Shown in pieces: positions 1 through 52,355 of a DNA stretch of 52,355 nucleotides. The stretch comes from an uncultured Bacteroidales bacterium (GTDB taxonomy: Bacteria; Bacteroidota; Bacteroidia; Bacteroidales; UBA932): assembly GCA_944326315.1 (NCBI GenBank), contig CALVDP010000012.1:1-52355 (forward strand), written 5' to 3'. Each line of letters opens with the position of its first letter. Within the stretch, counting starts at the first letter, position 1. The position numbers were made by a program, and so were the translations under genes. Below the pieces are notes generated by a model. The model saw only the letters and a list, made by a program, of their open reading frames with translations. It searched no databases and had not been told where the DNA came from.

Positions 1-117
1 CTTGCCCTGCAGATCCTCAAGGCTCACAACGACAAGAAGAGCATTCGAAAAAGAATCTTCAGTGCTGCCCTATCTCAACATTATCTCTTCGATGTGTTGT
101 TGAATGCTAAAATTTGA
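1..117 (+). CDS. 3' end of an unidentified protein (partial)
   Basis: Frame 1 is open from the window edge to a TGA at 115-117 and gives 38 residues, ending in FDVLLNAKI. The peptide is basic (several Lys and Arg, including IRKRIF). Its codons (CTA, TCT, TTG TTG, AAT, ATT) look more AT-leaning than those of the genes that follow. I do not recognise the family. A transposase C-terminus is possible, because short basic tails and different codon use are common there, but nothing visible proves it. It is followed by a short inverted repeat and then by the promoter of the next gene, so it is a separate transcription unit. Confidence 0.45.
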   Translation, partial: LALQILKAHNDKKSIRKRIFSAALSQHYLFDVLLNAKI

Positions 118-136
118 TGCGGTTGCCCTGCACAAT

Positions 137-164
137 CTGAAACGGAGACTTGGATAAGTTTCAG
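137..164. terminator. Weak hairpin after the left-edge ORF
   Basis: CTGAAAC at 137-143 pairs with GTTTCAG at 158-164 around a 14-base loop, 20 bp after the stop of the partial gene. There is no T-run, so it is at best a weak terminator. It overlaps the -33 element of the next promoter (149-152). Confidence 0.3.
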
Positions 165-180
165 GATTTTAGTAATTTTG
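149..180 (+). promoter_or_regulatory. Bacteroidota-type promoter for the XRE-cupin/acyl-CoA synthetase pair
   Basis: CTTG at 149-152 and TAATTTTG at 173-180 are separated by 20 bp, matching the TTTG / TAnnTTTG architecture of the main Bacteroidota sigma factor. A start near 187 would give a leader of about 100 nt before the ATG at 287. I see no convincing structure in that leader. Called by pattern only. Confidence 0.5.
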
Positions 181-286
181 AAGTTCATGTGCGAATCCTG
201 ACAAGGATCGCGGCATTGTCCCGGACAGTACCGGCAAGATCCCCTAAGGGCAAGATATTGGAATTAACCCTATTGACCTTTATATT

Positions 287-844
287 ATGGACGGACAGAT
301 CAGACAAATAGCCGAAAGGCTGAAGGGCCTGCGCGAGGCACTTGAACTCAGCGAGGAGGAAGTGGCTGCGGACTGCGGGATGGACACGGAAGAATACCGG
401 ACACTCGAATCCGGGGAATACGACCCGTCTATCAGTATCCTGCAGCGAATTGCACACAAGTACGGCATCACCCTGGACGAACTCATGTTCGGGGAAGAGC
501 CCAAGATGAACTCCTATTTCCTGACACGGAAAGGGACCGGGACGTCAGTGGAAAGGGTCAAGGCATACAAATACGAACTTCTCGCATCCGGCTTCAAGAA
601 CAGGATCGGAGACCCGTTCATCGTGACTATCGGGCCGAAACCGGAAGACATGCCTCTTTTCTACAACACTCATCCGGGACAGGAATTCCATTTTGTCATC
701 GAAGGCCGTCTATACGTGGAAATCAACGGAAAAGGACTTGAGCTCTCCCCTGGCGACAGCCTGTATTTCGACTCCGGACTGCCTCACGGACTGATGGCTC
801 TCGACGGGAAACCTGTCAAATTCCTGGCTATGGTTATGCAATGA
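287..844 (+). CDS. XRE-family transcriptional regulator with C-terminal cupin domain
   Basis: This is a 185-residue cytoplasmic DNA-binding regulator. Residues about 8-65 form a Cro/CI-type helix-turn-helix (LREALELSEEEVAADCGM, then SISILQRIAHKYGITLDEL). Residues about 120-183 form a small cupin barrel with the pattern HPGQEFHFVIEGRLYVEING and the turn LSPGDSLYFDSGLPHG. Family members of this length bind a small ligand in the cupin and often control the adjacent metabolic gene. The acyl-CoA synthetase begins 27 bp downstream on the same strand, so co-transcription and control by an acid or acyl-CoA ligand are likely, but the ligand cannot be read from sequence. The ATG at 287 is the first in frame ahead of the helix-turn-helix. 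Confidence 0.9.
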   Translation: MDGQIRQIAERLKGLREALELSEEEVAADCGMDTEEYRTLESGEYDPSISILQRIAHKYGITLDELMFGEEPKMNSYFLTRKGTGTSVERVKAYKYELLASGFKNRIGDPFIVTIGPKPEDMPLFYNTHPGQEFHFVIEGRLYVEINGKGLELSPGDSLYFDSGLPHGLMALDGKPVKFLAMVMQ

Positions 845-871
845 CAAACGGACACAACAGACGAACTTGAT

Positions 872-2527
872 ATGATAGAGAAATTTTTAAGTCAGACAGA
901 ATTTTCCTCTCAGGAGGACTTCATAAAGAATCTCAAGATCACAGTTCCCGAAAACTTCAATTTCGGATACGACATAGTCGATGCCTGGGCAGAAGAGAGG
1001 CCGGACAAGAATGCACTCCTGTGGACCAATGACAAGGGAGAATGCATCCAGTTCACATACGGCGACCTGAAAAGATACACCGACATGACGGCATCGTGGT
1101 TCCTGAGCCTCGGGATACGCCGGGGTGACAAGGTAATGCTCATATTGAAACGCCGCTATGAATTCTGGTTTTCCATCATAGCCCTGCACAAGATCGGAGC
1201 CGTGGCCATCCCCGCCACGCATCTCCTGACAAAGAAAGACATAATATACAGATGCAAGGCGGCTTCCATAAAAATGATAGTGGCGGCAGGAGAAGGCGTA
1301 ATCCTCGGGCACATCGCCGATGCCATGCCAGATTGCCCCGGACTGGAATATGCAGTAAGCACAGGACCGGAATACCCGGAAGGCTTCCTGGACTTCCACA
1401 AGGGAATAGAAGGAGCGGCACCTTTCTCAAGGCCTGCAGAGGTGAACACGAACACCGATATCATGCTTATGTACTTCACCTCCGGCACGACAGGCGAGCC
1501 CAAGATGGTGGCACATGACTTCACATATCCTCTGGGACACATTGTGACTGCACGTTACTGGCACAACCTGCATGAAGGAAGCCTTCACTTCACCATAGCC
1601 GACACCGGGTGGGCCAAAGCCGCGTGGGGGAAAATATACGGACAGATGATTGCAGGAGCCAATATTTTCGTCTACGACCACGAGAAATTCACTCCGGCAG
1701 ACATCCTCCAGAAGATACATGACTACCATATCACGTCTCTGTGCGCCCCGCCTACGATATACAGGTTCCTCATCAGGGAGGATCTGAGCAAATATGACCT
1801 TTCATCCCTGGAATACTGCACCACGGCAGGAGAAGCCCTGAACTATTCGGTCTACGAGACCTTCCTCAAGATCACGGGCATACGCCTCATGGAAGGTTTC
1901 GGGCAGACGGAGACCACGCTCACGCTGGGGACTTTCCCATGGATGACGCCGAAGCCGGGAAGCATGGGCGTACCGAATCCGCAGTACGACATCGACCTTC
2001 TGAAGCCGGACGGACGCCGTGCCGAGGAAGGTGAACAGGGACAGATCGTGATAAGGACGGACAAGGGCAAGCCTGTCGGCCTGTTCAAGGAATACTATCG
2101 GGACAAGGAAAAGACCGAAGAGTCATGGCATGACGGATATTACTGCACCGGAGACCTCGCATGGAGGGACGAGGACGGATATTACTGGTTCGTAGGACGT
2201 GCCGACGATGTGATCAAGAGCTCGGGCTACCGTATCGGGCCGTTCGAAGTCGAAAGCGCACTGATGACACATCCGGCGGTAGTGGAATGCGCCATCACCG
2301 GTGTCCCTGACGAGATTCGCGGACAAGTGGTGAAAGCCACCGTCATACTTGCCGCAGAATACAAGGCGAAGGCTGGGCCGGAACTCGTGAAGGAGCTTCA
2401 GGACCATGTCAAGAAAGTGACCGCACCGTACAAGTACCCGCGCGTGATAGAGTTCGTGGACGAATTGCCCAAGACCATCAGCGGCAAGATCCGGAGGGTC
2501 GAAATCAGGGAAAAGGACAGCAAGTAA
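872..2527 (+). CDS. AMP-dependent acyl-CoA synthetase (acetyl/medium-chain ACS-like)
   Basis: This 551-residue adenylate-forming enzyme activates a carboxylic acid with ATP and CoA to acyl-CoA, AMP and pyrophosphate. The signature [12 protein letters not shown] lies at about 201-212, the hinge motif [20 protein letters not shown] at about 439-458, and the catalytic C-terminal lysine in KTISGKIRR is K539. The overall plan (short N-terminal segment, SGYRIGP rather than the full acetyl-CoA synthetase N-terminus) resembles medium-chain ACSM-type enzymes more than the roughly 650-residue AcsA, so the substrate may be a short or medium-chain or aromatic acid. It is second in an apparent two-gene operon after the XRE-cupin regulator. 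Specificity is inferred and could be wrong. Confidence 0.9.
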
Positions 2528-2538
2528 GAAAATTTTGC

Positions 2539-2546
2539 TATCTTTG
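2539..2546 (+). promoter_or_regulatory. -7 element (TATCTTTG) upstream of the 92-residue protein
   Basis: TATCTTTG at 2539-2546 fits TAnnTTTG. No TTTG sits 19-21 bp upstream, where the coding end of the synthetase lies. A start near 2551 would leave a leader of about 34 nt before the ATG at 2585. Confidence 0.45.
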
Positions 2547-2584
2547 CCGCCTGAAACAGCCAATACTTTAAATATTTTACAGAT

Positions 2585-2863
2585 ATGAATCTTAGAGACA
2601 TCAAGAAAGACATCGAATATTTCATCGGTGAATTCATAGATGACTGCTCCCTGTTCATTGCCCTCAATCCTTCCAAAGGCACTGAAAAGGTTTCAGGCAT
2701 CATTGACGAGGCGGTAGACCTTTATAACAACCTCAAGGAGAAGATCAACCATCCTGCAGAGGGAGCCAAAAGGTCCTATTATGACAATATCCGCAAGGAA
2801 ATGCTCGAAAAGCTCGATGAACTGAGCGAAAAGCTGAGCAGCGTCATTTCCAAGGAGGAATAA
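2585..2863 (+). CDS. Small helical cytoplasmic protein of unknown function
   Basis: This 92-residue acidic, Lys-rich protein has no signal peptide or membrane segment. The sequence is almost wholly helix-forming, with heptad-like stretches (DEAVDLYNNLKEKI and EKLDELSEKLSSVISKEE), so a small coiled-coil or helical bundle is likely. I do not recognise a domain. It probably has its own promoter (TATCTTTG at 2539) and is followed by two hairpins, so it seems to be a monocistronic gene between the acyl-CoA synthetase and the Fur regulator. No catalytic or ligand motif is visible, and I assign no function. Confidence 0.75.
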   Translation: MNLRDIKKDIEYFIGEFIDDCSLFIALNPSKGTEKVSGIIDEAVDLYNNLKEKINHPAEGAKRSYYDNIRKEMLEKLDELSEKLSSVISKEE

Positions 2864-2870
2864 CAGAATT

Positions 2871-2900
2871 TACCGGATGTACCGGCAGGAATGTCCGGTA
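2871..2900 (+). terminator. Hairpin downstream of the 92-residue protein gene
   Basis: TACCGGA at 2871-2877 pairs perfectly with TCCGGTA at 2894-2900, followed by GGATTTTC. It begins 7 bp after the stop codon, so it is a likely intrinsic terminator, though the T-run is short. Confidence 0.5.
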
Positions 2901-2920
2901 GGATTTTCAAAAGTACGTTC

Positions 2921-2967
2921 GGGGCTGTGTCAAAATGAATGTTTTGATGCAGCTCCATTAAGTTTTT
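2921..2967 (+). terminator. Strong hairpin with T-run, probable terminator or dispersed repeat
   Basis: GGGGCTGTGTCAAAA at 2921-2935 pairs with TTTTGATGCAGCTCC at 2942-2956 (13 of 15 pairs Watson-Crick or G-T). A TTTTTT run follows at 2962-2967. It lies between the 92-residue protein and the Fur gene. The GGGGCTGTGTCAAAA arm resembles dispersed hairpin repeats I associate with Bacteroidota genomes; that is a recollection, not a search result. Confidence 0.55.
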
Positions 2968-3021
2968 TACCGGCAGATTGCCTGTCATGACACGCTACCA
3001 TAAGATTTTGCCCTATTTGCC

Positions 3022-3441
3022 ATGGATAAGAATGTGTGCATAGAAAGGTTGGAGAAAAAGGGGGTCAGGGTGACCTCCATAAGGATTCTCGTGCTCGGTG
3101 CCCTTATGGACGCGCAACGCACCATGTCACTGGCAGACCTTGAAACAGAACTCGAAACAGTAGACAAGTCCAGCATATTCAGGACACTGGAAATCTTCGA
3201 GAAAAACCATCTTGTCCATTCCATTGATGACGGCACCGGATCAATCAAGTATGAAGTGTGCGAGGGCAAGGACGAATGCACCGTGGAGGACATGCACACG
3301 CATTTCTATTGCGAAAGATGCCACAGAACATTCTGTCTCAAGAACATAACGGCTCCGCTCGTAGACCTTCCCGAAGGTTTCGCCGTACATTCCATAAACT
3401 ACATCGTCAAGGGCGTCTGCCCCGATTGCTCAAGACACTGA
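3022..3441 (+). CDS. Fur-family metal-responsive transcriptional repressor
   Basis: The 139-residue protein has the Fur fold: a winged helix at about residues 8-80 (VRVTSIRILVLGALMDAQRT, then SSIFRTLEIFEKNHLVHSI) and a dimerisation/metal domain. The structural zinc site is complete, with C97/C100 in CERC and C133/C136 in CPDC. The histidine-containing stretch DMHTHFYC supplies regulatory metal ligands. It lies 186 bp upstream of a heavy-metal RND operon on the same strand, which suggests that it senses Zn, Fe or another divalent metal and controls that operon. Which subfamily (Fur, Zur, Mur, PerR) cannot be decided here. The ATG at 3022 gives the normal family length. Confidence 0.9.
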   Translation: MDKNVCIERLEKKGVRVTSIRILVLGALMDAQRTMSLADLETELETVDKSSIFRTLEIFEKNHLVHSIDDGTGSIKYEVCEGKDECTVEDMHTHFYCERCHRTFCLKNITAPLVDLPEGFAVHSINYIVKGVCPDCSRH

Positions 3442-3478
3442 GGTAGGGAGAAAAAGCTAAAAAGCAGGGAGAAAAACT

Positions 3479-3512
3479 GCAACCGGGTTGCGGCAGTATA
3501 GACATATCTTTG
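3479..3512 (+). promoter_or_regulatory. Efflux-operon promoter with overlapping palindromic operator candidate
   Basis: TATCTTTG at 3505-3512 is a good -7 element. The perfect palindrome GCAACC-G-GGTTGC at 3479-3491 covers the place where the -33 element should be (about 3481-3486) and is nested within a larger stem ACTGC/GCAGT. Just upstream AGGGAGAAAAA occurs twice (from about 3444 and 3464). A repressor bound to this palindrome would block the promoter. The Fur-family gene immediately upstream is one candidate binder, although the GC-rich centre is not a classical Fur box. The leader to the ATG at 3628 is about 110 nt. Confidence 0.45.
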
Positions 3513-3627
3513 CATCCGTTCGTGACGACGGTGTGCCTGAAGATTTACATTCCGGCACATTCCAAGTCCGGACGGATTTTTTCATGACACCCACCGGGGT
3601 CATATACGGATAAAACAAGACAAAGAC

Positions 3628-4827
3628 ATGAAACGACTGATCCTTCTTTCAGGGCTTTGCACCCTGATGGCTCTTTGGTCATGCAATGCAGGCCGGAACG
3701 GCGGCCAGGACCACGAGCACAGCCATGACCACGACATCCACACAGAAGAAGAACATGGAGGCACCGGCCACAGTGAAGAAGAACACGCCGCAGAAGCCGG
3801 ACACACTGACGAAATCGTAATTTCTCCCGAGAAGGCCGCAGCAGCAGGCATAGCCACGGAAACCGTCATCCCGGGACCGTTCTCCGACGTCATCAGGACC
3901 GGAGGTCAGATACTGCCGGCAATAAATGACGAGAAGACCCTTGTAGCCACGACAGACGGCATCATTTCGTTCAGCGGGAACTATCTCGAAGGCACATCGG
4001 TCAGCAAGTCCCAGCCTGTCTTCTCCATATTGTCCGGCAACATCCAGGACGGAAACCGCGTAGGCAAGGCCAAAGTGGCATATGAGACGGCGAAAGCTGA
4101 ATATGAAAGGGCATCCAGGCTGGTAGATGACAAGATTGTCTCGCAGAAAGAATTCGCAAGGATCAGGGAAGCATACGAAAACAGCCGGATGGCGTATGAA
4201 GCCCTCAAGCCCAATGCCGACGGGACAGGAGTACAGGTCGAAGCCCCGTTCGACGGCTTCATCAGGACAATTTCAGTCAAGGAGGGGGACTTCGTGGCCA
4301 TGGGGACGCCTGTCGCGACCGTCACCCGCAACAGGAAAATGCTCCTCAAGGCAGATGTATCCCAGCGTTATTACGGGAAACTGGATGAAATCACGTCTGC
4401 CAAATTCGTGACACAGTACGGCGGCAGGGCGACAGACATCAGGGATCTCGGAGGACGCCTCGTATCAGTCGGGCGGAGCACGTCGGATTCCTCGTATTAT
4501 ATTCCTGTCACCTTCGAATTCGACAACAACGGGTCTGTCGTACCGGGCTCGTTCGCAGAAGTATGGCTTCTGACCGGGCGCAGGGACAATGTTCTGTCCG
4601 TACCGGTATCCGCTCTTACAGAAGAGCAGGGAATCCATTTCGTTTATCTCAAGCTTGACGGAAGCTGCTACAGGAAGCAGGAGGTGACTCTCGGAGAAAG
4701 CGACGGGGCGAGGACCGAGATATTGTCGGGGCTGGAGCCAGGCGACAATGTCGTGACAGAAGGCGCATACAATGTCAAGCTGGCCTCCGCCAGCAATGTA
4801 ATACCGGCACACACCCACAACCATTAA
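3628..4827 (+). CDS. RND efflux periplasmic adaptor (CusB/CzcB family), His-rich lipoprotein
   Basis: This is the membrane-fusion protein that links the RND pump to the outer-membrane channel. The 399 residues start with a lipoprotein signal (LMALWSC, Cys 19). A metal-binding stretch at about 28-58 is packed with His, Asp and Glu (DHEHSHDHDIHTEEEHGG). Barrel-sandwich (about 105-215, with EAPFDGFIRTISVKEGDFV), coiled-coil hairpin (about 140-185) and beta-barrel regions follow. The N-terminal His cluster is typical of Zn/Co/Cd or Cu/Ag exporters and probably captures metal in the periplasm. No acidic run follows the lipid Cys, consistent with staying in the inner membrane or periplasm. It is first in a three-gene operon, with the pump starting 11 bp downstream. 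Confidence 0.92.
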   Translation: MKRLILLSGLCTLMALWSCNAGRNGGQDHEHSHDHDIHTEEEHGGTGHSEEEHAAEAGHTDEIVISPEKAAAAGIATETVIPGPFSDVIRTGGQILPAINDEKTLVATTDGIISFSGNYLEGTSVSKSQPVFSILSGNIQDGNRVGKAKVAYETAKAEYERASRLVDDKIVSQKEFARIREAYENSRMAYEALKPNADGTGVQVEAPFDGFIRTISVKEGDFVAMGTPVATVTRNRKMLLKADVSQRYYGKLDEITSAKFVTQYGGRATDIRDLGGRLVSVGRSTSDSSYYIPVTFEFDNNGSVVPGSFAEVWLLTGRRDNVLSVPVSALTEEQGIHFVYLKLDGSCYRKQEVTLGESDGARTEILSGLEPGDNVVTEGAYNVKLASASNVIPAHTHNH

Positions 4828-4838
4828 GCCATCCGACA

Positions 4839-7800
4839 ATGCTGAACAAGATAATACATTTTTCACTGAGCAACAGGCTGCTTATACTCGTGGCCTCGGC
4901 CCTGCTGATGATAGCGGGAGTATATGTGATGAACCGCACGGAAGTGGATGTATTCCCTGACCTGAACGCTCCCACAGTCGTAGTGATGACGGAAGCCGGA
5001 GGGATGGCTGCGGAAGAAGTCGAGCAGCTGGTGACATTCCCGATTGAGACCGCGGTGAACGGAGCTACGGGCGTGCGCCGCGTAAGGTCATCATCGACCA
5101 CAGGCTTCTCCGTGGTATGGGTGGAATTCGACTGGGACATGGACATTTACCTGGCAAGGCAGATTGTATCCGAGAAAATCGCCATGGCCGCGGAAGAGCT
5201 GCCGGAAAATGTCGGCAACCCTACGCTCGGTCCGCAATCTTCAATACTCGGGGAACTGCTCATTGTCGGCATGACGGCCGATTCAACATCCATGCTCGAC
5301 CTCAGGACCATAGCAGACTGGACCATAAGGCCAAGACTCCTTTCGACAGGCGGAGTGGCCCAGGTAGCCGTACTCGGAGGTGACATAAAGGAATACCAGG
5401 TCCTGATACATCCGGAGAAAATGAAATACTACGGAGTCTCTCTCGGAGAAGTCATGGCGGTGACCAGAGGCATGAACCAGAACACCAACGGAGGGGTGAT
5501 CTACGAATACGGGAACGAATACATAGTCCGCGGGGTGGTATCCACCGATGATGTCAGGGAGATGGCCAGATCGGTAATCAAGACTGTCGGAGGCGCCCCT
5601 GTCACCCTCGAAGACGTGGCGGACGTGAAAATAGGAGCACAGCAGCCGAAGCTCGGACTGGCTTCAGAGAAAGGAAAACCGGCCGTGCTTGTGACCGTCA
5701 CCAAACAGCCGGACACCGGTACGCTTGAACTCACCGCCAAAATAGAAGAAGCACTGAAGGATGTGCAGAAGAATCTGCCACCGGATGTGAAACTGTCCAC
5801 CGACACATTCCGCCAGGCACGTTTCATCGAAAGTTCTATAAGCAACGTCAAGTCTTCCCTCTACGAAGGTGCCATATTTGTGGTGATTGTGCTCATCCTC
5901 TTCCTGGCCAATGTCAGGACCACCATAATCTCGCTCATCACGCTGCCTCTGTCGGTCCTCATCTCCATACTGACACTGAACTGGCTCGGCATGACCATAA
6001 ACACCATGAGCCTCGGAGGTCTGGCGATAGCCATCGGCTCGCTTGTGGATGACGCCATAGTCGATGTGGAGAATGTCTGGAAACATATCAGGGCGAACAA
6101 GGCGCTTCCGGATGACAGGAGACGGCCCGTGCTGGATGTCGTATTCGATGCCTCGCGGGAAGTCCGCATGCCGATATTGAACTCCACGCTGATAATAGTG
6201 GTCAGCTTTGTGCCACTGTTCTTCCTCTCCGGCATGGAAGGCAAGATGCTTGCACCTCTCGGAGTTGCATTCATCACCGCCCTCTTCGCATCCACAGTCG
6301 TGGCATTGACATTGACCCCGGTCCTGTGCAGCTACATGCTTGACTACAAGGTGAAAGGTGACGGCGTGCCCAAGGAGGCGTTCCTTGCGGTATGGCTCAG
6401 GAAATATTACAAGACTGCCCTTGAATGGGTCATGAGACACAAGAAAAGCGTGACAGGAGCCACAGTGGCATTGTTCTGCGTCGCCCTCGGACTTTTCTTC
6501 ACCCTCGGACACAGTTTCCTTCCGGCCTTCAATGAAGGCTCGTTCACCATCAATGTCAGTTCGCTTCCGGGAATATCCCTCGAAGAATCCGACAAGATAG
6601 GACGCCGGGCGGAAGAGCTCCTGCTGTCTGTCCCCGAGATATACACTGTGGCGAGGAAGACGGGACGTGCGGAACTGGACGAACACGCGCTCGGAGTCAA
6701 CGTCTCGGAAATCGAGGCTCCTTTCGAGCTCAAGGACAGGTCCCATCAGGAAGTCCTGGCAGAGGTCAGGGAGAAGCTGTCCACGATATCAGGGGCCAAC
6801 ATAGAGATTGGCCAGCCGATAAGCCACCGCATCGACGCGATGCTGAGCGGTACGCAGGCCGGGATAGCCATCAAGCTGTTCGGAGATGACCTGAACCGCA
6901 TGTTCACCATCGGCAACCAGATCAAGGACCTCATAAGCGGAGTGGAGGGCATAGCCGACCTGAATGTTGAACAGCAGATCGAAAGACCTGAGATCAAGAT
7001 AGTCCCGAAGAGGGAGATGCTTGCGAAATACGGCATTTCCATGCCTGCTTTCAGCGAATTCGTCACCGTAAACATGGCAGGAGAGACAGTTTCCCAGGTA
7101 TACGAGCAGGGCAAGGCCTTCAATCTGGTGGTAAGGGCCGCAGAATCAGAACGAGGGTCCATAGACAGGATCAGGGACCTGATGATAGACGATGCCTATG
7201 GCAACAAGCTCCCGCTTTCATACGTGGCTGACATAGAATCTTCATCCGGGCCGAATACGATCAACAGGGAGAATGTCAAGCGGAAGGTTGTGATCTCGGC
7301 CAATGCCGCAGGACGCGATATCGGAAGCGTCGTTGACGACATCAGGAAAATAGTGGACGGAAACATCGTGCTGCCTGAAGGCTACCACATCGAATACGGC
7401 GGACAGTTTGAAAGCGAAAAGGCGGCGGGGAGGATTCTCCTGATGACTTCATTCATGAGCATAATTGTGATATTCCTGCTCCTGTATATGCAGTTCAAGA
7501 GCGCATCACAGAGCGGAGTGGTATTGCTGAACCTGCCTCTGGCACTTATAGGAGGCGTATTCGCCCTTCTGCTGACGACCAGGGAACTGAGTATTCCGGC
7601 CATCATCGGCTTCATATCGCTTTTCGGAATAGCTACCAGGAACGGCATGCTGCTGATAAGCCACTACAACCTGCTGAGGGAACAGGGCAAATCCCTGTAC
7701 GACAGCATCATACAGGGATCACTTGACAGGCTCAACCCTATCCTGATGACCGCTCTGTCTTCCGCACTGGCACTCATACCTCTGGCTGTGAAAGGCGACC

Positions 7801-7943
7801 TGCCCGGAAACGAAATCCAGAGTCCCATGGCGAAGGTGATTTTGGGAGGACTGCTCACATCCACCTTCCTGAACGGCTTCATAGTCCCGGTGATGTACTG
7901 GTGGCTGCACCGGAAGGAAATTGACGAAAAAATCTCAAGATAA
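4839..7943 (+). CDS. Heavy-metal efflux RND transporter (CusA/CzcA family)
   Basis: This 1034-residue inner-membrane proton/metal antiporter is full length for the HME-RND family. The first transmembrane helix is at about 12-32. TM4 carries the acidic proton-relay signature GSLVDDAIVDVEN (D404/D405, D409, E411), which marks the heavy-metal rather than the drug-exporting subfamily. The two large periplasmic loops lie at about 35-335 and 560-870, and the second set of helices at about 870-1025 (FMSIIVIFLLLYMQFKSASQ). It exports a divalent or monovalent metal taken from the cytoplasm or periplasm through the adaptor and the TolC-like channel encoded either side of it. The substrate cannot be assigned safely, and the His-rich partner fits Zn/Co/Cd or Cu. 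Confidence 0.95.
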   Translation: MLNKIIHFSLSNRLLILVASALLMIAGVYVMNRTEVDVFPDLNAPTVVVMTEAGGMAAEEVEQLVTFPIETAVNGATGVRRVRSSSTTGFSVVWVEFDWDMDIYLARQIVSEKIAMAAEELPENVGNPTLGPQSSILGELLIVGMTADSTSMLDLRTIADWTIRPRLLSTGGVAQVAVLGGDIKEYQVLIHPEKMKYYGVSLGEVMAVTRGMNQNTNGGVIYEYGNEYIVRGVVSTDDVREMARSVIKTVGGAPVTLEDVADVKIGAQQPKLGLASEKGKPAVLVTVTKQPDTGTLELTAKIEEALKDVQKNLPPDVKLSTDTFRQARFIESSISNVKSSLYEGAIFVVIVLILFLANVRTTIISLITLPLSVLISILTLNWLGMTINTMSLGGLAIAIGSLVDDAIVDVENVWKHIRANKALPDDRRRPVLDVVFDASREVRMPILNSTLIIVVSFVPLFFLSGMEGKMLAPLGVAFITALFASTVVALTLTPVLCSYMLDYKVKGDGVPKEAFLAVWLRKYYKTALEWVMRHKKSVTGATVALFCVALGLFFTLGHSFLPAFNEGSFTINVSSLPGISLEESDKIGRRAEELLLSVPEIYTVARKTGRAELDEHALGVNVSEIEAPFELKDRSHQEVLAEVREKLSTISGANIEIGQPISHRIDAMLSGTQAGIAIKLFGDDLNRMFTIGNQIKDLISGVEGIADLNVEQQIERPEIKIVPKREMLAKYGISMPAFSEFVTVNMAGETVSQVYEQGKAFNLVVRAAESERGSIDRIRDLMIDDAYGNKLPLSYVADIESSSGPNTINRENVKRKVVISANAAGRDIGSVVDDIRKIVDGNIVLPEGYHIEYGGQFESEKAAGRILLMTSFMSIIVIFLLLYMQFKSASQSGVVLLNLPLALIGGVFALLLTTRELSIPAIIGFISLFGIATRNGMLLISHYNLLREQGKSLYDSIIQGSLDRLNPILMTALSSALALIPLAVKGDLPGNEIQSPMAKVILGGLLTSTFLNGFIVPVMYWWLHRKEIDEKISR

Positions 7944-7948
7944 AGGAC

Positions 7949-9166
7949 ATGAAAAGACGCACAACACTCACAATACTTCCGGTAATACTCTTCTCTTCAT
8001 TTGCAGGGTACGCCGGCGCGCAGGACAATACCGGCACGGTGCTGCACACGGACAATATTGAAGAAGTCCTCACGGCAATATCGGAAAACAACCCGGAACT
8101 GGCGGCTCTGGTTCAGGACACTGAAGCCATGACCTTCCAGATGAAAAGCGAGAACATACTTGAAGACCCGACAATAGAGTACAGCTCTTTCTACACCAGC
8201 GGGGTGACCGGACAGTCAAGCTCCGAACTCGTGGTCTCGCAAGGCTTTGACTTCCCTACTGTCTATGCCGCAAGGCACAAGCGCAATGAGCTCTCCAGGG
8301 CCGCTCTGGCGGACAATCTTGAAAATGAAAGGCGCAAGATATTGCTGGAAGCCAAGAACCTGTGTCTGGACATCATCATGTTCAGGCAGATCGGGGAGCT
8401 GCTCAGCATGCAGTCGGAAATAGCAGACGACCTGCTGGATCTCTATGAACAGCGGCTTGCTACAGGAGACGCCACGGCACTGGAGGTGAACAAGATCAGG
8501 ATGGAGCTGATGAGTGTGGCCACAGATGTGGCATCCAACAATGCTGCACTTGATGCGGCCTGCCGCAACCTTTCAGCTATGAACGGTGGGCAGGAAATAA
8601 ACTTCGTCGCCGATGAATTCCCTCTCACCGAGACTGTCACCGACAGGGAGGAAGCCATTCAGGAATACATAGGAAGCGACGCATCAATACTGGCAGCGGC
8701 CAAGACTGCGGAAGCCGCCAGGAAAGAAGTATCTGTCAGCAAGCAGGGCTGGATACCGAAACTGGAAATAGGATACCGCAGAAACACTGCCATAAGGGAT
8801 GCCCAGCACGGATTCCTGGTAGGGTGTTCAATACCTATTTTCTCCAACCACAAGAAAGTGGCACAGGCCAGGGCACAGTCCACATCCGCACAGAGCAGCC
8901 TCAACTATGCCAGGCTGCAGGCAGAAGCCGAAGCACGTGCCATCCTGAACGAAATGGAGCAGACAGAATCGGCTGTCAACGCCTACAACGAGCCTCTCAT
9001 GAGGGAGACACTCGGACTCCTGAGACGGGCTGTAGAAGGCGGGGAGATATCGCTGATAGACTATTTCGTGGAGGCATCCGGCATATATTCGAACCTGACA
9101 GCCTGCATCACCCTCCGGAACAGCTGGCAGAAGCTTGCGGCAAGGCTTTACGTCTGCAGGCTTTAG
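7949..9166 (+). CDS. TolC-family outer-membrane efflux channel (CusC/CzcC-like)
   Basis: This 405-residue protein has a cleavable signal peptide (cleavage near YAGAQD, about residue 25) and two outer-membrane-efflux repeats that are almost entirely long helices with short strands, as in the TolC fold. It starts only 5 bp after the RND pump and completes the tripartite envelope-spanning exporter. Repeat 2 includes RKEVSVSKQGWIPKLEIGYR followed by a strand that would lie in the outer-membrane barrel. The order adaptor-pump-channel is common in this phylum. No terminator is obvious in the 208 bp before gltB. Confidence 0.9.
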   Translation: MKRRTTLTILPVILFSSFAGYAGAQDNTGTVLHTDNIEEVLTAISENNPELAALVQDTEAMTFQMKSENILEDPTIEYSSFYTSGVTGQSSSELVVSQGFDFPTVYAARHKRNELSRAALADNLENERRKILLEAKNLCLDIIMFRQIGELLSMQSEIADDLLDLYEQRLATGDATALEVNKIRMELMSVATDVASNNAALDAACRNLSAMNGGQEINFVADEFPLTETVTDREEAIQEYIGSDASILAAAKTAEAARKEVSVSKQGWIPKLEIGYRRNTAIRDAQHGFLVGCSIPIFSNHKKVAQARAQSTSAQSSLNYARLQAEAEARAILNEMEQTESAVNAYNEPLMRETLGLLRRAVEGGEISLIDYFVEASGIYSNLTACITLRNSWQKLAARLYVCRL

Positions 9167-9322
9167 GGCACCGGGGATCAAGGCCTGTTAAGGACAATAA
9201 GCAAAATTGGCAAAACAATTAAATATTTCAACATTATCCGGACACAGGACTCTGATTCTGAAGGCAACATTTTTTTATCATCAGATTCTGGCTCTTGCGG
9301 AACATGCAAAACGTCCATGTAC

Positions 9323-9330
9323 TAACTTTG
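9323..9330 (+). promoter_or_regulatory. -7 element for the gltB operon (TAACTTTG)
   Basis: TAACTTTG at 9323-9330 is followed by TATAG and an AT-rich leader of about 38 nt to the ATG at 9375. The only nearby TTG (9295-9297) is 25 bp upstream, farther than usual, which would fit a promoter that needs an activator. Confidence 0.5.
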
Positions 9331-9374
9331 TATAGTATTTCCCCGACACAGAAAAACTATAACAAATAGACACT

Positions 9375-12300
9375 ATGGACGCAAGAATCAAGGCCGGAAG
9401 TCTGTACGATTCCGGCAACGAACACGATGCCTGCGGTGTAGGAATGCTGGTCAACATCCACGGGGACAAATCCCACGAACTTGTGGATTCGGCATTGAAA
9501 GTCCTCGAAAACATGAAACACCGCGGAGCTGAAGGAGCCGACAACAAGACAGGAGACGGTGCCGGCATCATGCTCCAGATACCGCATGAATTCATACTCC
9601 TGCAAGGAATCCCGGTCCCGGAAAAAGGCAAATACGGCACAGGTCTCATCTTCCTCCCCAAGGATGAGAAACGGCAGGCCGGAATTTTCCGGATCATAAT
9701 AGAAGAGATCGAACGGGAAGGACTGACACTCATGCACATGAGGTCAGTTCCCGTAAAATCCGGGATTCTCGGCAAGGATGCCGCCGGAAGCGAGCCTGAC
9801 ATCAGGCAGATTTTCGTGACAGGATATGTTCCCGGAGAGAATTTCGAGCTCAAGCTGTACTGTATCCGCAAGAAAATCGAGAAAAGAGTCAGCGACAAGG
9901 ATTTCTATGTAGTATCCCTGTCAAGCAGGATTATCGTCTACAAGGGCATGCTGTCCTCCACACAGGTAAGGGAATATTTCCCTGACCTCACCCAGCCGTA
10001 CTTCACCAGCGGCATAGCACTCGTACACTCCAGATTCAGCACCAATACCTTCCCTACCTGGAGTCTTGCCCAGCCGTTCAGGGTGCTTGCGCACAACGGC
10101 GAGATCAATACCATCAGGGGCAACAGGGCATGGATGGAAGCCAGGGAAAGCGTGCTCGCCACACCTGGGATACCGGATATCAAGGCGATAAGGCCGATAG
10201 TCCAGCCTGGAATGAGCGACAGTGCTTCGCTGGACAATGTACTGGAGTTCTTCCTCATGTCAGGCATGAGTCTGCCACACGCCATGGCCATGCTTGTGCC
10301 GGAATCCTTCAATGACAAGAATCCGATAAGCGAAGACCTGAAGGCGTTCTACGAGTACCATTCCATCATCATGGAGCCATGGGACGGCCCTGCCGCACTG
10401 CTGTTCACAGACGGGCGGTATGCAGGAGGCATGCTCGACAGGAACGGTCTGCGTCCTGCAAGATACCTCATCACCAAGACAGGGATGATGGTCGTGGCGA
10501 GCGAGGCCGGAGTCATCAGCTTCGAGCCGGGTGAAATCAAGGAAAAAGGACGGCTTCAGCCGGGCAAGCTCCTTCTCGTGGACACGCAGGAAGGTACAAT
10601 ACGCTATGACCCGGAGCTGAAACAAGAACTTGCGGAAGCCAGACCTTACAGGAAATGGCTGGCCGACAACAGGATTGAGCTCGACACCCTCAAGAGCGGA
10701 CGCAAGGTGGAGAACAATGTGGAGAATTATGGTGCCATGCTGCGCAATTTCGGCTTCACCAGGGAAGATATAGAGCGCATAATCATCCCTATGTGCACAA
10801 ACGGGTCCGAACCTACGGCATCCATGGGGAACGACACGCCTCTGGCAGTCCTCTCCGGCCAGCCGCAGCTGTTGTTCAACTATTTCAGACAGCAGTTCGC
10901 GCAAGTGACCAATCCTGCCATAGACCCTATACGGGAGGAGCTGGTGATGTCCCTGGCGGAATACATCGGTGCAGTCGGCATGCATATACTGATGCCTGAC
11001 GAGAAACATTGCAAGATGGTCAGGCTGCCGCATCCTGTCCTCACGAACACCCAGCTGGACATATTGTGCAATATCAGATACAAGGGCTTCAAGACTGTCA
11101 AGCTCCCGATGGTCTTCAAGGCATCGGAAGGAAGGGCAGGGCTTCAGGCTGCCCTCAACGGGCTGTGCCGCCAGGCCGAACAGTCTGTGGATGACGGGGT
11201 GAACTACATCATACTTACGGACCGCGGAGTGGATGCGGAACATGCCGCCATACCGTCCCTGCTGGCAGTAAGCGCCGTTCACCATTATCTGATCTCCGTG
11301 CAGAAGAGGGTGCAGACAGCGCTGATAGTGGAAAGCGGCGAAATACGGGAAGTGATGCACGCCGCCCTGCTGCTCGGCTACGGGGCAAGCGCCATCAACC
11401 CTTACATGGCTTTCGCCGTACTGGACAGCCTCGTGAAGGAAGGCGACATTCAGATGAACTATGAGACAGCCGAGAAGAACTATATCAAGGCACTCTGCAA
11501 AGGACTCTACAAGATAATGAGCAAGATGGGCATCAGCACCATCAGGTCATACCGGGGTGCCAGGATATTCGAGGCGGTCGGCATAGGAGAAGAAGTGTTG
11601 AAGACATGGTTCGACACACAAGTATCCACCATCGGAGGCATAGGGCTCAAGGAAATAGCGGATGACTACATCAAATTCCACGACAGCGGCTTCAGGACAG
11701 CCGTGCTGCCGGACATACTTCCATACACAGGCCAGTTCTCTTACCGGAAAGACGGGGAAAAGCACGCATGGAATCCAGAGACCATCAGCACGCTACAGCT
11801 GGCAGTAAGGACAGGAAGCTATGCCAGGTTCAAGGAATTCACGCGGCTGGCAGACGAGAAAGATTCGCCCGTATTCCTGCGTGACTTCTTCAGATTCCGA
11901 CAGAATCCCATCCCTGTCGATGAGGTGGAGCCTGTAGAAAGCATTGTACGGCATTTCGTGACCGGTGCCATGTCATTCGGAGCCATCAGCAAGGAGGCAC
12001 ATGAGGCGCTGGCCCTGGCCATGAACAGCCTCGGCAGCAGGAGCAACACGGGAGAAGGCGGAGAAGACAGCGCACGCTTTACCGGCACCGCAGACGGCAT
12101 CTCGCTCAACAGCAAGACCAAGCAGATAGCGTCAGGACGTTTCGGAGTGACAGCGGAATACCTCGTCAACGCTGATGAGATACAGATCAAGGTAGCCCAG
12201 GGAGCAAAACCAGGAGAAGGAGGGCAGCTCCCGGGCTTCAAGGTGGATGAGATCATAGCCCGTACACGCCACTCCATCCCGGGAATATCCCTGATATCCC

Positions 12301-13856
12301 CGCCTCCGCACCATGACATATATTCGATCGAGGACCTGGCTCAGCTCATTTTCGACCTCAAGAATGTAAACCCCAAGGCTCTTGTCAGCGTGAAACTCGT
12401 ATCGGAAAGCGGCGTGGGAACGATAGCTGCCGGTGTAGCCAAGGCCAAGGCCGACATCATAGTCATCTCCGGGGCGGAAGGCGGTACCGGGGCCTCACCT
12501 GCCTCATCCATGAGATATGCCGGCATTCCTCCCGAGATAGGGCTGGGAGAGACACAGCAGACTCTCGTGCTGAACGGTCTCAGAGGACAGGTAAGACTGC
12601 AGACAGACGGCCAGCTGAAAACCGGCAAGGACATAATTTCAATGGCCCTGCTCGGCGCGGAAGAATTTGCGTTCGGCACCACTGCACTGATTGTCCTCGG
12701 ATGCGTAATGATGAGGAAGTGCCATTCCAATACATGTCCGGTCGGCGTGGCCACACAGAATCCGGAACTGAGGAAACACTTCCGCGGACACTACAAGTAC
12801 CTGGTCAATTATTTCAGGTTCCTGGCCCAGGAAGTACGCGAATATCTGGCACAGATGGGCTTCCGCAAGCTGGATGACATAGTCGGAAGGACAGAGCTGC
12901 TGGAGATAGTCCCTATACCGGAGGACAAGAAATACAGGAATCTGGATTTCAGCAGGATGCTGCACAAGGTAGAGAACGGATGCCCGCTGCGGGGCACTTC
13001 CGTGCAGCCTCACCCGCTCCAGCACGTAAGGGACATGGATATACTGGAAGCCGCGCACGAAGCCATCCGTAACAAGAAGGAAATATCGCTCGAATATGCG
13101 ATAGCCAATACAGACAGGGCCGTAGGTGCCATGCTTTCAGGAACCGTGGCCTCCATGTACGGCAGTGCAGGACTTCCGTCCGACACCATCAGCATCAAGT
13201 TCAAGGGATCTGCCGGCCAGAGTTTCGGAGCATTCCTTGCCCACGGCATAAGCTTCCGCCTTGAAGGAGAAGCTAACGACTATCTCGGCAAGGGGCTGAG
13301 CGGCGGACTGATTTCCGTCAGACCTCCGGTACGGAGCGATTTCGAAGCCGAGAAAAACACCATAGCCGGGAACACCCTCCTCTACGGAGCCACAAGCGGT
13401 GAAGTCTACATCAACGGACGTGCAGGAGAGAGGTTTGCCGTCCGCAATTCCGGGGCGACAGCCGTGGTTGAAGGCGTCGGAGACCATTGCTGCGAATACA
13501 TGACCGGAGGACGTGTCGTCGTACTCGGGGAGACAGGAAGGAACTTCGCGGCAGGAATGAGCGGCGGACTCGCATACGTGTGGGACAAGGACGGAAGATT
13601 CGACTATTTCTGCAATATGGAAATGGTGGAGCTGTCCCTCCTCGAAGATTCCTCGTCAAGGAAGGAACTGCACGGACTCATAAGGCAGCACTATCTCTAT
13701 ACAGGCTCGCAGATAGCCAGGAAAATGCTGGACAACTGGAGCAAATATGTCGAGGAATTCATTCAGGTGACCCCGATAGAGTACAAGAGAGTGCTTGCGG
13801 AAGAACAGATGAAAAAGCTGCAGCAGAAGATTGCAGAAGTCCAGAGAGATTATTGA
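9375..13856 (+). CDS. gltB: Glutamate synthase (NADPH) large subunit
   Basis: This subunit converts 2-oxoglutarate plus glutamine-derived ammonia to glutamate, with electrons arriving from the small subunit. The 1493 residues show the expected order: an N-terminal glutamine amidotransferase whose nucleophile is C20 in EHDACGVGML (so a propeptide of about 19 residues is removed), a central domain, the FMN-binding synthase domain (GAEGGTGASPASSMRYAGIP and the iron-sulfur cysteines in RKCHSNTCPVG), and the C-terminal GXXGXXXG beta-helix (GERFAVRNSGATAVVEGVGD). The length matches bacterial GltB. gltD begins 21 bp downstream and asnB follows, so this operon supplies both main amino-group donors. 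The ATG at 9375 leaves a normal short propeptide. Confidence 0.97.
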   Translation: MDARIKAGSLYDSGNEHDACGVGMLVNIHGDKSHELVDSALKVLENMKHRGAEGADNKTGDGAGIMLQIPHEFILLQGIPVPEKGKYGTGLIFLPKDEKRQAGIFRIIIEEIEREGLTLMHMRSVPVKSGILGKDAAGSEPDIRQIFVTGYVPGENFELKLYCIRKKIEKRVSDKDFYVVSLSSRIIVYKGMLSSTQVREYFPDLTQPYFTSGIALVHSRFSTNTFPTWSLAQPFRVLAHNGEINTIRGNRAWMEARESVLATPGIPDIKAIRPIVQPGMSDSASLDNVLEFFLMSGMSLPHAMAMLVPESFNDKNPISEDLKAFYEYHSIIMEPWDGPAALLFTDGRYAGGMLDRNGLRPARYLITKTGMMVVASEAGVISFEPGEIKEKGRLQPGKLLLVDTQEGTIRYDPELKQELAEARPYRKWLADNRIELDTLKSGRKVENNVENYGAMLRNFGFTREDIERIIIPMCTNGSEPTASMGNDTPLAVLSGQPQLLFNYFRQQFAQVTNPAIDPIREELVMSLAEYIGAVGMHILMPDEKHCKMVRLPHPVLTNTQLDILCNIRYKGFKTVKLPMVFKASEGRAGLQAALNGLCRQAEQSVDDGVNYIILTDRGVDAEHAAIPSLLAVSAVHHYLISVQKRVQTALIVESGEIREVMHAALLLGYGASAINPYMAFAVLDSLVKEGDIQMNYETAEKNYIKALCKGLYKIMSKMGISTIRSYRGARIFEAVGIGEEVLKTWFDTQVSTIGGIGLKEIADDYIKFHDSGFRTAVLPDILPYTGQFSYRKDGEKHAWNPETISTLQLAVRTGSYARFKEFTRLADEKDSPVFLRDFFRFRQNPIPVDEVEPVESIVRHFVTGAMSFGAISKEAHEALALAMNSLGSRSNTGEGGEDSARFTGTADGISLNSKTKQIASGRFGVTAEYLVNADEIQIKVAQGAKPGEGGQLPGFKVDEIIARTRHSIPGISLISPPPHHDIYSIEDLAQLIFDLKNVNPKALVSVKLVSESGVGTIAAGVAKAKADIIVISGAEGGTGASPASSMRYAGIPPEIGLGETQQTLVLNGLRGQVRLQTDGQLKTGKDIISMALLGAEEFAFGTTALIVLGCVMMRKCHSNTCPVGVATQNPELRKHFRGHYKYLVNYFRFLAQEVREYLAQMGFRKLDDIVGRTELLEIVPIPEDKKYRNLDFSRMLHKVENGCPLRGTSVQPHPLQHVRDMDILEAAHEAIRNKKEISLEYAIANTDRAVGAMLSGTVASMYGSAGLPSDTISIKFKGSAGQSFGAFLAHGISFRLEGEANDYLGKGLSGGLISVRPPVRSDFEAEKNTIAGNTLLYGATSGEVYINGRAGERFAVRNSGATAVVEGVGDHCCEYMTGGRVVVLGETGRNFAAGMSGGLAYVWDKDGRFDYFCNMEMVELSLLEDSSSRKELHGLIRQHYLYTGSQIARKMLDNWSKYVEEFIQVTPIEYKRVLAEEQMKKLQQKIAEVQRDY

Positions 13857-13877
13857 AAATTACAGAGTTACAATACT

Positions 13878-15218
13878 ATGGGAAATCCCAAAGCATTTCT
13901 TACGGTACCCCGCCAGGAAGCGGGATACCGTCCAGTCCACGACCGTATACTGGATTTCGGGGAAGTGGAGCAGACGCTGAACACAAGCGACAGGAAGCTG
14001 CAGGCATCCAGATGCATGGACTGCGGAGTGCCTTTCTGCCATTGGGCATGCCCGCTCGGGAACAGGCCTCCAGAGTTCCAGGACGCAATGTACAAAGGGA
14101 AATGGAAGGAAGCATACGAGATACTGTCCATGACAAACGACTTTCCGGAATTCACAGGCAGGATATGCCCGGCACTCTGCGAAAAAAGCTGCGTTCTTAA
14201 GCTTGCCATAGACGCTCCCGTCACCATCAGGGAAGATGAAGCCGCTGTCATAGAAGCCGCATTCAGGGAGGGCTATATCAAACCGGTGAAATATCCTCGC
14301 AACGGCATGAGGACGGCTGTCATAGGCTCAGGCCCCGCCGGGCTTGCCGCAGCCAGCCAGCTGAACAGGAAAGGATATGAGGTGACTGTCTTCGAGAAAG
14401 ACGAATACATCGGCGGACTTCTCCGCTTCGGCATACCGAATTTCAAGTTGAACAAGGCCATCATCGACAGGAGACTTGCGGTAATGGAGGCGGAAGGCAT
14501 TATATTCCGGACACGGGAGGAAATAAGCCTTGACAAGCTTCCGGAAGGCTTCGATGCATACTGTATCTGCACGGGCACACCTCAGGCAAGAGACCTGGAT
14601 GTTCCAGGAAGGGAGCTGAAAGGCATACACCTGGCCATGGAGATGCTCGCCCAGCAGAACAGAGTGCTTGCAGGACAGTCATTCGGCAAGGCGGAGCGCA
14701 TCACCGCACAAGGGAAGAAAGTGCTTGTGATCGGTGGAGGAGATACCGGAAGCGACTGCATCGGCACAAGCATCCGACAGGGAGCTGCCGGAGTCACACA
14801 GATCGAGATAATGCCAAAACCTCCCGTAGGATCGAATCCGGCGACACCATGGCCCCAATGGCCGGTCGTGCTCAAGACAAGCAGCAGTCATGAGGAAGGT
14901 TGCATAAGGAGATGGAGCCTCAACACGTGCAGGTTCACCGGAGACCACGGCAAGGTGACAGGGGCTGAAGTCGAGGAAGTGGAATGGGTACCGTCAGGTG
15001 ACGGAGGAAGGCCTGTAATGAAGCCTTCAGGGAAAAAGGAAATCATCAAGGCAGACCTCGTGCTCCTGGCAATGGGCTTCCTGAAGCCGGTGCACCCGGA
15101 ATACCCGGAAAATGTATTCATCGCCGGAGATGCGGCCACAGGAGCCAGCCTGGTGGTGAAATGCATAGCCTCGGGCAGAAAGGCCGCAGCCGATATGGAC
15201 AGCTACCTTCGCGGATGA
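13878..15218 (+). CDS. gltD: Glutamate synthase small subunit (NADPH-dependent)
   Basis: This 446-residue flavoprotein oxidises NADPH and passes electrons through iron-sulfur clusters to GltB. The N-terminal cluster-binding cysteines are present in CMDCGVPFCHWACPLGN and CPALCEKSCVLK. The FAD-binding GxGxxG lies at about residue 150 (VIGSGPAGLAAASQLNRKGY) and the NAD(P)-binding one at about 283 (VLVIGGGDTGSDCIG). The C-terminal ATG-like motif FIAGDAATGASLVV closes the FAD fold. It follows gltB by 21 bp and forms the two-subunit enzyme with it. The length is close to the usual 450-490. Confidence 0.97.
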   Translation: MGNPKAFLTVPRQEAGYRPVHDRILDFGEVEQTLNTSDRKLQASRCMDCGVPFCHWACPLGNRPPEFQDAMYKGKWKEAYEILSMTNDFPEFTGRICPALCEKSCVLKLAIDAPVTIREDEAAVIEAAFREGYIKPVKYPRNGMRTAVIGSGPAGLAAASQLNRKGYEVTVFEKDEYIGGLLRFGIPNFKLNKAIIDRRLAVMEAEGIIFRTREEISLDKLPEGFDAYCICTGTPQARDLDVPGRELKGIHLAMEMLAQQNRVLAGQSFGKAERITAQGKKVLVIGGGDTGSDCIGTSIRQGAAGVTQIEIMPKPPVGSNPATPWPQWPVVLKTSSSHEEGCIRRWSLNTCRFTGDHGKVTGAEVEEVEWVPSGDGGRPVMKPSGKKEIIKADLVLLAMGFLKPVHPEYPENVFIAGDAATGASLVVKCIASGRKAAADMDSYLRG

Positions 15219-15276
15219 CCGGAAATTCCGCAACAGCGGCCTGTACAAAAATATTCACCGATACAAACAACATGAC

Positions 15277-16941
15277 ATGTGCGGAATTGCAGCAATATTC
15301 AATATCAAGGACGATCCCGGCAAATTCAGGGATACAGCCCTTGCAATGGCGAGGAAAATACGTCATCGCGGGCCGGACTGGAGCGGCATATATGCAGGCA
15401 AGTCGGCCATACTCGCCCATGAACGGCTTTCGATAGTGGATCCGGCCAGCGGAGGGCAGCCCCTGTTCTCCCCTGACAGGAGGCAGATACTGGCGGTCAA
15501 CGGTGAGATATACAACCACCGGGATATACGCCTGCGCTATTCGGGGAAATATGACTTCTCCACGGGAAGCGACTGCGAAGTCATACTTGCTCTGTACCGT
15601 GACAAGGGTATTTCCTTCCTTGAAGATCTGGAAGGGATCTTCGCTTTTGCACTGTATGATGAAGAAAACGACGACTTCCTCATCGCAAGGGACCCGATCG
15701 GTGTAATTCCCCTTTATATAGGGAAAGATGACGAAGGCAGGATATATTGCGCCAGCGAACTGAAAGCACTGGAAGGCATCTGCAAAAGCTACTGCCCGTT
15801 CCTGCCGGGACACTACTGGCTTGGAAGCGAAGGCGTCATGAAAAGATGGTACCGGAGAGACTGGGAAGATTACGGCAATGTGAAGGACAACCCGGCCGAT
15901 ATCCACGCCCTGCGCGAGTCATTGGAAGCGGCAGTGAAGCGGCAGCTCATGTCCGATGTCCCATACGGCGTCCTGCTCTCCGGCGGACTGGACAGCACCA
16001 TAATATCTGCCATAGCCAAGAAATTCGCCGCCAGAAGGATTGAGACGGAAGACAGGAATGCCGCCTGGTGGCCGCAGCTGCACAGTTTCGCCATCGGACT
16101 GAAAGGCTCTCCCGACCTGGCGAAAGCCAGGCTGGCTGCCGGACACATCGGGACCGTGCACCATGAGATCAACTATACTGTCAGCGAAGGTCTGGACGCA
16201 CTGAAGGATGTCATCTACCATATCGAGACCTACGATGTGACGACTGTCAGAGCCTCCACACCGATGTTCCTGCTTGCCAGGGTCATCAAGTCCATGGGTA
16301 TCAAGATGGTCCTCAGCGGGGAAGGTGCCGACGAGATTTTCGGCGGATACCTTTATTTCCACAAGGCGCCGGATGCACGGTCATTCCATGAGGAGACTGT
16401 CAGGAAACTCGGCAAACTGCATCTGTACGACTGCCTCCGTGCCAACAAGACCCTGGCGGCATGGGGTGTCGAAGGACGTGTGCCGTTCCTCGACAAGGAA
16501 TTCCTGGATGTGGCGATGAGAACCGACCCTCGGGCCAAAATGTGTCCGGGGAACACCATAGAGAAGAAGATTCTCAGGGAAGCCTTCTCCGACATGCTGC
16601 CGGAGGAAATAGCGTGGAGACAGAAAGAGCAGTTCAGCGACGGTGTAGGATACGGCTGGATAGACACACTGAAGAAAATCACTTCGGAAGCAGTGAGTGA
16701 CACCATGATGGAGGAAGCGGCGGAACGTTTCCCGATAAATCCTCCGCGGAACAAGGAAGAATATTACTACAGGAGTATCTTCTCCGAACTTTTCCCGAGC
16801 GAAAGTGCCGCCAGAAGTGTCCCGAGTGTCCCGAGCGTGGCCTGCTCCACCGCAGAAGCACTGGCGTGGGATGCATCATTCACCGGCAAGAACGATCCGA
16901 GCGGAAGGGCAGTATCCGGAATACACGAGCAGGCATACTGA
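15277..16941 (+). CDS. asnB: Asparagine synthase B (glutamine-hydrolysing)
   Basis: This 554-residue enzyme makes asparagine from aspartate, ATP and glutamine. The initiator Met is followed directly by the class II amidotransferase nucleophile (C2 in MCGIAAIFN), which fixes the start at 15277. The synthetase domain begins near residue 210, with the pyrophosphate loop SGGLDS at 235-240. The AsnB length and GVEGRVPFLDKEFLDVAM are as expected. It lies 58 bp after gltD, probably in the same transcript. An oddity at the C-terminus is a 9-bp in-frame tandem duplication (AGTGTCCCG at 16816 and 16825, with a degenerate third copy), which gives VPSVPSV in a low-complexity, probably disordered tail. 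Confidence 0.95.
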   Translation: MCGIAAIFNIKDDPGKFRDTALAMARKIRHRGPDWSGIYAGKSAILAHERLSIVDPASGGQPLFSPDRRQILAVNGEIYNHRDIRLRYSGKYDFSTGSDCEVILALYRDKGISFLEDLEGIFAFALYDEENDDFLIARDPIGVIPLYIGKDDEGRIYCASELKALEGICKSYCPFLPGHYWLGSEGVMKRWYRRDWEDYGNVKDNPADIHALRESLEAAVKRQLMSDVPYGVLLSGGLDSTIISAIAKKFAARRIETEDRNAAWWPQLHSFAIGLKGSPDLAKARLAAGHIGTVHHEINYTVSEGLDALKDVIYHIETYDVTTVRASTPMFLLARVIKSMGIKMVLSGEGADEIFGGYLYFHKAPDARSFHEETVRKLGKLHLYDCLRANKTLAAWGVEGRVPFLDKEFLDVAMRTDPRAKMCPGNTIEKKILREAFSDMLPEEIAWRQKEQFSDGVGYGWIDTLKKITSEAVSDTMMEEAAERFPINPPRNKEEYYYRSIFSELFPSESAARSVPSVPSVACSTAEALAWDASFTGKNDPSGRAVSGIHEQAY

Positions 16942-17084
16942 CATTGTTCCGAATCGTAAGCACCTGACCGCAAACGCTTAATATTTTTCACACTTTACGG
17001 CTGTCGGCCATATTGTTTTTCACGTCAGGGACATTTTGGTGGAAAAACAGATGGAAAAGATATACAGCATATGTTGATTAAGAC

Positions 17085-17092
17085 TATTTTTG
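17085..17092 (+). promoter_or_regulatory. -7 element (TATTTTTG) for dapF-dapL-glnN
   Basis: TATTTTTG at 17085-17092 fits TAnnTTTG. Transcription would start near 17098, downstream of an ATG at 17090, so this element argues for dapF translation from the ATG at 17111. No -33 element is well placed. Confidence 0.45.
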
Positions 17093-17110
17093 CAGAAGTT
17101 TTCAAGAGAG

Positions 17111-17917
17111 ATGGAAAGGACAGTGAAATTTACCAAAATGCAGGGCGCGGGGAATGACTACATCTACGTCAACACGATGCTGTATGAAATACCTTCGCCT
17201 GAAGCGGCTGCCAGGAAATGGAGCTGTCCCCATACGGGTATAGGAAGCGACGGGCTGGTGCTCATCGGAAGATCGGACAAGGCCGACTTCAGCATGAGGA
17301 TATTCAATGCCGACGGCTCGGAAGCCAGGATGTGCGGAAACGCAAGCAGATGCATAGGGAAATATGTATATGAGAAAAGGCTGACTGACAAGAGGACTGT
17401 CACCCTCGACACCCTTTCCGGCATCAGGACGCTCTATCTCGGCACCTGCGGAGACAAAGTCACGGACGTATGCGTGGATATGGGTATGGCGGCGGACATC
17501 CGGGAACTCTCACTGGACGGTCCGTTCCCGTACAATGGCATATCGCTGTCCATGGGCAATCCTCACTTCGTCATCTTCACGGACAATGCGGAGAAGGCGG
17601 ATCCGGAAAAGGCCGGTCCGGTCATAGAGACACATCCGGCATTCCCTGACAGGACGAATGTGGAATTCGTACAGGTCCTGGACAAGAGGAGAATAAGGAT
17701 GCGCGTCTGGGAAAGAGGCTCCGGCATCACAAAAGCATGCGGCACCGGAGCATGCGCAGCCGCAGCCGCATCGGCTTTCGCGGGACTGGCAGGCGACGAG
17801 GTCACGGTGGTGATGGACGGAGGAAGCCTGGGCATCAGGATTACTCCCGAAAGGCACATCATGATGACAGGACCTGCCGTCACGGTTTTCGAAGGAGAGA
17901 TAGAATACGATATTTAA
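17111..17917 (+). CDS. dapF: Diaminopimelate epimerase
   Basis: This enzyme interconverts LL- and meso-diaminopimelate for lysine and peptidoglycan synthesis, using a two-cysteine acid-base pair. Both are present: C75 in [12 protein letters not shown] and C210 in KACGTGACA. From the ATG at 17111 the protein has 268 residues, the usual length, and begins [17 protein letters not shown], the standard DapF N-terminus. An upstream in-frame ATG at 17090 would add seven residues but overlaps the probable promoter, so I reject it. dapL begins 21 bp downstream, and the two catalyse consecutive steps. Confidence 0.95.
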
Positions 17918-17938
17918 CCGACAAAACATTTAGGGATT

Positions 17939-19174
17939 ATGGCACTTGCAAATGAAAACTTTCTGAAACTTCCGGGCAGCTACCTGTTTTCGGACATCGC
18001 CAAAAAGATACAGTCATTCAAAAAGGCCAATCCTGAAGTCAGGCTCATCCGACTGGGCATCGGGGATGTCACAAGACCGCTTCCCGAAGTCTGCATCAAG
18101 GCCATGCACAAGGCTGTGGATGAAATGGCCGCAGCAGCCACATTCAGGGGATACGGGCCCGAGCAGGGATATGACTTCCTTATCAACGCCATCATACACA
18201 ACGACTACCAGCCGCGCGGAATACTCCTCGACAAGTCAGAGGTATTCATCAGCGACGGAGCCAAAAGCGATACCGGGAACTTCTGCGACATACTCAGCAC
18301 CGACAACAGCGTCGGGGTCACCGATCCCATCTATCCTGTCTATGTGGACAGCAATGTCATAGACGGACGGGCCGGAGACATAAGCAGGGACGGGCACTGG
18401 AGCAACATCACCTATATGCCGTGCTCCGAGGAAAACGGTTTCGTGCCGGACATACCGAGCCACCGCGTGGACATAGTATATCTGTGTTATCCGAACAACC
18501 CCACAGGTACTGTCCTGACCAAGGAACAGCTGAAGGAATGGGTGGACTACGCCCTGGCGAACGACACACTCATACTCTTCGATGCCGCATACGAGGCTTT
18601 CATCAGGGACGAACACATCCCGCACTCGATATACGAGATCAAGGGCGCGAAGAAATGTGCGGTGGAATTCAGAAGCTTCTCGAAGACAGCCGGTTTCACG
18701 GGCGTCAGATGCGGATATACCGTTGTCCCTCACGAAGTCAGCGGCGCCCTGCTGGACGATTCCCGTGTCAGCCTGAACAATCTCTGGAACAGAAGGCAGT
18801 GCACCAAGTTCAACGGGACCAGCTATATCACACAGCGTGGCGCGGAAGCCATATACACTGCTGAAGGCAAGAAACAGGTGAAGAAAATCATAGACTATTA
18901 CCTGGAAAACGCAAGGATCATGAGAGAAGGGCTTCAGGATGCGGGACTGACCGTCTATGGCGGAGTGAACGCTCCGTATATCTGGCTGAAGACCCCGGAC
19001 GGGCAGTCATCATGGGAGTTCTTCGACTACCTTCTCAGGGAAGTGCATGTGGTAGGCACGCCAGGATCCGGTTTCGGACCGAGCGGAGAAGGATACCTCA
19101 GGCTGACAGCCTTCGGTGAAAGGTATGACTGCATTGAGGCTATGGAAAGAATAAGAAAAAATTTCAGAAAATAA
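17939..19174 (+). CDS. dapL: LL-diaminopimelate aminotransferase
   Basis: This 411-residue PLP-dependent fold-type I aminotransferase converts tetrahydrodipicolinate plus glutamate directly to LL-diaminopimelate. It thus replaces the succinylase or acetylase branch of the lysine pathway. The PLP lysine is K249 in [15 protein letters not shown]. The substrate-site features of DapL are present: an N-terminal LFSDIAKKI segment, [10 protein letters not shown], and YPNNPTGT. It sits between dapF (the next step) and glnN, and its amino donor glutamate comes from the gltBD operon just upstream. The dapF-dapL arrangement makes the DapL assignment firm compared with generic aspartate aminotransferase. 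Confidence 0.95.
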
Positions 19175-19192
19175 ATCCAACACATATTCTTT

Positions 19193-21382
19193 ATGTCAAC
19201 TTTAAGATTCAAAATGGTAGAGACGGCATTCGGCAAGAAGCCGTCACCCGTAGAGCTGCCGGAGTCACGTCCGTCAGAGTATTACGCGATGTATGTGTTC
19301 AACAGGGAGAAAATGTTCAAGTACCTCCCTGCCGACGTGTACGCCAAGCTGATCAACGTGATCGACACAGGCTCGGTGCTGGACAGGAGTATCGCCGACG
19401 AAGTGGCTGCAGGCATGAAAAGGTGGGCCGTGGAAATGGGTGTCACCCACTACACACACTGGTTCGCCCCGCTGACCGAAGGTACTGCGGAGAAGCACGA
19501 TTCCTTCATAGAACATGACGGCAAAGGCGGAGTGATAGAAGAATTCACCGGCAAGCTTCTCGTGCAGCAGGAGCCGGATGCCTCGTCATTCCCTAACGGC
19601 GGTATCAGGAATACATTTGAAGCACGCGGATATTCCGCATGGGATCCGTCCTCGCCTGCATTCATCGTGGACGACACTCTCTGCATCCCTACCATATTCA
19701 TAGCATATACCGGAGAATCCCTTGACTACAAGGCACCTCTGCTCAAGGCACTCAGAGCCGTGGACAAGGCAGCCGTGGACGTATGCCACTATTTCAACCC
19801 TGATGTGAAGAAAGTGTTCGCATACCTGGGATGGGAGCAGGAATATTTCCTCGTGGATGAAGGGCTGTACGCAGCCAGACCGGACCTTCTGCTGACCGGA
19901 AGGACGCTCATGGGCCATGATTCCGCCAAGAACCAGCAGCTTGAAGACCACTATTTCGGGGCCATACCTACCAGAGTGGCCGCATTCATGAAAGAGCTTG
20001 AAATAGAGGCGCTGAAGCTTGGAATCCCTGTCAAGACCCGGCACAACGAGGTGGCTCCGAACCAGTTCGAGCTCGCCCCGATATTCGAGGAATGCAACCT
20101 TGCCAACGACCACAACATGCTCATCATGTCCCTGATGCGCAAGATCGCCAGGAACCACGGTTTCCGTGTACTTCTGCACGAAAAGCCGTTCAAGGGCGTG
20201 AACGGAAGCGGCAAGCACAACAACTGGTCACTCGGGACCGATACCGGACTTGCACTGATGTCACCTGGCAAGGACTTCACAAGCAACCTCCGCTTCGTGA
20301 CATTCATCGTCAACACGCTCATGGCGGTATACAGGCACAACGGACTTCTCAAGGCATCTATCGCAAGTGCGAGCAACGCACACAGGCTCGGGGCAAACGA
20401 GGCACCTCCTGCCATCATATCAAGCTTCCTCGGCACACAGCTTTCGTCTGTCCTCAAGCACATCGAGGAGAGCGAACCTGAAAGCTTCCAGTCGCTGAGC
20501 GGCAAGACAGGCATGAAACTCGACATACCTCAGATACCTGAAATCCTCGTGGACAATACCGACAGGAACAGGACTTCCCCGTTTGCGTTCACCGGCAACA
20601 GGTTTGAATTCAGGGCTGTAGGATCAGAGGCCAACTGCGCGAGCGCAATGATTGTCCTCAATTCGGCCATAGCTGAGCAGCTGACAGAATTCAAGAAAGC
20701 CGTGGATGCACGCATTGCCGGAGGAGAGGAGAAGGACTCCGCCATACTGTCCGTGATAAGGGAATATATCAAGATATGCAAGCCGATTCATTTCGACGGC
20801 AACGGCTACAGTGACGAATGGAAAGAGGAGGCGGCACGCAGGGGACTCGACTGCGAGACAAGCGTTCCTCTCATCTACGACAACTACCTGTCTGACGACA
20901 GCATCAGTATGTTCGAGAGCACAGGGGTGATGAACAGGAAGGAACTTGAAGCCAGGAACGAGGTGAAATGGGAGACTTACACCAAGAAGATCCAGATTGA
21001 GGCACGTGTACTGGGAGATCTGGCGCTGAACCACATTGTACCTGTCGCCACCAAGTACCAGAGCACTCTCATCGACAATGTGTACAAGATGCATGAGATC
21101 TTCCCTAAGGACAAGGCGGACAAGCTGACTGTCAGGAACATAGAGCTCATCGAGGCCATCGCCACCCACACAGCCTTCATCAAGGAGCACGTGGACAGCA
21201 TGATAGAGGCCAGGAAAGTGGCCAACAAAATACAGGACGAACGTGAAAAGGCCATAGCCTATCATGACACAGTCTTCCCTGCCCTCGACGAGATAAGGTA
21301 CCACATAGACAAGCTTGAACTTATTGTCGATGACCAGATGTGGACCCTGCCGAAATACAGGGAACTGCTCTTCATCCGATAA
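19193..21382 (+). CDS. glnN: Glutamine synthetase type III
   Basis: This enzyme makes glutamine from glutamate, ammonia and ATP. The 729-residue length and the N-terminal extension are those of GSIII, the dodecameric form typical of Bacteroidota, rather than the roughly 470-residue GSI. The catalytic region includes AYLGWEQEYFLVDE (about 207-220), the ammonia/ATP-binding stretch GSGKHNNWSLGTDTG (about 338-352) and GNRFEFRAVGSEAN (about 466-479). It follows dapL by 18 bp, so it is probably the last gene of dapF-dapL-glnN. Together with gltBD upstream it gives a complete GS-GOGAT route. Confidence 0.96.
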   Translation: MSTLRFKMVETAFGKKPSPVELPESRPSEYYAMYVFNREKMFKYLPADVYAKLINVIDTGSVLDRSIADEVAAGMKRWAVEMGVTHYTHWFAPLTEGTAEKHDSFIEHDGKGGVIEEFTGKLLVQQEPDASSFPNGGIRNTFEARGYSAWDPSSPAFIVDDTLCIPTIFIAYTGESLDYKAPLLKALRAVDKAAVDVCHYFNPDVKKVFAYLGWEQEYFLVDEGLYAARPDLLLTGRTLMGHDSAKNQQLEDHYFGAIPTRVAAFMKELEIEALKLGIPVKTRHNEVAPNQFELAPIFEECNLANDHNMLIMSLMRKIARNHGFRVLLHEKPFKGVNGSGKHNNWSLGTDTGLALMSPGKDFTSNLRFVTFIVNTLMAVYRHNGLLKASIASASNAHRLGANEAPPAIISSFLGTQLSSVLKHIEESEPESFQSLSGKTGMKLDIPQIPEILVDNTDRNRTSPFAFTGNRFEFRAVGSEANCASAMIVLNSAIAEQLTEFKKAVDARIAGGEEKDSAILSVIREYIKICKPIHFDGNGYSDEWKEEAARRGLDCETSVPLIYDNYLSDDSISMFESTGVMNRKELEARNEVKWETYTKKIQIEARVLGDLALNHIVPVATKYQSTLIDNVYKMHEIFPKDKADKLTVRNIELIEAIATHTAFIKEHVDSMIEARKVANKIQDEREKAIAYHDTVFPALDEIRYHIDKLELIVDDQMWTLPKYRELLFIR

Positions 21383-21409
21383 TGCAGAAATGACAAGATG
21401 CAAGGCACT

Positions 21410-21462
21410 GAGGGTGAGGGCAAAGGAGTTTACTCCCGTAAATGACTGAAGCCCTCATCCTG
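21410..21462. terminator. Bidirectional hairpin between convergent glnN and the AraC gene
   Basis: GAGGGTGAGGGC at 21410-21421 pairs with GCCCTCATCCTG at 21451-21462 (10 pairs plus one G-T). Inside it GGAGT (21425-21429) pairs with ACTCC (21432-21436). It lies between two convergent stop codons, as expected for a shared terminator. Confidence 0.5.
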
Positions 21463-21485
21463 AAAGTAACGCAGCAGATTGCCAG

Positions 21486-22409
21486 TCATGACACACCGCC
21501 CTCCCCTTTCCTGTACCGTACAGGCGTGACACCTGTCTTCTTCCTGAAGAAGCGGCAGAATGCAGGCGGATCAGGGAAATGCAGGCGGGCCACAATCTCC
21601 TTGACCGGCAGGTCCGAATATCTGAGCATATTCTTGGCCTCAAGGATGACATAGTCATCTATCCAGGCCGGAGCATTCCTGCCTGTCGCTGTCTTTACAA
21701 GCCTTGAAAGATATTTGGGAGTAAGGCACAGCTTGTCCGCATAGAAAGAGACAGACCTTTCCTCCATGTGATATTCGGACAGGAGTCCGAGGAACTTCTC
21801 GAAGACCTCGTGGCTCCTGTCCGGTTTTCTTGTGTCCGGCCTCGTCATGGACATCTCCTGCTCAATGATGCCGCCGGCTATGAAAAAGAACGAGGACAGC
21901 AGGGCCGATACGCTCTCACGCTTGTAGCCGAGGTTGGAACGCAGGATATCGGCAGCAAGCGATACATAATGTTCCGCCACCTGCCGCCCGTCATCCCCGA
22001 AGAAGAAATAAGGCCGGTCCATAAGCTTCACCCGCTTCTCTATCAGCCCCGGCACATCCACATCCAGACCTTCCATATACTCCTTCGTCATGGCAATGAC
22101 GACAAAATGAAGGGAATCCACCGATGCCTCATCCACGTCGCAGACACTCATGATGTTGCCAGGCATATACAGGAACATGGAATTTTCCTTCACCTCGAAC
22201 TCCCTGAGATTGATCATCACCCTGATGCTGCCTGTCACACAGAAAAGGGCGAGAAAACCGTCAAAACGGCAGGGATGGGCCAATATTGACAATGAACTGT
22301 CATATCTGACATCTATCAGGCACACGTCATCACCCATCCTCAGGCAGCTGGACACAGGGAAAAGTCCGCAGAAATGCGGCAAATCCAGATTATTGGCAAG
22401 ATACGGCAT
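21486..22409 (-). CDS. AraC-family transcriptional regulator
   Basis: This 307-residue regulator has an N-terminal cupin-like sensor half (about 1-180, including RVMINLREFEVKENSMFLY) and a C-terminal pair of AraC helix-turn-helix motifs (about 215-300: SVSFYADKLCLTPKYLSRLV, then LPVKEIVARLHFPDPPAFCR and the family-typical FFRKKTGVTPVRYRKG). It is divergent from the TolC-HlyD-permease exporter, with 165 bp between the starts, which suggests that it controls that operon. The ligand is unknown. Its own promoter is visible at 22459-22488. Confidence 0.92.
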   Translation of the reverse strand: MPYLANNLDLPHFCGLFPVSSCLRMGDDVCLIDVRYDSSLSILAHPCRFDGFLALFCVTGSIRVMINLREFEVKENSMFLYMPGNIMSVCDVDEASVDSLHFVVIAMTKEYMEGLDVDVPGLIEKRVKLMDRPYFFFGDDGRQVAEHYVSLAADILRSNLGYKRESVSALLSSFFFIAGGIIEQEMSMTRPDTRKPDRSHEVFEKFLGLLSEYHMEERSVSFYADKLCLTPKYLSRLVKTATGRNAPAWIDDYVILEAKNMLRYSDLPVKEIVARLHFPDPPAFCRFFRKKTGVTPVRYRKGEGGVS

Positions 22410-22458
22410 AATACATCACATGAAGGAGAGTACCTCCGGTCATTCGTCATTCCGGATA

Positions 22459-22488
22459 CAAATATATCCATTTTCTACCTTTTGACAA
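22459..22488 (-). promoter_or_regulatory. Promoter of the AraC-family regulator
   Basis: On the minus strand ATTG (22488-22485) and TATATTTG (22466-22459) are about 18-19 bp apart. The -7 element lies inside the inverted repeat GGATA/TATCC at 22453-22468, a possible autoregulatory site. No equally clear promoter is seen on the plus strand for the exporter. Confidence 0.5.
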
Positions 22489-22574
22489 TTTTTGTAGACA
22501 TCTGACACATAAAAACGGAATTACGGGCAGCCTATTTGTGAAAAGCCGTAGCTCTGGAATCAAATCATGTGGAA

Positions 22575-24065
22575 ATGAGAAAGAAAACATTCGTACTGGC
22601 AGCGGTACTGTCAGTATCGGCAATCGCAGGCAACGCAGGAGCCGAAGAGGTGATGACCCTGCAGCAGTGCAGGGACTCGGCCATAGCCAACAACTTCAAC
22701 CTCAAGATTGCAAGAAAGCAGATGGAGATGGCGGAACATGACAGGAAAACCGCCATGGCAAACTATTTCCCGGATATCTCCGTATCCGGGGCGTACATGT
22801 ACAACAGTCGCAGCATTGACCTCCTGTCACAGGAAACATCGGATGCGCTCTCGGGTATGGGGACATCCGCACAGGAAAAATTGCTGTCCAGGCTTGACGG
22901 CCTGCTATCGGACACTATGCTGGGACAGATTCTGAAGAACAATCCGGAACTGCTCAGGATGATAGGCAAAATGGCTACGGATGACATAGCCGGCTCACTG
23001 AATGCCATAGGAAGCGAAATAAGTGATGCGCTCGAGCTGGACACAAGGAACATGTTCATCGGTGCCGTATCACTGAAACAGCCGGTATTCATGGGCGGCA
23101 AGATAGTAAATGCCAACAAAATAGCCGTCCTCGCGGAAGAGCTGGCGGCATCGGTCTATGATACAGGGTACAGCCAGGCAGTGTCGGAAGTGGACAACGC
23201 ATACTGGCAGATAGTGTCAATCTCGGGGAAAAGACGCCTGGCGATGGACTATGCGGAACTTCTGCGGCAGATGCTACACGACACCGAGATACTTGAAGCC
23301 GAAGGGATTGCCACACAGTCAGACCTTCTGTCAGTGAAAGTGAAGGCAAATGAAGCCGAAATGATGCTTACCAAGGCGGAAAACGGACTGGTGATAGGGA
23401 AGATGCTGCTTTGCCAGCTCTGCGGGATGGACCCCGGCTCCGATATCAGGCTGGCGGACGAGATCACGGACGACATTCCTCTGCCGGAGATGGGCGCGCG
23501 CAAGGATATGGAAGACATACTTGCAGCCAGGCCGGAAATAAGGAGCCTGGAGATAGCCGAAGAAATATACCATAAGAAAATCGCCGTCGCCAGGGCCGAC
23601 ATGATGCCACAGGTGGCATTAACAGCCAACTACCTCATATCCAATCCCAACGTGTTCAACGGATTCCGGAACGACTTCGCAGGGATGTTCAATGTAGGAG
23701 TGGCCGTAAACATCCCCATTGTCCACGGATGCGAGGCAAGGCAGAAGGTGCGGAAGGCGCGCGCCGAGGCCGTGATTGCCGGGTACCGGCTCGAAGATGC
23801 GAAGGAGAAGATCACGCTTCAGGTGACCAGGCTGAGACAGCAGCAGGATGAAGCCCTGGAGAAAGTGGGCATGACCGGACGGAATCTCGAAAGTGCCGAA
23901 GAGAACCTGAGGGCGGCCAATGCAGGATACATGGAAGGAGTCGTGCCTGCCAGTACGGTGATGGCGGCGCAGACGGCATGGATGCAGGCCCACTCGGGAT
24001 ATATAGATGCAAAGGTGGAGCTGCAGATGACGGCAGGGGCACTGGCGGCTGCAGAGAGACGTTAA
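22575..24065 (+). CDS. TolC-family outer-membrane efflux protein
   Basis: This is the outer-membrane channel of the exporter. From the ATG at 22575 it has 496 residues, with a signal peptide MRKKTFVLAAVLSVSAIAG cleaved near NAGAEE. Two outer-membrane-efflux repeats of long helices follow (about 30-250 and 270-490). It differs clearly from the metal-efflux channel at 7949: it is longer and has an inserted Ser/Leu/Asp-rich segment at about 75-160. A GTG at 22569 would add two residues. The HlyD-like gene begins immediately after the stop, so the two are probably translationally linked. Confidence 0.9.
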   Translation: MRKKTFVLAAVLSVSAIAGNAGAEEVMTLQQCRDSAIANNFNLKIARKQMEMAEHDRKTAMANYFPDISVSGAYMYNSRSIDLLSQETSDALSGMGTSAQEKLLSRLDGLLSDTMLGQILKNNPELLRMIGKMATDDIAGSLNAIGSEISDALELDTRNMFIGAVSLKQPVFMGGKIVNANKIAVLAEELAASVYDTGYSQAVSEVDNAYWQIVSISGKRRLAMDYAELLRQMLHDTEILEAEGIATQSDLLSVKVKANEAEMMLTKAENGLVIGKMLLCQLCGMDPGSDIRLADEITDDIPLPEMGARKDMEDILAARPEIRSLEIAEEIYHKKIAVARADMMPQVALTANYLISNPNVFNGFRNDFAGMFNVGVAVNIPIVHGCEARQKVRKARAEAVIAGYRLEDAKEKITLQVTRLRQQQDEALEKVGMTGRNLESAEENLRAANAGYMEGVVPASTVMAAQTAWMQAHSGYIDAKVELQMTAGALAAAERR

Positions 24066-25100
24066 ATGATATTGATCAAGAAAAAAAATCCAGAAACGAT
24101 GAGAAAGAAAAACTATAATCTGCTGACAGGCATAGCTGCCCTGCTGGCAATAGTAATGATAGTGGCGCTGGCGGGCTACATGGTCTCCAGACCGGAGGAA
24201 ATAATCATACAGGGACAGGCAGAAGCCACAGAATACAGGGTGTCAGGCAAGGTACCGGGAAGGATAGTGGAATTTTTCGCAGATGAAGGTGACTTCGTGC
24301 ACAAGGGTGACACCCTGGTGGAAATAGACAGCCCGGAAGTGATGTCAAAGCTTGCACAGGCCACGGCCATGAGATCCGTAGCCGAAGCCCAGAAAGAGAA
24401 AGCCATGTCGGGAGCCAGGAAAGAGCAGATCACGGCGGCGTATGAACTCTGGCAGCAGGCACTTGCCGGAGAAGAGGTGATGAAAAAATCTTTCGGCAGG
24501 GCTTCCAGACTCTATGAACAGAAAGTGATCAGTGCACAGAGCTTCGATGAAGCGGAAGCCAGGTACAAGGCCGCGAAAGCTACAAGTGCTGCTGCGAAGT
24601 CCCAATATGAAATGGCTGTAAGCGGAGCCAGGGAAGAAGACAAGACATCGGCGGCGGCCCTTGCGGACCAGGCTTCGGCGATGCTGGAGGAAGTGGAGTC
24701 ATATCTAGGGGAACTGTATCTGACTGCCCCGGCAGACGGCATCATATCGGCAAGATTCCCTCACGAAGGTGAGCTGGTGGGACAGGGTGCACCTGTAATG
24801 GCCGTGACAGACCTCGATGATGCATGGTTCACATTCAGCATAAGGGAAGACATGCTGCACGGACTCAAGCCTGGAGACAAGCTCACGGTATCCGTACCGG
24901 CCCTCGGCAGCCGTCATTTCAGCACTACGGTGACCTATATGGGTGTACTCGAATCATACGCCACATGGAGGGCGACCCTCGACACAGGCAGATATGACGC
25001 CAGGACATTTGAGGTCAGGAGCCGGCCAGACACGCATATCGACGGACTTCTTCCGGGGATGACAGCCATTGTCACAGGACAAAACGGCAAGGAAAGATGA
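24066..25100 (+). CDS. HlyD/YhiI-type membrane fusion protein
   Basis: This is the periplasmic adaptor joining an inner-membrane exporter to TolC. The 344-residue reading has one N-terminal transmembrane anchor (LLTGIAALLAIVMIVALAGY), a biotinyl-lipoyl-like half-motif (GKVPGRIVEFFADEGDFVHK), a long helical hairpin of about 95 residues rich in Ala, Glu and Lys, the second half-motif LTAPADGIISARFPHEGELV, and a beta-barrel. The ATG at 24066 directly abuts the upstream stop. A second ATG at 24099 (MRKKNYN) gives a more typical N-terminus and is a real alternative. The stop overlaps the next start by 4 bp (ATGA). Confidence 0.88.
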   Translation: MILIKKKNPETMRKKNYNLLTGIAALLAIVMIVALAGYMVSRPEEIIIQGQAEATEYRVSGKVPGRIVEFFADEGDFVHKGDTLVEIDSPEVMSKLAQATAMRSVAEAQKEKAMSGARKEQITAAYELWQQALAGEEVMKKSFGRASRLYEQKVISAQSFDEAEARYKAAKATSAAAKSQYEMAVSGAREEDKTSAAALADQASAMLEEVESYLGELYLTAPADGIISARFPHEGELVGQGAPVMAVTDLDDAWFTFSIREDMLHGLKPGDKLTVSVPALGSRHFSTTVTYMGVLESYATWRATLDTGRYDARTFEVRSRPDTHIDGLLPGMTAIVTGQNGKER

Positions 25101-26266
25101 ACACTCCGGGAAAAATAAAGGCAGTACTGCGCAGGGAACTGCGTCTCATGCGTCAAAGGCCTGTCTATCTGATTGCATCTGTCGGAGTGATGGCATTCTG
25201 CATGATTTTCTTCCTGACGCTTCTCAGAGACCGGATTCCGCACGACCTTCCGATAGGAGTAGTGGACCTTGACGGGACATCCCTGTCAAGGAATCTTGTC
25301 AGGCAGATGGACGCCACGCGGATCGGCAGGACCGTAAGCTTCACATCCTACACGCAGGCCAGGCAAGCCATGCAGACCGGAAAGATTTCAGCATTCTGCA
25401 TTATTCCCGAGCACTTCTACGATGACGTGCTCGCATTCAGGCAGCCTGTACTTACATTTTATGTCAACACATTGTATTTCGTGGGAGGAGCTCTGTCATA
25501 CAAGGACCTGCTGACTCTGGCGAATCTGTCTTCAGGTGCGGTGCAGAGAGAGTTGCTGAGGGCACGCGGAATGGATGAACAGTCCATTATGGCCCAGATC
25601 CAGCCGATAGTGACGGAAGCCCACAACATCGGGAATCCGGCCGCCGACTACAGGGCATTTCTGTGCGGTGCGCTCATCCCCGGCGTATTGGAGACAATAA
25701 CGATACTCGTGACCGTATATGCACTCGGCTCAGAGCTGAAATACGGGACTTCAAGACATCTCCTCGAGAAGGCCGGAGGTTCCATGAGTGCAGCCGTTGC
25801 CGGGAAACTGATACCATATACAGTGCTCTTCACTTCGCTGGGCATAATATCCACGGTCATCATGTATGTATTCATGGGCTTCCCTTTTGCCGGTTCTCTC
25901 TGGCATATGTTTGCCGGCATCTTCGCGATGGTGCTTGCAAGCGAGGCTGTAGCGGTATTCATCATCGGCACACTGCCTGTCCTCCGTCTTGCCATAAGTA
26001 TCTCTGCACTCTACAGCATGCTCGCCTTCTCGCTGACAGGATTTTCCCTCCCTGTAGAGGCGATGCCGTCATGCTTCCAGGGACTTGCCGCGGCCTTCCC
26101 GTTGAGACATTATTACCTGATGTATGCCAGCGAGGGCATTTTCGACGCCGGCTTCGGCGGATGGTACATGCATCTTGCGTCCATGCTGCTCTTCCTGTTT
26201 CTGCCCGCTACAGTGCTCAAACGGCTGCATGGGGCTTACATGAACCTTAATTTTCCAAGGAAATGA
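25097..26266 (+). CDS. ABC-2 type transporter permease, first copy
   Basis: This 389-residue inner-membrane protein has one N-terminal transmembrane helix (VYLIASVGVMAFCMIFFLTL), a periplasmic domain of about 150 residues starting with IGVVDLDGTSLSRNLVRQMD, and five C-terminal helices from about residue 190. This is the layout of the YhhJ/YbhS/YbhR permeases that work with a HlyD-like adaptor. It overlaps its neighbours by 4 bp on both sides, so the three genes are translationally coupled. No nucleotide-binding protein is encoded nearby. It probably pairs with the second permease as a heterodimer. Confidence 0.88.
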   Translation: MNTPGKIKAVLRRELRLMRQRPVYLIASVGVMAFCMIFFLTLLRDRIPHDLPIGVVDLDGTSLSRNLVRQMDATRIGRTVSFTSYTQARQAMQTGKISAFCIIPEHFYDDVLAFRQPVLTFYVNTLYFVGGALSYKDLLTLANLSSGAVQRELLRARGMDEQSIMAQIQPIVTEAHNIGNPAADYRAFLCGALIPGVLETITILVTVYALGSELKYGTSRHLLEKAGGSMSAAVAGKLIPYTVLFTSLGIISTVIMYVFMGFPFAGSLWHMFAGIFAMVLASEAVAVFIIGTLPVLRLAISISALYSMLAFSLTGFSLPVEAMPSCFQGLAAAFPLRHYYLMYASEGIFDAGFGGWYMHLASMLLFLFLPATVLKRLHGAYMNLNFPRK

Positions 26267-27519
26267 AAAGAATCGCCAGATATCTCGAACATTGGATTCA
26301 TGACTGGTACCGCATATTCGTCAGGGAACTGAAGCACATATTCAGTGACAGCGGCGTGCTTGTGATATTCTTTCTCGCATGCCTCGTCTACCCCGTGCTG
26401 TACGGGCTTATCTACTCCAAAGGGACTCTCGACAATATGCCGGTAGCCGTAGTCGACATGTCCGGAAGCCATGCAAGCCGCAAGTTCGTCAGGGGGCTTG
26501 ACGCCACAAGGGAACTTGAAATAAGATATTCATGCCGCGACATGTCCGAAGCCGGCAGACTGATGCGTGACCGCAAGGTGAACGGAATTGTCCTCATTCC
26601 GTCTGACTACGGGGAAGACCTGGCATCCTCCCGCCAGGCAGGCATCTCCCTGTATGCGGACATGAGCAGTTTCATATACTACAAGAACCTCACTACAGGA
26701 GTGAACATGGTCATGCTGGACGAAATGCACGACATCCAGAGGGAACGTCTCACAGCCTCAGGATACGACAGCAGACTGGCGGAACAGTTCATCTCCCCGA
26801 TCAGGTACGAAGACAACATGCCCTACAACAGGGCGCTTTCCTACAGCGTGTTCTTCATGTCCGCCATACTCCTCATAATCATACAGCAGACCATGTTCTT
26901 CGGGATATCAATGCTTTCAGGTACGATGAGAGAAGAGCACCGCAGCTTCGCAGTGCTTCCGGACAGTTTGAAAGGAAGAGGCATATCGCGCACGGTACTC
27001 GGCAGAGGGGCGGCATACTGGCTTATATACGCCGCGATAAGCATATACGTGGCCATACTGGCGCCACGGATGACAGGCATGCCGCAGAACTGTCCGACAG
27101 GAGACATACTTGTGCTGCTTGCTTTCTTCGTATCGGCATGCGTGGTGTTCAGTTTCACTTTCAGCACGTTGATCCGCCACAGGGAGACCGTGTTCGTGAT
27201 TTTCCTGCTTATGTCTGTAGTCTGTCTGTTCCTTACAGGATTTTCATGGCCGGAGCACAGCTTCCCGGCTTTCTGGAAATATTTCTCCTGGCTGTTTCCT
27301 TCCACCTTCGCCGTCAGGGCATTCATGAACATGAACACTGCAGGGGCCGGACTTGCCATGGCAGAACCTCAGCTTACGGCCCTTACTATCCAGATCATAG
27401 TGTACTATATCCTGTCATGCATAGCGGCGGCGGTAGAGAACAGAATACTGAAAAAGGACACCGACACTCAGTATTCCACCTTGTCAGGCTTTGCCGCCCA
27501 TTCCCGGAATGCGGTATAG
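26263..27519 (+). CDS. ABC-2 type transporter permease, second copy
   Basis: This 418-residue permease has the same plan as the preceding one: a single N-terminal helix (GVLVIFFLACLVYPVLYGLI), a periplasmic domain with VAVVDMSGSHASRKFVRGLD, then five helices from about residue 190 to 400. The shared VVD(L/M)-S-SR-VR-LDATR pattern shows that the two arose by duplication. It starts in a 4-bp overlap with the first permease. Its last 52 bp overlap the convergent guanine deaminase gene, so the final residues (about TQYSTLSGFAAHSRNAV) are read from DNA that also codes on the other strand. The substrate is unknown. Confidence 0.87.
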   Translation: MKRIARYLEHWIHDWYRIFVRELKHIFSDSGVLVIFFLACLVYPVLYGLIYSKGTLDNMPVAVVDMSGSHASRKFVRGLDATRELEIRYSCRDMSEAGRLMRDRKVNGIVLIPSDYGEDLASSRQAGISLYADMSSFIYYKNLTTGVNMVMLDEMHDIQRERLTASGYDSRLAEQFISPIRYEDNMPYNRALSYSVFFMSAILLIIIQQTMFFGISMLSGTMREEHRSFAVLPDSLKGRGISRTVLGRGAAYWLIYAAISIYVAILAPRMTGMPQNCPTGDILVLLAFFVSACVVFSFTFSTLIRHRETVFVIFLLMSVVCLFLTGFSWPEHSFPAFWKYFSWLFPSTFAVRAFMNMNTAGAGLAMAEPQLTALTIQIIVYYILSCIAAAVENRILKKDTDTQYSTLSGFAAHSRNAV

Positions 27520-27935
27520 GCCTCATCCGCAAGAATGCGCTCCGACTTGAGGGACCTCGCCTCGGGTTTCAGGTCCAGTTCCTTGTAAATGAATGCGTCA
27601 TCGAATCCGATACCCGCCGCATCCTTCTTGTCATTGCCGTAGTATAACTTGTCCAGATGCGCCCAGTAGATTGCCCCGAGGCACATCGGGCAAGGCTCGC
27701 AGGACGAATATATCTCGCATCCCGACAGATCGAATGTACCCAGCCTTGCCGCCGCCTTTCTTATGGCATTGACTTCCGCATGGGCAGTCGGGTCGCAGTC
27801 CGATGTGACCCGGTTGGTCCCTCCGGCTATGATCTCGCCGTCCCTGGCAATCACAGCCCCGAACGGGCCTCCCCCGTTCCTCACGTTTTCCTCCGACAGC
27901 CTTATGGCTTCTCTCATCAATTCATCTCTGGTCAT
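27468..27935 (-). CDS. guaD: Guanine deaminase (CMP/dCMP-deaminase fold)
   Basis: This 155-residue enzyme deaminates guanine to xanthine. The zinc and catalytic motif is complete: HAEV (H52, E54) and PCPMC (C82, C85). The length, the motif CPMCLGAIYWA, the stretch GFDDAFIYKELDL and the domain-swapped C-terminal tail ending DKVEY closely resemble Bacillus-type GuaD rather than tRNA adenosine deaminase TadA. It is last in a minus-strand series bcp, helicase fusion, guaD, with 45 bp between the helicase stop and its start. Its 3' end overlaps the convergent permease gene by 52 bp. Confidence 0.9.
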   Translation of the reverse strand: MTRDELMREAIRLSEENVRNGGGPFGAVIARDGEIIAGGTNRVTSDCDPTAHAEVNAIRKAAARLGTFDLSGCEIYSSCEPCPMCLGAIYWAHLDKLYYGNDKKDAAGIGFDDAFIYKELDLKPEARSLKSERILADEAYTAFREWAAKPDKVEY

Positions 27936-27980
27936 ACTCTCTATCGTTTATTGCCTCCCCTGCAAAAGTGGTTTTCAAAG

Positions 27981-30900
27981 TTACTGATTTTTCCGGAGAT
28001 CAGTTCCGTCCTGTCGGTTCCCGACAGTGCAGTCGTCTTCCCGCACCCCGACCCCAGTCATTAAAGAGAAATGCAGTCTCGGCAGAAGGACTTGTATATC
28101 AGTGCCCGCATCATGGCAAAACCACCAGACAATGGTATCCGCCTCCGCTCCCGACAATTCATACCCGGCATCACGCAGCCGCTGGCTTTCTTTATTGAAA
28201 GACTTGGAAAACTTCACCAATTCAATCCCGTTCCTGTCAAAGACTCTGCCGTCCCTGACAACAAGAAGGTCACCGCACATGTATTTGGCCACAATACTCT
28301 GTTTTTTGATGAAATCGTTAAGCCAAACGTATCTCAGGGATACCTCCATCAAAACCTCCTTCGGAGGATTATACACACCGTCATCATATTTCCGACGCAA
28401 TCCCTCAGCACCGTACTTGTCCAGAAAAGAAGTATTCAGATGGATATAAAGGTTCTCTTTCGCCCTTGTCATAGCCACATACAACACGCGGCGTTTTTCA
28501 TCCTTGTCCGGACATTCGTTGTCCAGCATAAGGAATACATTGTCAAACTCTTTGCCCTTCACTTTGTGTATGGTGGACACGAAAATTGCGGATGTGTCAT
28601 AATCAGCGAAATCATCCAGTCTGGATTCACTTACGAAGGTAAGGAAATCGGACTTGTATTTCTGATCCTTGTTCACGGATGCAAATGTATCGAGCAGTTT
28701 CAGACACAAGGTCAACTTTCCGCTCCGACTGTAACGGTCCTTCAACGCAGACCTTGCCTTCATCCATGTCTCCTCATCTATTACCGCACCTGTATCCTGG
28801 GACAAGACTTCGTTTATGAAAAATCTCATCTCCACGAGCCTGGCCAGGTTGAAGCCGTAATCTGACTGGATCAGGCAGGCCGGCAGACCGTTCTTCTGCA
28901 GAAGTCCGGCAACCGTCAATGCCTCATTGTTCGTCCGGGTCAGGACAGCCACAGTACCAGCAAGGCGTTTCTCCATTATGCTGCGCACAAGAGGCATTTC
29001 CAGATGCCCGCAGGAATATTTCACTATCTCCAGTTCACCGACAACATTACGCTTTGGTATCACCGTATGTTCTTTAAGCCTGTGGCTGAGACTGCCGGCG
29101 AACTTCTCCGTAAATTCAACAAGATTCTTGCAGCTTCTGTAATTCTCCGGCAGTTCATACTTGACGGCATCCGGCAGCCCGAGCAAATGTTCCATATATT
29201 CAGAGCTTGAGCCCCTGAACTCAAAAATATTCTGGTCATCGTCCCCGACAGCGATCACTCGCATATCCTCATTCCTGTCAATCAAGGCCTTCACCAGTGC
29301 ATATTCTTTTTTATTCATGTCCTGAGCCTCGTCTATGACAAGAACAGTCCTGGTAATCCTGCTGATATCAACCTCATCCGCTCTGATCATCTCCAGGGCT
29401 TTCTCCTCGACTGTGTCCGACTGCTCCCTTGAGCCCTCCTGCCCGAGAAGGTCGAAACAATAGGAATGGAATGTCTTGATCTCCACGAAAGATGCAGCAT
29501 TGCCTATCAGACCGCACAGCCGGCTTTTGAATTCCGTAGCGGCTGCTCTCGAGAATGTAAGCATAAGAAGCTGCTCATGCTTCACTTCTTCCATCATGAG
29601 TAGGGATGCCAGCTTGTGCACAAGTATCCTGGTCTTGCCACTGCCCGGTCCGGCCGCCACCACAATATATCTGGAAGACTTGTCATTGATTATCTTCAGC
29701 TGCGAAGGGGATAGCTCGCCGAAAATCTTCATGAATTTGGCAGGTGTGATATTCATGGATATCTCCTTACGTCTGTCATGGAAATACTTGTTCAGGAAGA
29801 ACGGATAGGACATGTGGAAATAGTCCTCAACGAACTGCAGGGCTTCCTTGTAGTCATCTATCATCTTCCTGGCATACTCCCCCACTATGTGTATCTGCTG
29901 AATCTTGTTCTCGTAAAACTCCCCGAGAGCCTTGTAATCCTCAAGTCTGTATTTCCTCTTGTTGTCGCGCTCAAGCCTCTCTATTGTCATGGCATTGTAG
30001 ATGACAAGGAAGCCGCCTTCTATCCTGAGGGACCCGATTCTGGACAGATAGAAAAGGGCATCCTCCACATCCTCTGAAACGACATCGGGAGAGCTGTCCG
30101 TCACGGATCTCATGTAGGCGTCCCGTATTTCCACCAGGGAAAATTCCACTACCCCGCTTGTCTGTGCCGTCGGGTCTCCGGCGAAAATGCCCTGAAGATA
30201 CTCCAGAATGAATACCGCCAGCTTCTGTCTCCTGGCTATACCGGCCCTTATATTGTCTGCCGGCGCCATTGCCTTGACCCACACGACATTCTTGTTGTTT
30301 GGTATTCCGTCTTTCTTGACCAGGCCTTCAATAGACCACAGATTCAATATGGTCCTCATGTTCCTGGAGTTGAAATTCTTCACACCTTCAGTCTCAGCTC
30401 CTGCATTTAACTTCCTGACATCCAGCCGGCTTCCGTTTTCGCATAGAAAGCCGGACAGGAAATTTTCTATCGGGATGAACTGTCTCAGTATCTGCATCGG
30501 CCTGGTCCTGCTTTCATCCTTGCTGAAATAAGCCGAAATATCTTTGGTATCCGCTAAAATTTTCTCTTCCCGGAACACATTTATGATATGAACAACCTCC
30601 TCTCGCTTGATACCGAGTCTGTCGCTGATATAATCTACCCTGGATTCCGCCTCATCCGACATGGACGCCTTGCGGCTCCGTTCGGCTATCAAACTTCTTA
30701 TGATCCTTATGGCATTTGTCTTCTGTTCTCCGCGAAACCTGTCGGAAATATTGATTCTGTCGATGACTTCCTGTGCATTGCGTGCCAGTATGCCTGTCGC
30801 ATATATTCTCGGCATGTTCTGGCCTCTTTTCAGATAACCTGCCTGCTCCAACCAGGCAATCGCGGTCCTCACCCTCGTCTCAATATCAGAGACACTATCG

Positions 30901-32909
30901 TCCCAACCTGCCTGACGGGCTATCTCAAGTGCTGAATTTGAGATTCTCGACCTGAAACGGGAAAGATCCTTGACAGCCTTCCAGATCTGCTGTATCTCTT
31001 TGATGGTCATCTTGGTCTGATTCAACAGGATGAAATGCCTGGACAGATCCTCGTCATTGAAAAGGATGTAGCAGTCCGCATCCATATCCGCATTTCTCCC
31101 TGCCCTGCCGGCTTCCTGGACATAATTCTCCAGAGAATCCGACACCTCGAAATGCACGACCAGTCCGACATCACTCTTGTCAACCCCCATCCCGAATGCA
31201 GAAGTAGCGACAATTATCCGAACTTCACCTGACATGAAAGCATTCTGGTTTTCAATCTTCTCATCCGGTGTCATCCTGCCGTGGAAGGCTTTAGCCCCAA
31301 ACCCGTCCCTGTTCAGTCTGGAGGCAATGTCCTTAGCCTTCCTTGTTCTGGACACATATACTATTGTCGGACAGTCTTTTTCTTCCAGCAAACGTCTCAA
31401 AGCCGCATATTTCTCCTCATCATTGGCTTCCGGCAACACTGTATAATGGAGATTCGGTCTAGACACGGCAGTCGTGAACAACTGAAGGTCAAGTCCCAGC
31501 ATAGTCTTGAAATAATTCCTAATGTCTTCGATGACCTTTGGTTTCGCCGTGGCAGTAAAGCATGAAACAGGGATGCTTTCCTGAAGGTTTTTCTTCTTCT
31601 GGACAGACCCGATGAATTCTGCGATATAAAGGTAGTCCACCCTGAAATCCTGTCCCCACGAAGAGAAGCAGTGTGCCTCATCTATGACAAATCTGGCAAT
31701 CTTGCGTTTGAGAATCATCCTCTCGACTGACGGAGACCTCAAAGATTCCGGAGAAATATACAGAATGGAAGCCGAACCATTCTCGACGCGTTCAAAGGAT
31801 TTGGCCCGCTCTATGGGATCAAGCATTCCGTTTATCGTCACTGCCTCAGTAATGCCTTTGGCTTCAAGATTGTCCACCTGGTCTTTCATAAGCGACTGCA
31901 ATGGCGAGATAACAACCGTAAGCGCAGACATGTTTTCTGCTGCCATCAGGGCCGGAAGTTGGAAAGTGAGGGACTTTCCTCCACCTGTCGGAAATACGGC
32001 CAGCAAGGATTTGTTCTCCACCGCAGCTCTTACGGCCTTCTCCTGCAAAGGATCACCATTGTAAGAGCGGAAAGACCCGAAGCCGAACCAGCGCTTCAAG
32101 CCGACATGCACATCCATAAATCTGTCACAATACGGGCAACCCTGCATACAAGGGGCAGACCTGAGCCTGAACATTATCCTCTCCACCTCCGGATAATTCC
32201 GCAGCACCCATGGAGGGGTGATGGACCTTTCAGCCAGATGATCATCCATCACATTTATCAAGGCTATGGCGTATGCCAGAGCTACTGGGTTCGAAGAGGC
32301 CATCCCGGAGATATCCGCGTGGGAACATATCTTGCCGTCCAACCTCGTATGGACAAGCCTGGATATTTCCCTTGCCGGCATATCCGACTGGAAAAGTCTG
32401 GATACAAGACCCAATGAAGAAGTTCTTCGCAGGCCGGGATACCTGACAAAACTGAAAAAAGCCACGAATTCCTTCCTGTCGCCCAGAAGCCGGTAATATA
32501 TTTCCTGCAAGTCTTCATCCATTCCCAGGAATGCGGACACCTCATCATTGAAAAGGTTCATCGCCTTCCTTGAATCGTTAAGAGGATTGTTAAGGTCATC
32601 TGTCTGGAGCTTGTCATCCTTCAAGAGGGCATGATACGGCTTTTTCGGGAACAGCAGAGGAGACAGATACAGCGTATCTATGGCCCGTCCCGTGAAACGT
32701 CCCGAAAGATCTTCCAGTCTGTCCAGATACCTCAAGTCATGCCGCAAGATATTGTGGCCGCAGATATAGTCCGCACCGTCAAGGAAAGCGGAAAAGTCCG
32801 ACATGGAACAGCCATGGTAAGCCCTGCCATCGGACCGCACCGCGCCGATATCAAGCACCTTCCCGTTCTCCGGTCCGACTTCGGTATCTATAAACGCGAC
32901 AATACTCAT
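27981..32909 (-). CDS. Exonuclease-RecQ-UvrD fusion helicase
   Basis: This 1642-residue three-part DNA repair protein is unusually large. Residues 1-130 form a DnaQ-like DEDD exonuclease fold (FIDTE at 6-10, GHNILRHDLRYL at 51-62). A CxxxCxxC motif (PCMQGCPYCDRF) follows at about 266. A RecQ-type SF2 helicase spans about 285-640, with Walker A TGGGKS at 308-313, DEAH at 410-413 and a motif VI region YVQEAGRAGRNADMDADC. Winged-helix-like segments fill 650-1050. A UvrD/Rep-type SF1 helicase spans about 1070-1570, with GPGSGKT at 1087-1093, DEAQD near 1193, GDDDQNIFEFRG, STIHKVKGKEFD and YVAMTRAKENLYIHL. The classical RecQ four-cysteine zinc domain is not evident. It lies 36 bp after bcp. Confidence 0.92.
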   Translation of the reverse strand: MSIVAFIDTEVGPENGKVLDIGAVRSDGRAYHGCSMSDFSAFLDGADYICGHNILRHDLRYLDRLEDLSGRFTGRAIDTLYLSPLLFPKKPYHALLKDDKLQTDDLNNPLNDSRKAMNLFNDEVSAFLGMDEDLQEIYYRLLGDRKEFVAFFSFVRYPGLRRTSSLGLVSRLFQSDMPAREISRLVHTRLDGKICSHADISGMASSNPVALAYAIALINVMDDHLAERSITPPWVLRNYPEVERIMFRLRSAPCMQGCPYCDRFMDVHVGLKRWFGFGSFRSYNGDPLQEKAVRAAVENKSLLAVFPTGGGKSLTFQLPALMAAENMSALTVVISPLQSLMKDQVDNLEAKGITEAVTINGMLDPIERAKSFERVENGSASILYISPESLRSPSVERMILKRKIARFVIDEAHCFSSWGQDFRVDYLYIAEFIGSVQKKKNLQESIPVSCFTATAKPKVIEDIRNYFKTMLGLDLQLFTTAVSRPNLHYTVLPEANDEEKYAALRRLLEEKDCPTIVYVSRTRKAKDIASRLNRDGFGAKAFHGRMTPDEKIENQNAFMSGEVRIIVATSAFGMGVDKSDVGLVVHFEVSDSLENYVQEAGRAGRNADMDADCYILFNDEDLSRHFILLNQTKMTIKEIQQIWKAVKDLSRFRSRISNSALEIARQAGWDDSVSDIETRVRTAIAWLEQAGYLKRGQNMPRIYATGILARNAQEVIDRINISDRFRGEQKTNAIRIIRSLIAERSRKASMSDEAESRVDYISDRLGIKREEVVHIINVFREEKILADTKDISAYFSKDESRTRPMQILRQFIPIENFLSGFLCENGSRLDVRKLNAGAETEGVKNFNSRNMRTILNLWSIEGLVKKDGIPNNKNVVWVKAMAPADNIRAGIARRQKLAVFILEYLQGIFAGDPTAQTSGVVEFSLVEIRDAYMRSVTDSSPDVVSEDVEDALFYLSRIGSLRIEGGFLVIYNAMTIERLERDNKRKYRLEDYKALGEFYENKIQQIHIVGEYARKMIDDYKEALQFVEDYFHMSYPFFLNKYFHDRRKEISMNITPAKFMKIFGELSPSQLKIINDKSSRYIVVAAGPGSGKTRILVHKLASLLMMEEVKHEQLLMLTFSRAAATEFKSRLCGLIGNAASFVEIKTFHSYCFDLLGQEGSREQSDTVEEKALEMIRADEVDISRITRTVLVIDEAQDMNKKEYALVKALIDRNEDMRVIAVGDDDQNIFEFRGSSSEYMEHLLGLPDAVKYELPENYRSCKNLVEFTEKFAGSLSHRLKEHTVIPKRNVVGELEIVKYSCGHLEMPLVRSIMEKRLAGTVAVLTRTNNEALTVAGLLQKNGLPACLIQSDYGFNLARLVEMRFFINEVLSQDTGAVIDEETWMKARSALKDRYSRSGKLTLCLKLLDTFASVNKDQKYKSDFLTFVSESRLDDFADYDTSAIFVSTIHKVKGKEFDNVFLMLDNECPDKDEKRRVLYVAMTRAKENLYIHLNTSFLDKYGAEGLRRKYDDGVYNPPKEVLMEVSLRYVWLNDFIKKQSIVAKYMCGDLLVVRDGRVFDRNGIELVKFSKSFNKESQRLRDAGYELSGAEADTIVWWFCHDAGTDIQVLLPRLHFSLMTGVGVREDDCTVGNRQDGTDLRKNQ

Positions 32910-32945
32910 CCCTGCCCCGATTTCGTGAAGAATACAGAGAAAGGG

Positions 32946-33392
32946 TCACCCGAGTATCTGGGCTGCGTGATTCTTGGTGTCCACCTTGTCTATGACACGT
33001 TCGACCGTGCCGTCCGGAGCTATGATGAATGTCTTGCGTATGGTCCCGACAGTCACCTTGCCGTACATCTTCTTCTCTCCCCATGCGCCGAAAGCCTGAA
33101 GCATCTCAGTAGACGGATCCGAGAGAAGCGTAAAAGGAAGAGAATATTTATCCTTGAATTTCTGATGGGATGCCTGGCTGTCCTTGCTCACTCCGAAAAT
33201 CTCATAGCCTGCATCCTTCAGGGCAGTAAAATTGTCCCTGAGGCTGCATGCCTCCGCGGTGCATCCGGGGGTATTGTCCTTGGGATAGAAATAAATCACG
33301 GCTTTCCGGCCTTCGATATCTTTCCATGTTACCGTACGTCCATCCTGGTCCACGACCTGGAAATCCGGGACCTTGTCACCTGCTTTCAACAT
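32946..33392 (-). CDS. bcp: Thioredoxin-dependent thiol peroxidase (Bcp/PrxQ)
   Basis: This 148-residue atypical 2-Cys peroxiredoxin reduces hydrogen peroxide and organic hydroperoxides using thioredoxin. The peroxidatic C44 lies in the universal TPGCTAEAC motif, and the resolving C49 is five residues on, as in PrxQ. The length is normal. It is the first gene of the minus-strand group, with the repair helicase starting 36 bp downstream. The pairing of a peroxidase with a DNA-repair helicase suggests a shared role in oxidative damage, but that is inferred from position alone. A -7-like TAAATTTG is at 33426-33419. Confidence 0.95.
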   Translation of the reverse strand: MLKAGDKVPDFQVVDQDGRTVTWKDIEGRKAVIYFYPKDNTPGCTAEACSLRDNFTALKDAGYEIFGVSKDSQASHQKFKDKYSLPFTLLSDPSTEMLQAFGAWGEKKMYGKVTVGTIRKTFIIAPDGTVERVIDKVDTKNHAAQILG

Positions 33393-33418
33393 ATTTCTGA
33401 TGATTTTGATACATTTTT

Positions 33419-33426
33419 CAAATTTA
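33419..33426 (-). promoter_or_regulatory. -7 element (TAAATTTG) for bcp
   Basis: Minus-strand TAAATTTG at 33426-33419 lies 26 bp before the bcp ATG. A TTTTTG stretch directly abuts it and no TTTG is found at the normal 19-21 bp, so confidence is limited. Confidence 0.35.
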
Positions 33427-33441
33427 CAAAAATTTTATCAT

Positions 33442-33449
33442 TAATTTTG
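33442..33449 (+). promoter_or_regulatory. -7 element (TAATTTTG) for the SGNH hydrolase
   Basis: TAATTTTG at 33442-33449 would start transcription near 33456, just at the edge of the 12-bp repeat array, making that array essentially the whole 5' leader. No -33 element is clear. Confidence 0.4.
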
Positions 33450-33458
33450 GGTCTCAAG

Positions 33459-33506
33459 ACAACAAACACAACAACAAACACAACAACAAACACAACAACA
33501 AACACC
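33459..33506 (+). repeat. Four tandem 12-bp repeats (ACAACAAACACA) in a 5' leader
   Basis: Three perfect copies of ACAACAAACACA and a fourth with one change (final A to C) run without interruption from 33459 to 33506. The array ends 8 bp before the ATG of the SGNH hydrolase gene. It contains no G or T on the plus strand, so it would make an unstructured A/C-only leader, a context that favours ribosome access in a phylum that does not rely on Shine-Dalgarno sites. Copy number could vary by replication slippage. Confidence 0.9.
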
Positions 33507-33514
33507 ACATTCCG

Positions 33515-34603
33515 ATGAAGCACTTTATAACTGTAGCCTTGCTGACGGCATGCCTGTCTGCAGCTGCGCAGACGGGAGGCAACGGGGACTTCTCCTTTAC
33601 CGAAGCTTCCGAACTCAACCTGACAGGCAAGATATTGCCGGACACTCCGAATCCGTACCACCGGGTAGATACATGCGTGTACAAAGGCTTCACCTCAGGA
33701 GAGAACGAGCAAGTGAGATGCTCCGCCGGACTCGCCGTGCTTTTCAGGACCGATTCGCCGGTGATATCCGTGAAGGCCGAATACGGGTACTACAACACGG
33801 CTCCGAACACCATGGGTATCGCCCTCCGGGGCTTCGACCTGTATATCAGGAAAGACGGAGTGTGGACATATGCCGCATCCAAAGTAGGGAATCCGACCAG
33901 GCCGGACGATAACATCGTGCTTATAAACGGCATGGACGACAGCGTCAAGGAATGCATGCTGTACCTTCCGATATACAGCGAGATGTATTCTGTGAAAATC
34001 GGGGTGACAAGCGGCTCCATGATCGAGAGTCTTGCATCCCCGTTCAGGCACAGGATAGCCATATTCGGCTCCAGCTTTACCCAGGGTATAAGCATCAGCC
34101 GTCCCGGCATGTCTTACCCAATGCAGTTCATGAGGGACACAGGGCTTCAGATACTCAGCCTGGGATGCAGCGGGAACTGCAAGATGCAGCCATATTTCGC
34201 AGATGTGCTTGCGGATGTGCAGGCTGACGCCTTCCTGTTCGACGCCTTTTCGAATCCCGATGCTACAATGATACAGGAACGGCTTTTCCCTTTCATAGAA
34301 AGGATGCGTGAGGCACACCCAGGCATTCCGCTCATATTCATGCAGACGATATACCGCGAAAGCAGGAACTTCAGCCTGACGAACGACATGAAGGAACAGG
34401 CCAAGATGGACATGGCGGCAAAACTGATGGCAGAAGCCGTCCGGAAATACGATGACGTCTATTTCATCATACCTGACACCGGAGACGATGCACGGGAAAG
34501 TTCCGTGGACGGCACTCATCCTTCCGATATGGGGTACATGGCCTGGGCTCGGTCTATCGAAAAGCCGGTATTGAAAATCCTGAAAAAATACGGAATCAGA
34601 TAA
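33515..34603 (+). CDS. Secreted SGNH/GDSL hydrolase with GxDLY N-terminal domain
   Basis: This 362-residue exported esterase/acylhydrolase candidate has a signal peptide MKHFITVALLTACLSAAAQ. The N-terminal beta domain carries the GFDLY motif (about 109-113) that defines the GxDLY family, found before SGNH domains. The catalytic domain (about 175-360) has FGSSFTQG (Ser 187 by position), GCSGNCKM, and the terminal D332-x-x-H335 of DGTHPSD. The usual GDS block reads GSS here. Such proteins probably remove ester groups such as acetyl from glycans, but the substrate is unknown. It is a single gene, divergent from bcp and convergent with rnr, whose stop is adjacent. Confidence 0.88.
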   Translation: MKHFITVALLTACLSAAAQTGGNGDFSFTEASELNLTGKILPDTPNPYHRVDTCVYKGFTSGENEQVRCSAGLAVLFRTDSPVISVKAEYGYYNTAPNTMGIALRGFDLYIRKDGVWTYAASKVGNPTRPDDNIVLINGMDDSVKECMLYLPIYSEMYSVKIGVTSGSMIESLASPFRHRIAIFGSSFTQGISISRPGMSYPMQFMRDTGLQILSLGCSGNCKMQPYFADVLADVQADAFLFDAFSNPDATMIQERLFPFIERMREAHPGIPLIFMQTIYRESRNFSLTNDMKEQAKMDMAAKLMAEAVRKYDDVYFIIPDTGDDARESSVDGTHPSDMGYMAWARSIEKPVLKILKKYGIR

Positions 34604-36943
34604 TCATTTCTTCATTCGGGCCTTGCGTTTTTTTGAGGCCTTGATATCATTGCGGATCTTTTCCTTACGCGCTGCCTTACGGGCGGCGCGCTCCGTTTTC
34701 ACGGCATCCATATCCTGATCGTCAAGCTTCTCCTCAAGCCCCGTCTCTACAAGTTCGTAGTCAAGCAGCTTCTGTTCGAGATTCGCCTTCTTCACACGGA
34801 TCTTCACCGGGTCGCCGAGATTGTAAACGGTCTTTGAGCTGCGGCCCACGATCCGGTACCGTTCCTCGTCGAATTCATAGAAATCTGACCTGATATCTCT
34901 CAGAGCCACCATGCCCTCGATCTTCGTCGGCTCGATCTCGACATACATACCCCAGTCGGTCAGTCCGGATATGTGCCCCTCGAACTCATATCCCACCTTG
35001 TCCTGCATGAATTCCACAAGCTTGTACTTCACGCTCGAGCGCTCCGCTTCGGCTGCGACGACTTCCCTTTCGGACGCATACTTGCAGAGACCCTCGTAAT
35101 AGTCCTTTTTCTGCGACGGTGCCCCGTCAAGATACATGGCGAGAAGCCTGTGCACCATCATGTCCGGATACCGTCTGATCGGAGAGGTGAAATGAGTGTA
35201 ATACTTGAATGCCAGCCCGTAATGTCCGATATTGTCCGTACTGTAACGGGCCTTGGCCATTGTCCTCAGCGACAGTAGTTCGATAGCGTTGAACTCAGGC
35301 TTGTCCTTGGCCTCGGAGAAAAGATGATTCAACTCCTTGGATATCTCCTTGCCATTGTTCATCTGGCCGAGGGTATAGCCGAAATTCCCGACAAAACCGC
35401 GAAGATTCTCCAGCTTGTCCTGGTTCGGCTCGTCATGTATCCTGTATACAAATGTCTTGGCGGCGGATTTCCGGCCCTTGCCGCAAGCCTCCTTGCAGTT
35501 TGTGGCGACGAACTCTGCCACGCAGCGGTTTGCAAGCAGCATGAATTCTTCTATGAGCCAGTTGGCTTCCCTGGTCACCTTCTGGTATACATTTATCGGG
35601 CGCCCTTTCTCATCCACTTCCACCTTCATCTCAGGACGCTCGAAGCTGATCGCTCCGGATGCAAAACGTCTCTTCCTGAATTTGGATGCAAGCGAATGGA
35701 GGGTGAGAAGCGCTTCCTTGATGCTGTCCGGGACCGGTTTTTCCTGGCCTTCCAGGCCGAATGCATAGGAGTTCTTCATTGCAGTCTTGCCGTCATCAAG
35801 TATTTCCTGGGCATTCTCATACGCAAACCTGTAATCCGACTTGATGACTGTCCTGCCGAACCACCGTGCGTCCACCCTTGCAAGCGGAGTGATCTCGAAA
35901 ACGGCGGAAAAGCAGAGCTTCTCCTCATCAGGACGCAGAGAGCACAGCTTGTTGGACAACTTCTCCGGAAGCATCGGCACTGTCCTGTCCACAAGGTAGA
36001 CGGAAGTACCTCTGTTCCTGGCCTCCTCATCCACGACAGTTCCCGGTTTCACATAATATGTGACATCTGCTATGTGTACGCCGACCTCGTAATTGCCGTT
36101 GTCCAGTTTCCTGAAAGACAGTGCATCGTCAAAATCCTTGGCATCTGCAGGGTCAATGGTGAATGTCGTGACTCCTCTGAAATCACGCCTGCCCTTGAGG
36201 TCTTTCTCTGTTATCTTGTCCGATATGGCATCTGCAGCATTCTCCACTTCCGGCTCGAAGCGGTAAGGAAGGGAGTATTCTGCAAGTATGGCATGCATCT
36301 CGGTGTCATTCTCTCCCGGCTCGCCAAGGACATCCACCAGGTGGCCAACAGGTGCAGGTTCGTTCTTCTCCCAATGGTCCACAAGGGCGGCGACTTTCAT
36401 ACCGGCCTTCGCGGAAAGCTCTTTTCTGGCATTGTCCACAGTCTCGTAGACTCCCACGACAGAATAGCTTCCGTCTCCCATTTTCTTCAGGGAGCCTGTC
36501 CTGTCCGGCATTTCTTCCGGATTCCCGGTGCATCCGATGCGCTGCTTCCTGTTCTTGAATCCTACAGGAGCCGCCCCGATGACAGGAATGACAATATCGT
36601 AAGGCATCACCCGGCTTTCCATGAGCACCCAGGCCTGGTCACCGACAATATGCAGGATACCGACAAATGGCTTGCGGGAACGTTCCACGATTTCGACTAC
36701 CACGCCTTCGCGTCTCTGCCGGTCTGTCTTCTCCCGGGTCACAGAGACCTTGACGATATCCCCGTTGAGTGCGCCGTGTGTCTTGGAGGCCTTGACGAAG
36801 ACGTCGTCGTCCTCTCCGTCCACTATCACGAAAATATAGCCTTCCCTTGTCATCTGCACCTTTCCCGTAAGGACCGGTGCCGGCTTTTTCTCTTTCTTTT
36901 CCTTCTTTTCTCCCCTGTTTCTTCTACGGTTCCTGTCAGCCAT
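34604..36943 (-). CDS. rnr: Ribonuclease R
   Basis: This 779-residue 3'-to-5' exoribonuclease degrades structured RNA and acts in RNA quality control. The order is typical: a basic N-terminal tail (NRRRNRGEKKEKKEKKPA), two cold-shock domains (about 25-220), the RNB catalytic domain (from about 250, with metal-binding aspartates in DPADAKDFDDA at 264-274), an S1 domain (about 640-725, EGHISGLTDWGMYVEIEP), and a Lys-rich C-terminal tail. It reads away from gpmI across a 629-bp region filled by the promoter-like repeat array. I see no clear promoter for rnr itself there. Its stop abuts that of the convergent SGNH gene. Confidence 0.95.
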   Translation of the reverse strand: MADRNRRRNRGEKKEKKEKKPAPVLTGKVQMTREGYIFVIVDGEDDDVFVKASKTHGALNGDIVKVSVTREKTDRQRREGVVVEIVERSRKPFVGILHIVGDQAWVLMESRVMPYDIVIPVIGAAPVGFKNRKQRIGCTGNPEEMPDRTGSLKKMGDGSYSVVGVYETVDNARKELSAKAGMKVAALVDHWEKNEPAPVGHLVDVLGEPGENDTEMHAILAEYSLPYRFEPEVENAADAISDKITEKDLKGRRDFRGVTTFTIDPADAKDFDDALSFRKLDNGNYEVGVHIADVTYYVKPGTVVDEEARNRGTSVYLVDRTVPMLPEKLSNKLCSLRPDEEKLCFSAVFEITPLARVDARWFGRTVIKSDYRFAYENAQEILDDGKTAMKNSYAFGLEGQEKPVPDSIKEALLTLHSLASKFRKRRFASGAISFERPEMKVEVDEKGRPINVYQKVTREANWLIEEFMLLANRCVAEFVATNCKEACGKGRKSAAKTFVYRIHDEPNQDKLENLRGFVGNFGYTLGQMNNGKEISKELNHLFSEAKDKPEFNAIELLSLRTMAKARYSTDNIGHYGLAFKYYTHFTSPIRRYPDMMVHRLLAMYLDGAPSQKKDYYEGLCKYASEREVVAAEAERSSVKYKLVEFMQDKVGYEFEGHISGLTDWGMYVEIEPTKIEGMVALRDIRSDFYEFDEERYRIVGRSSKTVYNLGDPVKIRVKKANLEQKLLDYELVETGLEEKLDDQDMDAVKTERAARKAARKEKIRNDIKASKKRKARMKK

Positions 36944-36996
36944 AATCTGATATTTTAATTCTGCTATCCTTTATTCGTCGTCTTCCGGGAAGTGGC

Positions 36997-37490
36997 CCGG
37001 TCGCGGTGGCGCCTCCTTTGGCAAGCTCTCGGCTTCTGCGATATTTGGCTTCGCCACATATACTGTTGCGCTTCGGCAATTGCAAGCAAGCTTGCATTGC
37101 ACTCAGCTTCTGCGATATTTGGCCTGCGGCCACATATCCGGTGGCGCCTCCTTTGGCAAGCTCTCGGCTTCTGTGATATTTGGCCTGCGGCCACATATCC
37201 GGTGGCGCCTCCTTTGGCAAGCTCTCGGCTTCTGCGATATTTGGCCTGCGGCCACATATCCTGTTGCGCCTCGGCAATGCAAATCAAACAAGTTTGTTTG
37301 CATTGCTCTCGGCTTCTGCGATATTTGGCCTGCGGCCACATATCCTGTTGCGCCTCGGCAATTGCAAATTGAACAAGTTCATTTGCATTGCTCTCGGCTT
37401 CTGTGTATATTTAACCTTCGGCTACATATACTGTATCGCCTCGGCAGAGCAAATAAATTTGCTCTGCTCTCGGCTTCTGCGTATATTTGC
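36997..37490 (+). repeat. Seven-unit promoter-like tandem repeat array with paired hairpins
   Basis: Seven imperfect units lie between rnr and gpmI. Each has CTCGGCTTCTG(C/T)G followed by (G/T)ATATTTG; these -7-like octamers start at 37040, 37114, 37175, 37236, 37320, 37406 and 37482 (the sixth ends in A). A TTTG (CTTG in unit 2) precedes each by exactly 19 bp in units 1-5 and 20 bp in units 6-7. The starts are 74, 61, 61, 84, 86 and 76 bp apart. After the -7 element most units have the hairpin TGGCC-TGC-GGCCA. Units 2, 5, 6 and 7 have a second, variable hairpin before it; units 1, 3 and 4 have a short form (GCCTCCTTTGGCAAG). It is open in several frames on both strands but is not coding. Confidence 0.9.
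37458..37489 (+). promoter_or_regulatory. Consensus promoter for gpmI (last unit of the array)
   Basis: TTTG at 37458-37461, 20 bp, then TATATTTG at 37482-37489 is a full match to the Bacteroidota consensus. The -33 TTTG is part of the right arm of a perfect 11-bp stem (GCAGAGCAAAT / ATTTGCTCTGC). Transcription would start near 37495, with a leader of about 78 nt before the ATG at 37573. Confidence 0.65.
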
Positions 37491-37499
37491 AGATTGCAT

Positions 37500-37527
37500 G
37501 CAAATTTAGCAATTATTGCTTATTTGC
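37500..37527 (+). promoter_or_regulatory. Leader hairpin of gpmI
   Basis: GCAAAT (37500-37505) pairs with ATTTGC (37522-37527), and inside it AGCAAT (37508-37513) pairs with ATTGCT (37515-37520). A second, competing pairing joins ATTTGCA at 37485-37491 to TGCAAAT at 37499-37505. The two structures share 37500-37505 and are mutually exclusive, which would suit a switch or attenuator, though no ligand or terminator is evident. Confidence 0.4.
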
Positions 37528-37572
37528 AAGCGCATGTCGGATAAAGATTATAGTCAATTAATACATTGTAAC

Positions 37573-39090
37573 ATGGACAGAAAAGTTCTTCTGATGATCC
37601 TCGACGGATGGGGCGAGGGCAGACACGACTGGACGAACGCCATTTATACCCAGGGCGCTCCTTATATCGATTCTCTGAGGGAAAAATACCCTTACGGACA
37701 TCTCCAGGCCTGCGGAGAGTATGTCGGGCTTCCTGACGGACAGATGGGCAACTCCGAAGTGGGTCACCTGAATCTCGGGGCCGGACGCGTGGTATATCAG
37801 GACCTGGTGAAAATCAACATGGCATGCAGGGAGCACAAGCTGCTTGACAACCCTGAGATCAAGGCGGCATACGACTATGTGGCCAAGACAGGGAAACAGC
37901 TCCACTTCATGGGACTTGCCTCAATGGGCGGTGTCCACAGCTCGCTTGCCCATGTATATGAGTTCCTTTCCGTAGCCAGACAGTACGGTCTTGACAAGGT
38001 ATTCGTACACTGCTTCATGGACGGCAGGGACACTGACCCGAGAAGCGGCAAGGGCTTCGTGGAAGAACTTGAGAAGAAAATGGCCGAAACGACAGGCAAG
38101 GTCGCTTCAGTATGCGGACGCTACTATGCGATGGACAGGGACAAGAGATGGGAGAGAGTCAAACTTGCATACGACCTGCTCGTCAAGGGAGAAGGCGCCA
38201 GGTTCTCTTCTGCTGCAGAAGGCATCGAGGCATCATACAACGAAGGTGTAACTGACGAATTCATCAAGCCTATAAGCATAACAGGGGCCGACGGGAAGCC
38301 TGTAGGGACAATCCAGGAAGGCGATGCAGTGATATTCTTCAACTTCCGCAATGACAGGGCGCGCGAGATCACTGCTGTCCTGACACAGGAAGACATGCCG
38401 GACTACGGAATGAAGACACTGCCTCTGTACTTCTGCTGCTTCACCCCTTATGACGACAAGTTCCAGGGCGTCCATATCCTCTTCAACAAGGAAAATGTCC
38501 AGGACACCCTCGGCGAGACCGTAGCCAAGGCCGGCAAACGACAGCTGAGGATTGCCGAGACTGAGAAATACGCCCATGTCACATTCTTCTTCAACGGAGG
38601 ACGTGAAGACCAGTTCGAAAACGAGGACAGGATACTGGTCAAGTCACCGAAGGTCCCTACCTATGACCTCCTTCCGGAAATGAGTGCACAGGAAGTCACC
38701 GAGAAGCTTACGGAAGTCCTCAAGACAGGCAAGGAAGACATGGTGATACTGAATTTCGCCAACGGCGACATGGTCGGACATACAGGAGTGTTCTCCGCCA
38801 TCTGCCGTGCCGTAGCCAAGATAGACAAATGCGTGAAGGAAGTGGTCGAGACCGCCATTGCCAATGATTATGTCGTGCTTCTGACCGCTGACCACGGCAA
38901 TGCAGACCATGCATACAACGATGACGGCACCCCGAACACGGCACATTCGCTCAATACCGTGCAGTTCATCGTCATCAATGCAGGTGTAGAACATGTGAAG
39001 GACGGCAAGCTCGCCGACGTGGCCCCTACCATCCTCAAACTCATGGGAATACCTCAGCCGGCTGCCATGACAGGAGAGCCGCTGATCTGA
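37573..39090 (+). CDS. gpmI: Phosphoglycerate mutase, 2,3-bisphosphoglycerate-independent
   Basis: This 505-residue (from the ATG at 37573) manganese-dependent glycolytic enzyme interconverts 3- and 2-phosphoglycerate through a phosphoserine. The metal and phosphoserine motifs are present: [12 protein letters not shown] at the N-terminus, the active serine S61 in [19 protein letters not shown], and the C-terminal [12 protein letters not shown]. An in-frame upstream ATG at 37516 lies inside the probable leader and would add residues unlike the family, so I prefer 37573. It is preceded by the repeat array and followed after 79 bp, including a GC-rich hairpin, by a ROK kinase gene. Confidence 0.95.
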
Positions 39091-39120
39091 CGCACTGACA
39101 GCTAGACAGCCAGTATTTAT

Positions 39121-39146
39121 CCGGGATGACGGCAATCGTCTCCCGG
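39121..39146 (+). terminator. Stable hairpin between gpmI and the ROK kinase
   Basis: CCGGGA plus GACG pairs with CGTC plus TCCCGG (39121-39146) with one bulged T and a GCAAT loop. No T-run follows, so it may stabilise the gpmI 3' end or attenuate read-through rather than terminate fully. Confidence 0.45.
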
Positions 39147-39169
39147 CAACAACAATAGCACAACAGACT

Positions 39170-40279
39170 ATGACTGATTTCAAGAATGACAAAAGGATAG
39201 TGCTGACTCTCGATGCAGGGGGCACCAACATGGTATTCTGCGCAATGAAGGGCGGGGATTTCATCACCAGCCCCCTGACATTGCCGGCACATTCCGACAC
39301 CCTGGATCTCTGCCTCGGCAGCATGGTGACCGGATTCAAGTCCATAATCGAGACCGTCGGAGAGAAGCCTTCGGCAATAAGCTTCGCGTTCCCGGGACCT
39401 GCCGACTATCCGCACGGTATCATCGGCGGATATCTTCCGAATTTCCCGTCTTTCAGGGACGGGGTGGCCCTCGGACCATTCCTCGAAAAGACATTCGGGG
39501 TGCCGGTCTTCATCAACAATGACGGAGACCTCTTCGCCTACGGGGAAGCACTGGGAGGCATCCTTCCCGAGATCAATGCCAGGCTTGAAGCCGCCGGCAG
39601 CGAAAAACGCTACCACAACCTGATCGGCTACACTTTCGGCACCGGCTTCGGGATAGGCATCGTGGTCAACGGAGAGCTGAACAGAGGGGACAATTCCTGT
39701 GTTGAGACATTCTGCCTTCCGCACAAGGATAACAGGGACATGATCGTGGAAGACGGGATCGCCATCAAGGCCATCAAGAGGATATACGGAGAGTTGTCAG
39801 GCGACACGGGCCACAGGCTTGAGCCAAAGGACATCTTCGACATAGCGGAAGGTACAGTTCCCGGAGACAGGGATGCAGCAGTGAAGACATTCGCCGAAAT
39901 AGGTGCGGCCGCCGGAGATGCCATGGCCACGGCTGCCACACTTATTGACGGGCTCATAGTCATAGGAGGAGGGATCACCGCATCCCACAAGTACTTCATG
40001 CCTGCCCTGCTGGCTGCGTTGCGAGGCAAGATCCACACATTCAAGGGAGAAGAGACCGGCAGGGTACAGTCCAGGATATATGACCTGGACAGCCCGGAAG
40101 AATTCGCTGCCTTCGCCAAGGGAGACCAGCAGAAGCTGAAAATATACGGGTCGGATGAAGAAGTAGTCTATGATCCTCAGAAACGCATAGGAATAGCCAT
40201 TTCCAAAATGGGAGCCAGCAAGGCCATTTCTACGGGAGCATACACTTTCGCCCTCAGCCAGCTGGACAAGTTGAAATAA
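39170..40279 (+). CDS. ROK-family sugar kinase (glucokinase-like)
   Basis: This 369-residue protein is likely to phosphorylate glucose or a related hexose. The N-terminal phosphate loop is LTLDAGGTNMVFCAM, the sugar-binding segment INNDGDLFAYGE, and the second glycine-rich loop YTFGTGFGIGIVVNGEL. The ROK zinc motif CxCGxxGCxE is not present: only two cysteines remain in NSCVETFCLP, where the motif should be. The protein is longer than typical glucokinase (about 320). It precedes manA by 5 bp, so the two are co-transcribed and probably act on related hexoses. Sugar specificity, or a non-kinase role, remains open. Confidence 0.8.
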   Translation: MTDFKNDKRIVLTLDAGGTNMVFCAMKGGDFITSPLTLPAHSDTLDLCLGSMVTGFKSIIETVGEKPSAISFAFPGPADYPHGIIGGYLPNFPSFRDGVALGPFLEKTFGVPVFINNDGDLFAYGEALGGILPEINARLEAAGSEKRYHNLIGYTFGTGFGIGIVVNGELNRGDNSCVETFCLPHKDNRDMIVEDGIAIKAIKRIYGELSGDTGHRLEPKDIFDIAEGTVPGDRDAAVKTFAEIGAAAGDAMATAATLIDGLIVIGGGITASHKYFMPALLAALRGKIHTFKGEETGRVQSRIYDLDSPEEFAAFAKGDQQKLKIYGSDEEVVYDPQKRIGIAISKMGASKAISTGAYTFALSQLDKLK

Positions 40280-40284
40280 CTGAT

Positions 40285-41265
40285 ATGTCGAATATGTATC
40301 CATTGAAATTCAAGCCAATCCTCAAGACTCTCGTCTGGGGAGGAGAAAAAATAGCACCGTTCAAGAATATAACGACGGACCAGCACAACATAGGTGAGAG
40401 CTGGGAGCTTTCCGGAGTCAGGAACAATGAATCCGTGGTAGCCAACGGACCTCTTGCCGGCAGGACCATCACGGAGCTTATCCGTGAATACAAGGGCGGG
40501 CTGGTAGGCAAGGCCAACTACGAGAAGACAGGAGAGGAATTCCCACTGCTCATCAAGTTCATTGATGCACGTCAGGATCTTTCGATCCAGGTACACCCTG
40601 ACGACGAGCTTGCAGCCAAAAGGCACAACGGGTCCAAGGGAAAGACCGAGATGTGGTATGTGATAAGCGCAGACAAGGACGCGCATCTGATGTCCGGCCT
40701 GTCCCGCAAGATCACTCCTGAAGAATATGTGGAAAGAGTGGACAACCATACCATCACCGAAGTGCTCCACGACTACAAGGTCAGCGCAGGCGACGTGTTC
40801 TTCCTGCCTGCCGGACGCATCCACAGCATCGGGGCAGGTTCTTTCATAGCCGAAATACAGCAGACATCCGACATCACATACCGGATCTACGATTTCGGCA
40901 GGCTCGGCCTTGACGGGAAGCCGAGGGAGCTTCATACGGAACTGGCGAAAGATGCCATAGACTACAGCGTGTGCGATGATTACAGGACGCACTACACGTC
41001 AAGGAAAAACGAGGAAGCGGAGCTGGTCAGCTGCAGGTACTTCACTACTTCGCTGCTGGACATCGACAAGCCGTACGCCAAGGACCTGACAGGACTCGAT
41101 TCTTTCCTTATAATAATCTGTACGGAAGGAAAAGGGGAGATCGTGGATGACCAGGGCAACCGTGAATCAATGCATCAGGGAGAAACCATCCTGATCCCGG
41201 CTTCCGCGGCATCCGTGGAATTCATACCTGACGGAAACATGAAAGTCCTGACATCCTTCGTATAG
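40285..41265 (+). CDS. manA: Mannose-6-phosphate isomerase, class I
   Basis: This 326-residue zinc-dependent cupin enzyme interconverts mannose 6-phosphate and fructose 6-phosphate, feeding GDP-mannose and GDP-fucose synthesis or mannose catabolism. The metal ligands are in IQVHPDDELA (about 97-106) and TEMWYVI (about 114-120), with the histidine of LPAGRIHSIGAG at about 179. The length fits the short type I PMI of Bacillus and Bacteroides. The start at 40285 is followed by a second ATG at 40294, giving MYPLKFKPIL, which is equally plausible. It lies 5 bp after the ROK kinase gene. Confidence 0.93.
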   Translation: MSNMYPLKFKPILKTLVWGGEKIAPFKNITTDQHNIGESWELSGVRNNESVVANGPLAGRTITELIREYKGGLVGKANYEKTGEEFPLLIKFIDARQDLSIQVHPDDELAAKRHNGSKGKTEMWYVISADKDAHLMSGLSRKITPEEYVERVDNHTITEVLHDYKVSAGDVFFLPAGRIHSIGAGSFIAEIQQTSDITYRIYDFGRLGLDGKPRELHTELAKDAIDYSVCDDYRTHYTSRKNEEAELVSCRYFTTSLLDIDKPYAKDLTGLDSFLIIICTEGKGEIVDDQGNRESMHQGETILIPASAASVEFIPDGNMKVLTSFV

Positions 41266-41288
41266 AAGGTGCGGCGCATTAGCAAAAT

Positions 41289-41415
41289 GAGGGTGACTCA
41301 AAAGTGACTTTTGGTCACCCTCAAACGTCTTTCTTCGAAAGACTGGACCCATCCTAACCCCCTGTACCCCCTATTAGGGGGATATCGCTTCCTCCGGTCG
41401 CGGTCCCTTCGGGAC
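41289..41415. repeat. Cluster of four hairpins between manA and the M3 peptidase gene
   Basis: Four stems lie in a row: GAGGGTGACTCAAAAGT / ACTTTTGGTCACCCTC (41289-41322, one bulge), GTCTTTC-TTC-GAAAGAC (41327-41343), CCCCCT-ATT-AGGGGG (41367-41381) and GTCCC-TTC-GGGAC (41403-41415). The first could terminate manA and, from the other side, the minus-strand peptidase gene. The rest exceeds what a terminator needs and looks like a small dispersed element. No coding sequence is seen in 41266-41471. Confidence 0.6.
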
Positions 41416-41471
41416 TTTTGACTCGCCCCCATTTTGTATTTATGTCCATCCGCAAGGATTACCACTCTGGA

Positions 41472-43754
41472 CTACTCAAGACCTCTTGCCCTCAACAGCG
41501 CATCCGGATCCGGGTCGGTTCCGCGGAATTTACGGTAGAGAGCCATAGGGTCACAACTCCCGCCCTTCTCCAGAATATTGCGGCGGTATGACATAGCTGT
41601 CCGCCTGTCAAAAATACCTTTCTTCATGAACAGCTCGAAAGCGTCCTTGTCGAGCACCTCCGCCCAAAGATAGCTGTAGTATCCGGCATTGTATCCGCTC
41701 TTGAATATATGGTTGAAATAAGTGGTCCTGTAACGCGGTATTATCTCGTCTATAAGACCTGCTTCCTGCATCATGCATGCCTCGAACGCAACAGGATCAA
41801 TCACCCTCAGCTCCGGCGATGACCCTACAGGCTCCAGCTTGCCGTTGACCTTGAGAAAGGCCGGCTCCGCACCCTCAGGCGCAGGAGTGCCGGAAGCGAA
41901 CGGACAGTCTACAGGCACATACACCGACGTAAGCTCATGCCACCTCATGTCAAGGATAGAGGCAGCGGCCAGCTCAGTCGTCATGAATCCCTGGTTGAAC
42001 TTGCCCGACTGCCTGATCTTGGTCACAAGAGAATCCGGAATGGCCTCTCCTGTCTCATAATGCCTTGCATACATGGACAGCACCTCGGGCTGGAATGCCC
42101 AGTTCTCGTTCAGCTGCGAAGGAAGCTCCACGAAATCCCTGGCAACGCTCGTCCCGCTCACATCCTTGTATGTGCACTTGGTCAGAAGCCCGTGCAGGGC
42201 GTGCCCGAACTCATGGAACATGGTAGCCGCCTCGTCAAGTGTCAGCAATGACGGCTTGCCGGCAGCCGGCTTAGTGAAATTACCCACATTGACAATGATC
42301 GGACGGATGTCCTCACCATCCTCGGAGATTTCCTGGTTGCGGAAATTGCTCATCCATGCCCCACCTCTCTTGGTGCTCCTCGGATAATAGTCGGTCAGGA
42401 GGATACCCAGGAGGGAACTGTCGGCATCCATAACCTTGAAGCCCTCCACATCCGGATGATATACAGGGATACTGTCAAGCTTCTCGAAGTTTATCCCGTA
42501 CAGCCTGTGCGCAACTTCGAATACACCGTCGCGGACATTCTCCATCCTGAAATAAGGCTTGACCGCAGCCTCGTCCATGGCATATTTGGCAAGCCTTGTA
42601 CGCTCGGTGTAATACGCCCAGTCCCAAGGCCTTATCACTGACGTGCTGTCATCCGGCAAGAGTCCGGCGGCCACATCTTCCGCCATAAGCTTCTGCAGCT
42701 CGGCAGTCTCTTCCTCCGCCTTGGCGACACCGGCCTTGAAAATCCTGTCCAGGAAGGCGTCCACAGCGTCAGGAGTCTTCGCCATCTTGTCTGACAATAT
42801 GAAATCCGCAGGAGTGTCATACCCGAGAAGACGGGCTTTCTCTATCCTGAGGGCCATTATCCTCACTACAATATCCTTGTTGTCCCTGTCGTTGCCGTTG
42901 TTGCCTCTTGAAGAATAGGCCGTGAACATCTTTTCGCGCAGCTCACGGTTGGAACTGTACGTCATGAACGGCACATAGCTCGCATTGTGAAGGGAAAACA
43001 CCCACGGTCCCCCGGCAGCGACATCTTCTTCGCTTATCCCCTTGAGTCTGGCTGCGTCCCTGACGGAAATGCCGGCAGACTGAGCCTCTGCCGCTGCGGC
43101 ATGAAGGACAGATTCAGGAAGGCCTGCCGTCTCGGAAGAATCGGTAAGGAGCAGCGAGAATGAATTGGTCTCGGACAGAAGATTATTGCCGAATGTCTGT
43201 TCAAGGGCGGCGAGCTCACCGTTTATCTCGCGCATCCTTGCCTGTCCGGCATCATCAAGAGACACTCCGTTCGACAGGAACTGGTTATAAAGCTTCTCTG
43301 TGACCTTTATCTGCTCTTCGTCCAGTCCGGAATCATAGCGGCTGTCGTAGACTTTTCTGACTCTTTCGAAAAAATAAGGATTCATGAAAATATTGTCCGT
43401 ATGCTCGGTCAGAAGAGGTATCACCCTCTCCACAGCCTTCTGCAATGAAGGAGTCGCATCGCTTTCCGAAAGGTTGAAAAGGACGCCGCATACCTTGTCG
43501 AGCATCTTGCCGGAATGTTCGTAGGCGGCGATGGTGTTCTCGAACGTCGGCTCGGCATCGCGGGCGATGATCGCATCCACCTCGGCAGACTGCTGATGTA
43601 TGCCGAATTTCACGGCACGGACATAATCCTTATCTGAAATCTCTTCAAACGGAGGGATACCGTACGGAGTATCCCATTCCCCGAAAAACGGGTTGATATT
43701 GCTGCATGACATCATAAGCAAGGCAATGCCTGAAATCAATATATTTCTTGTCAT
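41472..43754 (-). CDS. M3-family zinc metallopeptidase, lipoprotein (oligopeptidase/Dcp type)
   Basis: This zinc peptidase degrades short peptides. From the ATG at 43754 it has 760 residues, starting with a lipoprotein signal (MTRNILISGIALLMMSC). The HEFGH zinc motif is at 514-518 (FHEFGHALHGLL), with the remaining family segments downstream (TELAAASILDMRWHEL, AGLIDEIIPRYRTTYFNHIF, YSYLWAEVLDKDAF). Length and motifs match peptidyl-dipeptidase Dcp. An in-frame ATG at 43796 would add 14 residues, but it overlaps the -7-like TAAGTTTG, and the shorter start gives a proper signal. No acidic run follows the lipid Cys (CSNINPFF), suggesting a periplasmic rather than surface location. It is last in the minus-strand series. 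Confidence 0.92.
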   Translation of the reverse strand: MTRNILISGIALLMMSCSNINPFFGEWDTPYGIPPFEEISDKDYVRAVKFGIHQQSAEVDAIIARDAEPTFENTIAAYEHSGKMLDKVCGVLFNLSESDATPSLQKAVERVIPLLTEHTDNIFMNPYFFERVRKVYDSRYDSGLDEEQIKVTEKLYNQFLSNGVSLDDAGQARMREINGELAALEQTFGNNLLSETNSFSLLLTDSSETAGLPESVLHAAAAEAQSAGISVRDAARLKGISEEDVAAGGPWVFSLHNASYVPFMTYSSNRELREKMFTAYSSRGNNGNDRDNKDIVVRIMALRIEKARLLGYDTPADFILSDKMAKTPDAVDAFLDRIFKAGVAKAEEETAELQKLMAEDVAAGLLPDDSTSVIRPWDWAYYTERTRLAKYAMDEAAVKPYFRMENVRDGVFEVAHRLYGINFEKLDSIPVYHPDVEGFKVMDADSSLLGILLTDYYPRSTKRGGAWMSNFRNQEISEDGEDIRPIIVNVGNFTKPAAGKPSLLTLDEAATMFHEFGHALHGLLTKCTYKDVSGTSVARDFVELPSQLNENWAFQPEVLSMYARHYETGEAIPDSLVTKIRQSGKFNQGFMTTELAAASILDMRWHELTSVYVPVDCPFASGTPAPEGAEPAFLKVNGKLEPVGSSPELRVIDPVAFEACMMQEAGLIDEIIPRYRTTYFNHIFKSGYNAGYYSYLWAEVLDKDAFELFMKKGIFDRRTAMSYRRNILEKGGSCDPMALYRKFRGTDPDPDALLRARGLE

Positions 43755-43779
43755 TCCGGTAGGTTTATAGTACACAAAA

Positions 43780-43817
43780 ATTGCATAACCATGCAAACTT
43801 AAGCATAATTATGCAAT
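43780..43817 (-). promoter_or_regulatory. -7 element and AT-rich inverted repeat before the M3 peptidase
   Basis: Minus-strand TAAGTTTG (43801-43794) sits between two perfect 9-bp arms, ATTGCATAA (43780-43788) and TTATGCAAT (43809-43817). The related words ATGCAA and GCATAATTATGC lie between them. A dimeric regulator could cover the promoter here. The -33 element is poor. Confidence 0.4.
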
Positions 43818-43845
43818 TTTACGGAAATTATTTCAGCAAAAGGCA

Positions 43846-44934
43846 CTATTCGTTCACCACAATGCCGGTCTGGTCGAGAAGCACGAACTGGATGCTCCCC
43901 TGATACATCGTCAGGATACCGGTCGCGTCAATAGTCGCATTTCCGGCCAGCACCTCAGGATCGATCTCAAGATCCGCGAACCTGCAATAGCCGCTGGTCC
44001 TGATCTGTATGTCGCGGTCGCCCATATAGAAATACTGGCTTACATTGGCCGGAGCGGCATATTTCAGAAGAGTCGCCTTGTTCTCCGGATCCCCGACAGT
44101 ACCGTAATTGTAGTCATTGGCGTTACCTATGTTGATGTCATCCCAGTCACCGTTTTCAAGATGCTCCTTGACCTTCTGCTCGCTCATTGCCCATGTCGTG
44201 ACATTGTGAGTCACATCCGAAAGGAACACTCTGTTCGATGACAATTTATGTTCAAGATTTGAATTGACGTACAAAAGGGTAAATATCTCGTTGCCGTATG
44301 TCAGGCCGCGGAGTGTGACAAGGGTGCCCACGTATTTGTTGTCAGCCTGGGTATCCCACTGCCCCGGAAGATCATTTTCCGTGATCTCCACCGGCTCCAG
44401 AGGATCACCTTCAGCCCCTCTGAAGACATGGGCGTCTATAAGTGTCTGCACTTCGATATATGAAGTCTCATATTCCCCTGTAGGATCCTCATAGCCGAGC
44501 TGCACCATTCCGCTTCCGCCGTACCTGTCATCGTCGTCATAGCCGTACATTCCGAGCCAAAGTCCCTTGCACTTCACATATACGATCTGTCCCGGCTTGT
44601 ACTCGTTGTAAAGTCCGGTCTTACCCATCTTGATCTCGATACCGCCTGTCTCGTCCTGGATATAAAGGCTGCGGTAGAAATTGCCTGCCTGGTCCGAAGT
44701 GGACACCCTGCCGGCTATCACTATGTCATCTTCAATCTCAAACGGCTGCCCCGGCTTATACATTGCCGCAAGCTCCTGTATCGTATGGGTGGCCTCCATT
44801 ACCACTGGCTCCCAGTTTTCCGGCTCGGGATATTTTCCGGTAAATACCGGAGTGAACTCCTCGCAGGAATTGAGCAGAGCAGATGACGGCAGGATAACGG
44901 CTGCAGCCAGCAATATGTTATATATTCTTTTCAT
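43846..44934 (-). CDS. DUF5689-type surface lipoprotein
   Basis: This 362-residue exported lipoprotein has a signal ending LLNSC (Cys 24), directly followed by Glu-Glu (CEEFTPVF), the acidic pattern used by Bacteroidota to send lipoproteins to the cell surface. The middle (about 50-240) matches DUF5689 as I know it, an OB-fold-like domain with VIAGRVSTSDQAGNFYRSLY and IQDETGGIEIKM, and a second strand-rich part follows. OB-like folds often bind nucleic acids or sugars, but no function is established. It begins 42 bp after the TonB-dependent receptor gene and probably acts with it at the outer membrane. Confidence 0.8.
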   Translation of the reverse strand: MKRIYNILLAAAVILPSSALLNSCEEFTPVFTGKYPEPENWEPVVMEATHTIQELAAMYKPGQPFEIEDDIVIAGRVSTSDQAGNFYRSLYIQDETGGIEIKMGKTGLYNEYKPGQIVYVKCKGLWLGMYGYDDDDRYGGSGMVQLGYEDPTGEYETSYIEVQTLIDAHVFRGAEGDPLEPVEITENDLPGQWDTQADNKYVGTLVTLRGLTYGNEIFTLLYVNSNLEHKLSSNRVFLSDVTHNVTTWAMSEQKVKEHLENGDWDDINIGNANDYNYGTVGDPENKATLLKYAAPANVSQYFYMGDRDIQIRTSGYCRFADLEIDPEVLAGNATIDATGILTMYQGSIQFVLLDQTGIVVNE

Positions 44935-44976
44935 GGAAATATCCTAAATTTAAACAATTCAACAATCCAGGAAAGG

Positions 44977-47900
44977 TCAGAACCTGAAATACAAATTAAG
45001 CATATAATTGACACCGCTCATATAGAAGTACTTCGGATCGAACCTGTAATATCTGGTCTTGCTTTCGCTGTCGATAAGACGGGTCTGCTCGTATCCTCCG
45101 GTCTTCACGCCCCTGTTGTTCAGGATGTTCTTGACTTCAAGAGAGAAACCGAAATTGTACTTCCTGTCAATATACCAGGACTTGCCCACACTCGCATTGA
45201 GAAGGAACACCGGGTCGAATTTCTCCTGAGCCGCCATATACTCGATCTCCTGCGGGGAAAGGCCCATGTCATCCTGCATCGTACCGTTCAGGAACCAGTT
45301 CCTGCTGTGCTCGGCAAGAGCGGCATCCGTCATGGCATTGTCCGGGCCTGCAACTGCCGTCATTGTCCTGTACAGAGGGTTCATGTCCAGATATGAGTTT
45401 GCGAAGAACTGTCCGTTCAGCTCTACGAACCAGTATGAATTGCTTCTGTAGCGTATGCCGAGGTCGGCAGCAAGCTGTGGAGTGCTCGGGACGTAATGCT
45501 TCTGCTCCTTGTCAAGGATATAGTTGCCGCTGGCATCCCTGTCGTATGTCGTCACACCGTCCACGGTGGTCTTCCTGTAGATCGGATGGCTCTTCCAGTA
45601 AGTCACAGGCTGGTTGTCTATGATGACTTCGGCACTGTTGTCTATGGTCTGGGTCATGTAAGGAGTGGAAGTGTAGATATACTCGCCCCAGCTCAGCACA
45701 CCCTGGAGGAACACATTCTGGAGATAGAGCGGGATTTCGAAACCGAGCTCTATACCCATGTGCCTCTGGTCTATGCCTGTCATGGCGAAATTCGTGAACG
45801 AGTTCTGGGAGTCGTCATAGAAACTCATCATGTCTGTCTGGTCCATGATCTTCGTCCAGAAACCGGTGACACGGACATCATACCCGTTGTTGCTGTAGGT
45901 ATAATTGATGTCTGCCGAAACAGTCTTGGTCGTAGTGAGGTTCGGCACCAGGGTGTTTCTCGTCCTCGGAGAGATGAAAGACTGGTTGAATGTCGGGGCA
46001 TCGTTGATATATGCGGCATTGGCATAGACCCTGTGGCCTCCGGTGAAGAACCAGCTTGCACCTATCTTGGCAGAATAGGTGAAGAAGTCCGCCACATCCG
46101 AACGGCCCTTGGAAGTGATCACATTCCCGTCCTTGTCATAGGACGTGAGGATATTCCCTGTAACGGGACTCTTGATCTCCTGACCGTTCTCGTCAAGGCC
46201 GGCAAACAGGCCCTTCCTGTAGACACCGTCTCTCCAGAACTTGGAATATCCGCCCTCGATGGCTGCATACCCGCGGAAATGGCCCTTCTCGAAAGCTGCG
46301 TTGGCCCATATCTCCGCATCGCGCACATTGGCGAAATAGTCATATCCGTATTTGTCTCCTGCCGACAGCCTTTGTGCGGAGCCGTTGGCGAGATAATAGT
46401 CAAGGTCGTTCTGGATCATCGCAGGGTCAGACGCGAAGTCACGCTCGGCGAACTGGTCAATATTTATATAATAGTCTCCGCCGAGAAGATCATCCGCTAT
46501 CTTGTAGTATTCTGTCTTGTTCCATCTCCAGTTCAGACCACCGGTGAGAGTGAACCAGTCATTGGCCCTCCACTTGACGCTACCGTTGAGATTGAGGTCA
46601 TTCTGGTCGGTACGGCGTTCCTCGATGATATACTTTGACCGTCCGAAGCCGTCTGAATCAAGATTGTTCCTGTTCACATTGTAAAGTCGGTCCCAGTTGA
46701 TATGCCTGGTACTGTTGTAGTTTGTCAGCCATGCTTCCTGAGCCCAGGCATATTTGTCATAGCTTGTACGTCCGTAGTCAGGGTCGTCCATCCAGAAATA
46801 GCTCGGCAGGTTCCTGTAGTAGTCCGGCCTCGGGTCGTATGTGTCATACCAGTCAAGGGCAGTATAGCCGTTCTTTCCCGTACGGTATGTCACGGTAGCC
46901 GAAGCCTCGAGGTTGTCAAGCGGGGTAGCCGTGTATTTCAGGATGAAGACCGGCTCATGAGTCTTGCGGACACGCGCGTTGCGCAACTTGCCGTCCTGAT
47001 AGCCCCAGTTGGAGTTGTACATATTGTCTCCGACAAGGTCATATACTTCCTGTGTCGAGGCATTCTGCGCTCCTCTGTTGGTAGGAGAAGCGAAAGCCAC
47101 CAGGCTGAGCCTGTGCATGTCACCGAATTTCTTCTCGACACCGGCATAGTATGCGAAAGACCTGTAATAGACACCTTTCACCCAGTCATTGCCTCCCAGA
47201 CGGGCAGATACGTTGAATGCGTATGACCAGCCGTTGTCCAGCTCGCCGGAAGCATAGGATGCCATGAAGCGGAGACGGTACAGCGCGCTGTTGGTCAACA
47301 GGCTGAACCTCCATCCCTTGCGGACATTAGACGGGGTGGCCAGGATATTGGTGACACCGTTGTATCCGCCGAAGCCATAGTCATAGGTCTCTGTTCCCAT
47401 GGAAGTCTCCTTGCTTCTCATGGCCTCGTTCAGACCGCTCCAGAGAGACCACGGGGTATAGCCTGTGATGGCATCGTTCATCCGGACACCGCTCAGGTAG
47501 ACATCCTGTGATTCACTTGAATATCCCCTGTTCTTGAAACGTATCGCGCTGAAGCCGTAGCCTGCGATATTGGAATATACGTCATTTCCATAGAGAAGCG
47601 ACGGAGAGTCGGAATATCCGGAATCATCCATATCGAATTCCACGAAGCTCGACTCGTCGAAATTGGTGTTGACGATGTCAGAGGAGAGAAGCGACACGAA
47701 TATAAGGTCCTTTATGAAGCCTTCCACCTTGACATTCACTTCGGAAGCCGAAAAGCCGGGTGCGGACACGACAAGGCGGTAGTCGCCGTTGTCTATTTCG
47801 GAGAAGAGGAAGTATCCGTTCTCATCGGAAGTCCCCTTGGCCACCAGCTTGTCGCCAAGGAAGAGCTCCAGCACGGCATCCGGGATAGGCACCCTTCCGT

Positions 47901-48069
47901 TCCTGTTCACGACAGAGCCTTCCACCCCGCCCCGGTCCCCGGTCACGGGATTGACATAATACTCTATCCTGCCGCCATACGTCTTCTGCCGGTCCTGAGA
48001 CTGCGCACCGGCGATGGAAGACAGGGCAAAAATTGCAATCAGAATGATTGACAATAACTTTCTGTTCAT
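44977..48069 (-). CDS. TonB-dependent outer-membrane receptor with regulatory-like N-terminal domain
   Basis: This 1030-residue outer-membrane importer uses TonB-ExbBD energy. It has a signal peptide (MNRKLLSIILIAIFALSSIAG), a carboxypeptidase-regulatory-like beta-sandwich at about 45-125 (VEGSVVNRNGRVPIPDAVLE), a plug region at about 130-270 (including GYGFSAIRFKNRGYSSESQD and QDVYLSGVRMND), and a 22-strand-type barrel rich in Tyr, Asp and Asn ending in an aromatic residue (MLNLYFRF). No SusD-like partner gene is adjacent, so it is not a standard glycan SusCD pair. It lies between two secreted nuclease-type genes and a DUF5689 lipoprotein, 16 bp after the preceding gene, which suggests uptake of nucleic-acid products. 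Confidence 0.88.
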   Translation of the reverse strand: MNRKLLSIILIAIFALSSIAGAQSQDRQKTYGGRIEYYVNPVTGDRGGVEGSVVNRNGRVPIPDAVLELFLGDKLVAKGTSDENGYFLFSEIDNGDYRLVVSAPGFSASEVNVKVEGFIKDLIFVSLLSSDIVNTNFDESSFVEFDMDDSGYSDSPSLLYGNDVYSNIAGYGFSAIRFKNRGYSSESQDVYLSGVRMNDAITGYTPWSLWSGLNEAMRSKETSMGTETYDYGFGGYNGVTNILATPSNVRKGWRFSLLTNSALYRLRFMASYASGELDNGWSYAFNVSARLGGNDWVKGVYYRSFAYYAGVEKKFGDMHRLSLVAFASPTNRGAQNASTQEVYDLVGDNMYNSNWGYQDGKLRNARVRKTHEPVFILKYTATPLDNLEASATVTYRTGKNGYTALDWYDTYDPRPDYYRNLPSYFWMDDPDYGRTSYDKYAWAQEAWLTNYNSTRHINWDRLYNVNRNNLDSDGFGRSKYIIEERRTDQNDLNLNGSVKWRANDWFTLTGGLNWRWNKTEYYKIADDLLGGDYYINIDQFAERDFASDPAMIQNDLDYYLANGSAQRLSAGDKYGYDYFANVRDAEIWANAAFEKGHFRGYAAIEGGYSKFWRDGVYRKGLFAGLDENGQEIKSPVTGNILTSYDKDGNVITSKGRSDVADFFTYSAKIGASWFFTGGHRVYANAAYINDAPTFNQSFISPRTRNTLVPNLTTTKTVSADINYTYSNNGYDVRVTGFWTKIMDQTDMMSFYDDSQNSFTNFAMTGIDQRHMGIELGFEIPLYLQNVFLQGVLSWGEYIYTSTPYMTQTIDNSAEVIIDNQPVTYWKSHPIYRKTTVDGVTTYDRDASGNYILDKEQKHYVPSTPQLAADLGIRYRSNSYWFVELNGQFFANSYLDMNPLYRTMTAVAGPDNAMTDAALAEHSRNWFLNGTMQDDMGLSPQEIEYMAAQEKFDPVFLLNASVGKSWYIDRKYNFGFSLEVKNILNNRGVKTGGYEQTRLIDSESKTRYYRFDPKYFYMSGVNYMLNLYFRF

Positions 48070-48085
48070 ATTATCTTATACGTTG

Positions 48086-49171
48086 TTAGTTGTTCTCTTG
48101 CTTTTCCAGTACGATGTAGGTAGGGAGGTGGTCACTGTAGCCTCCGATGAACGCTCCGTTGGAGAATGTTCTGAAAGGGGTGCCCTTGTACTGGCCGCGC
48201 TGGGTTATCATGAAGTTCTTCTTGTAGACTACGCCGTAGAAGCCTTTCTTCCCGACAGGCCTGATCCTGAAGCCTCCGTCCGGGGCATTGAGCAAGGTCT
48301 CGTTGACGAGGATCACATCATAGATATTCCATGTTCCCTGATATGCCAGAGAGCCGTATCCGGCCTTAAGCATCGAGATGAACGGAGAGAAGAAATCTTC
48401 CTTGCCGACCTCTTCCGGATTTTCCTTCCCGTGCAGGAACTCTGTCATGCTCACGTCTGTAGGATTGTCATTCATATCTCCCATGACGACTATCTTGATG
48501 CCGGGATACTTCTCCATCATCTTCCGGGCATGGTCATATATGATTTCCGCCCCGCGGCTCCTGAGATCCCAGCCCTTGCCGCCGATACGGGATGGCAGGT
48601 GCGCCACATAAAAGGCAAACTCCTCACCGTCAAGAAGCCCGTGTGCCATAAGTATATCCCTGGTCTTGAACTTGACACGGTCCTCGCCATCCATGGTGAA
48701 CTGTATCTTTCCGCTGCCGAAATCAAACGGTATCGATTCGCTGTCAATCAGCTTGAACTGGTCCGGCCTGTAAAGCAGACCGACATCCACGCCCCTGACA
48801 TCCGGACTGTCATAGTGGACTATCTGATAGTTCGCGGCCGCTATCTCCGGCTGGCTGACGAGGTCTTCCAGGACAAGCCTGTTCTCAATCTCGCTCACTC
48901 CGAGGATGGAGTGGAAACGCCCGTTGGTCTCGGCCATCGACTTGATGACTGTCGCCATGTTGTGAAGCTTCTTCCGATACTTCACATCTGTCCACTGGTT
49001 CTTGCCCTCTGGCAGGAATTCCGCATCGTTCTTGGCTGGATCGTCATAAGTGTCGAAAAGATTTTCAAGGTTGTAGAAACCTACCACATAATTTTTCGTC
49101 CTTCCGTCCTGGCCGGAAGCCATAGAGACAGATATAAGAAGGACAGATAAGATGAGTGCAAATTTTTTCAT
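48086..49171 (-). CDS. Secreted endonuclease/exonuclease/phosphatase-family protein
   Basis: This 361-residue exported phosphodiesterase or nuclease has the DNase I-like fold. A signal peptide (MKKFALILSVLLISVSMASG) is followed by the full set of EEP motifs: GFYNLENLFDTYDD (metal Asn/Glu, about 31-44), LGVSEIENR (catalytic Glu), GDMNDNPTD with D232, and the terminal GYSDHLP with H348. Bacteroidota members of this size are usually annotated as endonucleases, and several are extracellular. It follows the NUC endonuclease gene by 71 bp and precedes the TonB-dependent receptor by 16 bp, consistent with processing oligonucleotides before uptake. A sugar- or lipid-phosphate substrate is an alternative. 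Confidence 0.88.
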   Translation of the reverse strand: MKKFALILSVLLISVSMASGQDGRTKNYVVGFYNLENLFDTYDDPAKNDAEFLPEGKNQWTDVKYRKKLHNMATVIKSMAETNGRFHSILGVSEIENRLVLEDLVSQPEIAAANYQIVHYDSPDVRGVDVGLLYRPDQFKLIDSESIPFDFGSGKIQFTMDGEDRVKFKTRDILMAHGLLDGEEFAFYVAHLPSRIGGKGWDLRSRGAEIIYDHARKMMEKYPGIKIVVMGDMNDNPTDVSMTEFLHGKENPEEVGKEDFFSPFISMLKAGYGSLAYQGTWNIYDVILVNETLLNAPDGGFRIRPVGKKGFYGVVYKKNFMITQRGQYKGTPFRTFSNGAFIGGYSDHLPTYIVLEKQENN

Positions 49172-49242
49172 ATACTAATTAAGGTATATCCTTGTTGTTC
49201 CGATAGATCAAGGTTTCATTTCCAACATGCGGGTCAGCGGGA

Positions 49243-50427
49243 TCAATTCCAGATGCTGACACCTGACGGGTCAGCAGACTCTATCACATCCGCCTGTGAC
49301 TGCCCTACCCTTGCCGGAAGATTGACGAAGAAATCAATGCCGGTAATTTCCTCCAGATCATCTATTGACATGATAAATTCGGACGGGCTGAAACTGTTGC
49401 CGGAATAATTCCTGTGATCGAAATAAAAGCCGGCAGCCGAATATTGCCCGAAACTGTAAGTTGAAGCATGATTGTACCAAAGCAATGCCTTGAAATATCC
49501 TCCCGGGACGGTGACTTCCTTGCCGAGATTGTCGTAGGCGACACCCAGGCTGCCTTCAAGCACACATCCGGTCACCACATACAATGTGTCCGACGACCGG
49601 GACCAGTCACGCACCCGGGTCTCGAAACTTGCCCAAATCCCCTGGTTGAAATTGCGGCCCAACTGAGGTGTCATGTTCGTGAAGTAGAATGTGGATGTAT
49701 TGGCGGACAGTCTGTCTGCGGACGGTAGCTGATGTCCCCTGTCATACCTGCCGTCGTACCCGCTGTACAGCTCAGGCTGCTCATCCCGGGGTACCAGAGG
49801 GTCATATCCCCAGTTGTCCGTACGACTTCCTGTCCCTATGAGGCCAGTGTTCAACGGATAGGCGACCCAATGTGCCACAAGGTTCTCCCTGTCCCACAGG
49901 AAAGAATAGTTCCTGACAGTCTTCCCGCCGGAAGTCATGTCATGCCAGTAGAAATGACAGTCCTCCGTCTCGGCCAATGCAGGAAGCTCCAGCCATCCGG
50001 GATTCTCTGAAAAGCCGGGATCCGGATCAGGATCAGGGTCATCACCTCCGGAAGATTCCTGGCCGGACTGGGTGAAAGTGGCAGCCACGTCCTGCCCTGA
50101 AGCCGTAAGTATGACCTGAAGCGAACGGCTTTCCGCCGATGTATTTTCTTCGTATCTGAGGATTACCCCGTCCTTGCTTCCGCTACCCTCTGTCGAAGTA
50201 AGGTCTGCCCAGACATCATCCGATTCCCCGAAATGAATAGACAATGTCCATTGTCCTGTAGCGGTCACGTCCACGAAAACATAACCGGCCTCACCTGACA
50301 CTGCACTTTCCGAAATGGAAATCTCCGGAGAGATATTCACATCGGATTCGCAAGAAACGGCCAGAGACATCACTGCCACCAGCAGCATGACGGGGAACGT
50401 CCTGTTTATTCTTTGGAAATCAAACAT
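49243..50427 (-). CDS. DNA/RNA non-specific endonuclease lipoprotein with BACON domain
   Basis: This 394-residue protein has a lipoprotein signal (MLLVAVMSLAVSC, then ESD, an acidic surface-export pattern). A BACON-like beta-sandwich follows at about 35-125 (VFVDVTATGQWTLSIHF, ending AATFTQSG), then an Asp/Pro-rich linker (GGDDPDPDPDPG). The catalytic NUC domain (about 150-390) has the signature DRGHQLPSADR (D229, general base H232) and the metal/substrate segment FTNMTPQLGRNFNQG. Family members cut single- and double-stranded DNA and RNA. A lipid-anchored, outward-facing nuclease next to a TonB-dependent receptor suggests digestion of environmental nucleic acids. Confidence 0.9.
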   Translation of the reverse strand: MFDFQRINRTFPVMLLVAVMSLAVSCESDVNISPEISISESAVSGEAGYVFVDVTATGQWTLSIHFGESDDVWADLTSTEGSGSKDGVILRYEENTSAESRSLQVILTASGQDVAATFTQSGQESSGGDDPDPDPDPGFSENPGWLELPALAETEDCHFYWHDMTSGGKTVRNYSFLWDRENLVAHWVAYPLNTGLIGTGSRTDNWGYDPLVPRDEQPELYSGYDGRYDRGHQLPSADRLSANTSTFYFTNMTPQLGRNFNQGIWASFETRVRDWSRSSDTLYVVTGCVLEGSLGVAYDNLGKEVTVPGGYFKALLWYNHASTYSFGQYSAAGFYFDHRNYSGNSFSPSEFIMSIDDLEEITGIDFFVNLPARVGQSQADVIESADPSGVSIWN

Positions 50428-50442
50428 CTACTTTATTGAGAA

Positions 50443-50477
50443 TCAAAGGGATGCCCTGGAGAAGGCTATCCCTTTGA
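50443..50477. terminator. Perfect inverted repeat between the DUF5689 and NUC genes
   Basis: TCAAAGGGAT (50443-50452) and ATCCCTTTGA (50468-50477) pair perfectly, extended by GCC/GGC inside. It lies in the 69-bp gap after the 475-residue lipoprotein gene and just before the nuclease gene (minus strand). No T-run follows, so partial termination, mRNA processing or differential stability fit better than a full stop. Confidence 0.5.
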
Positions 50478-50496
50478 ATATAAAAGATTATGATAA

Positions 50497-51924
50497 TTAT
50501 TCAGCGAACTCGAAATCCCAGAGAATATTCCTTTTTGAGGATTCGACTTTTATCTGCGTTTCGGCAGAAAGCGCGGAAGCGAATGTCACAGTATACTGAT
50601 CCGTATCAGTCACTGTAATAGTATAAGGAGAATTAAATGTCGCCCCGTCATTGGCTGCCGGAGACACGGTCGCCGGATTAATACCGTCAACTCCTGAGAA
50701 AGTCAGGTCCGAAGGTTTATCCTTCCAGGAAACAGCATAGAAAGTCATGCTTTTTGTCCCGGACGGAACAGTAATGGTAGCATCTCCGCTTTTACTACTT
50801 GTCCCCAGCTTCAGCACATCCTTCTCTGTCCCGTTCACGACAGCAGTCTCGGTATATGCGCTGGTTCCCAGTGTCCATACGTATGTAGGCAACTCTGAAG
50901 CAAACCTTTCACCTGTCATCTCATCCGTATCGGTAAGCTTGGCAAGGACTATCTGGATATCAGACCCGTATACGGATGCAATACCTTTCAGAGTGCCGGA
51001 GCCCTGAGGGACATCCTTGGCGCAAAGGTCAGCATTGGTGGATTTGGCATGGGAGATAAGGAATGTGTCACCATCCCTGCCTTCCAGAGTGATGCTTGTC
51101 CTGCTTGTGGCAGAGGCAAGTTTTTTCCTAAGATCGCCATCGACTACCTGGACATCCTTTATAGCCACATACTGGCTTTCATAAGCACCTGTAAGCAACT
51201 CTTCTACAGTAACTTCGACCGGTGTTACCTCAACACCCTCGGACAATACCGTAGTCTTGGCAGCATCTGCCTGCACCTGGAGAAGATTGTTGAAATACTC
51301 ATAATGGGCACCGGTAAGGTCTATGACAAGTTCGTCACCTATAGAGTAAGTGTTCTGGCTGTCGAAATCAAGCTGCACGCCGGCTGTCTCATCCTGTACC
51401 ATAGCCATGGACTGGGTCAGAGCATAATTGGCAAGATCCGTATCGGAGACTACAACAACATTTATGACAAGGTTTTCTCCTTCAAGGAGCCCACCTGTCT
51501 CGGTCTTCTCCGTAGCCAGTTCCCTGATTTGCGCTACTGTGGTATAAGTCACTTTAGATGACCCCGCCTGGGATATCTCCACCTCGTCGCTTACCAGCCC
51601 TGCATTGAACTCAACGCTTCCTGTCCTTGCTGCAATAGTATTGGTTTCAACATAAATCGTCACGGTGACAGGCTCATCCGAAGCCGAGCCGCTTGACGGA
51701 TTTACCTTGATCCAGTCTGCACTCGGAGTAGCAATCCAGTCCCTGTTGGAAGTGACTGTCACTGTCTGAGTCTCCGCCTCTCCTGCCTCTGCAGAAAATT
51801 CTTCCAGAGCGTCCGGAGTAACGGTTATCGACGGATTACCTTCTACCGTATTGTCCGTCTCATCGCAAGCCGCAAACAACGCCGCAGCCGCAAAACCGAT
51901 AAAAAACAAATTTCTTAATTTCAT
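50497..51924 (-). CDS. BACON-DUF5689 surface lipoprotein
   Basis: This 475-residue exported lipoprotein is first in the minus-strand operon. The signal ends ALFAAC (Cys 20) followed by DETD, an acidic surface-targeting pattern. A BACON domain is at about 30-125 (VTVTSNRDWIATPSADWIKV is diagnostic), a DUF5689 OB-like domain at about 130-330 (AMVQDETAGVQLDF, YSIGDELVIDLTGAHYEYF), and a C-terminal beta-sandwich at about 340-470. BACON domains are mostly binding or spacer modules in Bacteroidota surface proteins. It probably holds substrate for the nucleases encoded next. The ligand is unknown. Confidence 0.85.
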   Translation of the reverse strand: MKLRNLFFIGFAAAALFAACDETDNTVEGNPSITVTPDALEEFSAEAGEAETQTVTVTSNRDWIATPSADWIKVNPSSGSASDEPVTVTIYVETNTIAARTGSVEFNAGLVSDEVEISQAGSSKVTYTTVAQIRELATEKTETGGLLEGENLVINVVVVSDTDLANYALTQSMAMVQDETAGVQLDFDSQNTYSIGDELVIDLTGAHYEYFNNLLQVQADAAKTTVLSEGVEVTPVEVTVEELLTGAYESQYVAIKDVQVVDGDLRKKLASATSRTSITLEGRDGDTFLISHAKSTNADLCAKDVPQGSGTLKGIASVYGSDIQIVLAKLTDTDEMTGERFASELPTYVWTLGTSAYTETAVVNGTEKDVLKLGTSSKSGDATITVPSGTKSMTFYAVSWKDKPSDLTFSGVDGINPATVSPAANDGATFNSPYTITVTDTDQYTVTFASALSAETQIKVESSKRNILWDFEFAE

Positions 51925-51996
51925 AACTTCAAGTTATTAAAACAATATTCTACCTTAATACCTTATAATATTATCAACACCTTGCCTTAAGACTGA

Positions 51997-52028
51997 CAAA
52001 GATATATATTTTAACACCACAAAACAAA
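51997..52028 (-). promoter_or_regulatory. Consensus promoter of the lipoprotein/nuclease/TonB operon
   Basis: On the minus strand TTTG (52028-52025), 20 bp, TATCTTTG (52004-51997) is a full match to the Bacteroidota consensus, in an AT-rich setting. Transcription would start near 51990, giving a leader of about 65 nt before the ATG at 51924. Confidence 0.65.
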
Positions 52029-52111
52029 AAGAAAATAAATTAAATTTCAGTTAAATTTCCGATTCATTACTCATTTGCCGTCTTTTCATGATAATTATTA
52101 ACTTTAACGTG

Positions 52112-52263
52112 AATTCGATAAAATGAATGGAATGAATTTCATCGAATTACCTCTATGGAGGACGAAGTCCGATGTAAGTTCTCCCCTACGCAGGGGAGAA
52201 TTTAAGAGGGGTGACACGAAAAAGGAAAGGGATTTCGAAGAAATCGTAACGTCAGTTCGACGG
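52112..52263. repeat. Hairpin cluster at the right edge, probable dispersed non-coding element
   Basis: The 327 bp after the operon promoter hold no gene. From 52112 they contain a series of stems: AATTCGAT / ATCGAATT (52112-52119 and 52141-52148), GGAC-GAA-GTCC (52160-52170), TTCTCCCCT-ACGC-AGGGGAGAA (52179-52200), GATTTC-GAA-GAAATC (52231-52245) and CGTC-AGTTC-GACG (52250-52262). The dense arrangement suggests a mobile or structured element rather than a plain terminator. Nothing recognisable follows to the window end. Confidence 0.55.
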
Positions 52264-52355
52264 AATCTTTGATACTGAACCACTACTGTCCCGTTTAAAC
52301 TAACTCATACTAAATAAGTTAGGATATTCATCAGTTGAAACGGAATTTTGATTTT

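Follow-up and report, generated by a model that had tools for sequence, protein, structure and literature searches.

A dispersed promoter-type repeat forms a seven-unit array upstream of a gpmI-like gene in an uncultured Bacteroidales bacterium

The intergenic region between an rnr-like and a gpmI-like gene of an uncultured Bacteroidales bacterium (UBA932) harbors seven promoter-like units that repeat far beyond chance. The array is probably built from tandem copies of a DNA repeat that is dispersed, non-autonomous and promoter-bearing and that inserts at the -7 boxes of promoters and amplifies in tandem. This repeat appears to have lodged where ordinary genes have their start signals and, as far as sequence can tell, the last copy of an array probably now drives the gene. 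The DNA analyzed, called the window below, is the 52,355-nt contig CALVDP010000012.1 of assembly GCA_944326315.1. A first-pass annotation of the window had offered several interpretations of the units, which are partly supported overall; those of a mobile promoter repeat or of the amplification of a promoter module fit best, given the dispersed copies, the array-free sites in relatives and the promoter-type last units.

The array upstream of gpmI and its unit

The gene downstream of the array is presumably gpmI, and its divergent neighbor is presumably RNase R-like (Table 1). The first-pass annotation had listed seven octamers, each with an upstream TTTG or CTTG, and both are real: five octamers read GATATTTG, one TATATTTA and one TATATTTG, and the upstream motif (TTTG, CTTG in unit 2) is located at 19 bp in units 1–5 and at 20 bp in units 6 and 7. 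Its description of the last unit as a perfect consensus promoter also holds, unit 7 alone being an exact match to TTTG-N19/21-TAnnTTTG within the array. The octamer-to-octamer periods obtained from the coordinates are 74, 61, 61, 84, 86 and 76, and TRF reported two overlapping rows on the array with scores of 314 and 352. The constant -33/-7 spacing lies within the repeated core CTCGGCTTCTGNG and its flank, which indicates that the spacing was copied along with the repeat.

Table 1. Features of the rnr-gpmI intergenic region and its two flanking genes (positions in the window)
Feature	Position	Strand	Detail
RNase R-like gene	34604..36943	-	divergent from gpmI
Seven-unit array	36997..37489	+	rnr-gpmI intergenic region, oriented to gpmI
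Unit 1: -7-like GATATTTG and palindrome A	37040..37063	+	-33-like TTTG 37017-37020, 19 bp
Palindrome B ahead of unit 2, GCAATTGCAAGCAAGCTTGCATTGC	37076..37100	+	CTTG within right arm
Unit 2: GATATTTG and palindrome A	37114..37138	+	
Unit 3: GATATTTG and palindrome A	37175..37199	+	short linker before, without palindrome B; TTTG 37152-37155
Unit 4: GATATTTG and palindrome A	37236..37260	+	short linker before, without palindrome B; TTTG 37213-37216
Palindrome B ahead of unit 5, 33 nt	37274..37306	+	TTTG within right arm
Unit 5: GATATTTG and palindrome A	37320..37344	+	
Palindrome B ahead of unit 6, 34 nt	37358..37391	+	TTTG within right arm
Unit 6: TATATTTA (differs at last -7 base) and palindrome A	37405..37431	+	octamer at 37406
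Palindrome B ahead of unit 7, GCAGAGCAAATAAATTTGCTCTGC	37444..37467	+	
Gene-proximal promoter-like site (unit 7): TTTG, 20 bp, TATATTTG	37458..37489	+	octamer at 37482
gpmI, phosphoglycerate mutase-like, downstream of array	37573..39090	+	start codon consistent with orthologues

The gpmI modules are one array of a repeat that is scattered through the genome. Its 20-mer core CTCGGCTTCTGNGATATTTG occurs in 26 copies (none for the reversed-pattern control) and CTCGGCTTCTGNG in 69 copies, whereas 36 genomes of the same genus have 0–3 each; in one of these, G029, the copies are real. As repeats break assemblies, these copy numbers are lower bounds. The window and 39 stretches of this genome around repeat matches yielded 92 unit cores (L045 gave no core with the pattern used). 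Read from one -7 box to the next, a unit comprises palindrome A, a conserved arm with a consensus of about CTGTTGCGCCTCGG, an optional palindrome B, the spacer CTCGGCTTCTGCG and the next -7 box. The left arm of palindrome A is the upstream -7 box itself (for example GATATTTGGC-ttc-GCCACATATC and GTATATTTGAC-ttc-GTCATTTATAC) and the right arm of palindrome B contains the -33 TTTG. Cores inside the arrays of this genome are 56–88 nt apart (50 intervals), and reading of the arrays revealed identical successive units, which shows that tandem duplication contributes.

Other repeats and breaks were seen around the arrays. Two pairs of contig ends (L040 end and L042 start; L030 end and L032 end) look as though one array had been split between them. 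The arrays of this genome often have at their left edge a second interspersed repeat, which is CCCCCTATTAGGGGGATCTCGCTCCCTCCGGTCGCGGTCCCTTCGGGACTTTT or its right half; it lies about 86–132 nt ahead of the first core in L012, L013, L019, L022, L024 and L031 and 206 nt ahead of it in L011, has two copies inside L027, and also occurs without an array once in the window (41336-41430) and once in L021. Additionally, a tandem repeat of ACAACAAACACA with 4.2 copies occupies positions 33459-33509 of the window, just ahead of an ORF at 33515.

Distribution of the family and the question of a transposase

With a 90-nt unit as query, the same family was found in 6 of 61 same-genus genomes, and arrays from five of the six carriers have the anatomy described above, with units as long as 118 nt in relatives. 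The genus is probably Cryptobacteroides, because the transposase match of G451, the genome of L123 (Candidatus Cryptobacteroides faecipullorum), has the same position and score as that of G077, which belongs to the genus. When named genomes were scanned for a pattern, at least 117 stretches were returned; among the matches listed are Candidatus Cryptobacteroides, Merdivivens, Coprenecus, Egerieousia and Onthomorpha, as well as Muribaculum sp. An289 (named without a MAG label and so probably an isolate), a Muribaculaceae MAG, an Alistipes MAG, other Bacteroidales and one further bacterium. By inspection, a match in Gemmatimonadota (L205) is due to chance. The matches listed include 133 exact pattern matches, of which 128 have TTG immediately before. 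Moreover, 62 are preceded, at 60 nt or less, by the 8-nt right arm in inverted form with no more than one mismatch, a test that misses bulges and long inserts. Relatives of the repeat are patchy across gut Bacteroidales, since among 344 genomes of the order only two, this one and one of the same genus, contain CTCGGCTTNNNNNTATATTTG, in a sample that may miss other genera where the named-genome scan found it. A universal Bacteroidales promoter spacer is rejected on the same count. A plasmid, phage or viral origin is rejected as well, plasmid and phage records giving no match and viral contigs none to the exact pattern. In some species (L073, L098, L115, L130 and L147), long multi-hairpin inserts are found in the place of palindrome B.

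The repeat consists of short palindromes dispersed through intergenic DNA, which is also how REP and REPIN elements present themselves, partly in arrays, in the available portions of PMC3733652 and PMC6006769. It is conceivable but unlikely that a REP/REPIN-type element is moved here by a RAYT transposase, which would recognize the hairpins as single-stranded DNA and insert them beside a -7 box. One locus looked strong: in G029 a RAYT-like gene (L094, 2586-3458) is located between two two-unit arrays that are alike over 138 nt with six mismatches, and its protein matches NCBIfam REP_Tyr_transpos (E 1.1e-10, 41.5 bits, cut-off 80) and, below the cut-off, Pfam Y1_Tnp (4.7e-4). The distribution of RAYT genes does not follow the repeat, however. 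At E 1e-10 none was found in G000 (this genome), G065, G074 and G076, that is, in four of the six carriers including the three with most matches, yet RAYT is present in 67 of 81 genomes of the genus; no element core was seen in flanks of about 1.5 kb a side or less at 30 RAYT loci from carrier genomes, which are part of the matches listed; and 19 of the 42 genomes reached via element-holding loci have no RAYT. As the assemblies are incomplete, a RAYT may lie on a lost contig. In this genome neither Pfam family nor alignment returned a cognate RAYT, and no transposase for the repeat was identified. The RAYT/REP reading thus looked strong at L094 and failed on distribution, and the repeat is not assigned to this class. 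Bacteroidetes transposases of the RAYT kind are flanked by atypical structures according to the accessible part of PMC6006769, which keeps the idea conceivable; typical REP hairpins carry the foot tags GTAG or CGTC in what is available of PMC3733652. The present repeat further differs from REP/REPIN by a promoter lying in register within the unit. Further RAYT-like genes in the genus have direct repeats of their own on their flanks, palindromic in some cases (L289, L292, L294, L300, L302, L303, L306, L311 and L313).

Unit types, array ends and array-free sites

The 92 cores of this genome are divided into 56 of TATATTTG type, a class that includes TATATTTA, TATCTTTG and TATTTTTG, and 36 of GATATTTG. 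TTTG or CTTG is found at 20 bp from 55 of the 56 TATATTTG-type cores, whereas GATATTTG cores have it at 19 bp in 12 cases and nowhere at 18–22 bp in the other 24 (Fisher 3e-12 for unit type against -33 box, a guide only because the units are related by descent). The first-pass annotation had proposed to check whether genome copies keep TTTG 19–20 bp upstream; the TATATTTG type does and most GATATTTG units do not. Its suggestion of selection on promoter geometry, taken across all units, finds no support, given the same 24 cores, and the constant spacing at gpmI is not a general rule for upstream units.

Position within the array separates the two types. Promoter-type units occupy all 37 complete array ends and 19 of 50 inner units, the remaining 31 being GATATTTG (Fisher 9e-11, again only a guide given common descent of the units). 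These ends are the 42 "last" rows minus five GATATTTG rows that are not true ends, four of them stopping at contig ends (L019, L036, L040 and L031) and one being followed by a further unit (L027). All 37 have a box at 20 bp (23 TTTG and 14 CTTG), and their -7 box reads TAnnTTTG in 36 cases and TATATTTA in one. Such ends correspond to the Bacteroidota sigma-A type sequence (TTTG, 19–21 bp, TAnnTTTG), exactly so in unit 7; the two boxes are published for Bacteroides in the part of PMC7366714 at hand, and the spacer range was taken from the first-pass annotation. An ATG-initiated ORF of at least 80 aa starts within 160 nt downstream of every array end that has at least 300 nt of downstream sequence (35/35), compared to 2050 of 4000 positions drawn at random, a control that is lenient since ATGs inside genes are counted too. 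The first-pass annotation had held that copies in genes or at gene ends without orientation bias would argue against a promoter role; the opposite is seen, all scorable ends facing an ORF start. To judge from these patterns, the gene-proximal unit alone looks like a maintained promoter, and the feature kept would be a full promoter beside the gene.

The same data bear on a multi-start or RNA-polymerase-loading array, in which upstream TATATTTG units would fire as extra promoters and thereby raise or tune expression. In this genome 18 of the 19 inner TATATTTG-type units (TATATTTA counted) keep TTTG or CTTG at 20 bp, a geometry that is consensus-like for Bacteroides by the available text of PMC7366714. 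However, the 31 inner GATATTTG units mostly have no -33 box and many orthologous genes in relatives have no array, which makes such a function improbable as the reason for the arrays. The landing or decoy array and the multi-start tuner of the first-pass annotation are conceivable for the TATATTTG units.

The genes at the arrays include putative clpC-, tdk-, holA-, rsfS-, surE- and gpmI-like genes. For gpmI, a match was obtained in 65 of 81 genomes and 30 loci were taken; no core was found within 600 nt upstream of the gene in any of the 29 other genomes (one flank being partly masked and one 439 nt long; the gpmI start of G074 was left out). Four of these array-free loci belong to genomes in which the family occurs at other places (G065, G076, G029 and G077). 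For 14 other array genes, 36 promoters without an array towards the gene were collected from G065, G076, G074 and G077; L016 (poor orthologue identity), L013 and, by design, orthologues with arrays were left out. TAnnTTTG is located within 120 nt of the start codon in 31 of the 36 and absent in 5, compared to 100 of 4000 random window stretches and 18 of 36 for the opposite strand of the orthologous stretches; as these are AT-rich and often divergent, the count of 31 is soft when taken alone. Leader lengths correlate with those of this genome (Spearman 0.51, p 0.004, with rows that are not independent) and often differ. Element-like pieces within 300 nt on either strand occur in four of the 36 orthologues (L247, L246, L272 and L270), of which the first is the array of a divergent neighbor and the next two look like chance in coding sequence. 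The promoter at L282 may be a deletion scar. In G077 the promoter of tdk, which reads CATTTATACTATTGCGTATATTTG, looks from its sequence like a unit deleted between two GCG repeats.

The junctions are better evidence than the TAnnTTTG count. At the C46/C55 locus, which is split over these two contigs and for which G065 has an empty site with a single TATATTTG, homology on the left reaches the box, here degenerate as AATATTTC, and on the right restarts with TATATTTG. The rsfS promoter is filled in this genome and in G065 and empty in G074; in both filled genomes homology to the empty site extends on the left through GGATTTTGTTT and a degenerate copy of the -7 box, and on the right it is taken up again at that box, beginning with TATATTTG. 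Thus, at two loci (rsfS in two genomes), the array sits at a native -7 box with a box on both sides, the left copy being degenerate with respect to the empty site. This is not seen at the left junctions of tdk and gpmI. The right junction of tdk is sharp and the left one blurred, homology to the relative at gpmI is lost about 40 nt short of the array and regained only about 50 nt past it, and the ruvX array stops a little short of a native -7-like box, on its upstream side. Inspection additionally revealed seven arrays (L014, L017, L021, L025, L033, L046 and L047) whose left edge is a native-looking TATATTTG without the preceding CTCGGCTT.

A purely local origin, in which ordinary promoters are duplicated in tandem and undergo gene conversion but nothing is inserted, would account for the identical neighboring units and for the orthologous genes that have arrays in two or more species (rsfS, tdk, surE, a trxA-like gene, a prenyl synthase-like gene and the gene of L021), but it is very improbable given one 56–88-nt unit at dozens of unrelated promoters and array-free orthologues with other spacer sequences.

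For insertion at -7 boxes, we infer the following course. The target of a unit would be the -7 box in a housekeeping-type promoter that is already there; insertion would, as a general rule, leave a -7 box on both sides of the unit, so that the gene would be expressed from the promoter of the unit; more insertions at those boxes and unequal recombination would build tandem arrays; only the gene-proximal unit would stay selected as a promoter, and the upstream units would drift or belong to the GATATTTG subtype. This is the simplest account. Insertion together with amplification and relaxed upstream units would explain the fixed direction and the -7 boxes at both unit ends, and also the promoter-type last unit and the tolerated insertions before essential genes. 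Against it counts the spacer CTCGGCTTCTGCG, which is unlike the AT-rich promoter spacer of B. thetaiotaomicron given in the part of PMC7366714 consulted.

Palindromes, related elements and significance

The palindromes appear to matter as DNA. When the arms of palindrome B are compared to re-dealt arms, 7.59 vs 6.28 of 10 positions are complementary (maximum of 5000 shuffles 6.63; 105 distinct segments of 22–36 nt without a pairing filter), and the excess also holds separately in this genome, in relatives and in named contigs. An earlier shuffle test on the outer five pairs (154/280 vs a mean of 136.6 and a maximum of 156) was weak and included non-hairpin linkers. Mismatches comprise 20 G-T and 28 A-C; they were counted after a 70% pairing filter, which 96 of the 141 distinct segments passed. 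The B arms thus covary without an excess of G-T, pointing to DNA rather than RNA, and nothing favors RNA pairing on the gene strand. In palindrome A, 33 of 50 distinct stems have a Watson-Crick pair at the outermost position of the inner stem (17.0 on average and 27 at most after shuffling), while the second (34/50) and third (32/43) pairs equal the shuffle maximum; mismatches over the three pairs are 10 A-C and 5 G-T. In this genome an ATATC right arm accompanies 33 of the 36 GATATTTG units, and TATATTTG units have TATAC in 16 cases, ATATC in 7 and no clear arm in 33, mostly array ends. Elsewhere GATATTTG units keep TATAC (7/7 in relatives and 8/10 in named contigs), which makes the GATATTTG/ATATC compensation specific to this genome. 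Folded as single-stranded DNA, two of three units form both palindromes (z -3.3 and -4.7), and in the third, a short GATATTTG unit, a different hairpin replaces A (z -2.6).

A structured RNA leader, whose hairpins would work in transcripts begun upstream (stability or attenuation), could draw on the two units that form both palindromes, but it is very improbable and is rejected, since palindrome B lies upstream of the expected start of the last promoter and so would be untranscribed from it, the wobble excess is absent, the short unit forms another hairpin, and Rfam gave no match at gathering score for nine loci and, in E-value mode on window positions 36900-37600, a single one (E 3.8) far under the gathering score of its family.

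More tentatively, and with the odds rather against it, the insertion of units at -7 boxes might define a class of promoter-parasitic elements, in which hairpins would enter the -7 box as single-stranded DNA, perhaps when RNA polymerase has melted it. The box would be duplicated and a replacement promoter supplied in register, so that insertion at the promoters of essential genes would be harmless and arrays could grow.

Small intergenic repeats such as the Correia elements of Neisseria and the BOX elements of the pneumococcus can bring promoters or vary in module number; their hosts are unrelated to the present ones, and the likeness drawn here is one of description. Bacteroidales also possess invertible promoters, which are linked to inverted repeats; here palindromes A and B differ, and cores on both strands were found in 1 of 154 loci, in two separate arrays about 3.7 kb apart. 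Putative mobile promoters, promoter sequences that spread independently of genes, were reportedly described by Matus-Garcia (2012) and van Passel (2014). The concept of mobile promoters is already published, as cited in the available part of PMC8049555, and the present repeat is distinguished from it by a defined two-palindrome anatomy, arrays and a proposed -7 box target. The nearest described element found is the BrickBuilt MITE of Porphyromonas gingivalis (PMC4596501, accessible sections), which is likewise from Bacteroidales, always intergenic, composed of internal tandem repeats with promoter elements and devoid of a transposase of its own. According to the same sections, BrickBuilt has a 23-nt repeat between a leader and a tail, IS5-like terminal inverted repeats and possible transcription both ways, whereas the present repeat has 56–88-nt units (longer in relatives) delimited by -7 boxes and oriented to the gene; unit, ends and orientation therefore differ. 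By inspection, unit ends share a direct -7 box, and no terminal inverted repeat was seen. No paper describing the present repeat was found in open-licence PubMed Central, as judged by titles and abstract openings. Small, non-autonomous, promoter-bearing intergenic repeats are thus already known, and the -7 box as apparent target is the unusual feature.

Filled and empty promoter pairs within one genus give a test of this reading. If insertion at -7 boxes is true, the repeat would explain some of the contig breaks in carrier genomes, and many housekeeping promoters in a mostly uncultured group of gut Bacteroidales would have been taken over by a repeat that recognizes the -7 box. It would then offer a clear example of promoters that spread through genomes as parasites and that are tolerable because of the target they use.
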